DNA of 64,000 nucleotides from positions 248,001 through 312,000 of the forward strand of contig NZ_FMZO01000006.1 of the NCBI RefSeq assembly GCF_900101395.1, in the 5' to 3' direction. Below are positions 1-64,000 of the stretch, one piece after another; within the stretch, counting starts at the first letter, position 1; every line of letters starts with the position of its first letter. The position numbers and the translations under genes were made by a program. The notes under the pieces were generated by a model, which was not told the origin of the DNA, ran no database searches, and saw only the letters and a program-made list of their open reading frames with translations. The DNA comes from Niabella drilacis. Its GTDB lineage: Bacteria; Bacteroidota; Bacteroidia; Chitinophagales; Chitinophagaceae.

Positions 1-473
1 TCCCCTTCCTCACCAAATTCGGCCCGGGGTTCTCCTGATTTTACGATGCCCAATTCCTGGCGAAACAGATCATAGTCCACATCAAACTGATTTAAAATTT
101 GTGTTGCAATATTTTCCTTGTTCTTTAAAATGGAAAGCATCAGGTGCTCCGTTTCCACCAGGTTGCTCTTCAGCGCCTTGGCTTCCAGGACGGTTACACG
201 GATCACTTTCTCTGCCTGCTTGGTTAACGGGAGGCTGTTAATGTTTGCAATATTTTTCCCCGTTTTATCTTTTATTGCCAGCTCTATTTCCTTCCGCAGC
301 TCAAAAATATCCACGTTAAAGCTTTTGAGGATCCGGATAGCAGTATTATCTCCTTCCCGGATGAGGCCCAGCAGCAGGTGCTCTGTACCAATGAAATCAT
401 TTCCCAGGCGCAGGGCTTCTTCCCGGCTATAGGAAATGATCTCTTTTACCTGAGATGAAAAATTATTATCCAT
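1..473 (-). CDS. clpC: ATP-dependent Clp protease ATP-binding subunit ClpC, N-terminal part (cut by window edge)
   Basis: The reverse strand reads in one open frame from an ATG at 473 to the window edge, giving about 157 residues. It matches the double Clp N-domain: a GTEHLLLGLIREGD motif near residues 29-42, then a second copy with VETEHLMLSILKN after residue 100. This domain of AAA+ unfoldases binds adaptors and substrates ahead of ClpP. The first repeat begins almost at residue 1 (MDNNFSSQVKEIISYSREEA), which fits ClpC rather than a ClpB-type start. The ATPase modules lie outside the window. It is divergent from the STAS gene and shares with it a palindromic promoter. ClpA or ClpB cannot be fully excluded from the N-domain alone. 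Confidence 0.9.
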   Translation of the reverse strand, partial: MDNNFSSQVKEIISYSREEALRLGNDFIGTEHLLLGLIREGDNTAIRILKSFNVDIFELRKEIELAIKDKTGKNIANINSLPLTKQAEKVIRVTVLEAKALKSNLVETEHLMLSILKNKENIATQILNQFDVDYDLFRQELGIVKSGEPRAEFGEEG

Positions 474-504
474 ATTTAGATAAAATGTTTATTTACAATA
501 TTAA

Positions 505-516
505 CAAATATATTTG
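505..516. promoter_or_regulatory. Overlapping divergent -7 boxes between clpC and the STAS gene
   Basis: The 12-bp palindrome CAAATATATTTG contains TATATTTG on both strands (509-516 on plus, 505-512 on minus). Each copy fits the Bacteroidota -7 consensus TAnnTTTG. I see no convincing TTTG -33 element on either side. The minus copy is 32 nt from the clpC ATG and the plus copy 50 nt from the STAS ATG. Confidence 0.5.
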
Positions 517-566
517 GTACTAAATTTACTTGTAATTTAAGCATATTTATTCCAAATTCACACCAC

Positions 567-971
567 ATGCAGTTCAAAATAGATACCAAAGAGAAATTTC
601 ACGTCATCACGCCAAATGAGCCTGTTTTGTCTGCTACAATGACAGATAAAATGGAGTCGGCGTTGCTTCCTTTTTTGCAAAAGGATGTAAAGAACGTGAT
701 CCTGAGCCTGCAGGATGTGGAGGAGATAGATGCTGCCGCAGCCGCGAAACTCCTGCAAATACAGCAGAATTTCTATGAAAACAATGCATCTTTTGTTACC
801 TGCAATATACAAAAAACGGTAAACGCATTTTTGTCAGAGAACGAACTGGATGAACTGCTGAATATTACACCTACCGAAAGCGAAGCCTGGGATATTGTAC
901 AGATGGAGGAGATCGAACGCGAGCTGCTGGATACGGAGGATATCGAATTCCCGGACACGGATGATGAATAA
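567..971 (+). CDS. STAS-domain protein (anti-sigma-antagonist-like), upstream of RNase Z
   Basis: This is a 134-residue soluble protein. Residues 1-100 fit the STAS fold: a central NVILSLQDVEEIDAAAAAKL strand-helix element, and later FVTCNIQKTVNAFLSENELDELL, typical of the last strand and helix of anti-sigma antagonists. The position normally holding the phosphorylated Ser or Thr (D-S-x-G type) reads D-A-A-A-A, so partner-switching by phosphorylation is unlikely. The tail (about 105-134) is very acidic (Glu/Asp repeats). It lies 29 nt ahead of the rnz start on the same strand, so the two are probably co-transcribed. The STAS call rests on pattern recognition; the biological role is unknown. 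Confidence 0.75.
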   Translation: MQFKIDTKEKFHVITPNEPVLSATMTDKMESALLPFLQKDVKNVILSLQDVEEIDAAAAAKLLQIQQNFYENNASFVTCNIQKTVNAFLSENELDELLNITPTESEAWDIVQMEEIERELLDTEDIEFPDTDDE

Positions 972-1000
972 ACAATCGAATTCAAAAAAAGTTGAACGGA

Positions 1001-1906
1001 ATGTTAGGGGTGACCATACTGGGCAATAATTCGGCGGTTCCGGCCTTTGACCGGCATCCGACCAGCCAGGTGCTTACGATGCCCAACCGTAAATTCCTGA
1101 TCGATTGCGGCGAAGGCACACAGATCCAGCTGATCCGGTACAAGATCCGCCGCAGCCGTATTTCACACATCTTTATTTCCCATCTCCACGGAGATCATTA
1201 CTTTGGCCTGGTGGGCCTGCTGAATTCCTTTGCCCTGCTCGGGCGTCAGCAGGCATTACATGTGGTAGCCCCACCAGCGCTGCAGGATGTGCTGGAGCTT
1301 CAGTTCAGGCTGGCGGACACACGCATGCCCTATCCCCTGCATTTTCATGCTATACAGGCCCCGGGCTATTTAATGACCGTTGATGAGGTGGAGATCAGCT
1401 GTTTTAAAACCGATCACCGTATCGAATGCTTTGGCTTCGTGTTCAAAGAAAAAAAGAAACCGCGGCGTATCAACCCCGAGGCAGTAAAGAACTACCAGGT
1501 ACATTACAGCTGGTTTGAAAACCTTCAGGAAGGCAGGGATTATGAAGCTCCGGATGGCCGGATCATCCGGAATGACATACTAACCCTGGAAGCGCCAAAA
1601 GGAAAAACCTATGCTTTCTGCGCCGATACCAAGTACGACGAGTCCTTTATCCCGGCCATACAGGGAGCCGATATGATCTATCATGAGACCACCTACCTGG
1701 AAAACTTTAAGGACCAGGCAGTAAAACGGTTTCACGCTACCACCACACAGGCGGCCACCCTGGCAAAAAAAGCAAATGTTAAAAAACTGCTGGTGGGGCA
1801 TTTCAGCAGCCGCTACGATGAGCTGGATGCATTTGAAACAGAAACCCGGGAAATCTTTCCTAATACGGACCTGGCACTGGAAGGCGTTTGCTACCGGATG
1901 CCTTAG
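1001..1906 (+). CDS. rnz: Ribonuclease Z (tRNA 3'-processing endonuclease)
   Basis: This cytoplasmic zinc endonuclease removes 3' trailers from tRNA precursors. The 301-residue protein has the beta-lactamase-fold metal motif SHLHGDH near residue 61, the later FCADTKYDE strand carrying a metal-ligand Asp, and the C-terminal GHFSSRY motif. The length is normal for the short bacterial form. An upstream in-frame TTG at 992 exists, but the ATG at 1001 gives the usual start MLGVTILGNNSAVPA, so I chose it. It follows the STAS gene and is probably co-transcribed with it. Confidence 0.95.
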   Translation: MLGVTILGNNSAVPAFDRHPTSQVLTMPNRKFLIDCGEGTQIQLIRYKIRRSRISHIFISHLHGDHYFGLVGLLNSFALLGRQQALHVVAPPALQDVLELQFRLADTRMPYPLHFHAIQAPGYLMTVDEVEISCFKTDHRIECFGFVFKEKKKPRRINPEAVKNYQVHYSWFENLQEGRDYEAPDGRIIRNDILTLEAPKGKTYAFCADTKYDESFIPAIQGADMIYHETTYLENFKDQAVKRFHATTTQAATLAKKANVKKLLVGHFSSRYDELDAFETETREIFPNTDLALEGVCYRMP

Positions 1907-2321
1907 TTTTTGTGCTCTTTTATGAGCCCGGCTTCAGGAGGGCTATCAGCTTTGCTTGCGTCGCACACTTCAGCTTTTGTGCAATCATCAATATCCCCAT
2001 CCTTTTTGTTTCCAGATCAAAATGGAAGACTCCGTGTAAGACGATCCGGGCGTTGCAGATGACGCAGCCATGCAAACACCCGGCGGAACAACGCCCCTAT
2101 AAACCCGCTCCTTTATCCGAGGCGGCTACGATTAAAATCCCTGGCACTACCTGTATTTTATAAAGTCCGCCTGCCGTTCTTAACCCGGTGCCTGCAAGTA
2201 AACGCCACATCACTTCACGGCCCCAAATATCCTGTTTAGCAAATATTCAATCCGTTTGCCGCGTTTTAATTTTCAAACGCTTTGCCGGCACTATAGTTTC
2301 GTTTCCAGAAAAAACAAACGG
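1907..2321. other. Intergenic stretch with no supported gene
   Basis: There are about 415 bases between rnz and the first fibre gene. A 91-codon open frame overlapping the end of rnz has no recognisable protein features and is probably spurious. I see no strong terminator and no exact TAnnTTTG box; TAGTTTCG near 2295-2302 is one base off. An upstream in-frame ATG at 2256 exists for the fibre gene but would put a charged stretch before the signal peptide. Confidence 0.5.
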
Positions 2322-3893
2322 ATGAAACTGAAACTATTTTTATGCGCTTTTTCAGCAATAGGCTTGTCAATAACCGCTATGGCACAGGTGCCACAACAAT
2401 TTGCGTTCCAGGGCGTGGCCCGCAATAGCAACGGGCAAGCGGTAACGAATCAAAAAGTGTCGGTGCGTTTTACGATACACCAGGGAGCCGAAACCGGCGG
2501 AGCTGTATTCTCAGAGGTCCAGACCCCCACCACCAATGCAGCCGGTCTATTTAACGTAGCCATTGGCAGTAAAACAGCTTTCCCTACCACACTTAACTGG
2601 AGTAACAATGTAGCTTATTATTTGCAGGTGGAAATAGACCCTGCGGGTGGCAGCGCCTATACCCATATCAGCACGAGCCAGCTGCTCAGCGTGCCCTATG
2701 CCGTTGCCGCAAGCCGGTTAGTTGCTGCAGGATCTACCGTCCTTACGACTACCGGAACTACCATAGGATCCTCCGGCAATAAGGCGCTTGGCAACAACGC
2801 AACCGCAATGGGGGATGCCACCACTGCCTCCGCGCAAAATGCCACCGCTATGGGCGCCGGTTCAAAGGCTTCCGGAGAAGGATCTCTTGCCGCGGGAGCC
2901 AATACAAACACCCCGGGGAAGTACGCCGTCGCTATGGGCATTAATGCAGAAGCCTCCGGCGAAGCATCCTTTGCTGCAGGACGCAGTACGAAAGCCACCG
3001 GCGTTAACTCATTTGCAACAGGGAACGTCACAGAAGCCAGCGGGGAAAATGCCTTTACCACAGGGAATGTTTCAAAAGCTACAAGACCCAATACCATCGC
3101 TATGGGTAATACTGCAGAAGCCAGCGGGGATGATGCTTTTGCAGCGGGGTCTCATGCCAGAGCCACGGCCAAACAGGCCATTGTAATCGGCAACGACAGT
3201 GAAGCCGGCGGGGAAAATGCCTTTGCGGCGGGCCTTTATGTTAAAGCCTCAGCCAAACAGGCCGTTGCAATAGGCGCCAACAGCCAGGCCATGGCTGAAG
3301 GCGCCAAGGTTTTTGGTTACAACGTTTTGGCTACAGGCCCCTACTCCACAGCTATGGGTACCAACGTAAATACCGCCAACCATACGGGGTCCTTTATTAT
3401 CGGGGATTACAGGACGCTTTATAGCATGAGCAGCAGCAAGGATAATCAAATAATCATGCGCTTTGGCGGTGGCTACCGGTTCTATACCGGAACCACAACG
3501 AACGGGGCCGACTATGGTGCTGCACTGCCCCCCGATGGCAGTAGCTGGGTTAGCATTTCCGACAGTACCCGGAAAGAAAATTACCGCCAGCCCGATGGCG
3601 CTGCCTTTCTTTCCAAAATAAAGGACATGAAAATAGGCAGCTGGAACTATAAAGGCCAGAATAAGAAAACCCTTCGTCACTACGGTCCTATGGCGCAGGA
3701 ATTTTACAGCCTCTTTGGTAATGACGGCATAGGCAATATCGGCAACGACACCACCATTGCCAGTGCAGATATTGATGGCGTCATGATGATCGCTTTACAG
3801 GCACTGGTAAAACAGGTAGACCAGCTTTCCGAAGCCAATAAAAAATTGCAGCAACGGGTACAACAGCTGGAAGCAACAAAAAAAGATCATTAG
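2322..3893 (+). CDS. Secreted trimeric-fibre protein 1: YadA-like head repeats plus S74-type chaperone domain
   Basis: The 523-residue protein has a signal peptide ending near AMAQ (about residue 22). Next comes a conserved N-terminal domain (QFAFQGVARNSNGQAV to about residue 125) seen in Bacteroidota surface proteins, and then about 14 tandem 14-residue repeats with the pattern A-x-G-x-x-A-x-A-x-G. Such repeats form left-handed beta-roll heads in trimeric adhesins. After an FIIGD-containing linker and a GGGYRFYTGT strand comes a C-terminal tail-fibre/peptidase S74-like domain starting at SISDSTRKENYR, and finally a coiled coil (QALVKQVDQLSEANKKL). A Ser and a Lys five residues apart in that motif match the autocleavage dyad known from phage endosialidase chaperones. 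No YadA anchor or type IX sorting domain is visible. It is the longest of three local paralogues. Confidence 0.85.
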   Translation: MKLKLFLCAFSAIGLSITAMAQVPQQFAFQGVARNSNGQAVTNQKVSVRFTIHQGAETGGAVFSEVQTPTTNAAGLFNVAIGSKTAFPTTLNWSNNVAYYLQVEIDPAGGSAYTHISTSQLLSVPYAVAASRLVAAGSTVLTTTGTTIGSSGNKALGNNATAMGDATTASAQNATAMGAGSKASGEGSLAAGANTNTPGKYAVAMGINAEASGEASFAAGRSTKATGVNSFATGNVTEASGENAFTTGNVSKATRPNTIAMGNTAEASGDDAFAAGSHARATAKQAIVIGNDSEAGGENAFAAGLYVKASAKQAVAIGANSQAMAEGAKVFGYNVLATGPYSTAMGTNVNTANHTGSFIIGDYRTLYSMSSSKDNQIIMRFGGGYRFYTGTTTNGADYGAALPPDGSSWVSISDSTRKENYRQPDGAAFLSKIKDMKIGSWNYKGQNKKTLRHYGPMAQEFYSLFGNDGIGNIGNDTTIASADIDGVMMIALQALVKQVDQLSEANKKLQQRVQQLEATKKDH

Positions 3894-3988
3894 CAATGCT
3901 GCGGTCAATATTTTTTTAAATAATGAAAATCATGATCGCCTTCATCCGTAGTACCAACCACCATTTAACTATATCAATTTCCCTGTCA

Positions 3989-5284
3989 ATGAAACAGATT
4001 TTTTTCGTACTCCTTCTGATGGCCACAGCCCTGTCAATGACCGCACTGGCGCAGGTTCCTCAACAATTTGCATTCCAGGGGGTAGCCCGCAACAGCAACG
4101 GGCAAGCTGTAACGAATCAAAAAGTGTCGGTGCGTTTTACGATACACCAGGGAACAGAAACCGGAGGTAATGTATTCCAGGAGACCCACACTCCCACAAC
4201 AAGTGCCACCGGCATATTCAATGTAGCCATTGGCAGCAAAACAGCCTTTCCCAATACACTTAACTGGAGTAACAATGCAGCTTACTATTTACAGGTAGAA
4301 ATCGACCCTACAGGTGGCAACACCTACACCACCATCAGCATCAGTCAGCTGCTCAGTGTGCCCTATGCCATTGCCGCAAGCCGGCTGGTAGCAACAGGTT
4401 CCACTGTTTCGTCTTCAACCGGCAGCACAATGGGTACAAACACCATCGCTTCGGGACTAAACGCCACCGCTATGGGATGGGGCAGTGAAGCGTCCGGGAC
4501 AAACGCCTTTGCCGTTGGGTATGCATCAAAAGCCATACAATACAACTCGGTTTCCATGGGCGAATATGCCAAAGCTACCGGGATTCAGGCTTTTGCCGTT
4601 GGGTCGTACTCCGAAGCCGCAGGGGATAATTCAGTTGCCGTCGGCCCCAATAGCAAAGCTACCGGTAAGGGTGCAATGGCCCTGGGCTATAATGTAATAG
4701 CAGGAGGTGATATTTCAACCGCCATGGGCAATAGTGTAAGCACCGGCTCCTTCCAGGGATCTTTTATCATTGGAGATTGGAGGCCACAATATCTAACAAG
4801 CAACACCGCCGAAAATCAAATGATCATGCGTTTTGGCGGTGGTTACCGGTTCTATACCGGAACTTCAGGCAACGGCAGCACAATTGGTGTTGCTCTTGCT
4901 CCTAACGGCAATAGCTGGGCCAGTATTTCCGACAGTACGAAGAAAGAAAATTACAAAGCCGCAGATGGAGCTGCCTTTCTCTTAAAGATAAAAGACATGA
5001 AATTAGGCAGCTGGAATTATAAGGGCCAGGATAAGCAGCAATACCGTCACTACGGCCCCATGGCACAGGAATTTTACAGCCTGTTTGGCAATGACGGCAC
5101 CGGCATCATCGGCAACGATACCACTATTGCCAGTGCAGATATTGACGGTGTTATAATGATCGCCCTGCAGGCGCTGGTAAAGCAGACCGAAACAATGAAA
5201 AGCGAAGTAACGCAACTCAAAGAAGCAAACAAAAAATTGCGGCAAAGACTCACACTGTTAGAAGTTGCTAAAAAAGAAAATTAA
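3989..5284 (+). CDS. Secreted trimeric-fibre protein 2 (paralogue with about 8 head repeats)
   Basis: The 431-residue paralogue of the preceding gene starts at the ATG that opens the signal peptide MKQIFFVLLLMATALS; a longer in-frame start at 3923 adds 22 residues of no visible use. Domain order is the same: N-terminal domain (QFAFQGVARNSNGQAV), about eight 14-residue head repeats, FIIGD linker, S74-like motif SISDSTKKENYK, and C-terminal coiled coil. A 45-bp block (4109-4153) is identical to 2442-2486 in gene 1, so duplication or gene conversion is recent. The next gene starts 21 nt after the stop, so the two are probably translated from one mRNA ending at the terminator at 5961. Confidence 0.85.
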   Translation: MKQIFFVLLLMATALSMTALAQVPQQFAFQGVARNSNGQAVTNQKVSVRFTIHQGTETGGNVFQETHTPTTSATGIFNVAIGSKTAFPNTLNWSNNAAYYLQVEIDPTGGNTYTTISISQLLSVPYAIAASRLVATGSTVSSSTGSTMGTNTIASGLNATAMGWGSEASGTNAFAVGYASKAIQYNSVSMGEYAKATGIQAFAVGSYSEAAGDNSVAVGPNSKATGKGAMALGYNVIAGGDISTAMGNSVSTGSFQGSFIIGDWRPQYLTSNTAENQMIMRFGGGYRFYTGTSGNGSTIGVALAPNGNSWASISDSTKKENYKAADGAAFLLKIKDMKLGSWNYKGQDKQQYRHYGPMAQEFYSLFGNDGTGIIGNDTTIASADIDGVIMIALQALVKQTETMKSEVTQLKEANKKLRQRLTLLEVAKKEN

Positions 5285-5305
5285 GAAGCCATTCAATCAT
5301 TCTAC

Positions 5306-5929
5306 ATGAAAAAAATATTTATACTAATGCTATCCTGTATCATCCATATCGGTGTTCAGGCACAAGCCGGAGCGGCTAATATCTATGGAGCCTCCGGGAG
5401 CGGCGCTGCCGGGACAACCTCTGTCGACTGGGTACTGGGATCTATTTCAGCAGACGGGATACCCGTATCCGCAGTACTCCCGGTGCATTTTGGCGCCATT
5501 ACCGCCAGCTTTAACAGCAACGGGCTCCTGGTAAAATGGGCTACCGAAACGGAAACCAATAATGATCATTTCGACATTGAGGTATCTGAGGATGGCGTCT
5601 ATTTTAAAAAAATTGCGACCATTGCGTCAACGGCTCCGGGAGGCAATTCAACCACTCCCCTGCAATACGAGTACCAGTCAACACAAACCGAAATAGCGCT
5701 GGCACTGGGGCTGGCCCTCCTGTGCTATGCCGGGCTATTTTCAAAGCGTAAAAAATACCGTTACCTGCCTGCCCTTGTATTGCTGCTGGCCGTTGCTGCC
5801 CAGTCCTCCTGCACCAAAAAAGACAGGGAGCTGCAAACTACCCGCCATCACCTGTACCTGCGCATTGCCCAGGTAGATAAAGATGGTGCAAAAACGTACA
5901 GCAGGATTATCAAAGTTACAGAGGAATAA
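5306..5929 (+). CDS. Small exported protein: split surface domain with internal membrane hairpin and lipobox-like site (copy A)
   Basis: This is a 207-residue protein with a signal peptide (1-20). Residues 57-125 match the first part of a domain common at the ends of Bacteroidota surface proteins (LPVHFGAITASF, VKWATETETNNDHFDIE). Residues 182-205 match its last part (LYLRIAQVDKDG, YSRIIKV). Between them lie a hydrophobic segment (129-145), a basic cluster (SKRKKYRY) and a second hydrophobic segment ending QSSC-TKKD at Cys169, which resembles a lipoprotein signal. It follows fibre gene 2 by 21 nt. A second copy follows fibre gene 3, so fibre plus this protein looks like a two-gene cassette. 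Function is unknown; anchoring or assembling the fibre is an inference. Confidence 0.75.
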   Translation: MKKIFILMLSCIIHIGVQAQAGAANIYGASGSGAAGTTSVDWVLGSISADGIPVSAVLPVHFGAITASFNSNGLLVKWATETETNNDHFDIEVSEDGVYFKKIATIASTAPGGNSTTPLQYEYQSTQTEIALALGLALLCYAGLFSKRKKYRYLPALVLLLAVAAQSSCTKKDRELQTTRHHLYLRIAQVDKDGAKTYSRIIKVTEE

Positions 5930-5960
5930 TCCGTACCCTTTTATATAACACCCTGTTGGC

Positions 5961-5986
5961 CGGAGCATGATTGCTCCGTTTTTTTT
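5961..5986 (+). terminator. Rho-independent terminator after copy A
   Basis: The stem CGGAGCA/TGCTCCG (7 bp) with loop TGAT is followed by eight T residues. It closes the unit of fibre gene 2 plus the small exported protein. Confidence 0.85.
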
Positions 5987-6168
5987 GTTCGACACTGCCA
6001 GCACTTCAACCTCAAAAACCTACACCTTAATAGCAAATCCGGCACTTGCTTTCAATAAATTTTCCCCGGCATTTGTCTGCCGGTAGCTTTGAACGGTAAA
6101 GTCAAAATAACCATTATGACTGCGGTGGAAAATAATTTCATAGCAGTCGCCGGGTAAAATAAAAAGCA

Positions 6169-7566
6169 ATGAAAGTATTTTTTTTATTTCTCTCAATCAC
6201 CTTACTGATGTGCTTCGCCTCGGCACAGGCTCCATTAAAATTTGCCTTCCAGGGCGTAGCCCGCAATGCCGGCGGACAGGCCGTTGCCAACAAAACGGTA
6301 TCAATACGCTTTACCCTACACGAGGGATCAGAAGCCGGTAATACCGTATTTCAGGAAACACATCAATCACTCACTAACGCCAACGGTGTATTTAATGTTG
6401 CCGTAGGTGGTGGTACTGTAATCCAGGGCAATATGCAATCAATCAAATGGGGTGGCGCCGCTTATTTTTTACAGGCAGAACTGGATCCGTCCGGAGGAGG
6501 AGCATACAGTTTGATAAGTACCACACAATTACTGAGTGTTCCTTATGCATTGGCCACACGTCATATTTCCGGGTCGGGATCTACCAATTCGGGCATTGGA
6601 GCAAATACGATGGGTTCCAGCACCAAGGCCCAGGCTCAGGATGCGCTGGCCATTGGTTATACCACCACCGCTTCTGGTGTAAATGCTGTATCGATGGGTA
6701 AACTCACCGCAGCATCCGGCGAAAACGCTGTATCGATGGGCAAACTCACCATCGCTTCCGGAAATCAATCACTGGCGCTTGGCACCAATGCTGAAGCTAC
6801 GGGTGAAAACGCGATTGCAGCAATGGTAAATTCAAGAGCATCAAATACAAGTGCCGTTGCCATCGGCCAGTCCGCGGCAGCTTCGGGGGAGCACTCCTTT
6901 GCACTGGGCTGGGGATCCCAAGCTTCGGCACATTATGGTTACGCAATCGGTACGGATGTAACGGCATCGGAACGGGGAGCGATGGCTTTTGGCACCCAAA
7001 CTACTGCTTCCGGCATTTATTCAACGGCAATGGGGGTTAATGTAAGAACCGGTGGTTTTAACGGAGCTTTCATTATTGGGGATTTCAGAGGCCTTATGCT
7101 CAATAGCAACGCAGAAAACCAGATGACCATGCGTTTCGGTGGCGGCTACCGTTTTTTTACAGGATCAACAGGCGCAGGAACGGGCTCCGGTGTTACACTG
7201 GCGCCCAACGGCAACAGCTGGGCCAGCATTTCCGACAGTACCAAAAAAGAAAATTACCGGCAGCCGGATGGAGCCTCCTTTCTTTCCAAAATAAAATCTA
7301 TGAAATTAGGCAGCTGGAACTACATAGGCCAGGATAAAACAATATACCGACACTATGGCCCCATGGCCCAGGAATTTTACAGCCTGTTTGGCAATGATGG
7401 CACCGGTACCATCGGCAACGATACCACCATTGCCAGCGCAGATATCGATGGCGTAATGATGATTGCCCTGCAGGCACTGGCAAAGCAGGTAGAGCAACTT
7501 ACCAAAACAAATAAAGAATTGCTGAAAAGGGTACAGCTCCTGGAAGCGGCAAGAAAAGAAAACTGA
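6169..7566 (+). CDS. Secreted trimeric-fibre protein 3 (paralogue with about 10 head repeats)
   Basis: The 465-residue protein has a signal peptide (MKVFFLFLSITLLMCFASAQ), the conserved N-terminal domain (FAFQGVARNAGGQAV), about ten 14-residue repeats (for example ASGVNAVSMGKLTA), FIIGDFRG, and a C-terminal S74-like domain starting SISDSTKKENYR, followed by a coiled coil (KQVEQLTKTNKELLKRVQLL). It is more divergent from fibre 1 and 2 than they are from each other in the N-terminal domain, but the C-terminal chaperone region is nearly the same. One repeat carries AAMVN in place of the usual A-x-G core. It sits about 100 nt ahead of the second small exported protein. Confidence 0.85.
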   Translation: MKVFFLFLSITLLMCFASAQAPLKFAFQGVARNAGGQAVANKTVSIRFTLHEGSEAGNTVFQETHQSLTNANGVFNVAVGGGTVIQGNMQSIKWGGAAYFLQAELDPSGGGAYSLISTTQLLSVPYALATRHISGSGSTNSGIGANTMGSSTKAQAQDALAIGYTTTASGVNAVSMGKLTAASGENAVSMGKLTIASGNQSLALGTNAEATGENAIAAMVNSRASNTSAVAIGQSAAASGEHSFALGWGSQASAHYGYAIGTDVTASERGAMAFGTQTTASGIYSTAMGVNVRTGGFNGAFIIGDFRGLMLNSNAENQMTMRFGGGYRFFTGSTGAGTGSGVTLAPNGNSWASISDSTKKENYRQPDGASFLSKIKSMKLGSWNYIGQDKTIYRHYGPMAQEFYSLFGNDGTGTIGNDTTIASADIDGVMMIALQALAKQVEQLTKTNKELLKRVQLLEAARKEN

Positions 7567-7667
7567 GCTTCCGACAAACGCATGATGAAGCACGGCGGCA
7601 CGGAATTTTGATGCCATGAGCGCCAGATAAGCCATGACGTAACATACCCCATACAATATCAAATACA

Positions 7668-8288
7668 ATGAAGCTGAAACCACTTTTATTACTCTTTGCA
7701 ATAACCGGTCTGTCCCTGGCTGCGGGCGCCCAGGGGGCGCTTTATTCGGCCTCCGGAAGCGGCACCGCCGGGGCAATATCCATCGACTGGGTGCTGGGTT
7801 CTTTATCAACCGACGGAAGCCCGGGCGCCATCGCGCTCCCGGTACAGTTCGGTACCCTGAGCGCTGCCATTACCAAAAACAGGCTCCTGGTAAAATGGAC
7901 CACCGAAACAGAAACCAATAACGATCATTTTGACATTGAGGTTTCCGCAGATGGAACACATTTTAAAAAGATCGCTGCTGTTGCCTCAAAAGCAGCGGAA
8001 GGCAATTCAACACTTCTCCTGGAATATACATACGAGACCAATCTGCTTGAAACGGCGCTAACATTGGGTTTAGGGATTCTCCTCGCTACCGGGTTATTTG
8101 TAAAACGCAAAAGGAACTACCGCAATGCTGCCGCTATCTTCTTACTGGCCGTTGCTTTGGCTACCGGTTGCTCCAAAAAAGACATGGAAGTAACACCGCC
8201 CGGCTCCAACCTGTACCTGCGCATTGCACAGGTGGATAAGGACGGTGCAACATTGTACAGCAGGATCATAAAAGTCACACCGGATTAG
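7668..8288 (+). CDS. Small exported protein: split surface domain with internal membrane hairpin and lipobox-like site (copy B)
   Basis: This 206-residue paralogue of the gene at 5306 has the same layout. The signal peptide is about 1-21. The first part of the surface domain runs to about 125 (LPVQFGTLSAAIT, VKWTTETETNNDHFDIE). The insert consists of hydrophobic segment 129-145, basic VKRKRNYR, and a second hydrophobic segment ending ALATG-C at Cys168 followed by SKKD, a good lipobox. The domain remainder is LYLRIAQVDKDG to YSRIIKV. The insert is conserved between copies while surrounding sequence differs, which argues against a sequencing artefact. It follows fibre gene 3 and precedes a YD-type lipoprotein on the same strand. 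Confidence 0.75.
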   Translation: MKLKPLLLLFAITGLSLAAGAQGALYSASGSGTAGAISIDWVLGSLSTDGSPGAIALPVQFGTLSAAITKNRLLVKWTTETETNNDHFDIEVSADGTHFKKIAAVASKAAEGNSTLLLEYTYETNLLETALTLGLGILLATGLFVKRKRNYRNAAAIFLLAVALATGCSKKDMEVTPPGSNLYLRIAQVDKDGATLYSRIIKVTPD

Positions 8289-8336
8289 CTAATAAACCAC
8301 TTTGAGTCACTTTTACTGAATCATAAAAACAGGTAC

Positions 8337-9083
8337 ATGAAAAAAGCATTTATTCTGCTGTTGCTGACGGCAGTCTTCAGTTGCAAAAAAGAAACCCCAC
8401 CAAAAACCGGGGAAATCATGGTTTTTAAAAAGCGATTATCTGAAATCGATATCAACAATGACTATAAGAAGCATTTTGTGTATAATGCCGACGGACGCAT
8501 TACAGCCTGTAATAGCCTTAGCAATACCACCTACGGACAGGGCAATGCCTTTTTCATAAAGTATGTTCAAAACGGCACCAGCGACGTTTACGAAATGAAA
8601 AACACCACGCGTAATGCTCAGGGGAAAATAGCCAGTTCGGAGCGCTACTATAACGGGCAGCTGACCACCAAAATACAATACACGTATAACAGCGAGGGCT
8701 TTCTTACCAGGATCATATTTAAACGGACCGATATCAACTATGACGCGGAAAACAATTACTACTATGAAAACGGAAATATGGTGAAACTGGTACAAATAAA
8801 GAACGGCGTACAGGACAACACATACCGCTACGAATATGACCTGCAGGCGCCCAACCCCTTTAAACTGGACTGGTATGAAGTAATGGAAAACGGCTTTATA
8901 ACCGATGACCAATTTGGTACACTGAATAAAAATTTGCCCAAACGCCAGATCCGGGAGGATAAAAACGGGCAGACGGGCAGCGAAATACAGTTTCATTTTA
9001 CACGGGATGCAGATGGGTACCCATTGAGCGCTGAAGAAAAGACAAAGGATCATACCACGCTGTACAGCTTTAAATTCGAATAA
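8337..9083 (+). CDS. YD-type lipoprotein (DUF4595-like)
   Basis: The 248-residue protein has a short lipoprotein signal with the lipid-acceptor Cys at residue 16 (TAVFSC-KKE). The rest is built of short strand pairs typical of RHS/YD-like proteins: HFVYNADGRITACNS, IQYTYNSEGFLTRI, NNYYYENGNMVKL, FHFTRDADGYPLSAEE. These read as x-Y-x-x-(D/E)-G units. It is expected on the periplasmic or outer face of the outer membrane. It lies directly before the kinase promoter, and a similar lipoprotein lies beside the second kinase pair at 13166, so it may be a regulon member or accessory sensor; that is inference. Confidence 0.75.
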   Translation: MKKAFILLLLTAVFSCKKETPPKTGEIMVFKKRLSEIDINNDYKKHFVYNADGRITACNSLSNTTYGQGNAFFIKYVQNGTSDVYEMKNTTRNAQGKIASSERYYNGQLTTKIQYTYNSEGFLTRIIFKRTDINYDAENNYYYENGNMVKLVQIKNGVQDNTYRYEYDLQAPNPFKLDWYEVMENGFITDDQFGTLNKNLPKRQIREDKNGQTGSEIQFHFTRDADGYPLSAEEKTKDHTTLYSFKFE

Positions 9084-9108
9084 AGCAGAAGCCGGATTAT
9101 TTAAATTT

Positions 9109-9137
9109 TTTGCAGAAAGACAGGAATGGTACATTTG
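9109..9137 (+). promoter_or_regulatory. Promoter of the first kinase/regulator pair
   Basis: TTTG (9109-9112), a 17-nt spacer and TACATTTG (9130-9137) match the Bacteroidota consensus. The box overlaps an upstream in-frame ATG at 9126, so translation should start at the ATG at 9144. The transcript would begin at or just before that codon, i.e. leaderless or nearly so. Confidence 0.65.
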
Positions 9138-9143
9138 GATCAT

Positions 9144-12128
9144 ATGAGATCATGGGGTATCGTATTACTGCTATTGTACCTGTTCAACCAGACCGCTGCA
9201 CAGCCCAACCGCTTCTTTTTCCGGAAACTTACGGTAGCAAACGGACTGAACGACGGAAGCATTCTTGCCATTGCGCAAGACAGCAGGGGCTTTATGTGGT
9301 TCTCCACAAAAGCGGGGCTGAACCGGTTTGACGGCAAATCAGTAAAGACCTACAGTTTTACCCCCGGCGACCCCGCTTCGCTTCCTACATCACTTTCCAG
9401 GTGTATGTCTGCAGACAGCAGCGGCGGATTCCTTATAGGGCTTGGGGACGGGATGCTGGAATACGATACAGCCGGGGATTGCTTTATTCCCGTTAAAGCA
9501 TTGGCGGACACCTGGGTTACCGCTATTGTACCCTTTAATAAAAATACCGTATACCTGGGTACCGGCAAGGGCCTGGGAACCTACAATCCCGTTACCAAAA
9601 CCGTTTCTTTTTTCAACAGGCAAAAAGACAGTCTTTCTCCTAAAAGCATTTACCAGATAGGGCGCAGTGGCATTTATGCTTATATAGTCGGTAATACAGG
9701 GGTCATACGTCTGAACAGTACTACGGGGCAGCTGGAAAAAATACATTTCCCCCTGCCCGGGACTGCAAGAATAACGGCCGTTGCCATTGATGGCAGCCGC
9801 AATTACTGGCTGGCTACCCGGAATCCGAACAGGTTGCTGAAATTTTCTGCAGATTGTACTACCCGCACCGATTACAGCCAATACATCGAATCCGGGAACA
9901 ACACCATCACAAATTTTTCTGCGATGATTGCCGACCGGAACGGGCGGATATGGGTAGCCACACAACTGAATGGCCTGCTGCTGTATAACCCGCAGACAGA
10001 TCTATTCGACCCGCTGCTGCACAATCCGCTACAGGCATGGACACCCTCCACCAACCTGCACAGCACACTTTATTGCGATAGCGACGGCCGTATGTGGGTT
10101 GGGGGCAATAATGGCATCAATTATTTCAACCCCGATAAAACGTTTTTCCATATCCTGCCGGTTTTTAATAAAGACCCCGATACACGGAACCGCCGTGTGG
10201 CAAGAGTTGCAGTTGAAGATAAAAACGGGCGGATATGGATGGGCACTATTGACGGGCTGGTTCGTTACGACCCGAAGACAGAACAGTACAAAGAATGGAA
10301 CAACCGGGATGGAAGACCACCTGCCATACACTTCAATTCGATACGGGGCATACTCTGTGATGCTGACAACAACATCTGGATCGCCACCGGCCATGGCATA
10401 AACCAATACCGCCAGGATAAAGGAAAAATGATCTTCTACACCGCAAAGGATTCAATTCCTGAAATATTTTATTTTTCAGCAGATAAAGATCGCAACGGGA
10501 ACCTGTGGTTTTCGTCCAGGGATGAAGACGGGTTTTATTATTATAACCCTCAAAATAAAAAATTTCACAGCATTCGGTCGGTTCCGGGCCTAAACCTGTT
10601 TGCAGGAGAAGGCGGGCGAAAATTATTCCAGGACAGTAAGGGAAGGTATTGGCTGGGATTTAACGGCAGCGGCCTGGGCATGTATGATCCCGCCACGGAA
10701 AAACACCGCCGCTGGAAGGCTTCCGCCGAACCGGGCAGTATTGCCGGCAATGCCGTTGTGGATATAAAGGAAGACCAAATGGGCACTATATGGGTAAGTA
10801 CGTTTACCGGCCTGTCTGTCATCGATCCCATAACTTTTCGGGTAACCAACTACAATCATACCAACGGGCTTATTAACAACAGCGTCGGCCCCCTGGCCAT
10901 TGATGAAAAGAATCGGGTTTGGATAGGCACATCCGGTGGACTCATGCTGCTGGACAGCAGTCATACGTACTTTACTGCGTTTGGATTACAGCAGGGCCTG
11001 CCCTCTGTTGATTTTCCGGAGCATGCCGCTTCTATTTTAAACAACGGCGAAATACTGATGCCTACGCAAAACGGCTTTATCCGCTTTGCAGCCGCAGGAT
11101 TCAAAAAGGAAAACCGGCCGCTAACCCCGTTCTTTACTACATTCGATATATCCGGCAACCGGCAGGAGCAACAACTAAACAATCCCATCCTTCTAAAACA
11201 AGACGAAAATTTTTTCACCATCGGCTTTGCTGCCGTTAATTATGACAACCCGGAGGGTACCTGGTACGCCTACCGGCTGGACGGTATAGATGAAGACTGG
11301 AAGTATACCCGCAACCGCTTTGCCGATTATACAAAAATACCCGGCGGAAACTATACTTTCCGCCTGAAAGCTTCTACAGACAGGGACCAATGGGAGCAGC
11401 CGGAACAGTTGCTCCGCATTCATATTGACACACCATTTTATAAAGCCGGCTGGTTTCGCCCGCTGCTGTTATTGCTGCTGATTGCAGCCATTGTGGCTTT
11501 TTACCGCTACCGGATACGCCAACGGGAAAAGCTGTTAGCCCTTCAGGGAAAAGCACAGTTACTGAAAAAAGAAAAAGCAATGGTGATGTATGAAAGTTTA
11601 AAGCAGCAACTGAACCCGCATTTTTTATTCAACTCCCTTACCTCCTTATCAGGGCTTATTGACACCGACCGGAAGACCGCCAATAGCTTCCTGGAACAAA
11701 TGTCAAGAATTTACCGGTATATTTTAAAAAACAGGGACAGTGAGCTGGTCACCCTTAGAGAAGAACTTGCATTTGTGCAAACTTACGTGCAGTTGCAAAA
11801 AACAAGATTCAAAGAAGGATTGCAGGTAACGGTGGCAGTGGCAGAAGAAGACTACTCCCGGAGAATAGCCCCGGTGACCCTGCAAAACCTGACAGAAAAT
11901 GCCATCAAACACAATATCATTGATCAGGACGCACCATTATGCATTACATTCTCAACAGAAAACGGATACCTGGTGGTAAAAAATAACCTGCAGAAAAAAC
12001 ACGTGGTAGAAACTTCCAATAAACAGGGGCTTGCAAGTCTTCAGGCGCTCTATGCCTACCTCAGTAACAAGCCCCTAATTATTGACGAATCTGCGAAAAC
12101 GTTCTGCATCTATATACCCCTGATATAA
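9144..12128 (+). CDS. Membrane histidine kinase with two periplasmic beta-propellers, Y_Y_Y domain and LytS-type kinase domain (pair 1)
   Basis: The 994-residue protein starts with a signal peptide (MRSWGIVLLLLYLFNQTAAQ). About 620 residues of Reg_prop repeats follow (for example NRFDG, DRNGRIWVATQLNGLLLYN, DEKNRVWIGTSGGLMLLD), forming two propellers. Next come a Y_Y_Y domain (WYAYRLDGIDEDW to GGNYTFRLKAS), a membrane helix near 770-790 and a cytoplasmic His_kinase domain. The phospho-acceptor is His826 in QQLNPHFLFNSL, and the ATP-binding N-box is LQNLTENAIKHN. The glycine-rich lid is reduced to TSNKQGLASL. Such kinases sense extracellular polymers or surface cues. It is 17 nt from its partner regulator. 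A start at 9126 is possible but would overlap the -7 box. Confidence 0.9.
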   Translation: MRSWGIVLLLLYLFNQTAAQPNRFFFRKLTVANGLNDGSILAIAQDSRGFMWFSTKAGLNRFDGKSVKTYSFTPGDPASLPTSLSRCMSADSSGGFLIGLGDGMLEYDTAGDCFIPVKALADTWVTAIVPFNKNTVYLGTGKGLGTYNPVTKTVSFFNRQKDSLSPKSIYQIGRSGIYAYIVGNTGVIRLNSTTGQLEKIHFPLPGTARITAVAIDGSRNYWLATRNPNRLLKFSADCTTRTDYSQYIESGNNTITNFSAMIADRNGRIWVATQLNGLLLYNPQTDLFDPLLHNPLQAWTPSTNLHSTLYCDSDGRMWVGGNNGINYFNPDKTFFHILPVFNKDPDTRNRRVARVAVEDKNGRIWMGTIDGLVRYDPKTEQYKEWNNRDGRPPAIHFNSIRGILCDADNNIWIATGHGINQYRQDKGKMIFYTAKDSIPEIFYFSADKDRNGNLWFSSRDEDGFYYYNPQNKKFHSIRSVPGLNLFAGEGGRKLFQDSKGRYWLGFNGSGLGMYDPATEKHRRWKASAEPGSIAGNAVVDIKEDQMGTIWVSTFTGLSVIDPITFRVTNYNHTNGLINNSVGPLAIDEKNRVWIGTSGGLMLLDSSHTYFTAFGLQQGLPSVDFPEHAASILNNGEILMPTQNGFIRFAAAGFKKENRPLTPFFTTFDISGNRQEQQLNNPILLKQDENFFTIGFAAVNYDNPEGTWYAYRLDGIDEDWKYTRNRFADYTKIPGGNYTFRLKASTDRDQWEQPEQLLRIHIDTPFYKAGWFRPLLLLLLIAAIVAFYRYRIRQREKLLALQGKAQLLKKEKAMVMYESLKQQLNPHFLFNSLTSLSGLIDTDRKTANSFLEQMSRIYRYILKNRDSELVTLREELAFVQTYVQLQKTRFKEGLQVTVAVAEEDYSRRIAPVTLQNLTENAIKHNIIDQDAPLCITFSTENGYLVVKNNLQKKHVVETSNKQGLASLQALYAYLSNKPLIIDESAKTFCIYIPLI

Positions 12129-12145
12129 TCCTTAACAAATCAGTT

Positions 12146-12919
12146 ATGAAAGCAATCATCATAGAGGACGAAGAAATCATCGCACAGGTACTACAAAACA
12201 AAATCCGCAACGCAGATCCATCTATCGAGATCATTAAGATCCTTCCCAGTCTGAAAACAGCTAAAAAATGGTTTATACAAAATGAAGAGCCGGATATTCT
12301 GTTTATGGATATCCAGCTCAGTGATGGCGTCAGTTTTGAACTCCTGGAGCATTTTCAGCTGAAATGCCCCATTGTGTTTACCACGGCTTATGATGAGTTT
12401 GCCATCCGTGCTTTTAAGGTGAATGGAGTAGACTACCTGTTAAAACCAGTCAATGATGAAGAACTTCAAAAAGCCATTGACAAATGCAGGGCCATTGTTC
12501 AACAACAAAAGCCGGTCGTTGCCGATATCACGGAATTGATGCATGCGCTTTCTCATCCGCAACTCACCCTAAAAAAATACAAGGAACGGTTTGTGGCCAG
12601 TATCCGCAACCAATGGATGCCCATACCTGTAGCCGAAATTGCCTTTTTTGTTAAGGAGGAGCTCCAGTATATTTACCTGTTCAATGGTGAGCGGTATTTG
12701 CTTGACAGCGGTTCGCTTGATGATATAGAAGATGTACTGGACCCCGACCGTTTCTATCGTGCCAACCGGCAGTACATCATTAATATAGACGCAGTACGGA
12801 CGGTTAAACCGGTTGAAAACTCAAAGCTCCTGATCCGGCTCAAAGCCCCCTATCATAAACTCGAGATCGATATGAGCAGGGAACGGGCCCCTGTGTTTAA
12901 AAAATGGATGGGCCGATAG
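12146..12919 (+). CDS. LytTR-family response regulator (partner of kinase 1)
   Basis: This 257-residue cytoplasmic regulator has a receiver domain at 1-120, with acidic residues E7-D8, phospho-acceptor Asp55 (LFMDIQLSDG), the conserved Thr in FTTAYDE and Lys in LLKPVND. The C-terminal LytTR DNA-binding domain covers about 150-255 (YIYLFNGERYLLD, DPDRFYRANRQYIINID). LytTR domains bind pairs of direct repeats spaced by about one helical turn. Seventeen nt separate it from the kinase stop, so the pair is one operon closed by the terminator at 13007. The paralogue at 14135 is very similar, so crosstalk is plausible. Confidence 0.93.
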   Translation: MKAIIIEDEEIIAQVLQNKIRNADPSIEIIKILPSLKTAKKWFIQNEEPDILFMDIQLSDGVSFELLEHFQLKCPIVFTTAYDEFAIRAFKVNGVDYLLKPVNDEELQKAIDKCRAIVQQQKPVVADITELMHALSHPQLTLKKYKERFVASIRNQWMPIPVAEIAFFVKEELQYIYLFNGERYLLDSGSLDDIEDVLDPDRFYRANRQYIINIDAVRTVKPVENSKLLIRLKAPYHKLEIDMSRERAPVFKKWMGR

Positions 12920-13006
12920 CTTTTTCCTTACTGCAGAACAATAGGCTACGGACCTGATATACCGGGATCACTGCAACATCTATACATTGTCATCAGTACC
13001 GGTGGC

Positions 13007-13029
13007 AGAACGGGCCTTGCGTTCTTTTT
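13007..13029 (+). terminator. Terminator after the first kinase/regulator operon
   Basis: Stem AGAACG/CGTTCT (6 bp) with loop GGCCTTG is followed by a run of T residues. Confidence 0.65.
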
Positions 13030-13165
13030 ACAGCTGACAGCCGCCAATGCAACCGTTATAGTTACCCCGGATATGTTTCAATACGTTCACAGCTCTATGT
13101 TCAAAAATCCGCCTGCCTTATTCCGTAAAAACTGTACTCAAAACTGAGTCTCAGGAAATATGCAA

Positions 13166-13933
13166 TCAGTATTTATAAACCGTATATCCTTTTTTGCCTT
13201 CTGTAATATAATCGATGTTCTCCTTCATAAGATGCCCCTGCGCATCCCGTTCGTAGCTGCTCTTCGTACGCGATTGAACATTTCCATTGTTGTAATATCC
13301 TATATACTCGGATGGCAGGAATTTTAAACGTTTGCCAAATAAATCCGGGGAATACCATAGCCCCCATACCGTTATATACTGCCTGTTTTCCTTTGTTTCG
13401 TCGCTCGTGTAAACAAAATTCCCATTCTGAACCCCGTTATAAAATACTTTACCGGTTTTCAGTTTGCCGTTTTCGATTATATACGCTCTTCCAAATGAGG
13501 AAGAGGCCGTTTGCGTCAGGTAGCCGGCCAGGTAGCCCTCACTATTGTAACTGAGGGTAGTGGTTTCGATCAGGGTACCATTTTTATCTTTTGCCGTCAG
13601 CAGCACAATGGCACCACTGGCATTAAGATCCCCTTCATAGGTACGCAGGATGCTGTTATCCGCCAGGCTTCTCCGGGTCACCTTCAATTTAGATGCCGAA
13701 ATGTATTCGAGGGCATCGGTATAGTTCATGGTCTTCATTGAGGTCAGCCTTCCGGACGGATCATATTGTAAAGTATATTTATCATCCAATACCCCTTCAT
13801 AAAAGTAGGATACTTCAGAAAAATTTTTCCCGGGGGAAGAAGTCTCCGGAGCCGGGGTCTCCGATCGCTTTTTACAAGCCACTGCTGTTAGTGTAATAGC
13901 GATAATCATTCCGAGCATTTTTAATTCTTTCAT
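13166..13933 (-). CDS. YD-type lipoprotein (DUF4595-like), second copy
   Basis: The 255-residue lipoprotein starts at the ATG at 13933 (MKELKMLGMIIAITLTAVAC); an in-frame start 12 codons upstream would add a charged stretch ahead of the signal. The lipid Cys is at residue 20, followed by KKR. The mature part carries strand repeats like YTLQYDPSGRLTSMK, TTLSYNSEGYLAGYL, and SYERDAQGHLMKENIDY. It resembles the lipoprotein at 8337 in layout and in the position beside a propeller kinase pair, but here it is transcribed leftward, away from the first pair and in the same direction as the second. Confidence 0.75.
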   Translation of the reverse strand: MKELKMLGMIIAITLTAVACKKRSETPAPETSSPGKNFSEVSYFYEGVLDDKYTLQYDPSGRLTSMKTMNYTDALEYISASKLKVTRRSLADNSILRTYEGDLNASGAIVLLTAKDKNGTLIETTTLSYNSEGYLAGYLTQTASSSFGRAYIIENGKLKTGKVFYNGVQNGNFVYTSDETKENRQYITVWGLWYSPDLFGKRLKFLPSEYIGYYNNGNVQSRTKSSYERDAQGHLMKENIDYITEGKKGYTVYKY

Positions 13934-14047
13934 TGTTTTGTTTTTAATAATCATTTTGATATATAGCACAAAAATGCTATCTCAATACCCCGTCCTCAAA
14001 ATATAGTTGCGCTAAACGGATAAACAAAACGCCGAAGCGATTAAAAG

Positions 14048-14074
14048 AAAATGCCCAAACGGATGGGGCATTTT
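14048..14074 (-). terminator. Terminator after the second kinase/regulator operon
   Basis: A 9-bp stem AAAATGCCC/GGGCATTTT with a 9-nt loop lies 60 nt past the regulator stop. On the minus strand it runs into TTTTCTTTT. Confidence 0.7.
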
Positions 14075-14134
14075 ATCAAAGAAAGCCAGCAATGAACAGA
14101 TGAGCGGCAGCCGCTGGCCGCCACGGTCCGGGCG

Positions 14135-14905
14135 TTACCGGTCCATCCATTTCTTAAAAAAGGGCGCTTTTTCCCTGCTGATGTCTATTTCAAGCTTCAG
14201 GGGGTGTTTCAGCTGAACCACCAGCTTTTGATTACCATGTGGCTTTACCGACTGTATAGAATAGATATTAATAATAGCCTGCCGGTTCGCCCGAAAAAAA
14301 ATGGCGGGATCCAGTACGTCCTCAATATCTTCCAATGCAGAAAAATCGTAAATAAACCGGTTGCCGTTAAAGGTATATACATAATTGAGGGTATCCTTAT
14401 AAAAAACAGCAATATCCTTTGTTTCAACCGGTGCCCATTTATTGCCGGAGTTGATCACAAAACGTTCTTTGTATTGATTCTTTGCCAAAGACGGGTTGGA
14501 AAAATACTGTACCAGCTGCTGCAGGTCGCCGGGAACAAAGCGTTGGCCGTCTTTCAGGTTCCGTACTTTATCAATGGCTTTTTTAAGATCCTCCTCCTGT
14601 ACGGGTTTTAACAGGTAGTCTATCCCATTCACCTTAAACGCCCGAATTGCATATTCTTCATACGCGGTACAAAAGATCACCGGGCAATGCAGGACAAACT
14701 GGTCAAAGAGTTCAAAACTCAGCCCATCGCTTAAGCGGATATCCATGAACAACAGATCGGGCTCTGCATGATTCATAAACCACTTACGTGCCGCCTTGAG
14801 GCTGGGCAACATTTCTATCACCTGCACATCGGGGGCAAGCGCGGCAATGTTTGCTTTCATCTCTTCCGCAATCAGGCTCTCATCTTCTACAATTACAGCG
14901 TTCAT
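14135..14905 (-). CDS. LytTR-family response regulator (partner of kinase 2)
   Basis: This 256-residue paralogue of the regulator at 12146 has a receiver domain with E7-D8, phospho-acceptor Asp55 (LFMDIRLSDG), FCTAYEE and LLKPVQEE. The LytTR domain begins near residue 150 (YVYTFNGNRFIYD, DPAIFFRANRQAIINIY). Its start overlaps the end of the kinase gene by 4 nt, the usual sign of translational coupling. The two regulators share most of the DNA-contacting half, so their target sites may be similar. Confidence 0.93.
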   Translation of the reverse strand: MNAVIVEDESLIAEEMKANIAALAPDVQVIEMLPSLKAARKWFMNHAEPDLLFMDIRLSDGLSFELFDQFVLHCPVIFCTAYEEYAIRAFKVNGIDYLLKPVQEEDLKKAIDKVRNLKDGQRFVPGDLQQLVQYFSNPSLAKNQYKERFVINSGNKWAPVETKDIAVFYKDTLNYVYTFNGNRFIYDFSALEDIEDVLDPAIFFRANRQAIINIYSIQSVKPHGNQKLVVQLKHPLKLEIDISREKAPFFKKWMDR

Positions 14906-17892
14906 AACAATGGGATTTTTACGATAAAATAATGACCCTCTTCAATAATCACAAGCGGCCTGTCGGAATAATAGCGGTACAGCGTTTGCATATTTGCCAG
15001 TCCTTTTTTATTACTTGTTTCAACAATACGGTAACGTTGCAGGTTATTGCTCACAATTACGCAATCATCGGCGGCAAAGATCCGGATCTGCAATGGGCTC
15101 TCCTTATCAGCCGTATTGTGCTTAATGGCATTTTCCACAAGGTTTTGCAGGGTAACCGGTACAATATAATTATTGAAGAACCGCTCTGGCACATCCATCA
15201 CAACATCCAGTCCCTCCCTGAAGCGGGTCTTTTGCAGTTCCACAAAGGTCTTAACAAACCCAAGCTCATCCCGGAGATACACCAGTTCCTGCTCATCGCT
15301 TTTTAAAACATAGCGGTATACCCGGCTCATTCCATCCAAAAATGAGGTAGCGGTTTTCGCATCGCTCTTGATCAGACTGCGCAGGGCCGTTAAGGAGTTG
15401 AACAGGAAATGGGGGTTCAGGTGCTGTTTTAAACTTTCATACTGTACCAGTGTTTTTTCCTTTTCCAGGGACGCTGTCTTTGTTTCAAGATTCAGGATCT
15501 GCCGCTGTTTATTCATCCGGAAACGATAGACCAAAAAAACAGCGGCTACCATCAGCAATACAGCAAGGATCCTGAACCAGGCCTTTTTATAAAAAATGGT
15601 CGCTACCTGTAACCGGAGCTGCTTTTCCCCGCCACGCCAGTTATTGATATTGGAAGAGGCCTTATACCGGAACGTATAGCTTCCCCCGGGCACGCTGCTA
15701 TAAACCGCCTTGGGATCCTGGGTATAATGCCAGTCCTTTTCAAGGCCATCCAGTTTATACGCATACCACAGCTGTGCACCAAAACTTACCGCTTCCAGTT
15801 CAACAGTAAAAAAGTTCTCCTCCTGCTTCAGGGAAATGATGCCACCACCATTGATGGCACCCATGGGTATATGGCGGTTGCCACTGATGCCAATATCCGC
15901 AATAAAACAATTGGTAACGCTGCTATCCTCTTTGTAGCGCAGGGGATCAAACTGCACATATCCCCTCCGGGAAGGCATAATAAATTCCCCGCTCCTTAAC
16001 TTAAATGCCGGGTGTTCTACAAAGTCGGTGATCTGCAATCCCGCACCGGCGCCTATCGGGGTAAAATAGCGTCTCGATTTTCCCAGCATCACCAGGCCCC
16101 CTGCGGTACCCAGCCATACCCGGTTACTATCGTCAACAGCAATGCTGCCCACAATATTACCAGGCAGGCCGTCCTTTACGGTATAAGACGTAAATTCATT
16201 TTTATCCGCATCAATACAACTAACCCCGCTAAATGTGGCTACCCATATTTTGCCATCCTTATCTTCATTGATGCTGATCACTACATCACCAATAACCGTG
16301 TTTGCCGTTTTATCAGTACTCTGCCATCGCCTTGTGGCGCCGGTCAAAGGATTATACACCGATAAGCCATCGCCATTATAACCAAACCAGATCCTTTTTT
16401 TACTATCCTCAAATACAAACCGCACGGTATATCCCTTATACCTTTTTAATACCGGGTGATGGGCAATGCTATGAAACTTTTTCTCCGCAGGCAGGTAATA
16501 ATAAAGCCCGTCATAGTCCCTTTCACCAAACCATACCGTACCATCGCTTGTTTTCCCGGCGCTAAAATAAAACGACTGCGGGATGGAGTCCTTTATGGTA
16601 AGAAAATCCATCCTGTCGTTTGCCCGGTTAAGACGATTGACACCGGCGCCTGTAGCCACCCATATATCATGATTGACATCTTCCACAACAGCACGAACAG
16701 AATTAAAATAAATCGCGTCCGGCATTCCCCGCCGGTTCCTCCACACCGTATATTTACCCGTTTGTACATTATACCTCGAAATGCCGTTGCCGGTCGTAAA
16801 CCAGAGATTGCCTTCGTGATCCTCCTCTATACCACGGGTAACCGCATGCGCGCCGGCACTGCCAAAGGGGTAACCAATCCTGAAGATATTTTTTTGCTGA
16901 TCAACATAATTTACCCCGACGTCAGATCCCAGCCAGACCCTCTTGTCCTTCCCTTTCCAGATGGAGAACAGCATATTGCTCAGCAGCGCATTTTTGGCAT
17001 CCGGGCTATATCGGTAATGCACCAGCTTTTTTTTCGGCGGATCATAACACAGCAAGGCATTCAAATTGGTGACCATCCAGATGGTATTATTTTCGTCTTC
17101 CGCAAATCCGTTTACAAGGCTCGGGGTATCATGTTGATCTTTCACCAGCAAATGATCCAGCACCTCCGTTTTATGGGTGTGCCCGTCAACCCGTAACAGC
17201 CGGAAATCCGCGTGATTGGCCAGCCACAGGTCCCCGGCAGCAGCTACCATTATTTTATTAACGGCTTTCCCCCTCAACTCTTTTACCTCGTGATAAACAG
17301 CCTTTCCGGATCTAATATTATACACAACATAGCAACCATCGCCGCCGATGTACAGCTCGTCTTCCTTTAAAAATGCGCTGTTGGCCTTTGTGGTTTTTAA
17401 TAATTGCCGCGAAGCCGCATCAGTGCTCAGCTCCTCAAACCGGTCGGCAGCCGGGTTATAGCAACGCAACCCCGATCTTGCCACCAGGTAGAGCCTGTTG
17501 GCGGCAACCGGCACAATGGTATTTACCTTCAGCCCTTCTGCTTTTTTTATTCTCCGGAATGCAAAAGAGCCGTAATCAAATTCCGCCGTCTCATTCCAAA
17601 AGCTGAACCAGAGCCGGCCATCCGGACCACAGGCAATGGCCTCGCAAAGCGAAGCAGGCGGCGAAGTGCTATCGGTACGGTCGTAGGTAAACCGTTTTAT
17701 AGTTTTACCGTTATAACGGTTCAATGCACCTGCAGATGCAAACCACATATAGCCATATTTATCCTGGCAGATAGCATGGATCCAGCCGTCGTTTAATCCT
17801 TCTGCGGTAGTAACCTGGTGAAACATGACCGGCGGCTGTGCAAACAGCCGCACATAAAGGAACAACAGAAAAATGACGACGCTTTTTTTCAT
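14902..17892 (-). CDS. Membrane histidine kinase with two periplasmic beta-propellers, Y_Y_Y domain and LytS-type kinase domain (pair 2)
   Basis: This 996-residue paralogue of the kinase at 9144 starts at the ATG at 17892 (signal peptide MKKSVVIFLLFLYVRLFAQ); the frame extends 2 codons upstream to a TTG. Reg_prop repeats (for example NRYNG, DEDKDGKIWVATFSGVSC, DDSNRVWLGTAGGLVML) fill about 620 residues. They are followed by a Y_Y_Y domain (WYAYKLDGLEKDW), one membrane helix and the kinase domain with His828 in KQHLNPHFLFNSL and N-box LQNLVENAIKHN. The glycine lid is again short (TSNKKGLANMQ). Kinase, regulator and lipoprotein here mirror the first set. Different propeller sequences suggest different ligands. 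Confidence 0.9.
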   Translation of the reverse strand: MKKSVVIFLLFLYVRLFAQPPVMFHQVTTAEGLNDGWIHAICQDKYGYMWFASAGALNRYNGKTIKRFTYDRTDSTSPPASLCEAIACGPDGRLWFSFWNETAEFDYGSFAFRRIKKAEGLKVNTIVPVAANRLYLVARSGLRCYNPAADRFEELSTDAASRQLLKTTKANSAFLKEDELYIGGDGCYVVYNIRSGKAVYHEVKELRGKAVNKIMVAAAGDLWLANHADFRLLRVDGHTHKTEVLDHLLVKDQHDTPSLVNGFAEDENNTIWMVTNLNALLCYDPPKKKLVHYRYSPDAKNALLSNMLFSIWKGKDKRVWLGSDVGVNYVDQQKNIFRIGYPFGSAGAHAVTRGIEEDHEGNLWFTTGNGISRYNVQTGKYTVWRNRRGMPDAIYFNSVRAVVEDVNHDIWVATGAGVNRLNRANDRMDFLTIKDSIPQSFYFSAGKTSDGTVWFGERDYDGLYYYLPAEKKFHSIAHHPVLKRYKGYTVRFVFEDSKKRIWFGYNGDGLSVYNPLTGATRRWQSTDKTANTVIGDVVISINEDKDGKIWVATFSGVSCIDADKNEFTSYTVKDGLPGNIVGSIAVDDSNRVWLGTAGGLVMLGKSRRYFTPIGAGAGLQITDFVEHPAFKLRSGEFIMPSRRGYVQFDPLRYKEDSSVTNCFIADIGISGNRHIPMGAINGGGIISLKQEENFFTVELEAVSFGAQLWYAYKLDGLEKDWHYTQDPKAVYSSVPGGSYTFRYKASSNINNWRGGEKQLRLQVATIFYKKAWFRILAVLLMVAAVFLVYRFRMNKQRQILNLETKTASLEKEKTLVQYESLKQHLNPHFLFNSLTALRSLIKSDAKTATSFLDGMSRVYRYVLKSDEQELVYLRDELGFVKTFVELQKTRFREGLDVVMDVPERFFNNYIVPVTLQNLVENAIKHNTADKESPLQIRIFAADDCVIVSNNLQRYRIVETSNKKGLANMQTLYRYYSDRPLVIIEEGHYFIVKIPLL

Positions 17893-18151
17893 CAGCAATC
17901 AAAATAATACCTGTTAACGTCAATACCCAAAAGCCATAAAGCCAAACTGATACTTTTTAGCCCAAAAAGGATAAAATACGGGGTGAAGTGCATCTCCGGT
18001 CTTTTGCCGGATCGCAAATTGCAGTTTCGTTCCCATAAAGCAGTTATGTTCAGACCGGCTATGCAACCAAAGAACCGTTCCGCCACCCGCCAGGCTGCAA
18101 CCACCCGGCAGTTCCAACACGACGCTGATGATCATCCGGCAGCGCGGGGGA

Positions 18152-18337
18152 TCACATGCCGCTGCACATCGAAAAACCGATCAACCCTGATAAAGCCAAT
18201 ATAATAAGTCCGATGAGCACGGTTTTTCGCCCCGGCACCGCCGCTTTATTACCAAAAAGCTGAATGACCCCGATAAGTATCAGCAGCAGCCCCACGATAG
18301 GTCCTCCTATGAGTAAAAATAAGCCCAGTTCTTCCAT
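18152..18337 (-). CDS. Tiny two-helix membrane protein (copy 2)
   Basis: This is a 61-residue protein with two hydrophobic helices (about 5-28 and 41-58) joined by a short basic loop (GNKAAVPGRKT). It is clearly paralogous to the gene at 18501: both begin M-x-ELGLFL, share GGPIVG/AGPIVG, I-Q-L-F-G-N and GRK, and end with GFS-x-CS. That conservation supports it as a real gene despite its size. It lies 163 nt downstream of copy 1 in the leftward cluster with the radical SAM and Lgt-like genes. The family is not one I recognise. Confidence 0.65.
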   Translation of the reverse strand: MEELGLFLLIGGPIVGLLLILIGVIQLFGNKAAVPGRKTVLIGLIILALSGLIGFSMCSGM

Positions 18338-18500
18338 CCTGTTTTTTTAACGTTTCATAATAAGCCGGTATACCTTCTATCAAAACAGCGGCTCAACGGC
18401 CAGTATCCGCAGCGGCTGTACGTTTATAAAAATAATTTCAATATTGGTTCATTATAAGAAACCATTGCCCAAAACCCACCGGAACAGCCCCGAAATCCGG

Positions 18501-18707
18501 TTAATGAAATCCTCCGGACGGCGCTATGGAGCAAATAGAAAAACCAACCAGCACCGAAGCCACGATAGTGATAAGGCCAATAAGCGCTTTCTTTCGCCCC
18601 TGCGTTGCCGACTCAGCATTTCCAAAAAGCTGGATAATGCCCACCAGCAAAATAATACCTCCGACAATGGGCCCTGCAATGATTAAAAACAAACCCAGTT
18701 CTGCCAT
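18501..18707 (-). CDS. Tiny two-helix membrane protein (copy 1)
   Basis: This is a 68-residue protein (69 if the adjacent ATG at 18710 is used). Two hydrophobic helices (about 4-28 and 42-60) flank a loop GNAESATQGRKK, with a small tail IAPSGGFH. It is a paralogue of the gene at 18152. The start lies only 24 nt after the stop of the radical SAM gene on the same strand, which suggests co-transcription with the Lgt-like and radical SAM genes. A role as a membrane partner or lipid-handling subunit is speculation. Confidence 0.7.
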   Translation of the reverse strand: MAELGLFLIIAGPIVGGIILLVGIIQLFGNAESATQGRKKALIGLITIVASVLVGFSICSIAPSGGFH

Positions 18708-18731
18708 CATTATTTCCAGCTATTTAATGGG

Positions 18732-20138
18732 TTAAAGAATTATTGCCTCCATCTTTTCCTGTAATTGCTTTACATATGTTTCCTTCTCATCCCGGTAAAA
18801 TAAATTCATGGTCTCAAAAGGGATCAGGCGGCCGTCCTTATGTACAATGTGCACACAGCTTTTTTTGATCGCCCGCACATCAAAATCATAAGCATCAATA
18901 AACCGCATAATGATGATCCGGAACAGGTTGTTATACGTAAGACCCGGGGCCTGTATTTGCGGCAGGCAGCACAAAAGCTGGTTCATATTCTCCTCCACCC
19001 GGTCAACAGAGATGCCGGTACTGAAGATATCGATCATCTTTTCCTTCAGGGCATCATCCTGCTCATAAATGATCGTGTTCTTTGAGTTATCCAGCAGCTG
19101 CGCCGGATCAATATAACGGGTCAGCGGGAATACCTGGTTATTGAGCTTCAAAGCATACCCCATCACCAGCGCATCCGGGTTACAGGGCACCGGTATGAGG
19201 TCATTGGCATTAAATACCCTGGTCTGGTCCAGGATCTTTTGCCGCACGTCGGTCATCGTAATGCGGTTAATGGCCGGATCAAAGTTTTCCGTACGGCCGG
19301 CGATCTGCACCGGTTGAAAAGTAACGCCCCGCACACAGGGTTGTTTGAGCGCATAATCAATGATGGCGCCAATCTCATCATCATTGACCCCTTGTTGCAG
19401 GGTTACCACCAGGGTTGTGGAAAGATTCAGTTCATTCAAATGTTCCAGGGCCTTTATCCGTACATCCAGCAGGTCTTTTCCCCGCAGGTGGATCAGGGCC
19501 TCCGGTTTAAACGAATCAAACTGCAGGTAGATCTCAAAATCCGGCATATAGGTGGCCAGCCGTTTTGCAAACTCCTTATCTTTTGCGATCCGGATGCCGT
19601 TGGTATTCACCATTAAGTGCTTAATGGGCTTTGTTTTGGCGATGTCCAGTATCTCAAAAAAATCCGGGTGTAATGTGGGCTCTCCCCCGCTGATCTGCAC
19701 CACATCCGGCGTACCCTCATTGGCAACGACAACATCCAGCATCCGCTCTACCTCTTCAACCGTACGGTGACGTCCATAATGCGGACTGCTCATAGCATAA
19801 CAGGTAGGACAGGTCAGATTACAGCGATCTGTAATTTCAACCACCGTTAAACAACTATGTTGCTCATGATCGGTGCAAAGCCCGCAGTCGTAGGGGCAGC
19901 CATAATGCGTTTTGGTATTGAATTGCAGCGGCGTTTCGGATGGTTTATTATAGTTGCGGATGTTTTTATAATATTCCACATCGGTGGCGATCAGTACTTT
20001 TTCAAACCCGTGTTCCGCACAGTTCTTGAGCATGTATACCCTGCCATTCTCAAATACGATCTTGGCATCCACCCTTTTCAGACAGGTGCTGCAAAGACTG
20101 ATGGTGAAATCATAATAGGTGTAGGGACGAACCGGCAT
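18732..20138 (-). CDS. Radical SAM enzyme of the MJ0619/tetraether lipid synthase (Tes) type
   Basis: The 468-residue cytoplasmic iron-sulfur enzyme has an N-terminal rubredoxin-like metal site (C16-x2-C19, C40-x2-H43). A Cys-rich block GCPYDCGLCTDH follows (Cys81, 85, 88), then the radical SAM motif C106-x3-C110-x2-C113 in ITDRCNLTCPTCYAM, the SAM-binding ISGGEPTLHPDF, and C-terminal Cys residues in QLLCCLPQ. This arrangement is that of the family containing archaeal Tes, which couples lipid chains, and the MJ0619 pterin methyltransferase. Which reaction it catalyses here is unknown. Its start overlaps the Lgt-like gene by 29 nt, so lipid chemistry is favoured by context. There is no sign of MoaA-type C-terminal clusters. 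Confidence 0.85.
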   Translation of the reverse strand: MPVRPYTYYDFTISLCSTCLKRVDAKIVFENGRVYMLKNCAEHGFEKVLIATDVEYYKNIRNYNKPSETPLQFNTKTHYGCPYDCGLCTDHEQHSCLTVVEITDRCNLTCPTCYAMSSPHYGRHRTVEEVERMLDVVVANEGTPDVVQISGGEPTLHPDFFEILDIAKTKPIKHLMVNTNGIRIAKDKEFAKRLATYMPDFEIYLQFDSFKPEALIHLRGKDLLDVRIKALEHLNELNLSTTLVVTLQQGVNDDEIGAIIDYALKQPCVRGVTFQPVQIAGRTENFDPAINRITMTDVRQKILDQTRVFNANDLIPVPCNPDALVMGYALKLNNQVFPLTRYIDPAQLLDNSKNTIIYEQDDALKEKMIDIFSTGISVDRVEENMNQLLCCLPQIQAPGLTYNNLFRIIIMRFIDAYDFDVRAIKKSCVHIVHKDGRLIPFETMNLFYRDEKETYVKQLQEKMEAIIL

Positions 20139-20892
20139 GATGGATCAGTAATTTTTTGGGTTGAACGATATATCGAATGTAGTATAATAATCCGAGTAAG
20201 CAAGCTATTTGTATAGACGACAATCCTACAGGCCAGGTATAATGTGGTTTTATAAAATCCAGCAGAAAGCGGAACAGCAGGTATCCGATCATAAAGATCT
20301 TAAAAAGTGCGCCACTGGCTACAGGAAACCGCAGCGAGGTCCGCCGGATCACCAGGGCCAGCAAAAGCAGGAAGATGATTTCGTACAGCGCCACGGGATG
20401 CCGCAATAAACCATCTCCCAGGTTCATGCCGGTAAAGCAGTCCGTTGGCAGCCCGTAAGTTTCCTCGTACACACCCATGCTGAAACATCCGATCCTGCCA
20501 ATGATCAGCCCCAGGATAATGGGATACGTGTAAAGATCACCACTGCGCTGTTTTTCGCCAATAAGTTTTTTCATTCCTTCCACGCCGGCCAGCCCACCTA
20601 AAAATCCGCCCACAACGGTTTTATTCATATAAAAATACCGCAGCGGTGCAGCGCTTGCAGCAAGCGCTGCCGGGTCCTCCAGGCCGCCCAGGATCCTTGA
20701 ACCCAGCAAGGCGCCAAAAGTAGCACCCAGGAGGATATAAAGCCTGTTCATCCCGGGAATGCGATCCCCCTGTTTCCGTTTCAGGTACAGGTAAAACCGG
20801 AAAGCGATAAAAAAACTGGCAATTTCTGTTACCATATGTAACAGGATCCTGTGCGCTCCAAAATGCAGGTATACCGGAAATTCCAGACTCAT
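20110..20892 (-). CDS. Divergent prolipoprotein diacylglyceryl transferase (Lgt) family membrane protein
   Basis: This 260-residue multi-pass inner-membrane protein resembles Lgt, which moves a diacylglyceryl group from phosphatidylglycerol to a lipoprotein Cys. Recognisable are GRIGCFSMG (132-140; Lgt normally G-R-x-G-N-F), RHPVALYE (164-171) and YLLFRFLLDF with Arg208, matching the conserved Arg of the C-terminal periplasmic helix. The stretch KTVVGGFLGG (91-100) replaces the usual F-H-G-G, so the conserved His is missing, and Asn of G-N-F is Cys. It is therefore probably not the housekeeping Lgt. The gene overlaps the radical SAM gene by 29 nt. Confidence 0.8.
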   Translation of the reverse strand: MSLEFPVYLHFGAHRILLHMVTEIASFFIAFRFYLYLKRKQGDRIPGMNRLYILLGATFGALLGSRILGGLEDPAALAASAAPLRYFYMNKTVVGGFLGGLAGVEGMKKLIGEKQRSGDLYTYPIILGLIIGRIGCFSMGVYEETYGLPTDCFTGMNLGDGLLRHPVALYEIIFLLLLALVIRRTSLRFPVASGALFKIFMIGYLLFRFLLDFIKPHYTWPVGLSSIQIACLLGLLYYIRYIVQPKKLLIHHAGSSLHLL

Positions 20893-21346
20893 AATCGTTT
20901 TGGAAAGATAGGGTTTTTCTCCTGAGGACGCACCATTGTTTAAGAAACCGACGTCGCTCCAATTTGAATGCGTTGAGATCCGAGACTCCAGATCTGAGAT
21001 TCAGAATATATACTACGTTCGCCGTTACGGAAGCAATGCCGTTGTTCATCACCATCCGTTCGCGGCCGTTCCAGGACCGTTCATTACCCGGGAAGCACAT
21101 TGAAACCGCTCTTTTTATACAGGGAGGTGTTAACCGGTTCATCTCTTCAGATTCCTTTGTCAACATCGCTACACCGGGGCTATTGGCCAACAATGATTAT
21201 CGGAGATTGACAGCCCTCACAGAACCCGTTGGCAGAGAAATGGCGCAGCTTTATGATGAACATGCCGCAACTGGAGACAAGGTTGGCAGCCCTGCTTCAT
21301 TAACGGCAAAGCCTATAACCGCCACAACTTTACTTAAAACACACCC
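20893..21346. other. Intergenic stretch with a heptad repeat; no supported gene
   Basis: About 450 bases separate the Lgt-like gene from the end of the dehydrogenase gene. Open frames crossing it (for example 20964-21518 on plus) run antisense into the dehydrogenase and show no domain, so I do not call them. The stretch holds the heptad array at 20975-21002. TATCTTTC, one base from the -7 consensus, lies on the minus strand about 20 nt before the Lgt-like start. Confidence 0.5.
20975..21002. repeat. Degenerate 7-nt tandem repeat, 4 units
   Basis: The units are GAGATCC, GAGACTC, CAGATCT and GAGATTC. They share a period of 7 with the arrays near 35239, 45677/45732 and 59076, though the core here is GAGAxTC rather than RAAC. 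Confidence 0.6.
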
Positions 21347-24268
21347 TCACTTCAGCGCCTCCCACAATACTTCCACAGGATGCAGGCTATGGCGTTTTGC
21401 CCCATCCTTTATCTGGTGGCGGCAGCTGGTACCGGAGGCTGCAATAATAGTATCTGCAGCGGCAGCACGGACCGCCGGCAGCAGTACCAGCTCACCCACT
21501 TTCATAGAAACCTCATAATGTTCCTTTTCATAACCGAAAGACCCCGCCATTCCACAACAGCCGGAGGGGATCGTTTCCACATAATAATTAACGGGGATAT
21601 TGAGTACTTTCTGTACCGAAGCTACAATACCAAATGACTTCTGGTAACAATGCCCATGCAGCTTCACGGTTCGTTTTTCGCCGGTGAACCGGCTGGCCGC
21701 TATATACCCTTTTTCATATTCGTTTGCCAGGAACTCCTCAATCAGGAAACTGTTGCCGGCTAATTGTTGTGCGGCGCCCCTTAAGCCGGGCGGCACCAGA
21801 TCCAGGGCCTCATCCCGGTATGTAAGCAGGGCGCTGGGCTCTATACCTACCAGCGGCTGCTCAGCCGTTACGAATTTTGAGAACACCGTTACATTTTCCG
21901 TTATGAGCTTTTGCGCCTGCCGCACCAGCCCTTTTGAAAGATACGTTCGGCCACTCTCCCTGTGCACAAGGATCTCCACGCCGTAGCCCAACGCATTGAG
22001 CAGCTTAATGGTGGTTTTACCAATTTCAACATCGTTGTAATTGGTAAATTCATCGCAGAACAAGAACACATTTTTTATAAACCGCTGCGGTATCGCTCGC
22101 TGGTAATCTTCAAACCAGCGACGCAGCGTTATTTTACCCACCGCGGGCAGCGACCGGCCCGGAGCAAAGCCGGCAATCCGTTTAATGATCCCTGATGTGA
22201 TCTTATTGCCCGCAATGGCATTGTAAATAGCCGGGATTTTTATTCCAAGGCGTTGTGATCTTGTAAAACCTGCTATGAGCTTTGCACGGAAGGGCACCCC
22301 GTTCGCATCATAATAGTGTTGCAAGAACTCTGCTTTCAGCTTGGCGATATCAACACTGGACGGGCATTCCGATTTGCAGGCCTTACAACTCAAACAAAGA
22401 TCCATCACTTCCTTGATCTCCGGATGATCGAATGGATTTTCCTTTGTAGAGCTGGTCAGGAACTGGCGCAGGATGTTTGCCCGGGCGCGCGTGGTATCTT
22501 TCTCCTGCAAAGTAGCCATATAAGAGGGACACATCGTTCCCCCGGTTACCTGCGATTTCCTGCAGTCACCGGAACCGGAACATTTTTCCGCCAGCCGCAG
22601 CACGCTTTCCTGCCGCGAGTAGTCAAATACCGTTGCTATCTGCTGTTGTTCATGTTGCGGATCATAGCGCAATTGTTCATTCATTTTAGGGGTATTGACA
22701 ATTTTGCCCGCATTAAAGATATTACCGGGGTCAAAAATATCTTTTACCTGTTGCAGTAAATGATAGACCTCCCCGCCCATGGCGCTGGCAATAAACTCTC
22801 CCCGCAGCCTCCCATCCCCATGCTCACCGCTCAGCGAACCGTTGTACTTTTTTACCAATACAACCGTGTCTTTCAGCACATCCCGAAAGGTTTGCTTACC
22901 TGCCGCTGTTTTCAGGTTGATCATGGGCTCTACATGCAGCTCTCCCGCGCCGGCATGCGCGTAATAAGAAGCCGAAAGTCCATATCCCTTCAGCAACCGT
23001 TGCAGGTCCTCAATATACGCAGGCAGATCTTCGGGGGAAACAGCGCAGTCTTCAATTAAATTAACTGGTTGCTCATCACCCGGCATATTACGGATCAGCC
23101 CCAGCCCCGCTTTGCGGATATCCCATACCAGCTTGGTCCGGGGTCCCTTAATGACCGGATAAGCGTACCCCAACCCGTTCCGCTTCAGATCTTCGATCAA
23201 CGCGGTGGCTTTTGCATCCAGCGCATCCTCCTCCTGCTCCATAAATTCTACCATCAGCAATGCTTCCGGCGCTCCTTCAATAAAAAAACGGTTCTGCTGG
23301 TAAACGGGATGCCCCTTTGTAAAATCCATGATGTACCGATCCACCAGCTCTGAGGCCATAGGCTGGTGTCGCAATACAATATTGTTCGCATGAAGCGCTT
23401 CTGCCAATGACGAGCAGTGGATGCAAACCAGCGCATCCCGGGCCGGCGGCAGGGGCAGCAGATTCAGCCGGGCTTCTGTTACAAAGGCAAGGGTACCCTC
23501 TGATCCTGCAATCAGGTGACAAAGATTAGCACTTCCGTTGCCGGCTTCCATTGCATCTGCCAGTATATCCAGCGCATAACCGGTATTGCGCCGTTTAAGC
23601 GATTTCTTGGGATAGTGCGCCCGGATCAGTTCCCGGTTCCTCTCGTTATTCAGCAAGGAGAAAAGCGTGCGGTAAATACGCCCTTCCAGGGTGTTTGCCG
23701 CTGCCTTTGCCTGAATATCGGCAAGGCTGCTTTGTTTTAGTACCACCTCCTCCCCGTTGCTTAACAGGACCGTCACTTCCAGCAGGTGCTGCCGGGTATC
23801 CCCCCATACAATTGAATGCAGGCCGCAGGAATTGTTCCCGATCATTCCGCCGATCATAGCCCTGCTCGCAGTAGAGGTTTCCGGGGCAAACAACAATCCA
23901 TAGGGCCTTAATACCGCATTCAGATCATCCCGGATGATCCCCGGCTCAAGCCGCACCCATCGTTCTTCAGCATTTATTTCGATGATCTTTTTAAAATATT
24001 TCGAAATATCCACGACAATACCATTTCCTACAACCTGGCCGGCCAGTGAAGTACCCGCAGCGCGCGGGATCAGTGAAACACTGTTCTGGTTTGCAAACCG
24101 GATGAGTTCTTTTATATCCTCCTTGTTCCGGGGGATGGCTACGGCCAGTGGCTGTTCCTGGTAAACGGAGGCATCCGTGGCATATACCATTTTTTGTGCC
24201 TGGTGCAGGCTGCTGCTGTTATAAAACAATTCGCCTGAAAATACTGCTTCCAATTGTTGAAAATCCAT
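21347..24268 (-). CDS. FAD-linked oxidase fused to Fe-S and CCG domains (D-2-hydroxyacid dehydrogenase type)
   Basis: This 973-residue fusion has an N-terminal PCMH-type FAD domain (PRAAGTSLAGQVVG near 68-81; IGGMIGNNSCGLHS), a GlcD-like FAD-oxidase C-terminal domain (SGEHGDGRLRGEF near 480) and a Cys-rich region with CSGSGDC at about 560. A ferredoxin-like cluster CLSCKACKSECP is near 622, and a C-terminal CCG domain carries GCCGMAGSFGYE near 900. The layout fits respiratory D-lactate or D-2-hydroxyglutarate dehydrogenases of the YdiJ/Dld-II kind, which pass electrons to quinone from the inner face of the membrane. The substrate cannot be decided from sequence. It appears to be a single-gene unit. 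Confidence 0.88.
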   Translation of the reverse strand: MDFQQLEAVFSGELFYNSSSLHQAQKMVYATDASVYQEQPLAVAIPRNKEDIKELIRFANQNSVSLIPRAAGTSLAGQVVGNGIVVDISKYFKKIIEINAEERWVRLEPGIIRDDLNAVLRPYGLLFAPETSTASRAMIGGMIGNNSCGLHSIVWGDTRQHLLEVTVLLSNGEEVVLKQSSLADIQAKAAANTLEGRIYRTLFSLLNNERNRELIRAHYPKKSLKRRNTGYALDILADAMEAGNGSANLCHLIAGSEGTLAFVTEARLNLLPLPPARDALVCIHCSSLAEALHANNIVLRHQPMASELVDRYIMDFTKGHPVYQQNRFFIEGAPEALLMVEFMEQEEDALDAKATALIEDLKRNGLGYAYPVIKGPRTKLVWDIRKAGLGLIRNMPGDEQPVNLIEDCAVSPEDLPAYIEDLQRLLKGYGLSASYYAHAGAGELHVEPMINLKTAAGKQTFRDVLKDTVVLVKKYNGSLSGEHGDGRLRGEFIASAMGGEVYHLLQQVKDIFDPGNIFNAGKIVNTPKMNEQLRYDPQHEQQQIATVFDYSRQESVLRLAEKCSGSGDCRKSQVTGGTMCPSYMATLQEKDTTRARANILRQFLTSSTKENPFDHPEIKEVMDLCLSCKACKSECPSSVDIAKLKAEFLQHYYDANGVPFRAKLIAGFTRSQRLGIKIPAIYNAIAGNKITSGIIKRIAGFAPGRSLPAVGKITLRRWFEDYQRAIPQRFIKNVFLFCDEFTNYNDVEIGKTTIKLLNALGYGVEILVHRESGRTYLSKGLVRQAQKLITENVTVFSKFVTAEQPLVGIEPSALLTYRDEALDLVPPGLRGAAQQLAGNSFLIEEFLANEYEKGYIAASRFTGEKRTVKLHGHCYQKSFGIVASVQKVLNIPVNYYVETIPSGCCGMAGSFGYEKEHYEVSMKVGELVLLPAVRAAAADTIIAASGTSCRHQIKDGAKRHSLHPVEVLWEALK

Positions 24269-24408
24269 GATGCTGTGTTCTATCCGTTAAAGATAAATGA
24301 TCCCCATAAAACAACAACCCCATCGTATGATAATAGCAATTTTCCGTCAGGATCTTTCAGTACCTCGGCACCGGTTCCTGCGGCAACAGTTACCTGCAGG
24401 CCGCCGGC

Positions 24409-24789
24409 TTACTCAAGCAATTCTATAATCTTCTCGATGCGGATGGGTTTAACGATATACCCCCTGATCCGCGGATAGCGTTTCACCCGGTCCTGGTCCA
24501 CATCCGAGAAAGAAGAGGAAACCATGTAAACCGGGATCGGGTCAATTAATGCGGGGTCCAGCTGGCTAAACGCATCCATGAACTGCCAGCCGTTCATCAC
24601 CGGCATTTCAATATCGAGCAAGATCAGATCCGGCAATGCCGATGGTTCTTTGAGTGCCTCCAGCGCTTTTTGTCCGTTTTCAAAAAAATACAGTTTACAG
24701 GGCTTTGGCTGTCTGGCAAATAGCTTATCCATCAGAAGCCGATGGATCGGGTCATCATCTACAATAAATATAACATTGCCTTCAGTCAT
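24409..24789 (-). CDS. Single-domain response regulator (CheY-like)
   Basis: The 126-residue protein consists only of a receiver domain: acidic pocket D11-D12, phospho-acceptor Asp59 in LILLDIEMPVMNGWQF, Ser in YMVSSSFSD and the conserved Lys in YIVKPIRIEK. There is no output domain. The long inserted loop DPALIDPIPVYMV is common in Bacteroidota single-domain regulators that take part in phosphorelays. No kinase is adjacent, so the partner is not known from this window. Confidence 0.9.
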   Translation of the reverse strand: MTEGNVIFIVDDDPIHRLLMDKLFARQPKPCKLYFFENGQKALEALKEPSALPDLILLDIEMPVMNGWQFMDAFSQLDPALIDPIPVYMVSSSFSDVDQDRVKRYPRIRGYIVKPIRIEKIIELLE

Positions 24790-24986
24790 AAATAAGTGGG
24801 ATTATCTGAACAGTTGACATGATTTTATTTTGTTGGCGTTCAAATAAAATAGCAATCATAATGGTTGTTGCCCGTAATGCAGGAATCGGGTTACCATTCT
24901 AACTGCATTCTGGGCCTGTGGTCCAATATCAGAGGGCACTCAAATTTATGACATTTTTTTTAATCCGCTTCCGATCTGCACAAATA

Positions 24987-25016
24987 AAAAAAGTCCCGGA
25001 TGTCCGGGACTTTTTT
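24987..25016. terminator. Terminator downstream of sucD
   Basis: A 14-bp perfect inverted repeat AAAAAAGTCCCGGA / TCCGGGACTTTTTT with a 2-nt TG centre lies 20 nt beyond the sucD stop. The A/T ends make it usable in both directions, but only sucD reads into it. Confidence 0.88.
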
Positions 25017-25035
25017 AAACAAGTTCTTTCCTGGG

Positions 25036-25911
25036 TTATTTCCCAACAATTGCGGCCATTGTTTTGCCGATATCCGCCGGGCTGCTTACCACGGCGATAC
25101 CGCATTCGCTCATAATTTTCATTTTTGCCGCCGCAGTATCATCGGCTCCGCCAACAATGGCCCCTGCGTGCCCCATCCGGCGTCCCGGAGGCGCCGTTTG
25201 GCCGGCTATAAAACCTACCACCGGTTTTTTATTTCCGTTGTCCCGGATCCACCGCGCCGCTTCTGCTTCCATACCTCCCCCGATCTCACCGATCATAACG
25301 ATCGCATCCGTCTCATCATCCTGCATAAACAGTTCAATCGCTTCTTTGGTGGTGGTTCCGATGATCGGATCGCCGCCTATACCGATCGCGGTGCTGATCC
25401 CCAGGCCGGCCTTAGCCACCTGGTCAGCCGCTTCGTAGGTAAGCGTTCCTGATTTTGAAACAATACCGATACGTCCTTTTTTAAACACGAAGCCGGGCAT
25501 AATGCCTACTTTGCACGCATCAGCTGTAATAACGCCCGGGCAATTGGGACCAATCAAGCGGGTTCCGGAGCCCTGCAAAAAGTTCTTTACCGCAACCATG
25601 TCCTGCACGGGAATTCCTTCTGTAATACATACTACCAGCTCAATGCCGGCATCTGCCGCTTCCATGATGGCATCTGCCGCAAAAGCAGGCGGAACAAAAA
25701 TGATGCTCACGTTGGCGCCTGTCTGTTTTACACAATCGGCAACAGTATTAAACACAGGGCGGTCCAGGTGCGTGGTGCCCCCTTTTCCCGGAGTTACACC
25801 TCCTACCACATTAGTACCATATTCGATCATCTGTGTAGCGTGAAAAGTACCTTCTGTACCTGTAAATCCCTGAACTAATATCTTTGAATCCTTATTGACC
25901 AATACTGCCAT
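25036..25911 (-). CDS. sucD: Succinyl-CoA synthetase alpha subunit
   Basis: The 291-residue TCA-cycle subunit, with SucC, makes succinate and ATP or GTP from succinyl-CoA. It shows the CoA-binding start ([20 protein letters not shown]), GPNCPGVI, the [11 protein letters not shown] loop and the phospho-His loop [13 protein letters not shown] (His near 246). The length is normal for the family. The beta subunit gene is not adjacent, which is common in Bacteroidota. A -7 box lies at 25946 and a strong terminator at 24987, so it is probably transcribed alone. Confidence 0.96.
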
Positions 25912-25945
25912 ATCTTATAATTATAGATGTTTAAAAAAGCAAGTG

Positions 25946-25953
25946 CAAAATTA
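25946..25953 (-). promoter_or_regulatory. -7 box for sucD
   Basis: On the minus strand this reads TAATTTTG, an exact TAnnTTTG, 34 nt ahead of the sucD ATG. No clear -33 TTTG was found at the usual distance. Confidence 0.45.
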
Positions 25954-25975
25954 AGGGTTTGCCCTTTACCCCCTG

Positions 25976-26869
25976 TTATTCTTTTGAAGGCGGGCCATTT
26001 TTGCCGGGACTCCCGATGTGCCCGTCACCGTCCAGGTCTACATTCAGTTTTTCCTCGATGGCATCCTTTACACCTGCCGGCATATCTTTTGGAATTTCGC
26101 CTGTTTCCTGTATGGTACGCATGCGTTTGGCATCTTTCAGGAACTCCGAAGCAAAAATAAAGTCATTCAACTTTTGATTTTCACTAAGAATGATCTCCTT
26201 ATTGTTCCCTTCCCACTCTTTTTCCCCCTGGTGCATATAGGTGATATGATCCCCGATCTCCATCACGCTGTTCATATCATGCGTATTAATAATAGTGGTA
26301 ATATTATACTCCTGGGTAATTTCCTGTATCAGTTTGTCGATAACCAGCGAAGTTTGAGGGTCCAGGCCCGAGTTGGGCTCATCACAAAACAGGTATTTGG
26401 GGTTTAACACGATGGCCCGGGCCAGCGCTACCCGCTTTTGCATACCACCGCTGATCTCCGACGGAAATTTGTGGTAAGACTCTTCCTTTAACTGCACCCG
26501 CTCCAGCACCTGTTTTACCCGGTTCTTCTTTTTTGCGTATTTATCATTGGTAAACATATCCAGGGGGAACATTACATTCTGCTCCACCGTCTGACTATCG
26601 AACAGCGCCCCGCCCTGGAACAGCATCCCTATTTTTTCGCGAATGGTTTTTTTCTCCACATCGTTCATACTCACAAAATCATCCCCATCATATAGCACGC
26701 CGCCGGAAGTGGGCTTTATCAGGCCCACCATACACTTCATCAGCACCGTTTTTCCACTGCCGCTGCTTCCGATGATCAGGTTGCATTTTCCATCATCAAA
26801 CGTTACATCAACCCCTTTCAATACCGCTTTATCATCAAAGCTCTTCTTCAGGTTTTTTATTTCAATCAT
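25976..26869 (-). CDS. mlaF: ABC transporter ATP-binding protein, MlaF type
   Basis: The 297-residue ATPase of an Mla/MCE-type lipid transporter has Walker A GSSGSGKTVLMK (34-45), signature SGGMQKRVALARAI, Walker B YLFCDEP and the switch His in NTHDM. Family members are usually about 250 residues; this one has an added tail with residues 263-297 that contains DLDGDGHIGSPG, which resembles an EF-hand calcium loop but lacks the final Glu. It follows mlaE by 19 nt. No MCE substrate-binding gene (mlaD) is next to it here. Confidence 0.9.
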   Translation of the reverse strand: MIEIKNLKKSFDDKAVLKGVDVTFDDGKCNLIIGSSGSGKTVLMKCMVGLIKPTSGGVLYDGDDFVSMNDVEKKTIREKIGMLFQGGALFDSQTVEQNVMFPLDMFTNDKYAKKKNRVKQVLERVQLKEESYHKFPSEISGGMQKRVALARAIVLNPKYLFCDEPNSGLDPQTSLVIDKLIQEITQEYNITTIINTHDMNSVMEIGDHITYMHQGEKEWEGNNKEIILSENQKLNDFIFASEFLKDAKRMRTIQETGEIPKDMPAGVKDAIEEKLNVDLDGDGHIGSPGKNGPPSKE

Positions 26870-26888
26870 GCTGTTGAGGTTACTGTTT

Positions 26889-27626
26889 TTACAAAAGTAA
26901 AGCGGATAAGATATAGTCGGCCAATAACAATAATACGCAGGACACGACCACCGCCCTGGTACTGCTATGCCCGATCTCCAATGCGCCGCCTTTTACATTG
27001 TATCCGTAAAAAGCAGGCACGGCAGTAATGATAAAGGCAAATACAAAGGATTTAATAAGGGCAAAATAAACGTTATAGGCTTTAAACGCCATCACAAGAC
27101 CGGTATCAAAAATAGAAGGGTCGATGATCCCTGCCGCCGTACCGGCCAAACGCCCGCCCCAAATGCCCAGTACCATGGCCAGCATGATCAGGAGCGGGAT
27201 GGTTACCAGGCCGGCCAGGATCTTGGGCAGCACCAGGTAGCCCTTGGTATTGATCCCCATAATTTCCAATGCATCGATCTGCTCACTCACCCGCATATTT
27301 CCCAGCTCACTGGCAATTTTACTACCCACAACGCCGCAAAGCACAATACAACTCAGCGTAGGGGCAAACTCAAGGATCACCGTGTCCCTTACGATCTGGG
27401 CAATGGTGGTTTTAGGAATAATGGGGGATACCAGCTGGTAGGCGGTCTGCAGGGTTGACACCGCACCGATAAATACGGAAATAATGCAGATGATCCCCAA
27501 TGAACCGATGCCGATATCGTTACACTGGAGCATAAACTGCTTCCAGTACATTTTGGGATTTTCAGGCTTGCGGAACATCCCGCCAGCCATTTTGATAAAT
27601 GCCCCAAACTCTTTTAATATTTTCAA
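26889..27626 (-). CDS. mlaE: ABC transporter permease, MlaE type
   Basis: The 245-residue inner-membrane permease of the MlaE family has about five to six membrane segments with the characteristic stretches GIICIISVFIGAVSTLQ, REFAP-like LEFAPTLSCIVLCG, GSKIASELGNMRVSEQIDAL and YLVLPKILAGL. With MlaF it should drive retrograde or anterograde phospholipid movement between membranes. It starts 22 nt after the maeB stop and is followed by mlaF after 19 nt, so the three genes are probably one transcript. Confidence 0.93.
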   Translation of the reverse strand: MKILKEFGAFIKMAGGMFRKPENPKMYWKQFMLQCNDIGIGSLGIICIISVFIGAVSTLQTAYQLVSPIIPKTTIAQIVRDTVILEFAPTLSCIVLCGVVGSKIASELGNMRVSEQIDALEIMGINTKGYLVLPKILAGLVTIPLLIMLAMVLGIWGGRLAGTAAGIIDPSIFDTGLVMAFKAYNVYFALIKSFVFAFIITAVPAFYGYNVKGGALEIGHSSTRAVVVSCVLLLLADYILSALLL

Positions 27627-27648
27627 TGGATTGCTTTTATATAATGGA

Positions 27649-29982
27649 TCAATCAGTTTTTCTTTTTAACAGCCGCTTCTTTACATTCCGGTCATTTTCA
27701 CCGGCCGGCTTTGTCTTCAACTGTGCATCAATGATGGCGATCATTGCCATATTTACTATATTGCTGACGGTGCTGCCCAGCTGCAGCAGGTGCACCGGCT
27801 TTTTCAGCCCCATAACAATGGGTCCCACAGCATCCGTAGACCCGATCTCCAGCAGGAGGTTATAGGCAATATTTCCGGATGCTAAATTAGGGAAGATCAG
27901 CGTGTTTACCTGTTGCCCTACCAAATCGCTAAACGGGTATATCTCCTGCAAAAGCCCGTTGTTCAGCGCTATATTGGCCTGCATTTCACCATCGATGATC
28001 AGCTCCGGCATTTTCTCTTTCACTATTTCCCTTGCCCGCGACACCAGCCTGGCTTCTGGCGATTTACTGCTGCCGAAATTCGAATAGCTGAGCATGGCGA
28101 TGCGGGGCGTAAGGTTAAACGCTTTTACTTCTTTTGCGGTCAGCAATACGATCTCGGCCAGCTCTTCTGCAGTAGGATTGAAATTCACCGTTGTGTCTGC
28201 AAGGAACAGCGGGCCTTTCTTGGTCATTACCAGGTACATTCCGGCAACCCGGTTCACACCCGGCTCGGTACCAATGATCTGCAGGGCAGGGCGGATGGCC
28301 TCATCGTATTTCTTGGTAAGACCCGCCAGCATACAGTCCGCATCACCCTGCTCCACCATCATGCATCCAAAATGATTCCGCTCCTTCATGAGTTTATACG
28401 CTTCCTCCTTTGTGTAGCCCTTCCGGGCCCTTTTTTCAAAAAAGATGGCGCCATACTCTTTCCGTTTTTCGATCATCTCCTCGCTGCGCGGATCGAAGAT
28501 GACCATTCCGGAAATATCGATACTATTTTCTGCAGCAATGGCTTCGATCTCTTTTTTATCGCCGATCAGCTGGGGAAACCCGATGCCTTCATCCAAAACG
28601 ATCTGAGCGGCCTTCAGGATCTTTACATTTTCTCCCTCCGCAAAAACGATCCGCCGGGGGGCCGACCGTGCTTTGGCACCCATCGCCCGCAGCACCTGGT
28701 TATCTACCCCCAGCCGCCTGTCCAGTTCCCTGCTGTATTGGTCCCAGTCCTCTATCCGGTGATGGGCCACACCCGATTCCATGGCCGCCCGCGCCACGGC
28801 CGGCGCTACAGCCGTCAGCAAACGCGGATCCAGGGGCTTGGGAATGATATAATCAGCCCCGAAGGCCATTTTTTCCTGGTTATACGCCAGGTTCACCATA
28901 TCCGGAACCGGCATTTTGGCCAACCCCGCCAGCGCTCTCACTGCGGCCAGCTTCATTTCTGTATTAATGATCCGGGCTCTTACATCCAATGCCCCCCGGA
29001 AGATATACGGAAAGCCCAGCACATTGTTTACCTGGTTGGGATAATCGCTGCGCCCGGTTGCCATAATAATATCCTTCCGGGCGCCGGTAGCTGCCTCCCA
29101 GGAGATCTCCGGGTCCGGGTTGGCCATGGCAAATACGATCGGGTTCTTCGCCATACTTTTGACCATGTCTGCCGAAACTGTGTTGCCCGCACTCAGCCCG
29201 AGAAAAACGTCGGCCCCCTTCATGGCATCGGCCAGCGACATTTCCCCCGCGGCATTGGCAAAAGGAAGCTTCATTTCCTCAAGATCATCGCGTTTCCTGC
29301 TCAGCACACCGTTCTTATCAAACATCAGGAAGTTGGACGGTTTGGCGCCTAACTCTTCGTAAAGCAATACACAGGCCATCGCTGCCGCACCCGCACCATT
29401 AACCACAAACTTTACCCTGTCTATTCTTTTCTTCTGGATTTCCAGGGCATTGATCAGTGCCGCGGCACTGATAATAGCGGTGCCATGCTGATCATCATGC
29501 ATCACCGGGATATTCATCTGCTTCCGCAGCTCCTTTTCGATATAAAAACATTCGGGAGCCTTGATGTCTTCCAGGTTAATACCGCCAAACGTGGGTTCAA
29601 GCGCCTTAACGATCTCAACAAATTTCTGAGGGTCTTTTTCATTCACCTCGATATCAAATACATCAATATCCGCAAAGATCTTAAACAGCACGCCCTTCCC
29701 TTCCATTACCGGCTTTCCCGCTTCCGGCCCGATATCCCCCAGCCCCAGTACTGCCGTACCATTACTGATCACAGCCACCAGGTTGCCCTTGGCGGTGTAT
29801 TTATAAACGTCTTCGGTATTCTTTGCAATTTCCAGGCAGGGTTCAGCTACCCCGGGCGAATAGGCAAGCGCCAGGTCCCTTTGTGTTTTTGCCTTTTTTG
29901 TTGGAATTACTTCTATTTTCCCCGGTCTTCCTTTTGCATGGTAGGCCAATGCCTGTTCCTTTCGTAGATCATTTTTTGCCAT
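27649..29982 (-). CDS. maeB: NADP-dependent malic enzyme fused to phosphotransacetylase-like domain
   Basis: This 777-residue protein decarboxylates malate to pyruvate with NADP reduction. Residues 1 to about 430 form the malic enzyme part ([49 protein letters not shown]); about 440-770 form a PTA_PTB domain ([36 protein letters not shown]). In MaeB enzymes the second domain is regulatory, sensing acetyl-CoA, rather than catalytic. I chose the ATG at 29982 ([15 protein letters not shown]); an upstream start at 30039 adds 19 residues without similarity. It lies 76 nt after the HU-CCDC81 gene and 22 nt before mlaE. Confidence 0.94.
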
Positions 29983-30058
29983 ATGATTTAATGCCGGTTT
30001 TAGCGCCGGAAAAGTAAAATAAATTGCTTTAACGGGCAAAAAGATTATAGGGCAAACG

Positions 30059-30925
30059 TCAGTAGCGAATGGTCACTTTCCGGCCGGAGATCGCGGTTAA
30101 GGAATCCCGGACCTTTGCAGTATCGGGCAACGCCGTATTCAGCCTCATGATGATGGCATACTGCAGGGAATCCACTTTTTCCAGTTCCACCGGCCAGCTT
30201 ATTTTCTTCAGCTGGTTATAACGCCTGGAAGCCCTGGGTTCCTTTGTGATCTCCAGGACATAGGTGGTGATACCGGGGGTGGCAGTGGCAGCAGGTGCAA
30301 CGCCGGAATTCCCGGTATTTCCCTGTTGGGGCGCCTGGTTGCCTGTTGTATCCGGTGAAGGGGTATTTTTCACCGGGGACGGCTCCGTTGTTTCACTAAC
30401 TTCCGACACATTCGACGGTTCCCCTGTTTTTGAATAGAACCAGATCGTTGCGGCAATCGCAATCACCGCCAGCACAATAATAATGATCGCCGGTTTTTTT
30501 GACCTTCCGTTACCGGGTTTTTCCTCGATATAGGATTGAGGAACGGTATTCCTTTCGGTGATCGGAACATCTTTCTTCCGGGGCGGAAGAGGGGCCGTGT
30601 TGGGTACAAAATCATATGATCCGTCCGCTTTTTTCAGAAGCGTACCGATACCGGTAAAAAGATAGGGTTTCCCCGTATTCAGGAACCGGACCGCATCCTC
30701 GAGCTGTGAATTCAGGTCGGATATCGCTAATACGCGCATTTTGCCGGTTTCCGAAGAAACGAAGTCTACTATGGATTCATCAAACCCATCCACCGGCTGT
30801 TGCTCAAAACGTATTGCCGGGTACTCCGGGTCTCCATTATTATCCGCATAAAAAACTCCCAGCCCAGGTAAGCTTAACTGCTTATGGGCTAATAGATACT
30901 GGGCTAATAGTGATGCTAGTTTCAC
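30059..30925 (-). CDS. HU-CCDC81-type membrane protein with SPOR-like C-terminus
   Basis: The 288-residue protein is read from a GTG at 30925, since the frame upstream contains only a TTG and no ATG. The start [21 protein letters not shown] and a second module ([18 protein letters not shown]) match the two bacterial CCDC81-like HU domains, placed in the cytoplasm. A membrane helix ([19 protein letters not shown]) follows. Then come a Ser/Thr/Pro linker and a periplasmic C-terminal domain of about 70 residues ending SGRKVTIRY, which looks like a SPOR-type fold. The combination suggests a link between chromosome or cytoplasm and the cell wall at division; the role is not established. Confidence 0.75.
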
Positions 30926-30938
30926 AAACAATTGTTTG
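30925..30938. repeat. 14-bp palindrome at the HU-CCDC81 gene start
   Basis: CAAACAATTGTTTG is a perfect 14-bp inverted repeat that begins at the GTG start. It could be an operator, or chance in an A/T-rich stretch. Confidence 0.35.
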
Positions 30939-30991
30939 AACTGCAATATATGCAAGATTTGTTACACTTACAAAACTGCTTGTTTTTCATG

Positions 30992-30999
30992 TACCTTTG
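30992..30999 (+). promoter_or_regulatory. -7 box for the small membrane protein gene
   Basis: TACCTTTG is an exact TAnnTTTG and ends only 7 nt before the ATG at 31007, so the mRNA would have almost no leader. No -33 element is evident at the usual distance. Confidence 0.45.
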
Positions 31000-31006
31000 A
31001 GGCATC

Positions 31007-31321
31007 ATGTATACCAAGGAAGAAGAAGCTTTTATGAAGTACTGGGAAGCCAACCGGCTCAAAAAAAAGCGGTCATTAAAAAATTTCCTGATCAGCACCC
31101 CCCTCGGGATCCTGCTGATGATCGGCATTTTCATCAACTTTTTCAGCGGCTGGTATAAAAAAGCCGCCATGGAGGCAAACGCAGACCCCTCTCTTTTTTT
31201 AATTTTGCTTATTGCTGGTGTGATCATTGTTGCGTTCATTGGTATCTTTTCGTCTTACCACAAGTGGGATATCAATGAGAACTACTACAAGACGTTGCGA
31301 GCCCGTAAAAACAAGAAGTAA
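31007..31321 (+). CDS. Small membrane protein of unknown function
   Basis: The 104-residue protein has a highly charged N-terminus (MYTKEEEAFMKYWEANRLKK), two membrane helices (about 45-67 and 82-103 minus the tail; IGIFINFF and ILLIAGVIIVAFIGIF) and a basic C-terminal tail (LRARKNKK). The ends probably face the cytoplasm. I do not recognise a named family. It is divergent from the HU-CCDC81 gene, 46 nt ahead of the FKBP cluster, and has its own -7 box. Confidence 0.75.
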   Translation: MYTKEEEAFMKYWEANRLKKKRSLKNFLISTPLGILLMIGIFINFFSGWYKKAAMEANADPSLFLILLIAGVIIVAFIGIFSSYHKWDINENYYKTLRARKNKK

Positions 31322-31367
31322 TTACTTGATTATCAATATTTATTAATTTATTATTTAATTTGAAAGA

Positions 31368-31928
31368 ATGAAAAGAACGTTATTAATACCCGTAATTGCC
31401 GTTGTAGCCGCTGTAACGACATTTGCTTCCTGTATGAAAAACAATGGCCCCACCTGCATACCCAATACGCTGCAGCAGGACCGGTCGGTTATTGACTCGT
31501 TTATTGATAAAAACCCTTCTTCTGCAAATCTGATGTTCAATTCTACCTATAATCAATATATGGGAATCGTGGAACCAGGAGCAGGCAGTCAACCGAAGGA
31601 TGACTCATTAATTACATTTAAAGTGACCTATTCTTTACTGGATGGCACTGAATTGGGCACAGATACCTATAGTACTCCGCAGGCATTAAAAGAATTACGA
31701 AAAAACAGTAGCGGCGGGTACGAGGACCCTCAGCAGGGAGATCCCAGATTTATTTATTACTACAACATATTATCTTCCTTAAAGGAAGGTGGCAAATACA
31801 GGACAATCATTCCTTCATCCTTAGCCGGCGGGTGTCAGACAAGATCCTTGCAAAATGGCAAAACAGTGCCGGGCTCTTCTCAGCTGATCTACGACTATAC
31901 GCTTACAGACGTAAAAGCGCCTAATTGA
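31368..31928 (+). CDS. FKBP-type lipoprotein 1 (degenerate active site)
   Basis: The 186-residue lipoprotein has its lipid Cys at 22 (TTFAS-C). After a tether with Cys30 comes an FKBP-like domain: ITFKVTYSLLDG, ILSSLKEGGKYRTIIPSSL and a C-terminal strand SSQLIYDYTLTDVK. The pocket residues of FKBP (F-D pair, V-I, Trp) are not conserved; the middle has an insertion (KNSSGGYEDPQQGDP). It may bind rather than isomerise prolines. Cys156 sits in the flap (AGGCQT), where the other three paralogues also have Cys. It is the first of four tandem FKBP lipoproteins. Confidence 0.75.
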   Translation: MKRTLLIPVIAVVAAVTTFASCMKNNGPTCIPNTLQQDRSVIDSFIDKNPSSANLMFNSTYNQYMGIVEPGAGSQPKDDSLITFKVTYSLLDGTELGTDTYSTPQALKELRKNSSGGYEDPQQGDPRFIYYYNILSSLKEGGKYRTIIPSSLAGGCQTRSLQNGKTVPGSSQLIYDYTLTDVKAPN

Positions 31929-31941
31929 TTTGAAGCGGGAT

Positions 31942-32454
31942 ATGAAAGTACCTATTCTTGTCCTCTTTTTTATCGCAGGTCTGGCGGTGAGTTGTTCTAA
32001 ATCCGATGACAAGCCTGCTTGTACCAACAAGCTGAGCCTGAGCCGGGACCGCCAGATCATCGATTCTTTTTTGCAGAAAAACGGGCAAAAAGAGCTGTTT
32101 CATTTTGATAGCCAGGAGCTGGTCTATTATTATATCGAAAAACCGGGCACCGGCACTACAAAACCGACGATAGATTCCCTGGTTTCCTTCCGGTATATAG
32201 GAAGGTTAATGAACGGAACGATCGTAGACTCCCTTACGGTAAAACAGCCTCCTACAGCACCGTTGCGGACTTTTGGCTCCGGCGTCCGCGTTGTTTATGC
32301 GATCAGTCAGTTGTCAAAAGGCGGCAAAATCCGGTTGGTGATCCCCTCGTCTTCCCAGTTTGGCTGTTTGCAGGTTGCAGGGGTAAACATTGTACCGCCC
32401 AATTCCCAGCTGGTCTATGAATACGAGCTCACCGATATGATCCCCAGTTACTAA
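31942..32454 (+). CDS. FKBP-type lipoprotein 2 (partly degenerate active site)
   Basis: This 170-residue protein starts at the ATG at 31942; the frame opens at a TTG at 31930, just after the previous stop. The lipid Cys is 18 (LAVS-C), the second Cys 27, and the flap Cys 142 (SQFGCLQ). The FKBP fold is seen in VSFRYIGRLMNG, GKIRLVIPSS and PPNSQLVYEYELTDM. The usual G-W of the pocket is absent (VVYAISQLSKGG), and the F-D pair reads V-D. It is 13 nt after FKBP 1, so probably co-transcribed. Confidence 0.8.
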   Translation: MKVPILVLFFIAGLAVSCSKSDDKPACTNKLSLSRDRQIIDSFLQKNGQKELFHFDSQELVYYYIEKPGTGTTKPTIDSLVSFRYIGRLMNGTIVDSLTVKQPPTAPLRTFGSGVRVVYAISQLSKGGKIRLVIPSSSQFGCLQVAGVNIVPPNSQLVYEYELTDMIPSY

Positions 32455-32492
32455 AAAAATGCAGTCTTAAAATTCAATACGAAAATAAACAC

Positions 32493-32972
32493 ATGAAAAA
32501 ATGGTTCGGCCTGGCACTGATCGTAAGTACCGCAATGATCGGCTGCCTTAAAAATGATGAGGTAAAACCGTGTACACCCAAAACGGTGGAAAGTGAGAAA
32601 GCCGCAATGACAAAGTTTGCCACGGATAGTTCCATCACTACTATGACGGACCCCAGCGGCCTTATGTATGAGATAATAAGCCCGGGCACCGGTGCCACAC
32701 CGTTGGCCAACAGCAACGTGACCGCTAAATATGTAGGCAGGTTCTTAAATGGAAAGGGGTTCGACTCTTCCTATGTCAGAGACCCGGGCGGAACTGCATT
32801 CCCTCTGAATGGTGTTATTACCGGGTGGCAGATCGGCATTCCTAAAATTAAAGAAGGAGGAAAAATCAAGCTGATCGTTCCCTCTTCACTGGCCTACGGG
32901 TGCGATATCCGGTACGGGCAAATGGCCAATCAGCCATTGTACTTTTATGTTGAACTGGTAAAAGTGCAATGA
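32493..32972 (+). CDS. FKBP-type peptidyl-prolyl isomerase lipoprotein 3
   Basis: The 159-residue lipoprotein has its lipid Cys at 18 (MIG-C), Cys27 in the tether and Cys137 in the flap. The active-site pattern is intact: Tyr in VTAKYVGR, F-D in KGFDSS, F in TAFPLN, V-I-x-G-W in GVITGWQIG, and Y in SLAYG. It should catalyse cis-trans isomerisation of Xaa-Pro bonds in periplasmic or surface proteins. It starts 38 nt after FKBP 2 and is followed by a hairpin at 33010. Confidence 0.9.
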   Translation: MKKWFGLALIVSTAMIGCLKNDEVKPCTPKTVESEKAAMTKFATDSSITTMTDPSGLMYEIISPGTGATPLANSNVTAKYVGRFLNGKGFDSSYVRDPGGTAFPLNGVITGWQIGIPKIKEGGKIKLIVPSSLAYGCDIRYGQMANQPLYFYVELVKVQ

Positions 32973-33009
32973 TAACGGGTTGCCATAACCACCCATAGCA
33001 TAAAATATA

Positions 33010-33030
33010 CCCCGGTCCGGCCGGGGTTTT
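33010..33030 (+). terminator. Possible terminator between FKBP 3 and FKBP 4
   Basis: Stem CCCCGG/CCGGGG with loop TCCGG is followed by only four T residues. It is a moderate candidate. Confidence 0.5.
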
Positions 33031-33178
33031 ACATATAAAGACCCATCTTCCCTGATCAGCAGGCGGCAGCAGGTCCGGGCTATTCTGAAGTACTGCTCCC
33101 CGGGAAGCCAGGCGGATGCCTTTCCTTAATCCCGCCATTTGTGTAAATTCGCCACAGAAGGAAAAAAACATCTGAATA

Positions 33179-33685
33179 ATGAACCCGTTATCAACGAATA
33201 AAAAAATATACGCAGGACTGGCGGTGTTGCTTGGCCTGGCAATAATCGGCTGTATTAAGGATGAAAACGCTGCCGCCTGCGAACCCAAAGCCGCTGTCAG
33301 TGATACCGCACAGATGAAAAAGTTCATCCGCGACAGTGCCATTACAGCAGACAGCAATAAAGCCAACTGGCTGATGTGGCAGGTCATGGATGCCGGTACG
33401 GGCACAACCCCCGGGCCAAATAGCCAGGTAACCGTAAAATATATGGGCAGGCTGCTTACGGGGGCAGGATTTGACTCCAGTTATACCAAAAGCCCGGAAG
33501 GCGCTGTTTTCCGGCTCAATAAGATCATACCGGGGTGGTACCTCGGGCTTGCCAAAATAAAAGAAGGGGGCCGTATCAAGCTGCTCCTGCCCTCTGCCCT
33601 GGCATATGGCTGCGATCCCCGTTATGGTTCCCTCACCAATCAGCCGCTGTTTTTTGATATTGAATTAATAAAAGTCGAAAACTAA
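33179..33685 (+). CDS. FKBP-type peptidyl-prolyl isomerase lipoprotein 4
   Basis: This 168-residue closest paralogue of FKBP 3 has its lipid Cys at 25 (AIIG-C), tether Cys34 and flap Cys145 (ALAYGCDPRYG). The pocket is intact: VTVKYMGRLL, AGFDSSY, AVFRLN, KIIPGWYLG. It lies 206 nt after FKBP 3, behind a hairpin, so it may have its own promoter. FKBP 3 and 4 share D-x-R-Y-G and N-Q-P-L-(Y/F)-F after the flap, so they are a recent duplication. Confidence 0.9.
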   Translation: MNPLSTNKKIYAGLAVLLGLAIIGCIKDENAAACEPKAAVSDTAQMKKFIRDSAITADSNKANWLMWQVMDAGTGTTPGPNSQVTVKYMGRLLTGAGFDSSYTKSPEGAVFRLNKIIPGWYLGLAKIKEGGRIKLLLPSALAYGCDPRYGSLTNQPLFFDIELIKVEN

Positions 33686-33752
33686 GCTTCCTTATTTTCG
33701 AAAATGACGGATCGCACGCTTTGTTGTAATTTCGGATAGAAAAAATTGAACT

Positions 33753-35195
33753 ATGCAATACGAACCGATTTCGGTTTTCGATATGTTGAAGATCGGGATA
33801 GGACCTTCCAGCTCCCATACCCTCGGGCCCTGGCGGGCGGCAGAGCGTTTCCTGCAGCACCTGGAATTGCAGCAACAGCTCAGCGCTGTAACTGCAATAA
33901 AGATTCTCCTCTATGGCTCACTGGCCAAAACCGGGGTCGGGCATGGTACCGATATTGCGGTACAACTGGGCCTCTGTGGTCATGATCCCGTAACCTTCGA
34001 TGTAGAAAAAATTGATTCCACCATAGCAACGATCAGGGAAACAAAAAGCCTGTTGCTGAACGGGGACCGGCGTATCAGCTTTGATCCCCGTGAGGCCATT
34101 GAATTCCTTTTTACGGAAACCTTGCCTTACCATTCCAACGGCCTTACCTTCCTGGCTACATTGAATAATGGAGAAAATATCGCCAAAACCTACTATTCCA
34201 TCGGCGGCGGTTTTGTAAAAGAAGAAGGAGAAAACGCTGTTTTAAATAATAACATATTGCTTCCTTTTCCGATCGACGACGCCGATGATCTCCTCCGGTG
34301 GAGTATTAAAACAGGGCTTTCTATCAGCGAAATCGTGGCCGAAAATGAGCTGGCCTGGAGAAGTGAGGCGGCAACCAACGAAGGGCTTGTAAAGATATGG
34401 CAGGCTATGCGCGACTGTATTTACCGCGGCTGTCACAAAACCGGCGTACTCCCCGGGGGGCTAAATGTAAGAAGACGAGCAGCTGCATTAAGCAAAAAAC
34501 TGCTGGGTGAAGCCCATTATACATCGTACAGCGAGTGGATCCGCCTGATCCGGGAAGGAGGCAGTGATTTTCGCTATACACTGGATTGGGTAAGTTGTTT
34601 CGCCCTCGCCGTTAACGAGGAAAATGCCTCTTTTGGCCGTGTCGTAACAGCTCCGACCAATGGATCTGCCGGCGTAATACCAGCCGTATTGCATTACTTT
34701 ATTCTTTTCTGCACGGATGTTGAGCCCGGCGAAAACAACCTGGATCCGATCCGGAAATTCCTGATGACCGCCGCAGAAATTGGCAGCATCTTTAAAAAAG
34801 AATCTACGATTTCCGCAGCAATGGGCGGATGCCAGGCCGAGATCGGGGTATCCTCGTCAATGGCCGCAGCAGCTTTAACAGAAGGGCTGGGCGGGTCGCA
34901 GAAACAAGCGATGATGGCAGCAGAAATTGCCATGGAACACCACCTGGGTATGACCTGTGATCCCATTGGCGGGTTGGTGCAGGTACCCTGTATAGAACGG
35001 AATACTATGGGAGCCATTAAGGCTATTACCGCCTCCCAGCTGGCCCTGCAAAGCACACCCGATTTCGCAAGGGTATCCCTCGATGATGTGATCAGGACCA
35101 TGTGGGATACGGCCCAGGATATGAATTTCAAATACAAGGAAACCGCGGATGGCGGGCTGGCAGTAAACGTGCCGCTGAGCTTACCGGAGTGCTGA
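33753..35195 (+). CDS. sdaA: L-serine ammonia-lyase, iron-sulfur dependent, single chain
   Basis: The 480-residue cytoplasmic enzyme turns L-serine into pyruvate and ammonia. The beta domain is at the N-terminus ([20 protein letters not shown]), and the alpha domain with the 4Fe-4S ligands is in the second half: [13 protein letters not shown] (about 358), MTCDPIGG (about 400) and QVPCIERN (about 411). Family members are about 455 residues. A TAATTTCG sequence near the start is one base from the -7 consensus. It stands alone, with rnhA converging from the right. Confidence 0.95.
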
Positions 35196-35238
35196 GTGGG
35201 GGTTCTCAGTTTAAAGTTTCACGCTGGGTTCTGACCAG

Positions 35239-35259
35239 GAACATTGAACGTTGAACATC
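35239..35259. repeat. 7-nt tandem repeat, 3 units
   Basis: The units are GAACATT, GAACGTT and GAACATC. It lies between the convergent ends of sdaA and rnhA. Confidence 0.65.
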
Positions 35260-35262
35260 AGC

Positions 35263-35724
35263 CTACCCTTCATACCCAACATCCTCCGCCAGGTTTTTCC
35301 CATCCGCAGCAGCCGTAGCCAGCTCATCGCAACGATTGTTATAGGGGTTATCCGCATGCCCCTTTACCCATACAAAACGGATCTGGAATTTTTGGGCAAG
35401 CTGGTAGTACTGCATCCACAGGTCCTTATTTTTCTTTCCGCCTTTAAAACCGGTACGCACCCAGTTATGCAGCCATCCCTTCGTAACAGCATTCACTACA
35501 TACTGGCTATCGGAATAAATAGTAACAGGCAATGTTGCTGTTTTCAATACCCGCAGTCCTTCAATTACAGCCATTAGCTCCATACGGTTGTTGGTAGTAT
35601 GCCGGAACCCTCCCGACAATTCTTTCAGATGTTTTCCATACATCAGCAAAACACCATAGCCACCCGGCCCCGGGTTGCCGCGGGCCGCGCCATCTGTATA
35701 AATCGTAATTCCCTGGGATTGCAT
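35263..35724 (-). CDS. rnhA: Ribonuclease HI
   Basis: This 153-residue enzyme cuts RNA in RNA-DNA hybrids. The four acidic catalytic residues are in IYTDGAARGNPG, NNRMELMAV, IYSDSQYVV and NNRCDELA, with VKGHADNPYNN before the last. It lacks the basic-loop extension of some enzymes but has the substrate-binding helix with Trp (LHNWVRTGFKGGKK). The frame opens at a TTG at 35733; the ATG at 35724 is preferred. It converges on sdaA. Confidence 0.95.
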   Translation of the reverse strand: MQSQGITIYTDGAARGNPGPGGYGVLLMYGKHLKELSGGFRHTTNNRMELMAVIEGLRVLKTATLPVTIYSDSQYVVNAVTKGWLHNWVRTGFKGGKKNKDLWMQYYQLAQKFQIRFVWVKGHADNPYNNRCDELATAAADGKNLAEDVGYEG

Positions 35725-35830
35725 AACGGGCAAAGATAATGACTGATCACTGATAATCCGTTTATGGAAATTTTCAAAACGGCGCTCTCATCCGGTAAAC
35801 AGATCAGCGCCCCTGATCTTCATCAACAAT

Positions 35831-36667
35831 ATGAAACTCATTATTTACTGCACCATCACTGTGTGCTGCCTCTTGGGTTGTAAGCAAGTGCCATCACCGG
35901 TTTCCGCCACAACGGTGCCCGCCTCCGTCAGCAGTAATCCCCGCTCCGTTTCCGCTATTGCACCACCACCCGGCTATATACGCAATGCCCCACCGGTTGC
36001 CGGCTTTGGCTTCTATTTAACCCATCTGGAACTCAAAAACAGCAACACCGTTTTCCTGTTCAACGGAGCACCCAAATCCAATCAGCAGGCACAGTATGCA
36101 GTGCTGGATATCAGCGTTGGCGATAAAGATCTTCAGCAATGTGCCGACGCGGTGATGCGGTTACGTGCAGAGTATCTCTTCGCTGCAAAACGCTTTGAGC
36201 AGATCAGGTTCCAATCGGGCGATGGCTGCTGGATATCCTACAGCGACTGGATGAAAGGAACCCGGTATCGGCTTTCCGGCAGAAAGCTTGTTGCCGTCCG
36301 GGGTAAGCCCGTGGCACCTGCACATAGCTCATTGCTACAATACCTCGGGATCGTATTTGCTTACTGCGGCACGGCTACGTTACCGGCCTCCCTCTATAAA
36401 AAACAGATAGCGGATATGCAGCCGGGTGATGTATTGTTAAAACCCGGCGCACCCGGGCATGCAGTGATCGTTATGGATATGGCTCAAAATGAAAAAAAAG
36501 AAAAAATATATCTCCTGGCACAAAGTTATATGCCCGCCCAGGATATTCATATCCTTAAAAACCCTTCCAGGCCTCACAGCAGCCCCTGGTATACGCTGAA
36601 TGACAGCCACCGGATCCCCACGCCTGAATGGACGTTTTACAGCAACCAGTTATACGGTTGGAAATAG
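35831..36667 (+). CDS. DUF4846 lipoprotein
   Basis: The 278-residue lipoprotein has its lipid Cys at 17 (CCLLG-C-KQ). Residues from about 45 match DUF4846: APPPGYIRN, VLDISVGDKDLQQCADAVMRLRAEYLF, SGDGCWISYSDWMKGTRY, QPGDVLLKPGAPGHAVIVMDMA and the C-terminal PSRPHSSPWY. The GHAVIVMD part with a preceding Asp and the paired Cys are conserved in the family and look like a catalytic or binding site, but no activity is established. It ends 12 nt from the convergent RES toxin gene. Confidence 0.85.
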   Translation: MKLIIYCTITVCCLLGCKQVPSPVSATTVPASVSSNPRSVSAIAPPPGYIRNAPPVAGFGFYLTHLELKNSNTVFLFNGAPKSNQQAQYAVLDISVGDKDLQQCADAVMRLRAEYLFAAKRFEQIRFQSGDGCWISYSDWMKGTRYRLSGRKLVAVRGKPVAPAHSSLLQYLGIVFAYCGTATLPASLYKKQIADMQPGDVLLKPGAPGHAVIVMDMAQNEKKEKIYLLAQSYMPAQDIHILKNPSRPHSSPWYTLNDSHRIPTPEWTFYSNQLYGWK

Positions 36668-36679
36668 GAGCGCACCCGC

Positions 36680-37141
36680 TCACTTCTGTTGGGCAAGCAA
36701 TCGCTGATCCAGATGAAGATGCCTGCTATAAACAACTTTTACACTTTCAAAATCCGGATGTGCAGGATTTAACAGGTAATTATACTCCTCCTGCATTACG
36801 GCAGATGGGACCTTTAAGGCAAGGAACTGCCCCTCCTCCACAAACTGGTCCCCGATATTTTTTAATTGATCAGGCGGTGGATTGCGAAACCACCCTTCAG
36901 GAAGCTGTTCCCGGAAAACCTCCTGGATGCTTGTTCCCGGTATTTCCAGGCCAATGATGCAAAGCTCCAGCTTTACAATAGTGGTAATATGTACAACGCT
37001 TTCCAGAAGGGCCAAAGACGGTGATGCGGCTGTATACAAAATATATGTGCCCTTGTTATGCCACCGCCCCGGGAAACTTGCAGCACCGGTTCCGCTCAGG
37101 TCATCAATATAGGCACATTTGCTAATGCGGTAGATTTTCAT
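36680..37141 (-). CDS. RES-domain toxin of a Xre-RES toxin-antitoxin pair
   Basis: This 153-residue protein fits the RES family (MKIYRISKCAYIDDLSGTG, FPGRWHNKGTYILYTAASPSLALLE). Known RES toxins are ADP-ribosyltransferase-like NAD-consuming enzymes, with conserved Arg, Glu and Ser. Arg5 and Glu in ALLESVVH are present, and the Ser/Tyr around Y-T-A-A-S is kept. It is 69 nt downstream of the DUF2384 antitoxin gene. Both frames are complete, so the module looks functional. Confidence 0.88.
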   Translation of the reverse strand: MKIYRISKCAYIDDLSGTGAASFPGRWHNKGTYILYTAASPSLALLESVVHITTIVKLELCIIGLEIPGTSIQEVFREQLPEGWFRNPPPDQLKNIGDQFVEEGQFLALKVPSAVMQEEYNYLLNPAHPDFESVKVVYSRHLHLDQRLLAQQK

Positions 37142-37210
37142 TTTTCGTTATTGAGATGGAGGTCTCCTTTCCGGTATGCCATAAAACAGGAAGGCCGGCA
37201 GCCGGTTTTG

Positions 37211-37732
37211 TTATGCAAATATTCCCTGTTCAATACGCCCCAGCTCGTCTGTCAGGAGTTCAATCCCCATAGACGTGTCTAAAAATTCGATGGGTTTTTT
37301 TGCCCCCAACGCATCTACGGGAGTGGCCATCCAGGTTTTAAAATTGGCAAGACCATCAAAAACATCAGCGCCTCTTGCATAGAGCCGCGCCAGCTCAATA
37401 ATACGCTCTGATTGACCGGCATTTAACTTTTGTGCAGGAGTGTACCGCCGTAATGTCCGGTCTGATGTATGAATAATACCGGCTATTTGCGCATCCGACA
37501 CACCCATTATACGGGCAAGATGATCCAGGGCCTTCTTGGGCAGCCCGTCGCGGATACGATCGATAAAATCGGCGGTATTCCGGACCGTTTTAAAGACAGG
37601 ATCTTCCTTAAGTCCCATCAGGGTAATCGAAACACCTACATTACCGGGGCTGGTGTAATATGCAGCAGCAGGCTCTTCCAGCAGGTTATCGGGCTTGCTT
37701 TCTCTGGGGTGTTTTCTTTTCGAAGATTTCAT
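37211..37732 (-). CDS. Xre/DUF2384-type antitoxin of the Xre-RES pair
   Basis: The 173-residue protein has a basic N-terminus (KSSKRKHPRESKP) and a helix-turn-helix region (LARIMGVSDAQIAGIIHTSDRTLRRY). The C-terminal DUF2384 toxin-binding domain (IELARLYARGADVFDGLANFKTWMATP, GAKKPIEFLDTSMG) completes it. It should bind its own promoter and neutralise the RES toxin. A -7 box lies 25 nt upstream at 37757. Confidence 0.9.
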   Translation of the reverse strand: MKSSKRKHPRESKPDNLLEEPAAAYYTSPGNVGVSITLMGLKEDPVFKTVRNTADFIDRIRDGLPKKALDHLARIMGVSDAQIAGIIHTSDRTLRRYTPAQKLNAGQSERIIELARLYARGADVFDGLANFKTWMATPVDALGAKKPIEFLDTSMGIELLTDELGRIEQGIFA

Positions 37733-37756
37733 TTCTTGCTTCTTTTATCTCTGACC

Positions 37757-37764
37757 CAAATTTA
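37757..37764 (-). promoter_or_regulatory. -7 box for the Xre-RES operon
   Basis: On the minus strand this reads TAAATTTG, an exact TAnnTTTG, with 24 nt to the antitoxin ATG. Confidence 0.5.
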
Positions 37765-37908
37765 CGGTCATTTGTCCGGTTTTCGAAATTTTTCTTCCGG
37801 CGCAAACAATGATTCTCTTTTACGCATACGGAAATTCAGATACTACTGGTACAATTGATTTAAAACCCTTAATTTGACACCACAAAACCTGTTTAACAAA
37901 ATACAACA

Positions 37909-38811
37909 ATGGGCCAACTGATCAGGATCACCGTTTTGCTTTATGGGTTGCTGCTCCCCTGCAAGTCTGTTCTTTGTCAAATAGTGCCAACACAAAAAAA
38001 AAGATGGCAGCTCTCAGTGGGTCCAGTGCTGTCGGCAGAAAACTTCCGGTGGTCCATTGCCGGAAATGAACAGGGCCGCAACCCGGATATTTTATCAGAA
38101 TTGCGTTTGACGGCGCTGAAACGGGCAGGTATTCTTTTAGAGGGAGGTTGCCTGCTGGGTTCCCGTTTCTCCCTCACTGCTGCTTTTGCAGGACAATATG
38201 GCTTTTCCGGCCGGGTAACAGATGTCGACTATGCCGGCAATGGCCGGAGTATACCGGTGGCATTTCACCAGTTCGGGAGCCGCGGGGATCATACAGCCGG
38301 TTACCGCTTACAAGGTCTCTACCAGGTAATCCGTCAGAGTACCGTCACCATTACAGCCGGTGGGGGCTATTTTATTTCAAAGACCCGCTACCGGACGCAG
38401 GAAAGATCGGGTGCCCGTACCAAAGGCATCTATGATGCACAGTGGCAGGGTCCCCTCCTGGCCATGGAGCTGCGGATACAGCTGCCACAAAACTGGATGG
38501 CCCTCGCAGGCATAAGCGGACAAAAGCACACCTATAAAGCCCGGGGCAATTGGATCCACCGTACCGATTTCAGTCACCCGCTCAGCTTTATTCATCAGGC
38601 AAAAGGGTTGGGTGGCAATGGCTGGCTCGCATTACAGTATCAAATCGGATCACGGGCCTGTTTGCAGCTCCGGGGTTCCCTGCAACAATGGGCAACAGGC
38701 AATGGGAAGGATCTGTTATTTATGGCGGACGGCACACAAATCCCAACACGTATGAATGAATCCGTAAAAACACAAATGGAGATGGGCCTGAGGGGCGTAT
38801 TCAATTTCTGA
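37909..38811 (+). CDS. Omptin-like outer-membrane beta-barrel protein
   Basis: The 300-residue protein has a signal peptide (ending near SVLC-Q, residue 24) and then alternating-residue strands. The stretch FRWSIAGNEQGRNPDILSEL and a later SRGDHTAGY, and the closing MEMGLRGVFNF with terminal Phe, resemble the omptin/Pom outer-membrane family. The terminal aromatic fits a barrel signal for Bam insertion. I cannot place the catalytic Asp-His residues of omptin proteases with certainty, so it may be a non-proteolytic barrel. Confidence 0.6.
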   Translation: MGQLIRITVLLYGLLLPCKSVLCQIVPTQKKRWQLSVGPVLSAENFRWSIAGNEQGRNPDILSELRLTALKRAGILLEGGCLLGSRFSLTAAFAGQYGFSGRVTDVDYAGNGRSIPVAFHQFGSRGDHTAGYRLQGLYQVIRQSTVTITAGGGYFISKTRYRTQERSGARTKGIYDAQWQGPLLAMELRIQLPQNWMALAGISGQKHTYKARGNWIHRTDFSHPLSFIHQAKGLGGNGWLALQYQIGSRACLQLRGSLQQWATGNGKDLLFMADGTQIPTRMNESVKTQMEMGLRGVFNF

Positions 38812-39091
38812 AAAAGCACTGCCGTGTAAAAATGAGCGTAATGCAATAACCTCAGACACCAAGAGTCCCCTTTTACGTTGTTTCCACCTCCGGCATCTTA
38901 GTTATCGGGTAGCTGTTCCCTGTGGATACCATGATGATCGGCAGGGAGTCCCTTACGGTTTTCCGTAATAAAGTTCCGTAGGTGGAAAATACCTTCGTGC
39001 AAGGGTTCAGAGCGCGCAATGATTACGGCTGGCCGGAAACCAGCAGGTCCTATGCCGCTTTTGAGGCTCTTAAAAGAAAATACGATCCGGT

Positions 39092-39694
39092 ATGATAGCA
39101 AATCTAAAAAAATTCCTGAATGAAGACCAGGATTCCAGGGCAATTGAAAAGGTTGCGGAAAAGCTAAACGAGTTACTCATGAAAGATGAAGAACTTGAAT
39201 ACATAGCAGTACAAAGGAAACCTGCCGTAAATTTATCTCCCGACTGCATTGCGTTAACGAACAAACGGGTGATCTTTTGCCGGCCCAAAACATTCGGCCT
39301 GTCAATGGAATTTCAGGATTACGTTTGGAAGGACATTTATGACTGTCATATGAAAGAAGGCATTTTAGGCGCGGAGTTTTCATTAAGAACGGTAAATCGT
39401 CAAACCAATAAAATTGACTACCTGCCCAAGGCGCAGGCAAGAAAATTATATACTATTGCCCAGGAGCAGGAGGAAAAACAAAGAGCCTACAGAAGGCAAC
39501 TTGAACTTGAGGACAAACGGGCCGCAGCCGGAAATATCAGTGTAACAACTGGCGCACAACCGCAACAGGCTGCAACACCACAAACCGACGACCCGCTTTC
39601 TGCCTTACAAAAATTAAAAACGCTCCTCGATAATAACTTAATTGAACAATCTGAATTTGATGCTAAAAAAGCTGAGATCCTTAGCCGTTTATAA
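39092..39694 (+). CDS. PH-domain protein with C-terminal SHOCT motif
   Basis: This is a 200-residue cytoplasmic protein. Residues about 40-130 form a bacterial PH-like domain (ELEYIAVQRKPAVNLSPDCIALTNKRVIFC, FQDYVWKDIYDCHMKEG). A charged coiled coil (EQEEKQRAYRRQLELEDKR) follows, and the end holds SHOCT (DPLSALQKLKTLLDNNLIEQ-SEFDAKKAEIL). Such proteins often help oligomerise or target membranes; no function is established. It ends near a bidirectional terminator at 39766. Confidence 0.85.
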   Translation: MIANLKKFLNEDQDSRAIEKVAEKLNELLMKDEELEYIAVQRKPAVNLSPDCIALTNKRVIFCRPKTFGLSMEFQDYVWKDIYDCHMKEGILGAEFSLRTVNRQTNKIDYLPKAQARKLYTIAQEQEEKQRAYRRQLELEDKRAAAGNISVTTGAQPQQAATPQTDDPLSALQKLKTLLDNNLIEQSEFDAKKAEILSRL

Positions 39695-39765
39695 TTTGTA
39701 CGATGCAGGGCTCACGACAAGGCCCGGGCATATTCCTATCCCAAGGGTATTTGCCTGCCCACAAA

Positions 39766-39787
39766 AAAACCGCCCGGAGGCGGTTTT
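39766..39787. terminator. Bidirectional terminator between the PH-SHOCT and TonB-receptor genes
   Basis: Stem AAAACCGCC/GGCGGTTTT (9 bp) with tetraloop CGGA serves the convergent ends at 39694 and 39811. Confidence 0.9.
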
Positions 39788-39810
39788 AAATATTCTGTAT
39801 AGATCCCTTT

Positions 39811-42800
39811 TTAAAAAATATACCGGATTCCCAATTGCATGCTCCAGGTACTTCTTAAACCGTAATACTTATCGTATACAGGCTTGCTCGCATTGGACGG
39901 CAGGAAGGTATATTTCCCTTTATCTGCTCCGGCAATAGCCTGATCGGAGTAAGTACCATAATTATAGGTATACTGGTTCCCCCATGAGCTGTTCAGCAGG
40001 GAAAGAAAGTTCTGCATATCGAGGCTGATCTGGAAAGTGTGCTTTTTGCCGCCGATAACAGGAGCCAGGTCCTGCAGGAATCTCAGGTCAAGCCGGTTCA
40101 CCCAGGGTAACAGCGCTCCATAGCGATCCACATAATCGCCCTTGTGTTTCTTTAAGTATTTATCTTTTTCAACAAAGGCCCAGAACGCATCTGCCTGCTG
40201 CGCCGGCGTATAGGATTCTACAACCTTACCGGTTTTATCCTTTATATCCAGCTGTGTAAACATGGACTCAAGACCATCCCGGCTGCCTGGAACATATAAC
40301 AGATCATTGGTGGCTCCGTCACTATTTAAATCGCCGCTATACCGGTACAGATAACGCTCCTGCGAAGAGCCGGAATAGAACAATGATATTGTGCTGGCCA
40401 GGCTTTTATTGGCGTACTCAAACCGGTAAGAAGCAAAAGCGGTTACCCGGTGCGGAACACTGTAGGCCGAGTAGCCCAGTTCCGGGTGATTGGGATCATT
40501 TATGATCGCATTCTGCGTCCACGAGCTTTGAGACCGGTCTCCGTTATTGGGTGATACATCCTTTGCAATACTATAGGTATATGCAACAGATGCCTGCCAG
40601 TTTTGCGAGAACGTTTTTTGCAGCTGCCCGGTAAGCGCAAAAGAATATCCTTTGCTGTTATTATCCATAACGAAAACCTGGCCAACATCTGACAGCAGGC
40701 TCTTACTATAAACAGGTCTTGTATCCCCCGTCGCATTGAGCGTACCGGTTGTATTACCAAGGTTTGCATTATAGTGGTACACGGAATTCAGCGTTTTGGA
40801 ATAGATCCCTTCAATAGTGGCGGTGTAGCCATTGCCGAAACGTTTATCTAAAGCCAGGTTGCTTCTCCAAACCTGCGGAACTTTAAATTCAGGAGCGGTA
40901 ACACTATAATAAGAAGCGCTTGTATTACCTCCGGCATTCGCAGGTAAAGGATTAGGTACATGTGCAGTCCGGTCCGTGCTGAACGGATACTGGCTCATGT
41001 CATATTTAAACGATCCATCCTTGTTTTTATCATATGCATTTGCACTAAACAGTGTGTTCAGTACGCCATTATCGCTCGACTGGTTTACCAGCCATACAAA
41101 CGGGATCCTACCCGTAAAGATACCGGTACCGCCTCTCAGCACCCAGGATTTATCTTCCGTTATATCGTAATTAAATCCAACTCTTGGAGATACCAGCAAC
41201 CTTGCCTTAGGCCATACACCAACATCTGCTTTGAAAGGATTTCCATCCCGGTCCCGCAGCGCTGCGGCAGCAAGGGCATCATTTTTAAAGGAAGTGCCCG
41301 GGTAGAACGGTATATCAAAACGGGCTCCATAGGTTAGTTTCAGCTGGCTGTTAACCGTAAAATTATCCTGCAGGTAAAACCCTAACTGGCCAAATTTGGC
41401 TTCAGCCGGTGTAATCCCTGTACGGTCTGTATTGCTGTAGGTAACGGCATATACAACCGGGGCCGCACCGGTGATGAAATCATTGATAGAAGCAAACCGG
41501 TAATAGCTTTGCCCGCCGTAATTAGCAAAAGAGTTAACAAACGTCAGATAGTCAAAGCTGGCGCCTGCCAGTAAATTATGCCGGCCAATGCTCCAGCTGA
41601 AATTATCCGATATATTCCAGGTGCTATTGTCCAGGGAATTTTTGTAGGAGTAGATCTCCGAACCAAAAGACATCAATACATTATCCTTATCCCTCATAAT
41701 ATCAACAAAAGGGAATTGCGGACCCGGTGTGCCCCTGTAGTCCCTGATTTTTGTAAAAGAGGCCAGCAACTGGTTGGCAGCGCCGCCTGATAATTTACTG
41801 TTAAGCTCCAGCACCCCGGAGTAAACATCGTTGTTTTGCTGATAGTTACTATTGGAAAAGTTCAAACCGTTACTGATAACACTTCCCCCGGATCTGCCAT
41901 TGGAAAGCCGCGGGTTAGGCCCGCTGCTGGTATTGGTAAGTACATCATCCGATGTCTGGGACTGGTTATAACGGGCAGTAAGGCGATGCCGGTCATTGAT
42001 GTTCCAGTCTATACGTGCCAGGAATTTCTTGTTCGTTGTGCCAAAGTCATAGCCCTGGTATGTTCCGGGGTCATAGCCTTTTGTCTTCAGGAAATCGCTC
42101 ACCTTGTTCATATCCTCCTCGGTTACATAATCCAGTACATTCGGGTCTCCCTTTTTGTGACTGGCATTCTGGGCGATCCCTGTTTGTCCGGGAGCAGTCC
42201 GGCTCTCATATTCCCCGTTGATAAAGAAGAACAGTTTGTTTTTGATAATCGGACCGCCAATGCTGGCTCCCAGGATATTGGAAGATGATTTCAACTGTTC
42301 CGGCAGTTCCTTGCCATCTACTTTCTTCCCGTTGAAGTTCTGGTTCTTATAATAATCATATACGGTTCCGTACCAGTTATTGGTTCCCCTGCGGGTTACC
42401 GCGTTAACACCTGCACCCGTAAAACCGGCCTGGCGTACGTCGTAGGGGGCCAGGTTTACCTGCACCTGGTCAATCGCATCAATGGATATCGGCTGGGAAG
42501 CACCGCCGGGCAGTGCATTGGAACCCAACCCAAAGTTGTTATTGAAGATCGATCCGTCCACCGTAATATTGTTAAAACGATCGCTCATGCCCAAAAAGCT
42601 TCCGCCATTTGACTGGGGTGTCAGCTTCACAATATTCAGCAGACTCCTGCTGAGGTTCGGGAGGTTTGTTATTTGTGTTCTGGAGATATTGGTAGCAGCA
42701 CCAATCCGCTGGTTTTTCGCAGTTCCGGTTACAACAACTTCGGTAAGTTGCCGGGAGCTGATCGTCAGGTCTACCGCTGCCTGGTAAATTTCACCCAGTG

Positions 42801-43089
42801 GTATATTAATGTTTGACGAACTATAGGTTTCGTAGCCCACATTTGACACTTCCAGGGTGTAGGGGCCACCCGGGTTAATATTCTGGATATTGAATACCCC
42901 CCCGTTCTTTGTGGTAGTGTTGTACACCGTTCCTGTAGGGGTATGTGTCAATACTACCGTTGCTCCTGCCAGGGTTGTATTTTTATCTCCTTTTACGATA
43001 CCCGTAATACTACTGGTTGTTACCTGGGCATGCAGAAAAACCGTGGATAACAGGACCACAGCTATGAATAGATAAATCTTCTTTAGCAT
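39811..43089 (-). CDS. Oar-like TonB-dependent receptor
   Basis: The 1092-residue outer-membrane protein has a signal peptide (about 1-21), an N-terminal carboxypeptidase-regulatory-like domain (SITGIVKGDKNTTLAGATVV, GGVFNIQNINPGGPYTLEV), a plug (TEVVVTGTAKNQRIG, IDAIDQVQVNLAPYDV) and a long beta-barrel. DVRQAGFTGAGVNAVTRRGTN is the hallmark of the Oar subfamily. Features of the barrel end are ENPDHP-like NDPNHPELGYS and a final LGIRYIF. No SusD partner is adjacent. Oar-like proteins are tied to export or uptake of proteins or peptides; the substrate here is unknown. Confidence 0.9.
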   Translation of the reverse strand: MLKKIYLFIAVVLLSTVFLHAQVTTSSITGIVKGDKNTTLAGATVVLTHTPTGTVYNTTTKNGGVFNIQNINPGGPYTLEVSNVGYETYSSSNINIPLGEIYQAAVDLTISSRQLTEVVVTGTAKNQRIGAATNISRTQITNLPNLSRSLLNIVKLTPQSNGGSFLGMSDRFNNITVDGSIFNNNFGLGSNALPGGASQPISIDAIDQVQVNLAPYDVRQAGFTGAGVNAVTRRGTNNWYGTVYDYYKNQNFNGKKVDGKELPEQLKSSSNILGASIGGPIIKNKLFFFINGEYESRTAPGQTGIAQNASHKKGDPNVLDYVTEEDMNKVSDFLKTKGYDPGTYQGYDFGTTNKKFLARIDWNINDRHRLTARYNQSQTSDDVLTNTSSGPNPRLSNGRSGGSVISNGLNFSNSNYQQNNDVYSGVLELNSKLSGGAANQLLASFTKIRDYRGTPGPQFPFVDIMRDKDNVLMSFGSEIYSYKNSLDNSTWNISDNFSWSIGRHNLLAGASFDYLTFVNSFANYGGQSYYRFASINDFITGAAPVVYAVTYSNTDRTGITPAEAKFGQLGFYLQDNFTVNSQLKLTYGARFDIPFYPGTSFKNDALAAAALRDRDGNPFKADVGVWPKARLLVSPRVGFNYDITEDKSWVLRGGTGIFTGRIPFVWLVNQSSDNGVLNTLFSANAYDKNKDGSFKYDMSQYPFSTDRTAHVPNPLPANAGGNTSASYYSVTAPEFKVPQVWRSNLALDKRFGNGYTATIEGIYSKTLNSVYHYNANLGNTTGTLNATGDTRPVYSKSLLSDVGQVFVMDNNSKGYSFALTGQLQKTFSQNWQASVAYTYSIAKDVSPNNGDRSQSSWTQNAIINDPNHPELGYSAYSVPHRVTAFASYRFEYANKSLASTISLFYSGSSQERYLYRYSGDLNSDGATNDLLYVPGSRDGLESMFTQLDIKDKTGKVVESYTPAQQADAFWAFVEKDKYLKKHKGDYVDRYGALLPWVNRLDLRFLQDLAPVIGGKKHTFQISLDMQNFLSLLNSSWGNQYTYNYGTYSDQAIAGADKGKYTFLPSNASKPVYDKYYGLRSTWSMQLGIRYIF

Positions 43090-43267
43090 AAAATTGGATT
43101 AAGTGATTTCAGGGGGCAAAGAAACACAATAAACTTTAACATTTTGGGCTCTAATATTAACAAATTGTAACCAAAACCCTAACATCTGTTAATTTTTGAT
43201 CCGGATCAATTTCACCGGCTGCCGGCTTCCTGGTGCAGGGTCAGGCCCTGTACGCTTTTGAAAATTT

Positions 43268-43302
43268 GGAAACTTTTTTTTTCGGACAAAAAAAAAGTTT
43301 CC
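43268..43302. repeat. 35-nt perfect hairpin GGAAAC(T9)/(A9)GTTTCC
   Basis: The two 15-base arms GGAAACTTTTTTTTT and AAAAAAAAAGTTTCC are perfectly complementary with loop CGGAC. It lies far from any gene end (about 180 nt from the receptor start, 370 nt from ribBA), so it is not a simple gene terminator. Confidence 0.6.
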
Positions 43303-43646
43303 AGATCCTGGTTCACAGATTTGCCTCGCTGACCCCGCCCTTAAAAAGATCAGCACAGGAAAACGATCTGCACGGCAACAAGTAGCTTATTGGCCCGCCA
43401 AAAGAGAATCACATTCAGTTCATTATGTTTCAACCACTTACCGCTGCCCATAGCGAACGGCCTGCCCAACTTCCGGCCCTGCCTCTCCGGCCGGATCTTG
43501 CAGCCGGAACAATTAAAACCGGCTTCAATAAAACCGGCCAGTTACCTATGATTGAAAAACTATTGTTAATTTAACGCAGTGTTCCCGGGCTCGCACAACA
43601 TCAGAAAACCTAAAAAACCACAAAACCAAACCCCGCTTACAATCGT

Positions 43647-43654
43647 TATCTTTG
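43647..43654 (+). promoter_or_regulatory. -7 box for ribBA
   Basis: TATCTTTG is an exact TAnnTTTG and ends 20 nt before the ribBA ATG. A -33 TTTG is not evident. Confidence 0.5.
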
Positions 43655-43674
43655 TATAAATTTCTTCAAAAAAT

Positions 43675-44874
43675 ATGTTTGATACAATAGAAAATGCCAT
43701 TGATGCTATAAAAAATGGCAAACTGGTGATCGTTGTAGATGATGAAGACCGTGAGAATGAGGGTGATTTTATCACAGCAGCAGCCACCATTACACCCGAA
43801 ATAGTAAACTTTATGGCCAAGAATGGGCGGGGCCTTATTTGCACACCGCTCCCGGAAGAACGGTGCGACGAGCTGAACCTCCCGCCAATGGTGACGAACA
43901 ATACGGCACTGCATGAAACCGCCTTTACCATTTCGGTGGATCTGCTGGGTAACGGCTGCGGTACCGGTATCTCGGCATCCGATCGGGCCAAAACCATTGA
44001 GGCACTCAACAACCCTTTTACCAACCCATCGGATTTAGGCCGTCCGGGACATATCTTTCCCCTGCGTTCGAAAAAAGGTGGCGTGCTGCGCCGTGTGGGT
44101 CATACCGAAGCAGCAACGGACCTGGCCCGGCTGGCAGGATTCCCTTATCCGCATGGGGCTGTACTGGTAGAGATCATGAACGACGATGGTACAATGGCCC
44201 GGCTTCCGGACCTGGTTGAAGTGGCCAAAAAGTTTGATCTGAAACTGATCTGCATCAAAGACCTTATTGAATACCGCCTGAAACGCGACTCGCTTATTGA
44301 AGAGATTGTGCGGGTGAATATGCCCACCCAATATGGCAATTTTACCCTGGTGGCCTTTAGAGATAAGAACAGTAATAATGAACATCTTGCATTGATAAAA
44401 GGCGAATGGGAAAAAGACGAACCGGTACTTACACGGGTACACTCTTCCTGTTTTACCGGCGACATCCTGGGATCCCTGCGTTGCGATTGCGGCGATCAGC
44501 TGCATAAAGCCATGCAGATGGTAGAACAGGAAGGCAAGGGACTTATATTATATATGAACCAGGAAGGACGGGGTATTGGCCTTATGAACAAGCTAAAAGC
44601 CTATAAATTGCAGGAAAATGGCATGGATACGGTTGAAGCCAACCTGCACCTGGGCTTTAAAATGGATGAGCGGGATTACGGAGTTGGGGCACAGATCCTG
44701 CGGCACCTGAATGTGACCAAGCTGCGCCTGATGAGTAATAATCCGCGGAAGCGTGTAGGCCTGATCGGCTATGGGCTGGAGATCGTTGAGAGCGTGCCGA
44801 TCGTGATCACCCCCAATGAGCACAACGAAAAATACCTGCGCACAAAAAAAGAAAAATTGGGTCACGAATTTTAA
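43675..44874 (+). CDS. ribBA: Bifunctional 3,4-dihydroxy-2-butanone 4-phosphate synthase / GTP cyclohydrolase II
   Basis: The 399-residue riboflavin-pathway enzyme has its DHBP synthase half at 1-200 ([32 protein letters not shown]). The GTP cyclohydrolase II half is at 205-399, with Zn ligands in [20 protein letters not shown] and [11 protein letters not shown], and the GTP-site YGVGAQIL and LMSNNPRKR. Both halves look complete, so it should make both riboflavin precursors, from ribulose 5-phosphate and GTP. It has its own -7 box and a strong terminator. Confidence 0.96.
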
Positions 44875-44907
44875 GATCGGCCCAAAAATAAATATTCTTC
44901 CACCAAT

Positions 44908-44938
44908 ATCCCGGCATCAACCGCCGGGATGTTTTTTT
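44908..44938 (+). terminator. Terminator after ribBA
   Basis: An 8-bp stem ATCCCGGC/GCCGGGAT with a 7-nt loop is followed by G and eight T residues. Confidence 0.88.
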
Positions 44939-45011
44939 TGATCGGCTTTAAAAACCGCCGGCCCGTTTTGTGGAATTCCCCGGCAGCCGCATCTTCTCAT
45001 AAAAGCTATTG

Positions 45012-45656
45012 ATGAACAAGCTCCTGCTGCTGGTTAGCCTGCTCCTCCTTACCGGAGGTTTCGTTTATTATTATACCAGCCATGCAGGCCACAGCACCAC
45101 ACCGGCCCTCATCTCCCCTGCCGCCCATCCGGAAGCCGGCGTTGTTTACAGCCCCCCCGCAGCACAGCTGGCGGTCATTAAAACCATGATCCGGAACCGG
45201 CATTTCAATCCGGACCGGGTATTCCTGGTCAACATGCGGCTACCTTCTTCCCGGAAACGCTTTTTTGTATATGATCTCAACCAGGATGCGGTTATCACTT
45301 CGGGGCTCGTAACACATGGGCGCTGTAGTGAACGGTGGCTGGAGGGAAGACGGTACAGCAATGAAATGGGAAGCCGCTGTACCTCCCTGGGCCATTACCG
45401 TATCGGCAGCTCTTACCAGGGAACCTTTGGACTGGCTTATAAATTATACGGGCTGGACAGCAGCAATAACAAAGCATTTGAACGGTTTGTCGTATTGCAT
45501 TCCCATGCCTGTGTACCCGAAAACGAAGTTGACTACGAAATTTGCCAGAGCGATGGCTGTCCCACTGTAAGTCCGGCCTTCCTTAAACAGCTGCAATCCA
45601 TTATTGATACATCTGCAAAGCCCATACTGCTTTCTATTTACGATTCCGGACAGTAA
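45012..45656 (+). CDS. L,D-transpeptidase catalytic domain protein (YkuD_2 type)
   Basis: The 214-residue protein has an N-terminal signal or anchor helix (MNKLLLLVSLLLLTGGFVYY). The catalytic region shows GLVTHGRCSERW, GSRCTSLGHYRIGSSYQGTFGLAYKLYGLD, His163 in FVVLHSHACV and Cys183 in CQSDGCPTV. This matches the murein L,D-transpeptidase catalytic domain family, periplasmic enzymes that act on peptidoglycan tetrapeptides. The frame opens at a TTG at 45009; I chose the ATG at 45012. Confidence 0.88.
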   Translation: MNKLLLLVSLLLLTGGFVYYYTSHAGHSTTPALISPAAHPEAGVVYSPPAAQLAVIKTMIRNRHFNPDRVFLVNMRLPSSRKRFFVYDLNQDAVITSGLVTHGRCSERWLEGRRYSNEMGSRCTSLGHYRIGSSYQGTFGLAYKLYGLDSSNNKAFERFVVLHSHACVPENEVDYEICQSDGCPTVSPAFLKQLQSIIDTSAKPILLSIYDSGQ

Positions 45657-45676
45657 CAGGCATACAGAATGAAATG

Positions 45677-45752
45677 TTGAACTTTAAACCCGGAACCTGC
45701 CGGTGGCCGGCGAGAAGTCAAACGTGGAAACGAACATTAAACCTTGAACTTT
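45677..45752. repeat. 7-nt repeats ahead of trpS (two short arrays)
   Basis: Array one at 45677-45697 has units TTGAACT, TTAAACC and CGGAACC. Array two at 45732-45752 has units GAACATT, AAACCTT and GAACTTT. The second ends just before the trpS -7 box. Confidence 0.5.
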
Positions 45753-45755
45753 ATC

Positions 45756-45763
45756 TATCTTTG
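45756..45763 (+). promoter_or_regulatory. -7 box for trpS
   Basis: TATCTTTG is an exact TAnnTTTG and ends 6 nt before the ATG at 45770, so the mRNA would be nearly leaderless. It also rules out the in-frame start at 45674. Confidence 0.55.
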
Positions 45764-45769
45764 CGGCCT

Positions 45770-46774
45770 ATGAGTAAAAAAGGAGAAATCGTTTTAAGTG
45801 GAGTACGGCCAACCGGGCAACTCCATTTAGGAAATTATTTTGGAGCATTGCGGAATTATGTAAAAATGCAGGAGGAATACAATTGCTATTTTTTTATAGC
45901 CGATCTGCATTCGCTTACCACACATCCCGATACAAGGGAATTAAGAGAACATATACTTTCGGTTACTTCATACTACCTGGCCAGCGGGCTGGATCCGGAT
46001 AAATGCGTATTGTATTGTCAAAGCGACCTGCCGCAAACCACAGAACTGTACCTTTATTTAAACATGCTGGCCTATAAAGGAGAGCTGGAAAAAACCACCA
46101 CGTTTAAAGACAAGATAAAACAGCACCCGGAAAATGTAAATGCCGGGCTGCTGACCTACCCCGTGCTGATGGCTTCTGACATCCTCATTCACCGCGCACA
46201 TTACGTGCCTGTAGGTAAGGACCAGGAACAGCACCTGGAAATGACACGCACCTTTGGCAACCGCTTCAATCATCGCTATGGCGAAGTATTTCCGGAGCCA
46301 AAGGCATTCAACTACGGAGCACAGCTCCTGAAGGTACCCAGCCTGGACGGCGCGGGGAAAATGAGCAAAAGCGAGAACCAGTATGCCACGATCTATTTGT
46401 CAGATGATGATGACCTGATCCGCAAGAAAGTAATGAAAGCAAAAACGGATTCCGGTCCCACGGAACCCAATTCCGAAAAACCGGATTATATTGTCAATAT
46501 TTTTGACATGATGAAGCTGGTAAGCGACCCCTCCGCTATTGAAAAGTACGAAGCAGATTTTAACGCCTGTACCATTCGTTACGGCGATCTTAAAAAGCAG
46601 CTGGCGGAAGATATGGTACGTTTTATCAGCCCCATCCGGGAAAAAGCAAAAGCCATCCGGGAAGATGAACGGGCGCTGAGCATTATTTTAAAAGTAGGTG
46701 CACAAAAGGCCGCCGAAAATGCAGAAAAAACAATGCAGATGGTTCGCCAGGCCATGGGCTTGAAATACTTTTAA
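45770..46774 (+). CDS. trpS: Tryptophanyl-tRNA synthetase
   Basis: The 334-residue class I aminoacyl-tRNA synthetase charges tRNA-Trp. It has RPTGQLHLGNYFGAL with the HIGH-like HLGN at 19-22, the KMSKSEN motif near 197, and YPVLMASDIL between. The size is normal. I chose MSKKGEIVLSG at 45770 because the 32 upstream codons cover the repeat array and promoter box. It stands upstream of the deoxynucleoside kinase gene. Confidence 0.96.
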   Translation: MSKKGEIVLSGVRPTGQLHLGNYFGALRNYVKMQEEYNCYFFIADLHSLTTHPDTRELREHILSVTSYYLASGLDPDKCVLYCQSDLPQTTELYLYLNMLAYKGELEKTTTFKDKIKQHPENVNAGLLTYPVLMASDILIHRAHYVPVGKDQEQHLEMTRTFGNRFNHRYGEVFPEPKAFNYGAQLLKVPSLDGAGKMSKSENQYATIYLSDDDDLIRKKVMKAKTDSGPTEPNSEKPDYIVNIFDMMKLVSDPSAIEKYEADFNACTIRYGDLKKQLAEDMVRFISPIREKAKAIREDERALSIILKVGAQKAAENAEKTMQMVRQAMGLKYF

Positions 46775-46846
46775 GAAAAATAAACCCATTTAAAAAAGAA
46801 TGGTTACTTTTCACAACAAAACCGTTCTTCCTATCACCTTCTTTAT

Positions 46847-47485
46847 ATGGCTAAATCGAAATCCAAACCCAAGCATATCGCCATAGCGGGCAACATTGGT
46901 GCCGGTAAAACCACGTTAACGGAGATGCTGAGCAAGCATTATAAATGGATCCCCAACTTTGAAGATGTGGATCACAACCCGTACCTGATGGACTTTTATG
47001 ATGATATGCCCCGCTGGAGCTTTAACCTCCAGATTTATTTCCTGAACAGCCGGCTAAAGCAGTTACTCGATATCCAGAACGGTACGGAAACCGTGATACA
47101 GGACCGCACGATCTATGAGGATGCCAATATTTTTGCGCCCAACCTTCATGAAATGGGCCTGATGAGCAAGCGGGATTTTGACAACTACTACCAGTTTTTT
47201 CAGACTTTGAAATCGATGGTACGCCCACCGGACCTCATGATCTACCTGAACGCTTCGGTACCTACGCTTGTAGGGCAAATTCAGAAACGCGGCCGGGAAT
47301 ATGAAGAGAATATACGTCTCGACTACTTAAAGCGGTTGAATGAATACTATAACAAATGGATCGGCTCCTACAAAGAGGGCAAACTGCTGATCATTGATGT
47401 AGACAAAAATAATTTTGCCGACAATAATGAGGATTTTGGAAAGATCATCTCCAAGATCGATGCGCAGTTATACGGTTTATTTTAA
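46847..47485 (+). CDS. Deoxynucleoside kinase
   Basis: The 212-residue cytoplasmic salvage kinase phosphorylates deoxynucleosides (deoxyadenosine/deoxyguanosine/deoxycytidine kinase family) with ATP. It has the P-loop GNIGAGKTT (15-23), the substrate-binding FEDVDHNPYL, IQDRTIYEDANIF with the D-R-S/T motif, and the lid QKRGREYEENIRLDYL. Specificity cannot be read off. It is 72 nt after trpS and ends at a strong terminator. Confidence 0.93.
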   Translation: MAKSKSKPKHIAIAGNIGAGKTTLTEMLSKHYKWIPNFEDVDHNPYLMDFYDDMPRWSFNLQIYFLNSRLKQLLDIQNGTETVIQDRTIYEDANIFAPNLHEMGLMSKRDFDNYYQFFQTLKSMVRPPDLMIYLNASVPTLVGQIQKRGREYEENIRLDYLKRLNEYYNKWIGSYKEGKLLIIDVDKNNFADNNEDFGKIISKIDAQLYGLF

Positions 47486-47531
47486 GCGGGGATCAATACG
47501 CTTCTAATTGCCATTTTACGCCAAAATAATT

Positions 47532-47565
47532 GAGGCTGTCTTACTGATGAAGACAGCCTCTTTTT
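47532..47565 (+). terminator. Terminator after the deoxynucleoside kinase gene
   Basis: An 11-bp stem GAGGCTGTCTT/AAGACAGCCTC with a 7-nt loop is followed by five T residues. Confidence 0.92.
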
Positions 47566-47616
47566 ATTTGGCAGGGTAGTTCAAAAGGCGCTGTATGACG
47601 TCAGGATGAACAGCGG

Positions 47617-49206
47617 TCACCATCCCGGTGTTTGCTTATACGCACCACCGCTGAGGTTGATCTCATCCGGTGCTATAGGCCAGGCCATTTTTGACTGGGT
47701 ATAATTACGGGCCGGCCAAACCTGCTGAATCGTATAGGGCGATGCAGGATTTGATTTATCCGCATGGATACGCCCATGCAACGGCGCATTGATCTTGGCC
47801 ACATCATTCCAGCGTTTCAGATCCATCAGCCGGTCTGTCCACTCACAGGCCAGCTCGCAGCGGCGCTCGTGTTTCAGATCGTTGAGTGTTGGGTTCGCTA
47901 TCGGCAACAGGCCAACCCTTGCCCTTACTTCATTCAGCGGGGCTGCAGCATCACCGTTCTTACCCTGCTGGATCAGGGCTTCCGCTTTAAACAAAAGGAT
48001 CTCTGCATAGCGCATCAGGGGCAGGTTCAATGAAGTTGTGGGATAATCCCCGTTCTGGTTGATCTTGTCATTTGTTTTAGGATCACTGTTGGACCCATAG
48101 CTATAGGGTTCCATGTATTTATTGATCTGGAAGCCGGACAGGCTGTTGGTAGAAGAATAGCTTCGCTGCACTCCAAAAAAAGTGAACTTATCACCAAACT
48201 TCAAAATGGTCACTTCCCTGCGGGGATCAGTCGCTTCATATTCATCATAGAGTTCCTCGGTGGGCTGAAAATAGCCCCAGCCGTTATAGACGCCCCAACC
48301 TTTATTTTCCAGTACTACCCCGGGAAACTCCGACCCGCCAAGGGTTCCGGAGGTCACGGACCAGATGTACTCACTGCTCCAGTTATTGGCAACCGCAAAT
48401 ACGGCTTTATAATTATCCCTGAAGGTAGGTTTCCCGGTGATCAATGCCCTCCCGCATTCATTTTTGATCCGGTCGCAGATCGGGGGGATCAATGCCCATT
48501 TGCTGGCATCAAACTGCGCCCAGTAAGCATAGGTCTTTACAAGATATCCCAGGGCGGCAGCCTTATGCGCCCTTCCTTTGTTGGCATCGTCATAGGTGCT
48601 GAACAGCGGTAACAGGTCGGCGGCTTTTTGCAGGTCTGCAGCAATGGCTGCATAGTTATCCGTAACCGATTTTAACTGGGGAAGCATCCGTTTACCAAAC
48701 TCGGGATTTTCCACGGCGTCGTAGGGTACCCCCTGGTCCTTATGCCCCCAGAGATAAGCCAGCCAGAAGTGCGCAAAAGCCCGCATAAAATAAGCTTCGC
48801 CCTGCACCCGTTTTTTCAGGTCATCTGAAATATTGGTGGCGTTTGCTGCACCGGCGATCGCCTGGTTGGCCTTATTCATCGTCCAGTAAAGATCATTCCA
48901 GCCATCCTTCATATAACCTTCGTTACCGGTACATATAAAGTTCTTAATATTTTCACCATCAGCCTTGGAGCGGCCTACGATCAGGTCATCGCTGGCATCC
49001 TGCATCCAGAATAGGTTCCGCCCCCAGGTGCCTTCGCTCTTCATCCGTACATATAAAGCGCCAATGGCTTCGTTCACATTCTTTTCGCCATCCCATTGAT
49101 ACGCTGTGGAAGCCTGCCCCTGCGGCTTTGAGTCTACCCAGTTCTTGCTGCAGGAAGCCAGTAACGATACGACCACGAACAATATGGAAGTAAATTTATA
49201 GCTCAT
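47617..49206 (-). CDS. SusD/RagB-type substrate-binding outer-membrane lipoprotein
   Basis: The 529-residue lipoprotein has its lipid Cys at 19 (SLLAS-C-SKN), TPR-like helices (YFMRAFAHFWLAYLWG, AHKAAALGYLVKTYAYWAQFD) and the C-terminal region LMRYAEILLFKAEALIQQG, LNEVRARVGL, ERRCELACEWTDRLMDLKRW, all typical of SusD. It caps the SusC barrel at 49238 and binds ligand outside the cell. The cargo is unknown. Confidence 0.96.
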   Translation of the reverse strand: MSYKFTSILFVVVSLLASCSKNWVDSKPQGQASTAYQWDGEKNVNEAIGALYVRMKSEGTWGRNLFWMQDASDDLIVGRSKADGENIKNFICTGNEGYMKDGWNDLYWTMNKANQAIAGAANATNISDDLKKRVQGEAYFMRAFAHFWLAYLWGHKDQGVPYDAVENPEFGKRMLPQLKSVTDNYAAIAADLQKAADLLPLFSTYDDANKGRAHKAAALGYLVKTYAYWAQFDASKWALIPPICDRIKNECGRALITGKPTFRDNYKAVFAVANNWSSEYIWSVTSGTLGGSEFPGVVLENKGWGVYNGWGYFQPTEELYDEYEATDPRREVTILKFGDKFTFFGVQRSYSSTNSLSGFQINKYMEPYSYGSNSDPKTNDKINQNGDYPTTSLNLPLMRYAEILLFKAEALIQQGKNGDAAAPLNEVRARVGLLPIANPTLNDLKHERRCELACEWTDRLMDLKRWNDVAKINAPLHGRIHADKSNPASPYTIQQVWPARNYTQSKMAWPIAPDEINLSGGAYKQTPGW

Positions 49207-49237
49207 ATACTGATTTTAATTTTCTGTTTAACAATTT

Positions 49238-52200
49238 TTAAAATGTCAGGCGCACCCCCGCTGCATAGATCCTTGACACAGGGAACTGACCGCCGTCAAA
49301 TCCAAAGCCGCCTACTTCCGGGTCCATGCCGGAATATTTGGTAATGGTGAGCAGGTTATCTCCGCTCACATATACGCGCAGTTTCATATTGCGGTACAGT
49401 TTATTAAAATTATACCCCAGCACCAGGCTTTTCAGCCGCAGGTAATTCCCGTTTTCCAGGTACCAGTCAGAAGGGGTCTGGAAATTCTTGTTCGGATCAT
49501 TGGCCGAAATACGTGGGATATCCGACCCCGTATTGGTGGGCGACCAGGCATCCAGTATCTTATCCCAGCGGTTATATCCCTGCTCCGATGCATTGAGGGT
49601 AGACTCCTTAAATACATGGAACAGCTTTACACCGCCCACGCCCTGCCAGAACATGCTGAAATCAAAATTTTTCCATCCGGCATTGGCGGTAAAACCATAA
49701 GTGATCTTCGGGAAGGCATTGCCCATAAACACCCGGTCGTCATCATTTAGCTTGCCGTCGCCATTCTGGTCAATAAATTTAAGATCGCCTGCTTTGGCTT
49801 CTCCCTGGATCCGTTTGCCATCCGGACCTACATAGGCGGCAGCCTCCGCGTCGGTTTGAAAGATCCCCCCCGTTTTATACAGCCAGAACGAATTGTAGGG
49901 CTGACCTACCACAGAGCGATAAGCCTGCATGGTACCCCGCCATGTTGGACCGTCGTTCCAGGATGAGCTCGGGTTTTCATCAATATATACTACCCGGTTC
50001 TTCAGGGTTGCAAAGTTCCCGTTCAGGTCATAGGTAAGATCATTGATCTGGCCCCGCCAGGTGGCACTGAACTCAAAACCGGTATTCTTGATCCTTCCCT
50101 GGTTAATAAAGGGGGCGCCAAACCCCATGGCTACCGGCCAGTTGTTGCTTTGTTTGGTGATCAGGTCAATGGTAAGCTTGTCAAAATAATCGGCAGTAAT
50201 CGTCAGCCGGTCCTGTAACAGGCCGATATCGATACCGATATCTTTTTGCTCCGAGCTCTCCCAGTTCAGCTTCGGATTGTATTGCTCGTTCTGGAAATAC
50301 ACAAAAGTTTGCTGACCGCCATTTCCTACCTGGTACATATTATCCCTCGAAAGGCCGGGATAGCCATAATAATAGTTGCCAATAGAATTAATATTTCCAA
50401 TACGCCCCCAACTGGCGCGGATCTTCAGCAGGTCCACCGCATCGGCTTTGAAAAAAGGTTCCGAACTGATCTTCCAGGCGGCTGTTACCCCCGGAAAATA
50501 TTTGGAGCGGTTGTTTACCGGTAGCCGTTGTGCTATATCGTTCCGCAGGCTGGCCGTCATAAAATAGCGGTCGGCCCAGCTGTACGACAGGCGTCCCACA
50601 TAAGAGAGGTTGCGATCCTGCCAATCCCAGTCGCTGGGGAGCACATCGGTAAAATTACCCGCAAAGGCAAAGAACTGCGCCCAGCTTACTTCGTTATCAA
50701 ATGTTTTTGCCGAAGCGCTGAAGCCTTTAGCCCCGTTCTGCTGGGCTGTGGTGGAAAGCATCAGCCCCAGGCTGTGCTGGTTAAATACCCGCGCATAGTT
50801 CAGCGTATTTTCCCATATCCAGTTGTTCCGTTTATCTGTAAGATAATCCAGCTGGTTGGCGTTATTGGGTTTGCCCGGCTCTGTACGGCGGGGTATAAAG
50901 TTTTTGTACAGCGATTGTCCCTGGCGGTAAGAAAAACGGGAAATAAAGGAAAGCCCGCGTGTGAGCAGGTTATTGACCGCTAACTCAGAAACCGACTGTA
51001 TATCCAGTGTTTTATTATCGGGCTTATTCCGCAGCAGGGTAGCCACCGGGTTTACCACATCACCATGAATACCCAGGTACGCCGATTCACGCGGGCCTAC
51101 ACCGCCAAAGCTGCCATCCGCATAATACGCAGTGGCCGAGCGCGGCATATAGATCGCCGACAGGATGGTACCATCATAACCGCTTTCCGTTAAAGTACCG
51201 CGGCTACTGCTGTTATTATAAAACAACTCCTGCCGGAATTTCACATTCGGGGCGATCTGGTAGCCCGCATTAAACCGCAGCGACATATTTTTCCCAAAAG
51301 TGTTCAGCAGTGTGCCCTGGTTTTCCTCGTAGCGCCCCTGGAACAGGGTACTGAATTTCTCCGTACCGGCATTGACGGTTACAATATGGCGCTGGATCAA
51401 CCCGGTACGGAAAATGGACCCGATCCAATCGGTACGGGTTTCCTGTGCATAGGGGTTTTTAGCAGCGTTCCATCCATCCAGCGGCTGGGAGCCGGCATTG
51501 GCTGCCGCCAGGTTGGCCACTTCCGCTTCCTTTTGCCCGGTTAAGGATTGTGGCAGGCGCCAGGCTTTTTTCGCACCGGCAAAGCCTGTATATTCTACCG
51601 TAGGGTCCCCTTTTTTTGCCTGCCTTGTAGTAACAAGGATCACTCCGGCAGCACCGGAAAAAGCCCCATAGATCGCAGCCGAAGCCGCATCCTTCAGGAT
51701 CGTGACCGACTCTACATCCGCCGGGTTATAAGGCGCGCCGGGCACCCCGTCTACCACGTATAGCGGACTTTCACCGCTCCGGTTACCGATCCCCCGGATC
51801 ACCACTTTTGCACCACGATCGGGGTGCCCTCCGTCATTGGTTACCGTAATACCCGGCACCTTTCCCTGCATCATGTTTTCTACATTCAGCACCGGCCTGC
51901 TTTTGGCCTGCTCCAGGTCGGGAACCGTTGCCACGGCCGCCGAAAGATCCTTCTTTCGCATAGAACCGTAACCAATGACCACTACCTTATCCAGCGCACT
52001 GCCGCTGGGTCGCAGCTCCACACTGATAGAAATGCGGCTGGCTGCAGTTACTTCATACCCCTCCAGGGTATCGGCCTCATACCCCACATAACTCACAATA
52101 AAACGATACCCCGGGCCCAGGGGAATATTACTGAACTGAAAGATACCGTTCTGGTTGGTTACCGTCATTAATCCCGGCACGAGCTTTTCTGCTCCCTTGC

Positions 52201-52348
52201 TTTTCTCAAGAACTACGGAAGCCCCCGCAAGCGGCTCTCCTTTCTCATTTTTTACCACCCCCGTTGCCGAGTTGGTTCCGTCGCCTTGCCCAAATGAAAT
52301 GTATGGGGCACAGACAAGCCATAGCAGTACGATGCGTAATTGCTTCAT
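49238..52348 (-). CDS. SusC/RagA-type TonB-dependent outer-membrane transporter
   Basis: The 1036-residue protein has a signal peptide (1-20), a carboxypeptidase-regulatory-like domain (ATGVVKNEKGEPLAGASVV), the plug with VVVIGYGSMRKKDLSAAV, SPLYVVDGVPGAP and LKDAASAAIYGAFSGAAGVI, and a long barrel ending YAAGVRLTF. It lies 31 nt before susD, forming a SusCD pair. It is preceded by a FecR/sigma pair on the same strand, so expression is probably controlled by that pair in response to the transported molecule. A small hairpin lies in its leader at 52388. Confidence 0.96.
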   Translation of the reverse strand: MKQLRIVLLWLVCAPYISFGQGDGTNSATGVVKNEKGEPLAGASVVLEKSKGAEKLVPGLMTVTNQNGIFQFSNIPLGPGYRFIVSYVGYEADTLEGYEVTAASRISISVELRPSGSALDKVVVIGYGSMRKKDLSAAVATVPDLEQAKSRPVLNVENMMQGKVPGITVTNDGGHPDRGAKVVIRGIGNRSGESPLYVVDGVPGAPYNPADVESVTILKDAASAAIYGAFSGAAGVILVTTRQAKKGDPTVEYTGFAGAKKAWRLPQSLTGQKEAEVANLAAANAGSQPLDGWNAAKNPYAQETRTDWIGSIFRTGLIQRHIVTVNAGTEKFSTLFQGRYEENQGTLLNTFGKNMSLRFNAGYQIAPNVKFRQELFYNNSSSRGTLTESGYDGTILSAIYMPRSATAYYADGSFGGVGPRESAYLGIHGDVVNPVATLLRNKPDNKTLDIQSVSELAVNNLLTRGLSFISRFSYRQGQSLYKNFIPRRTEPGKPNNANQLDYLTDKRNNWIWENTLNYARVFNQHSLGLMLSTTAQQNGAKGFSASAKTFDNEVSWAQFFAFAGNFTDVLPSDWDWQDRNLSYVGRLSYSWADRYFMTASLRNDIAQRLPVNNRSKYFPGVTAAWKISSEPFFKADAVDLLKIRASWGRIGNINSIGNYYYGYPGLSRDNMYQVGNGGQQTFVYFQNEQYNPKLNWESSEQKDIGIDIGLLQDRLTITADYFDKLTIDLITKQSNNWPVAMGFGAPFINQGRIKNTGFEFSATWRGQINDLTYDLNGNFATLKNRVVYIDENPSSSWNDGPTWRGTMQAYRSVVGQPYNSFWLYKTGGIFQTDAEAAAYVGPDGKRIQGEAKAGDLKFIDQNGDGKLNDDDRVFMGNAFPKITYGFTANAGWKNFDFSMFWQGVGGVKLFHVFKESTLNASEQGYNRWDKILDAWSPTNTGSDIPRISANDPNKNFQTPSDWYLENGNYLRLKSLVLGYNFNKLYRNMKLRVYVSGDNLLTITKYSGMDPEVGGFGFDGGQFPVSRIYAAGVRLTF

Positions 52349-52387
52349 AAGAGATGTTGATTTAATTTTTCTTCTTTAAAATTCCAA

Positions 52388-52401
52388 CCTCCTTGCGGAG
52401 G
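52388..52401 (-). promoter_or_regulatory. Small hairpin with a GNRA tetraloop in the susC leader
   Basis: On the minus strand the leader reads CCTCC-GCAA-GGAGG, a 5-bp stem with a GNRA-type loop, about 40 nt before the susC ATG and 37 nt past the fecR stop. It could affect mRNA stability or processing. Confidence 0.35.
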
Positions 52402-52437
52402 TAAACAGCGTTGATTTATTTGAAACAGGCGCGCCGG

Positions 52438-53454
52438 TTATTCATCGGCCCGGATCCGGAAACCTGTTTTTGTTTTCTCTATTTTAAGATGGTTTAATAA
52501 TACAAGTGTATTCAGAAACTGTTCTATTGTTTCTGACGATGGCCGGTACATACCGGTAAAACGCATATCCTTTACCTCTGATCCCTTAAAGTCGATCTTT
52601 AAATGATACAGTTGCTCAATTTTTTTAAAGACCTCCGCCATGGGTTCGTTATCCAGCTCCAGTACAGCGGTGTTCGGCCCTGTAAAAAGGTCGGTGTCCA
52701 CCCGCTCATTCCGGGGTTTGTCACCAAACCGTTGTACCCTGTTGGAAAAATCACTATTGTTAAACAACAATTCCTGGCCGGGAACCAAAAATACCGCTTC
52801 AATCTTTTGGGCAATATGCGGCTCTTTTTTTATAACCACTTTTCCTTCCAAAAGCCGGACACTCGTAAAAAGGGAATCTTTATTTTCAATACTGAAAACC
52901 GTTCCCAGTGCTGTAACATTGATATTACGGGTGTGTACACAAAAGGGTTTTGATTGGTCTTTTGCCACGGAAAAAGAAGCATTCCCGGATAAGGCCACAT
53001 CTCTCCGCTCACTAAACACTGAGTCATACTCCAGGACACTACCCCCAGCCAGCGCCACCTGCGAGCCATCCGGAAGCTTTATATTCTTGACAACAAAAGA
53101 GGTATTAGCAACCTGCAGACAGGTCATTGCCACGGGTTCCTGCACCAAAGGCTGCTCCTTTTGCAACATCTGAAAATATGCCAGGCCCGCCAGCAACACC
53201 AGCACGGCAGCTGCTGCGCTCCATTGCAGGTAACGGGTACGCCGGCGCATTTTCCGCAGCAGGTACCGCCGCATCCGCTCTGAAGCACCCGCAGGTATGG
53301 TGTCCCCGGCCTGAAACTGTTCCCAGCTCTGCTCCGTCATGTAAGGCGCAAGCACTTCCGGGTGCTTCACCAGCCACGCTCTTATAGCGGCCTCCTGCTC
53401 CTGCGAACAGTCGCCTGCAAAAAAACGTTGTAATAATTCCGGAGACATTTCCAT
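52438..53454 (-). CDS. FecR-type anti-sigma factor
   Basis: This 338-residue protein is a single-pass inner-membrane protein: cytoplasmic N-terminal part (LLQRFFAGDCSQEQEAAIRAWL) that holds the sigma factor, membrane helix near 78-94 (AAAAVLVLLAGLAYF), periplasmic FecR domain (about 107-215, GSQVALAGGSVLEYDSVF, ALGTVFSIENKD) and a C-terminal DUF4974 secretin-like domain (MAEVFKKIEQLYHLKIDFKG). It lies between the sigma gene and susC, the usual arrangement for trans-envelope signalling. Confidence 0.95.
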   Translation of the reverse strand: MEMSPELLQRFFAGDCSQEQEAAIRAWLVKHPEVLAPYMTEQSWEQFQAGDTIPAGASERMRRYLLRKMRRRTRYLQWSAAAAVLVLLAGLAYFQMLQKEQPLVQEPVAMTCLQVANTSFVVKNIKLPDGSQVALAGGSVLEYDSVFSERRDVALSGNASFSVAKDQSKPFCVHTRNINVTALGTVFSIENKDSLFTSVRLLEGKVVIKKEPHIAQKIEAVFLVPGQELLFNNSDFSNRVQRFGDKPRNERVDTDLFTGPNTAVLELDNEPMAEVFKKIEQLYHLKIDFKGSEVKDMRFTGMYRPSSETIEQFLNTLVLLNHLKIEKTKTGFRIRADE

Positions 53455-53506
53455 ACATCCTTATTCGCGCAAACAAAAAAAATCCCCTACAACAACAAGC
53501 ATTTTT

Positions 53507-54055
53507 TTAAAAAAATACCGACAGGTTTTTCTTCAGCCGGCGAACGGCCCTTGTAATATGTGTTTCAACAGTTTTGGCAGAAATGGAAAGCAGGGCTGCC
53601 GTCTCCTTATGAGAAAGGTCGTTGATACGGGTCTGTGTCAGCACCTGCTGCTGCATCACCGGCAGATCATGGATGTTTTTCATTACCCGGTTCAGATCAT
53701 CCTTCATTTCAATAGCGGTGATGACCGAAGTTTGTTCAGTAACCGATTCAGGATGCGGAAGCCGTACCACTTCGCGCACCCGGTCCTTACGCAACAGGTC
53801 TATCAGGGTACATTTGGCCACCCGGAACAATTGGGTAGACAGGCTGTATTCTGTGGATAATTTTTTCCGCTGTTCCCATATTTTAATAAAGCTCAGCTGC
53901 ACTGTTTCTTCGGCCAGCCACGCTGAGCGGGTATACATATGGATATACTGGTACAGACGTGCGTGGTACAAGTCGTAAAACTCATGAAAAGAGTCCTGGT
54001 CCCCTTCCCTGATTCTCTGAAGCATCGCAAGCATATACCCCCTGGTAGTAGACAT
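53507..54055 (-). CDS. ECF RNA polymerase sigma-70 factor
   Basis: The 182-residue ECF sigma factor has region 2 (FHEFYDLYHARLYQYIHMYTRS, WLAEETVQLSFIKIWEQR) and region 4 (DLSHKETAALLSISAKTVET, HITRAVRRLKKNL). The start at the ATG at 54055 places region 2 near the N-terminus; an in-frame ATG at 54121 would add 22 unrelated residues. With FecR it probably controls the susCD genes at 47617-52348. It has the common Bacteroidota form. Confidence 0.94.
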   Translation of the reverse strand: MSTTRGYMLAMLQRIREGDQDSFHEFYDLYHARLYQYIHMYTRSAWLAEETVQLSFIKIWEQRKKLSTEYSLSTQLFRVAKCTLIDLLRKDRVREVVRLPHPESVTEQTSVITAIEMKDDLNRVMKNIHDLPVMQQQVLTQTRINDLSHKETAALLSISAKTVETHITRAVRRLKKNLSVFF

Positions 54056-54450
54056 TAAAATTACAGCAATATATTTATAACAAAGCCCGTGATAGTTCGG
54101 CATTTCCGGAACAAAAGCCATTGTATCAAAAAGCGCACACCGCTTCGGTAAGCCAATATCGTACCGAAAACTTTATGAAGATAGCACTTTTGGAAACATC
54201 CTGCTCTGCCTGCCATACCTGCACTTAAAATATAACAATCTCGTAATCCCGCCTCTATTTTTCGCTTTTTACCTGCCACCGGTGTGAATGCAACACCGCA
54301 CTCCTTGCAGCAGCATCCCCCTCCCAAACCGGCCCCGGCTCCTCGCCCTCCTGCAGCGCACGCGTATATTATTTTTCCTGTTCCCCGGGGGAAATAACCA
54401 ACAAAGTCCTAACTTGGCACCCGCTTGATTGCAATTAAATACCATATAAT
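54056..54450. other. Intergenic stretch between divergent sigma and nuclease-family genes
   Basis: I see no supported gene in these 395 bases. A 60-plus-codon open frame on minus (54061-54327) overlaps the sigma start and looks like a shadow. A TTGGCAC...TTGC sequence at 54413-54433 was considered as a sigma-54 site and rejected because the spacing is 3 nt too long. Confidence 0.5.
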
Positions 54451-55287
54451 ATGAAGCAATACTTACTGGCCATTATGCTTATCTGCAGCAGTTTTTATTA
54501 TGCAGCCGCACAGCAGCTTAAAGTAGCCACATTCAATATCCGGATGGAAACCAGTGCGGACCAGGGCAATCTCTGGAAAGACAGGGCCACACCGGTAGCG
54601 AATCTTATCCGCTACCACGACTTTGATATATTCGGAACCCAGGAAGGTTTTAAAAATCAGCTGGACGATATCAGTGAACGCCTGCCCGGTTATGCACGCT
54701 ATGGCAAGGGCCGCGATGATGGAGGCGATAAAGGCGAACATTCTGCGGTCTTCTATAAAAAAGACCGGTTCACACTTTTAAGATCCGGTGATTTCTGGTT
54801 GTCCGAAACGCCCGGCAAACCCGGAAAAGGATGGGATGCAAAATGCTGCAACCGGATCTGTTCCTGGGTATACTTAAAAGATAAAAAAACAGGAAAAAAA
54901 TGCTACTTCTTCAGTGTCCATTTTGATCACGAGGGAAAAGTAGCCCGGGTAGAAAGCGCCAGGCTGATGCTGAAAATGATCCGTGATATTGCAAAAAATG
55001 AAAATACCGTCCTTGTTGGCGACTTCAATGGCGACCGGAACTCTGAATGGTACCAGTTGCTGGCAAATTCAGGCATCCTGAGAGATACCTACCGGGATGT
55101 AAAGGTGCCTTATGAAAATAACGGCTCCTTTAATGCATTCGGAAAAGCGCTGGAACGCAGTGAGGTCATTGATCATATTTTTATTACCCCAAAAGGAAAG
55201 GCCATAAAATGGGGTATCCTGACGGATACTTACAAAGGAAAATTCCCATCGGACCATTTCCCCGTTGAAGCGCTCATTCAATTTTAA
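54451..55287 (+). CDS. Secreted endonuclease/exonuclease/phosphatase-family protein
   Basis: The 278-residue protein has a signal peptide (MKQYLLAIMLICSSFYYAAAQ). The EEP metal and catalytic motifs are visible: KVATFNIRM, GTQEGF, FSVHFDHEG, VLVGDFNGD, and SDHFPVEA at the end. These enzymes hydrolyse phosphodiester or phosphomonoester bonds in nucleic acids, sphingolipids or inositol phosphates with Mg. The export signal puts it in the periplasm or outside. It is divergent from the sigma/FecR/SusCD locus, so it may act on the transported substrate, but that is inference. Confidence 0.9.
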   Translation: MKQYLLAIMLICSSFYYAAAQQLKVATFNIRMETSADQGNLWKDRATPVANLIRYHDFDIFGTQEGFKNQLDDISERLPGYARYGKGRDDGGDKGEHSAVFYKKDRFTLLRSGDFWLSETPGKPGKGWDAKCCNRICSWVYLKDKKTGKKCYFFSVHFDHEGKVARVESARLMLKMIRDIAKNENTVLVGDFNGDRNSEWYQLLANSGILRDTYRDVKVPYENNGSFNAFGKALERSEVIDHIFITPKGKAIKWGILTDTYKGKFPSDHFPVEALIQF

Positions 55288-55395
55288 GATCTCCATAATT
55301 GCACAAACGGCAACCGGTTGCAGCCGTTCACAAAAGCCCGGAAAATACCCCTCCATACCAAAACAGGATCCAGGCATTCAGAGAGTCGATCTAAA

Positions 55396-55417
55396 AAATA
55401 CCCCAAATGGGGTATTT
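55396..55417. promoter_or_regulatory. NarL-type 7-2-7 inverted repeat ahead of the LuxR gene (site 1)
   Basis: The core TACCCCA-AA-TGGGGTA (55399-55414) sits in a longer palindrome AAATACCCC/GGGGTATTT. It ends 19 nt before the -7 box at 55437, i.e. it covers the -33 region. The layout of two TAC-type heptamers separated by 2 nt is that bound by NarL-type HTH dimers. Confidence 0.6.
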
Positions 55418-55436
55418 CTGACATATTAATAAAAAA

Positions 55437-55444
55437 TATCTTTG
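55437..55444 (+). promoter_or_regulatory. -7 box for the LuxR gene
   Basis: TATCTTTG is an exact TAnnTTTG. It lies 26 nt before the ATG at 55471 and 19 nt after the palindrome, which supports the later start over the in-frame ATG at 55318. Confidence 0.6.
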
Positions 55445-55470
55445 AACTGCAAAATTTTAACCGCTTGAAC

Positions 55471-55944
55471 ATGAGTGACGCTGCTGATGATCATAACCGG
55501 GATATCTCCCGGGTATTCTATACCGTTTCAGACAAAAAAAACGGGGCCGGGAGCTTATCGGAAGTCATTAAGGCAGAACTCACAGGTAATGAGAACATTC
55601 TCGGGATCAAGTTAGAGATCATCCGTCAAAACACTCCTTCCAAAAGAAAGAAGATCTCCCTGTCTATAAAATTAGACCGGGAGGATGTTTTTGAATATGT
55701 AAAAACGATCGATTTCTATCTGAAAAACAAGAAAATGCTCTCCAGATACAAAACGAGCATTGAACAGCTGAGCCCCCGTGAAAAAGAGATCTGCCTGCTG
55801 CTTTCCAAAGGGCATTCCAGTGCGGAAATCGGTGAGCGCCTGTTTATTTCGACCGATACCGTCAGAACACACAGGAAAAATATTTTTAGAAAGCTGGAAT
55901 GCAATAGTGTAAAAGAACTCATCTTTTACTCCATGCTCCTGTAA
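55471..55944 (+). CDS. LuxR/NarL-type transcriptional regulator
   Basis: This 157-residue regulator has an N-terminal part (1-80, ISRVFYTVSDKKNGAGS) of no recognised fold, followed by a LuxR/NarL C-terminal HTH: QLSPREKEICLLLSKGHSSAE, IGERLFISTDTVRTHRKNIF, RKLECNSVKELIFYS. The long frame begins at 55318, but that would contain the palindrome and -7 box as coding sequence, so I chose MSDAADDHN at 55471. The 16-bp palindrome at its promoter recurs 56 nt past its stop, so it may control itself and the unit to the right. Confidence 0.88.
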   Translation: MSDAADDHNRDISRVFYTVSDKKNGAGSLSEVIKAELTGNENILGIKLEIIRQNTPSKRKKISLSIKLDREDVFEYVKTIDFYLKNKKMLSRYKTSIEQLSPREKEICLLLSKGHSSAEIGERLFISTDTVRTHRKNIFRKLECNSVKELIFYSMLL

Positions 55945-55999
55945 GCCCCGGGAAACCGGTTGCGCCACGCTGCCACCCCAATACGGTTCCATCTTTAAA

Positions 56000-56019
56000 A
56001 ATACCCCGGTTGGGGTATT
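56000..56019. promoter_or_regulatory. NarL-type 7-2-7 inverted repeat (site 2)
   Basis: The core TACCCCG-GT-TGGGGTA (56002-56017) within AATACCCC/GGGGTATT matches site 1 at every stem position. A near-consensus -7 box follows after 21 nt, close to the 19 nt seen at site 1. Confidence 0.6.
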
Positions 56020-56040
56020 GTGGAGGTAGGGAAAGTAGTA

Positions 56041-56505
56041 GATATTTGTGTTCTGAATTTACAACCAGAAAGAAATTGACAGGTACAATGCAACCTAAAC
56101 CTGCTTATGACAGTTCCAGTAATAAAGACAGTCATATCAGTTTAGTTATATAGCTCAACAGGTTGTTGAGCGTCCGGGCCGGTAAAAGGCGCTCATCGGG
56201 TACTTGCTATAGGAACCGGCGCCCCGGGTACTGCGGCAATCGAAACTATTGAACATTTGTAAAAGCAGGCGCAAGTTCTTACATAAAGGAAGCCGGGCTG
56301 GTCAATGCCGGCAGGCATTTTTGAAAACCGGCGTGAGGCCGTTATTATTAAAACAATACATTAAGATATTTTACGGAGATGTTTTAGACACTCCTTAATA
56401 AAGGATCGAGGTTTACATTGAAAGCAAAAAAACGCCCATCTTAACTTTTGTATAAGTGGTGTTTATTTTGAAGGCTGTCCTATTCTTAGGGCAGCTCTTT
56501 CTTTT
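56041..56505 (+). ncRNA. Candidate short transcript controlled by the LuxR regulator
   Basis: Its support is the operator (56000), a -7-like GATATTTG (56041-56048, one mismatch from TAnnTTTG), a hairpin near 56153-56171 and a terminator (56473-56505). It carries a 21-residue open frame beginning MQPKPAYDSSSN at 56088. Whether it is RNA-only or codes a peptide is open. Confidence 0.3.
56473..56505 (+). terminator. Terminator in the gene-free stretch
   Basis: Stem GCTGTCC/GGGCAGC (one G-T pair) with an 8-nt loop is followed by TCTTTCTTTT. Confidence 0.7.
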
Positions 56506-56670
56506 ATATATGTATCCTGCGCCCCTGCACTGAAACGATACATCTAACTAACTGGCGGCGCACAGCAGCCCCGGCACTCCCTGCAGCCAAAACCAGCCAC
56601 AAAGCAACCCATAATAAAAAAGTGATCCATTCATCCGGGGCCACCTCCGCCATGGATTTGCCGATTTATG

Positions 56671-56678
56671 TATATTTG
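56671..56678 (+). promoter_or_regulatory. Possible -7 box for the Xaa-Pro peptidase gene
   Basis: TATATTTG is an exact TAnnTTTG, 58 nt before the ATG at 56737. No -33 TTTG was found at 17-23 nt. Confidence 0.4.
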
Positions 56679-56736
56679 ATACCCATAAACAACAGGTTTT
56701 GCATGGCAAAAAGGTTATTCATATAAACACGGACAC

Positions 56737-58026
56737 ATGAAATATTTACCACTGGATCCCCGGATCTTTATTAAAAACAGGAAGCGGTTCACCGACAAAA
56801 TGGAGCATAGATCCATTGCAGTATTTTTAGCAAATGATGAAGTACCCGAAAACGGCGACGCCCTTTACCGGTATAAACCCAACAGCAGTTTGTTTTGGCT
56901 TTCCGGTGTACAACAGGAAGACTCGATGGTAATTTTGTACCCGGACAACCCGGATCCAAAATACCGCGAGGTATTGGTATTGGTGCGTCCCAATGAGTTA
57001 AAAGAAAAATGGGACGGAAAACGCCTGCGTGCCGGGGAAGCCACCGGGATCAGCGGTATCAAAACCATTGTATGGCTGGACACATTGCCGGCCCTGCTTA
57101 CCTCCTGGATCCATGCCGCCGAAACGATCTACCTGGACACCAATGAAAATGACCGCAAAAGTTCCTGGATCGAAACACGGCAATACCGTTATATAAAAGA
57201 GCTAAAGGAAAAATTTCCGCTGCACCAGTACAAACGGGCAGCTCCGGTGCTGAAAGAACTGCGTGCTATAAAAACGCCGGAAGAAGTAGCGGTTATTAAA
57301 AAGGCCATCGCCATTACTGAAAAAACCTTCCGACGTTTACTACAGTTCATCAAACCCGGCATATGGGAATTTGAGATCGAAGCGGAGATCCTGCATTCCT
57401 TCCTCAGTAACCGTGCTACAAGGGAAGGCTATGGCAGTATCATTGCCAGTGGCGACCGCGCCCGTACCCTGCACTATGTAAGCAACAACCAGCAATGCCT
57501 GGACGGCGAGCTGATCCTGATGGACTTTGGTGCAGAATACGGTGGCTATAATGCCGATCTTACCCGCACCATTCCCGTGAACGGGCGTTTTACCAAGCGT
57601 CAGAAAGAGGTTTACAATGCCTGCTTACACCTGCATCGCTATGCGGCATCTATCTTAAAACCGGGTATCACCATTATTGACTATCATGAAAAGGTGGGTA
57701 ATGAGGCCACCAAGGAATTTATAAAGCTGGGGCTGCTCACCAGGGCAGATATCAAAAACGAAGACCCCGAAAACCGGGCCTACCGGAAATATCTTTACCA
57801 CGGCATCAGCCATCACCTGGGTATTGATGTGCACGACCTCGGTCCGTTTCGTTCTCCATTAAAGGCAGGAATGGTCCTCACCATTGAGCCCGGCATCTAT
57901 ATAGAGGATGAACAACTGGGCATCCGGATCGAAAACAATTTCCAGCTTACGCGCAACGGCAACGTCGACCTGATGAAGACCATGCCGATCGAAGCGGACG
58001 AAATAGAACGCCTGATGAACAGTTAG
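56737..58026 (+). CDS. pepP: Xaa-Pro aminopeptidase (aminopeptidase P, M24B)
   Basis: The 429-residue cytoplasmic metalloenzyme removes N-terminal residues before proline. It has an N-terminal creatinase-like domain (SSLFWLSGVQQEDSMVIL) and a C-terminal pita-bread domain with metal ligands: Asp and Asp in LILMDFGAEYGGYNADLTRT, His in GISHHLGIDVHD, Glu in LTIEPGIYI and Glu in GIRIENNF. The length is normal. It ends at a strong terminator. Confidence 0.95.
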   Translation: MKYLPLDPRIFIKNRKRFTDKMEHRSIAVFLANDEVPENGDALYRYKPNSSLFWLSGVQQEDSMVILYPDNPDPKYREVLVLVRPNELKEKWDGKRLRAGEATGISGIKTIVWLDTLPALLTSWIHAAETIYLDTNENDRKSSWIETRQYRYIKELKEKFPLHQYKRAAPVLKELRAIKTPEEVAVIKKAIAITEKTFRRLLQFIKPGIWEFEIEAEILHSFLSNRATREGYGSIIASGDRARTLHYVSNNQQCLDGELILMDFGAEYGGYNADLTRTIPVNGRFTKRQKEVYNACLHLHRYAASILKPGITIIDYHEKVGNEATKEFIKLGLLTRADIKNEDPENRAYRKYLYHGISHHLGIDVHDLGPFRSPLKAGMVLTIEPGIYIEDEQLGIRIENNFQLTRNGNVDLMKTMPIEADEIERLMNS

Positions 58027-58048
58027 ATATTGTAATAACCTTGTATAC

Positions 58049-58084
58049 AAAAACAGCGGCCGGGATGTACCGGCCGCTGTTTTT
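58049..58084 (+). terminator. Terminator after pepP
   Basis: A 15-bp stem AAAAACAGCGGCCGG/CCGGCCGCTGTTTTT with a 6-nt loop lies 22 nt past the pepP stop. Confidence 0.95.
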
Positions 58085-58234
58085 ATGGGTGCCCCTTTTA
58101 AAAGGGCTACTTTGCAGTAACGTAATCCAACTTTTACCAGGCGAGGCCCGGGAAATAATGCTTTATTAAATACACCCTCACAGGGCATCCTTGAAAGATG
58201 CAGGTACGGTTTCACATACACAGCTTGTCATTTT

Positions 58235-58269
58235 TTTGTCACCAAATTAACCGTGATGCGTTAACTTTG
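58235..58269 (+). promoter_or_regulatory. Promoter of the sdh operon
   Basis: TTTG (58235-58238), a 23-nt spacer and TAACTTTG (58262-58269) fit the Bacteroidota consensus. The leader to the sdhC ATG is about 30 nt. Confidence 0.6.
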
Positions 58270-58300
58270 CCAGCAATTTATTCACCTTCTATAAGAAAAT

Positions 58301-59026
58301 ATGAACTGGTCGCAATTTTTCACTTCTTCTGTTGGCAAGAAAATTACCATGGCGCTGTCGGGAATCTTTTTAATCCTGTTCCTGATTATACATGCAGGGC
58401 TCAATGCCTGTATCTGGGCAAACGATGGTGGCGTAATGTTCAACAAGGCAGCCCATTTCATGGGAGCCAATGTAGTACCCCGCGTACTGGAGATCGGCCT
58501 CTTCTTATTTATCCTGCTGCATATCATCCAGGGCCTTGTGCTGGAGGTACAGAACCGCAGCAAACGGGGTATCGGTTATGCCGTAAAAATGGGCAACCGG
58601 GGCAGTGCCTGGAACAGCCGGGCCATGGGCATCCTGGGCGCGCTGATCCTGATCTTTTTGGTGATCCATATCAGTGATTTCTGGATACCCAGCCGTTTTG
58701 GCGGCCTGGAGCCCATGTTCATTGACAATGCTACCGGCCAGATCGTACCCGAAGGCACTCCCGGTGCAAAGGAATACCACGACCTGTATGGAGAAATGAG
58801 ACACCAGTTTACCGCATACCCCTGGATCATCATTATATATGAGCTGGGCGTAATTGCCCTTTTCTGGCACCTTATTCATGGGTTCCAGAGCTCCTTCCGC
58901 ACAATGGGTCTTACCAATCATAAATACATCGGTCTCGTTAAAGGTACCGGCGTGGCATATTCTGTGATCATCTGCCTGGCATTTATGCTAATGCCTTTAA
59001 GCTTTTATTTCGGGTGGATCCAGTAA
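58301..59026 (+). CDS. sdhC: Succinate dehydrogenase cytochrome b subunit
   Basis: The 241-residue inner-membrane subunit is of the type-B (fumarate reductase-like) single-chain form with five membrane helices. Conserved pieces are FFTSSVGKKITMALSGIFLILFLIIH, HFMGANVVP, LHIIQGLVLEVQNR, VIHISDFWIP, HQFTAYPW and HLIHGFQSSF. The several His residues in helices are the usual haem ligands. It passes electrons to menaquinone. Heads the sdhC-sdhA-x-sdhB operon. Confidence 0.94.
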   Translation: MNWSQFFTSSVGKKITMALSGIFLILFLIIHAGLNACIWANDGGVMFNKAAHFMGANVVPRVLEIGLFLFILLHIIQGLVLEVQNRSKRGIGYAVKMGNRGSAWNSRAMGILGALILIFLVIHISDFWIPSRFGGLEPMFIDNATGQIVPEGTPGAKEYHDLYGEMRHQFTAYPWIIIIYELGVIALFWHLIHGFQSSFRTMGLTNHKYIGLVKGTGVAYSVIICLAFMLMPLSFYFGWIQ

Positions 59027-59075
59027 CCCCTTTAGTGAATGGTCAATGATCAGGTGCATATCGCAGCGGATCATC

Positions 59076-59117
59076 AAAGACAAAACTTCAAACAAGAAAC
59101 TATAAACGAGAAACGTT
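59076..59117. repeat. 7-nt tandem repeat, 6 units, just before sdhA
   Basis: The units are AAAGACA, AAACTTC, AAACAAG, AAACTAT, AAACGAG and AAACGTT. Each begins AAA, usually AAAC. The array ends 6 nt before the sdhA ATG, so it lies in the sdhC-sdhA intercistronic leader. Confidence 0.75.
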
Positions 59118-59123
59118 TTACAT

Positions 59124-61100
59124 ATGCTTGATTCAAAAATACCAGCCGGAAAATTAGAAGATAAATGGACGGATTATAAGGGCCACTGTAAACTGGTAAA
59201 CCCCGCCAATAAACGGAAACTGGAAGTGATCGTAATAGGAACAGGGCTTGCGGGAGCATCTGCTGCTGCTGCTCTTGGAGAGCAAGGATACCAGGTAAAG
59301 GCCTTTTGCTTCCAGGATTCGCCCCGCCGGGCACACTCCATTGCTGCCCAGGGAGGGATCAACGCTGCAAAGAACTACCAGAACGACGGAGACTCGGTTT
59401 TCCGTCTTTTTTATGATACCATCAAAGGAGGCGACTACCGTGCGCGCGAGGCCAATGTGCACCGGCTGGCAGAGGTAAGTGTAAACATTATCGACCAGTG
59501 CGTGGCACAGGGGGTTCCCTTTGCGCGTGAATATGGCGGCTTACTCAACAACCGTTCCTTTGGAGGGGTGCAGGTAAAACGTACGTTTTATGCTGCCGGA
59601 CAAACCGGTCAGCAATTACTGATCGGCGCATACCAGGCGTTAGAGCGCCAGGTAGCCCTGGGCAATGTAAAAATGTACAACCGCCATGAAATGCAGGACA
59701 TCGTGATGATCGACGGCAAGGCCCGCGGAATTATTGCCCGAAACCTGATCAGCGGACAGCTGGAGCGCTTTTTCGGGCACGCCGTGGTACTGGCTTCCGG
59801 CGGCTATGGAAACGTATTTTATCTTTCCACCAACGCCATGGGCAGCAATGTTACCGCGGCATGGCGGGCGCATAAAAAGGGGGCGCACTTTGCCAACCCC
59901 TGCTTTACACAGATCCACCCCACCTGTATCCCGGTTTCCGGCGATCATCAGAGCAAGCTTACACTGATGTCGGAATCCCTCCGCAACGACGGAAGGATAT
60001 GGGTTCCTAAAAAACAAAATGATACACGTAAAGCCAACGATATACCCGAAGAAGAAAGGGACTATTACCTGGAAAGAAGGTATCCCGCTTTCGGGAACCT
60101 GGTACCAAGGGACGTGGCCTCCCGTGCAGCAAAGGAGCGCTGTGATGCCGGCTACGGCGTAGGGACCACCAAACAGGCCGTGTACCTGGATTTTAAATAC
60201 AACCTCATTAATAAATACGGAAAGGCAGAAGCCAACAAGCATGGCATCCAGAACCCGGATACAGAAACACTGGTACGCCTGGGTAAGGAAGTGGTGAAAG
60301 AGGAATATGGTAACCTGTTCGACATGTATGAGAAGATCACAGGCGAAAATCCTTATGAGGTTCCCATGCGCATCTATCCTGCTGTGCACTACACGATGGG
60401 CGGTCTTTGGGTAGACTATGACCTGATGACCTCTGTAAAGGGAATGTTCTGCCTGGGCGAAGCCAACTTCAGCGATCATGGCGCCAACCGTTTAGGCGCC
60501 TCTGCACTGATGCAGGGCCTGGCCGATGGTTATTTTGTGATCCCTTACACGCTGGGCAATTACCTGGCAGATGAGATCTCTGTAAAACCCATTCCCACCA
60601 CAGACCGTGCGTTTGTAGAAGCCGAGGCGAAGGTAAATGAGCGGATCAACCGGCTGATGAGCATCCAGGGTACGCAAACCGTGGAAAGCTTCCATAAACG
60701 CCTGGGTAAGATCATGTGGGAAAAATGTGGTATGGCACGTAATGAGCAGGGGCTTAAAGAGGCCATTCAGGAAATAAGGGCCCTGAGAGAGGATTTTTGG
60801 AAAAATGTACGGATCCCCGGCGGCATTTATGAAATGAACCCGGAACTGGACAAAGCCAACCGTGTAGCCGACTTCCTGGAACTGGGCGAACTGATGTGTA
60901 TGGATGCACTGGAGCGTAATGAAAGCTGTGGCGGTCATTTCAGGGAAGAAAGCCAGACCCCGGACGGAGAGGCCCTGCGTCATGACGACCAGTACATGTA
61001 TGTTTCTGCCTGGAAGCTGAACGGCGAAAATTCCTGGGAACTGGAAAAAGAACCGTTGAACTATGAGGTGATCAAACCTACACAACGAAACTATAAATAA
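59124..61100 (+). CDS. sdhA: Succinate dehydrogenase/fumarate reductase flavoprotein subunit
   Basis: The 658-residue flavoprotein subunit carries covalent FAD. It has the FAD-binding start [20 protein letters not shown], the flavin-linking His71 in [11 protein letters not shown], and [11 protein letters not shown] and RDVASRA in the capping/active-site region. Also seen are the late [20 protein letters not shown] and [14 protein letters not shown]-like [12 protein letters not shown]. The length matches type-B Bacteroidota subunits. It is 97 nt after sdhC, with a heptad array in between, and 7 nt before an unrelated secreted-protein gene. Confidence 0.97.
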
Positions 61101-61107
61101 TCACTGG

Positions 61108-61782
61108 ATGGGCAACCGGTTTTTGAAATACCTCCCGGGATTACTACCCCTGCTGGTTTGCTTAACGGCCCCTGCCCAGTCAAAAGTTCTTTCTCAAATA
61201 CCGGAATACGGTAAAAGTCTGGCAGATTTTATCCCTGCGCAGTATGATACGCTGGCGGTGGTTTACGGAGATCTGAACAAAGATGGCAAAGACGACGCTG
61301 CTTTAGCATTGCATCATGTTAAGGAAGATGCATATGAAATGGATGCAGAACCCACCCGCCTGCTGCTTGTATTGTTTAAAGACAACACAGGATACCGGGT
61401 GGCCGGAAAATCTGCAACAGCGCTCATGTGCCGGCATTGCGGCGGTATCTATGGCGATCCGTACGCGTCTATCGACATTCAAAAAGGCGTATTATCGGTT
61501 GCCCATTACGGGGGCAGCAACTGGCGCTGGAGCATCGAAGAAAAATTCAGGTACCAGTCCAGGGCCTTTGTACTGATCGGCACCACAACCGACAGCTATT
61601 TCTCGGGCAGTGACTGTGCCGGCGAAGGGGTTGGGGATGCCGGCAGGAAATTTAAAGATACCAACTGGATCACGGGCGAACAGCACGTCATTGAGCGAAA
61701 GGATGACTGCAGCCTGGTGAAAGACAAGAGACAAAAAATAAATAAAGGGCCGCTGGTAAAGCTTGAGGCTTATAAACGCTGA
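61108..61782 (+). CDS. Secreted protein of unknown function inside the sdh operon
   Basis: The 224-residue protein has a signal peptide ending PAQ-S (about residue 24) and no lipobox. After it, [22 protein letters not shown] is an FG-GAP/VCBS-like calcium-binding unit. Further Cys residues ([25 protein letters not shown]) could form disulfides in the periplasm. It starts 7 nt after sdhA and ends 16 nt before sdhB, so it is co-transcribed with the dehydrogenase. I do not know a sdh assembly factor of this type. It resembles secreted proteins found singly elsewhere. Confidence 0.8.
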
Positions 61783-61798
61783 TATAAACAAAAGAAGT

Positions 61799-62572
61799 AT
61801 GGAACATTACAATATGAACCTGACGTTGAAGGTATGGAAACAAAAAAACGCTGAAACCGGCGGAAAGTTCGAGACCTACAAAGTATCCAATATTTCATCG
61901 GAAATGTCGTTCCTGGAAATGTTTGATGTATTGAACGAGCAACTGATCCGCGAAGGAAAAGAGCCCATCGCTTTTGATCATGACTGTCGCGAAGGGATCT
62001 GCGGTATGTGCTCCATGTACATCAATGGCCGGCCGCATGGCCCCTGGCACGGGACCACTACCTGTCAGCTGCACATGCGCGCCTTTAAAGATGGGGATAC
62101 CATTGTGGTAGAACCCTGGAGGGCGAAGGCCTTCCCGGTGGTAAAAGACCTGATCGTTGACCGCAGTGCGTTCGACCGCATCATCCAGGCCGGTGGCTAT
62201 ATCTCTGTAAATACAGGGAACGCCCAGGATGGTAATGCCATTCCTATTCCGAAAGAAAATGCGGATAAAGCCTTTGCTGCCGCAGCCTGTATCGGTTGCG
62301 GGGCCTGTGTAGCAGCCTGTAAGAATTCATCTGCATTATTGTTCCTTTCTGCCAAAGTATCGCACCTGGCCCTGTTACCACAGGGAGAAGCAGAAAAAAA
62401 GGATCGTGCATTGAATATGATCGCGCAGATGGACAAAGAAGGATTCGGGTCCTGTACCAATACCGGTGCCTGCGAAGCCGTTTGCCCGAAAGAGATCGAG
62501 ATCACGAATATCGCCCGCCTCAACCGGGAATACCTGACCGCTGGACTGGCTTCCGATACCAAAAAACATTAA
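61799..62572 (+). CDS. sdhB: Succinate dehydrogenase/fumarate reductase iron-sulfur subunit
   Basis: The 257-residue subunit holds a 2Fe-2S site ([19 protein letters not shown] and TTCQLHM), a 4Fe-4S site ([14 protein letters not shown]) and a third cluster site ([15 protein letters not shown]). Start at [13 protein letters not shown]; the frame runs 12 codons further upstream into the preceding gene but lacks conservation. The length is normal for the group. It ends at a terminator at 62595. Confidence 0.97.
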
Positions 62573-62594
62573 GTGTCTAAACGCTCCGATATTT

Positions 62595-62624
62595 AAGCCC
62601 CTGTTAACAGCAGGGGCTTTTTTT
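62595..62624 (+). terminator. Terminator after the sdh operon
   Basis: A 9-bp stem AAGCCCCTG/CAGGGGCTT with a 7-nt loop is followed by five more T residues. Confidence 0.92.
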
Positions 62625-62662
62625 ATGGTTTATTTTAGCCGCACACATCAAAACAAACCATC

Positions 62663-63502
62663 ATGCATACTGCAAAACAACAACTCGGGCATCCGGTCTT
62701 CCTGCTATCGGTTCTGCTGCTGCTGTTGAACGATTGGTTCCTAAAACCCGTTTTCCACAATGAGCTTACGGGTAAGCTTTCTGATTTTGCCGGGCTGTTT
62801 GCATTTCCCTTTTTTCTCAGCGTCCTCTTGCCGGCACAGAAAAAAACGGTCCATATTCTTACCGCTTTGCTGTTTGTATGGTGGAAATCGGATTGGTCGC
62901 AGCCCTTTATTGATGCACTCAACAATTGTTATATTCCCGTGGGACGCGTGGTAGACTATACAGATTATATTGCGCTTATCAGTATTGCCGGTTCTGCGTT
63001 TGTTTTACAAAACAGGAGGGCATACCGGCTCAATAAAATAGCCTTCAACAGTATCCTGATCATCAGTTCTTTCGCCTTTGCGGCCGATCAGATGGCAACA
63101 GAGCAATACGCGCTCAATAAGGAATACACTTTTGACTGCTCCGGCAAGCAGCTAATTGCCGCCTTCAACACGTTGCAGTTACATTACGCAAAACGCTTTA
63201 AAAGCAGTTTGAGCTTTGATGCCGAAAAAAATATTTTCTATTTCAGGGATACAAAAGATACAGTGGCCTATTTACTGGATCATACAAAAGTAAAGGATGG
63301 CGACACACTGACCTACCAGACGAAATTTTTCAAAATGATTTTTACCGGAAATCAGCAGCAATCAAAACTACGGCTGATCAATGTTACGCTTTATTCCTCC
63401 CCGCCGCCATTGCCCTGGTACCCTTCTTCAAAAAAGGCGATAAAGGCATTTGAGCGGAAGGTGGTCAGGAAACTAAGAAAATATACACGGAACAAATACT
63501 AA
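62663..63502 (+). CDS. Membrane protein of unknown function
   Basis: The 279-residue protein has about four membrane segments in the first 140 residues (FLLSVLLLLLNDWFLK, GLFAFPFFLSVLLP, IALISIAGSAFVL) and a soluble C-terminal half after about 150. Motif LNDWFLKPVFHNELTGKLSD recurs in a widespread uncharacterised family, from memory. The ending is basic (VVRKLRKYTRNKY). Its stop overlaps the stop of the convergent gene at 63499 by 4 nt. Confidence 0.7.
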   Translation: MHTAKQQLGHPVFLLSVLLLLLNDWFLKPVFHNELTGKLSDFAGLFAFPFFLSVLLPAQKKTVHILTALLFVWWKSDWSQPFIDALNNCYIPVGRVVDYTDYIALISIAGSAFVLQNRRAYRLNKIAFNSILIISSFAFAADQMATEQYALNKEYTFDCSGKQLIAAFNTLQLHYAKRFKSSLSFDAEKNIFYFRDTKDTVAYLLDHTKVKDGDTLTYQTKFFKMIFTGNQQQSKLRLINVTLYSSPPPLPWYPSSKKAIKAFERKVVRKLRKYTRNKY

Positions 63503-64000
63503 TACCGCATCCTTGGAAAGGATAATCTTTTCTGTACCACGATGATCCTTGTAATAACGATAAGGGCAATCACAATAAATTTGCTGATGTCCGTATTTAT
63601 CTCAAAATACAGCAGTAACAGGTACACCACGCCGCCAAAGATGCAGACCGTGGCGTAGATCTCCCTCCGGAAGATCAGCGGAATAGTATTCAAAAGGATA
63701 TCCCGGGTGATGCCGCCAAAGCAGCCGGTAATAGTACCCAGGGCTATACAGATACCCGGGTTCAGCCCAAAGTTGATGCCCTTTTGCAATCCTACCACAG
63801 TAAACAAACCCAGCCCCAGGCTGTCAAATAAAAAGAGGGTCACCTTTAATTTCCGTATATAGGTCTTAAAGATAATGGCAGCGACGGATGTGACCAGGAT
63901 CACCAGGCATACCTGAACATCCCGCATCCAGGCTACCGGGGTATCGCCGATCAGCAGGTCGCGGATGGTTCCCCCGCCAACCGATGTTACAAAAGCAATA
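63499..64000 (-). CDS. YicG/UPF0126-type membrane protein, cut by window edge
   Basis: At least 166 residues are seen on the minus strand. Before the first internal Met at 63927 the frame reads AFVTSVGGGTIRDLLIGDTP, the first glycine-rich repeat of the UPF0126 (TRIC-like) family. The second repeat GTITGCFGGITRDILLN follows. Two such three-helix halves form a trimeric channel in relatives. The N-terminus lies beyond the window. It is not a new start: 63927 is internal. Confidence 0.88.
   Translation of the reverse strand, partial: IAFVTSVGGGTIRDLLIGDTPVAWMRDVQVCLVILVTSVAAIIFKTYIRKLKVTLFLFDSLGLGLFTVVGLQKGINFGLNPGICIALGTITGCFGGITRDILLNTIPLIFRREIYATVCIFGGVVYLLLLYFEINTDISKFIVIALIVITRIIVVQKRLSFPRMRY

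Follow-up and report, generated by a model that had tools for sequence, protein, structure and literature searches.

What an enzyme of the Lgt family, a lipid-type radical SAM (rSAM) protein and two tiny membrane proteins do together is the question raised by a cluster in the window, by which we mean the whole 64,000-nucleotide stretch of Niabella drilacis DNA analysed here. The preliminary description had placed four leftward genes at this site, with the first two overlapping by 29 nt, and both points were borne out: four minus-strand open reading frames were found, and those for the Lgt-like and rSAM proteins share positions 20110-20138.

These components almost certainly represent a conserved genetic module. 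In a survey of 395 genomes of the phylum, that of the window included, a module-type rSAM gene was present in 32 (34 matches minus two Tes-like ones), and an Lgt-like partner in 32 of these 32, with 31 detected at 1e-12 and the last (G189) by separate examination. Among the other 363 genomes, a single one gave an Lgt-like match (Fisher p 2.6e-46 for the 395 genomes, with kinship ignored); a Fisher test on 98 genomes of the family, in which the rSAM-free genomes had been checked residue by residue only in part, was set aside. Conservation past one strain had been proposed as a check, and the Lgt-like/rSAM pair and its order do recur in other genomes. All three parts were also found, in other gene orders, in M. 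branderi, on an M. avium plasmid, in Nonomuraea and in four distant genomes of the window's phylum; the module is patchily distributed, partly plasmid-borne and present in two phyla. The Lgt-like and rSAM genes are unlinked in four genomes, lying on separate contigs in G063, G128 and G361 and approximately 22 kb apart in G055. At L007, L010 and L138, from which the Lgt-like gene has moved away, the small gene is still found beside the rSAM gene; the rSAM protein may therefore be the true partner of the small protein, a point against substrate lipidation. Regarding further members, we sought a constant fourth gene in 80 loci, all of which carry the rSAM gene and 72 (by clustering) or 74 (by profile) the Lgt-like gene; besides these two and the small genes, no cluster occurred in more than 25, and the commoner neighbour clusters lie at varying distances, mostly on the other strand, or are confined to a few related genera.

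The first gene (20110..20892, minus strand) encodes a membrane protein of 260 aa, the assignment of which to the Lgt family stands, with 59.7 bits against PF01790 (gathering cut-off 24.9); the lgt equivalog TIGR00544 gave 28.5 bits, far under its cut-off of 118.9. A role as the housekeeping Lgt was dropped because a standard enzyme, the absence of which would have told against the preliminary description, is encoded on contig C29 of the same genome (137 bits). The modelling suggested there yielded an AlphaFold2 model (pLDDT 87.7, built from a 17-row alignment), and its sole PDB match at E<=0.001 was E. coli Lgt, 5azb (Foldseek E 6.5e-7, TM 0.58/0.54). In the residue alignment, Val94 occupies the His103 position. 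The remaining key residues are His19, Arg133, Cys136, Glu171, Tyr204 and Arg208 at the E. coli positions Tyr26, Arg143, Asn146, Glu202, Tyr235 and Arg239, respectively. Invariant columns were read from 30 sequences of two phyla, and R143, G154, E202, Y235 and R239 (E. coli numbering) are kept in all 112 distinct module sequences, including R143, Y235 and R239, which are important for Lgt activity; R143 and R239 have been tied to catalysis, and the HGGL region has been proposed to bind the peptide (PMC4728403).

The missing His and the Asn-to-Cys exchange had been considered to mark a divergent Lgt, an argument that was abandoned because both changes, as Tyr103 and Cys146, are found in 26 of 26 distinct housekeeping-type Lgt sequences of the window's family. 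To judge from the alignment, His at the Tyr26 position (107 of 112 module proteins; Tyr in 3, gap in 2) is a more specific mark of the module protein than Cys146 or the loss of His103. At position 103 itself, the 112 module proteins have V in 70, L in 23, M in 14, I in 2, A in 2 and T in 1, and an aliphatic residue there thus appears usual in the module, not exclusive to it. Since Leu103 also occurs in three non-module paralogues (L153, L155 and L183), an aliphatic residue cannot by itself be taken to indicate a new acceptor; two other non-module Lgt sequences, L147 and L148, have His103 and Asn146. The counts of 112 and 26 exclude the non-module family rows (L147, L148, L153, L155, L177, L178, L180, L183 and L184), the actinobacterial plasmid Lgt sequences L144-L146, E. 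coli L176, the duplicates W/L002 and the cut pieces L129/L130. Arm-2, His103 and the head domain have been tied to the protein substrate choice of Lgt (PMC13251419), and none of the E. coli substitutions H103A, N, Q, R and Y described in PMC4728403 complemented. That a position intolerant of these substitutions is aliphatic in the module counts against substrate lipidation.

The last two genes encode small two-helix proteins of 69 aa (protein 1; 18501..18710, minus strand) and 61 aa (protein 2; 18152..18337, minus strand), the C-terminal ends of which are LVGFSICSIAPSGGFH and LIGFSMCSGM. They are 61% identical in alignment, in agreement with their earlier description as paralogues, and a search of their own genome for further copies retrieved only these two (E 2.6e-18 and 9.0e-18; next 0.24). 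Treated as bystanders in the preliminary description, the tail-Cys proteins are the most informative part of the module. One to several such tiny proteins of two to three helices, highly divergent in sequence, accompany the Lgt-like/rSAM pair, and nearly all end in a helix and a Cys (G-F-S-x-C in the window), followed by a short tail with a median of 7 residues. With 2.5 K/R per protein in the 15 residues ahead of the last helix and 0.37 after the Cys, the predicted side of the Cys is the periplasmic face, where Lgt works. Cys60 of protein 1 (codon 18531-18533, minus strand) and Cys58 of protein 2 (codon 18164-18166, minus strand) are accordingly candidate modification sites in candidate substrates.

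A strict tail-Cys pattern, applied to small ORFs within 1.6 kb downstream of the rSAM gene, was found at 66 of 78 loci, versus 5 of 167 other small ORFs with at least two TM segments from the same loci, non-coding frames included, and 1034 of 20000 sequences in which the last 40 residues had been shuffled. Eleven of the 12 failing loci show a related ending by eye, and L061 has none within 1.6 kb. Discrimination is poorer with a looser helix-plus-Cys rule (95 of 119 distinct loci versus 30 of 238 control ORFs, again including non-coding frames, with at least 5 of 125 rows looking spurious by eye: L050 1030, L053 475, L060 6161, L082 7638 and L129 2939), which counts against substrate lipidation. 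Visual inspection reveals the motif in 18 of its 24 failures; among the others, L090, L092 and L123 stop at a contig end, L130 has the motif in the longer stretch L132, and L061 has one 4.6 kb downstream. Two genomes weigh in the same direction: G031 has an Lgt-like gene (Gln at position 26), no rSAM gene and no small motif protein within the 5 kb examined beside it, while G128 (L112; longer stretch L140) has no motif protein beside its Lgt-like or rSAM gene. The main known bacterial lipidation route for exported proteins is the action of Lgt on an N-terminal lipobox, [LVI][ASTVI][GAS]C. The small proteins depart from this rule in that their Cys is C-terminal and is preceded mostly by I, V, T or L, not by the G, A or S of the lipobox, and the latter point also counts against their lipidation.

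The second gene (18732..20138, minus strand) encodes the rSAM protein of 468 aa, which matches PF04055 and the zinc ribbon PF23545, has no predicted membrane spans and is better conserved than the other module parts. It is similar to tetraether synthase, the structure of which is available as 7TOL (E 2.2e-68), and a profile of 28 relatives gave 453.8 bits against 7TOL, reflecting whole-length similarity. Its rubredoxin-like N-terminal site, C16-x2-C19-x20-C40-x2-H43, is spaced identically to C9X2C12X20C33X2H36 of Tes (PMC9433317), and is followed by an N-terminal cluster motif, C81-x3-C85-x2-C88, and the radical-SAM motif, C106-x3-C110-x2-C113, such that the Tes-type CX2CX20CX2H and both CX3CX2C elements are all present; the N-cluster Cys are absent from actinobacterial module rSAMs. 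The full Cys layout of Tes claimed earlier holds for these three elements, but not for the C-terminal segment, which reads S-C...P-F-E versus C-C...P-F-C in 7TOL. Only C428 is retained from this triplet, the residues of which are probably the C-cluster ligands of Tes; C319, C390 and C391 are invariant in 13 aligned close relatives.

Considering family scores, the rSAM protein reached 292.1 bits against NF045702 (Tes; cut-off 450), against which 493.8 and 441.9 bits were obtained for two further proteins of the phylum, and its best NCBIfam score, 329.4 bits, was against NF045646 (TrsS; cut-off 490), a cut-off exceeded by no protein in the 395 genomes. Identification as Tes or TrsS proper was rejected on these values, and grouping with unrelated families, against which the preliminary description had advised a check, was not seen; by its motifs and scores, the protein is a Tes/TrsS relative with an altered C-terminal cysteine set. 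In a tree, 24 module rSAMs split from two Tes-type and two methyltransferase-linked proteins at a point where long branches meet, and a single origin of the module rSAMs is not shown because the support for this branch is only 73/83. No Lgt-like gene was found within the 11-13 kb examined around relatives with a methyltransferase partner (L098 and L101). The structure prediction was poor (pLDDT 52.0), and no conclusion was drawn from it.

We infer, with a probability of roughly 0.4, that the small proteins are the substrates of a dedicated three-part lipidation or modification module. The last helix of each substrate would lead outward from a cytoplasmic loop rich in K/R and end, on the periplasmic face, at the near-invariant Cys and a short tail, a geometry resembling a lipoprotein signal segment moved to the C-terminal end of the protein. 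Retaining the donor-site residues of Lgt but altered at positions linked to recognition of the acceptor, the Lgt-like enzyme would use phosphatidylglycerol as the donor of a (diacyl)glyceryl group for the tail Cys. From the cytoplasmic side, the rSAM protein may then introduce a second change, most likely in an acyl chain through a C-C or C-S bond and less likely in the peptide. The earlier suggestion of an uncharacterised lipid or lipoprotein modification thus persists with respect to its genetic basis (a conserved pair, two phyla and a housekeeping Lgt elsewhere), but not with respect to the divergent-Lgt residue argument or the Tes cut-off. The further-reaching possibility of a new class of protein modification, in which an Lgt paralogue lipidates the tail transmembrane Cys of a tiny-protein family and a Tes-like rSAM joins or changes the lipid tail to yield short lipopeptides or unusual, protein-bound lipids that may span the membrane, is unlikely.

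Alternatively, the pair may make an unusual free glycerolipid, for example a tail-joined one, with the Lgt-like enzyme transferring (diacyl)glyceryl to a lipid acceptor, the rSAM altering the chains and the small proteins serving as accessory or lipid-binding helpers. We regard this as somewhat unlikely: the retained phospholipid donor site, the standing of the rSAM as the best-conserved part and its kinship with tetraether synthase, the hydrophobic pocket of which holds lipid chains (PMC9433317), are consistent with it, whereas a helper subunit would hardly be expected to occur in divergent tandem copies, one to several per locus, with a fixed C-terminal Cys, and the window clade does not retain the C-C..P-F-C of Tes. 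A RiPP-like pathway, in which the rSAM modifies small precursor peptides at or near the Cys (thioether or C-C) and the Lgt-like enzyme acts later or anchors or releases them, perhaps with proteolysis freeing a short C-terminal lipopeptide, would account for the short, variable ORFs that lie downstream of the rSAM gene, often in several copies, and share a constant Cys, and for their short tails, 22 of 120 of which end in His versus 22 of 727 background proteins. Nevertheless, it is quite unlikely because no further gene recurs across clades in the clusters of the 80 loci, the conserved part is a membrane helix and not a leader, and TrsS and Tes give the highest scores for the rSAM. In a last alternative, the Cys would be a redox or metal ligand, the small proteins would anchor the rSAM in the membrane or assist it in electron transfer, and the Lgt-like protein would be a non-transferring scaffold. 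Such roles would suit the electron demand of multi-cluster rSAM enzymes and the persistence of the small gene beside the rSAM gene at L007, L010 and L138, but they are improbable, given that the Cys is predicted to lie on the periplasmic face, away from an rSAM without predicted membrane spans, and that the catalytic residues are kept in 112 of 112 Lgt-like proteins.

If the substrate reading is true, the current picture of lipidation would gain an additional, dedicated Lgt that is paired with a lipid-type rSAM partner, has candidate substrates of its own and occurs in two phyla as well as on plasmids. Such a system would also provide a concrete, testable function for some relatives of the bacterial Tes homologs of unknown product, 456 of which have been counted (PMC8941075), and the size of its candidate substrates allows direct mass spectrometry. 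The combination of Lgt-like, rSAM and small proteins was not found in titles and abstract openings of the papers searched, a search with most subscription journals outside its scope and, thus, weak evidence of absence.

In comparisons with known systems, the module protein shares its fold and R143, G154, E202, Y235 and R239 with E. coli Lgt (5AZB), but its Tyr26 position mostly holds His and its His103 position an aliphatic or small residue. Unlike housekeeping Lgt, it coexists with such an enzyme and falls under the TIGR00544 cut-off. The Y26H and N146C reported for MSMEG_5408, the second Lgt homolog of M. smegmatis, are the pair found in most module proteins (PMC13251419). The module rSAM resembles Tes/GDGT-MAS (NF045702; 7TOL) in whole-length similarity, rubredoxin site, N-terminal cluster and radical-SAM spacing, and differs in its incomplete C-terminal C-C..P-F-C, its score under the cut-off and its genomic partners; TrsS (NF045646) gives its best NCBIfam score, also under the cut-off, but the methyltransferase-partnered relatives show no Lgt-like gene in the 11-13 kb around them. 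In contrast to a lipobox signal peptide, the small proteins have their Cys at the C-terminus of a multi-helix protein, a mostly bulky residue at -1 and almost no mature protein after the Cys, while both have a K/R-rich inner side, one hydrophobic span and an outer-face Cys.

The preliminary description reported four leftward genes, and these were present on the minus strand as described, encoding an Lgt-like (PF01790) membrane protein (20110-20892), a radical-SAM protein related to the tetraether synthase Tes and to TrsS (18732-20138), and two small membrane proteins (18501-18710 and 18152-18337). By our judgement rather than by computation, the probability that Lgt-like, radical-SAM and small-protein genes form a module is about 0.95, and the simplest account using all three parts is a dedicated lipidation or modification of small membrane proteins; none of the titles and abstract openings listed by literature searches dealt with this combination. 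The host genome (6.1 Mb, 45 contigs, completeness 100) carries a housekeeping-type Lgt on a separate contig, which scored 137.2 bits versus 59.6 for the Lgt-like gene of the window. Judged by the radical-SAM gene, the window is closest among named records to a pair from Niabella (identity 95 and 94%), and its phylum is accordingly taken to be Bacteroidota. Downstream of the module lies a regulatory-looking pair of ordinary appearance (14135-17898); judged from the sequence, one member resembles a sensor (998 aa) and the other a response regulator of the LytTR type (256 aa).

The Lgt-like and radical-SAM genes are a conserved pair in Bacteroidota. The radical-SAM query matched 14 of 98 family genomes and 34 of 395 phylum genomes, the latter comprising 28 close relatives (at least 61%), three at 39-41%, one mycobacterial type (G189), and two Tes-like proteins. 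The best 80 of 364 confirmed stretches from a contig search were kept, all Bacteroidota by title and 73-95% identical. Among these best 80, a profile detected the Lgt-like gene in 74, invariably on the radical-SAM strand, with an overlap in 54 and either an overlap or a gap of at most 100 nt in 68; in two of the six loci lacking it (L035 and L094), the radical-SAM gene is approximately 300 nt from a contig end. In each of the 14 carriers in the family, PF01790 gave a further, weak match, which in 12 adjoined the radical-SAM gene, and the Lgt-like gene was located away from the radical-SAM gene in two family genomes (G063 and G055) and two of the phylum set (G128 and G361). The Lgt-like query matched 32 of the 395 phylum genomes at 1e-12, namely, 31 of the 32 module carriers and G031, a genome that had no radical-SAM match; in G189, absent from these matches, an Lgt-like gene adjoins the radical-SAM gene nonetheless. 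The G031 gene (L177:2153-2998) has Gln at position 26 (E. coli Lgt numbering, as below), no small motif protein was found in the 5 kb read, and it is possibly a relic or in different use. No Lgt-like gene was found in the 11.5 kb read in the two genomes with Tes-like hits, G160 and G389, the former having a weak match elsewhere (E 7e-4). Two Tes-like proteins of phylum genomes (L135 and L136; 493.8 and 441.9 bits, Tes cut-off 450), with no Lgt-like gene found within the stretch read, are possible makers of membrane-spanning lipids.

The module also crosses phyla. Other phyla were sampled through plasmid records only, and this search revealed an Lgt-like gene, two small genes, and a radical-SAM gene in a row in M. 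branderi (L099), the same order on an M. avium plasmid (L102), and the order small-protein, Lgt-like, radical-SAM in Nonomuraea (L143), with radical-SAM proteins approximately 30-37% identical to that of the window. Three loci of the window's phylum (L131-L133) have the order radical-SAM, another gene, Lgt-like, small gene. The retention of the three parts despite reordering and strong divergence points to joint selection. In the stretches read around radical-SAM relatives adjoining a methyltransferase (L098 and L101), no Lgt-like gene was found. Both Mycobacterium modules are plasmid-borne, the M. avium plasmid being predicted as mobilizable, and a transposase gene directly follows the module in L099 and is a few genes off in L102. 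The slot between the radical-SAM and Lgt-like genes holds an isoprenylcysteine carboxyl methyltransferase (ICMT)/PEMT family protein in L132 (4784-5377; PF04140, 49.9 bits), a DUF4395 protein in L133, and an ORF with a similar C-terminus in L131. Since ICMT enzymes act on lipidated cysteines, the L132 protein may, in this single case, provide a further modification step.

Regarding the Lgt-like enzyme, 112 distinct module proteins were compared with the Lgt of housekeeping type found in the family of the window (26 distinct sequences). R143, G154, E202, Y235, and R239 were kept in all 112, as were E/D at 243 and K/R at 246; the donor site of Lgt is retained. Position 26 is His in 107 module proteins (Tyr in three, gap in two) versus Phe in 26/26 housekeeping-type proteins, position 103 is aliphatic or small versus Tyr in 26/26, and position 235 is Tyr versus Asn in 25 and Ala in one; Cys146 is common to both groups. 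Since Leu103 also occurs in three short or second, non-module Lgt paralogues of the family (L153, L155, and L183), His26 is the more specific mark of the module. These paralogues possibly represent a further Lgt subtype with its own substrates, and the genomes of two (G069 with L153, G052 with L155) had no radical-SAM match. The differing positions fall in regions to which two published accounts assign acceptor recognition (PMC4728403, PMC13251419). The AlphaFold2 model of the window protein (pLDDT 87.7) had E. coli Lgt as its sole PDB match at E<=0.001.

The small ORFs, one to several per locus, follow the radical-SAM gene or lie beside the Lgt-like gene, and encode about 53-125 aa with 2-3 predicted helices, some actinobacterial members having longer Pro-rich N-termini. 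Beyond close kin, they share little sequence similarity except at the C-terminal end. The clade of the window has G-F-S-x-C there, and the endings of others are G-L-G-x-C, S-F-T-L-C, F-G-[AS]-C, G-P-G-[SA]-C, S-G-G-[LM]-C, or [AV]-G-x-C-T-G-[LI]-N-P. A strict ending pattern, scored within 32 residues of the C-terminus, occurred in 66/78 loci (two of the 80 were too short) versus 5/167 other same-locus small ORFs predicted to have two or more hydrophobic spans. When 100 distinct positives were shuffled over their final 40 residues, it occurred in 1034 of 20000 draws. Only G24, L54, and C60 were invariant in a 17-row alignment of two-helix proteins. C-terminal His, typically as F-H or M-H, is found in the window (18501-18710) and at many loci (22/120 distinct small proteins versus 22/727 background proteins, uncorrected for relatedness). 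K/R residues averaged 2.5 per 15 residues before the last helix and 0.37 after the Cys (125 rows, a few of them spurious), from which the positive-inside rule predicts the conserved Cys to be on the outer face, where Lgt is believed to act (PMC4728403). In our judgement, again not computed, the small proteins are probably the substrates of the module, thio-glyceryl lipidation of the conserved Cys is a tentative proposal at slightly below even odds, and a defined role for the radical-SAM enzyme is more tentative still.

The C-terminal Cys set of the radical-SAM protein depends on the clade, being S-C..P-F-E in that of the window and C-C..P-F-C in the actinobacterial clade, which has also lost the N-cluster Cys; considering these differences, its chemistry may differ from that of Tes. 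A profile built from 28 radical-SAM relatives matched tetraether synthase along the full length (453.8 bits), and the window protein shares the rubredoxin, N-cluster, and radical-SAM motifs with Tes, but scored below the curated cut-offs of both Tes (292.1 against 450) and TrsS (329.4 against 490).
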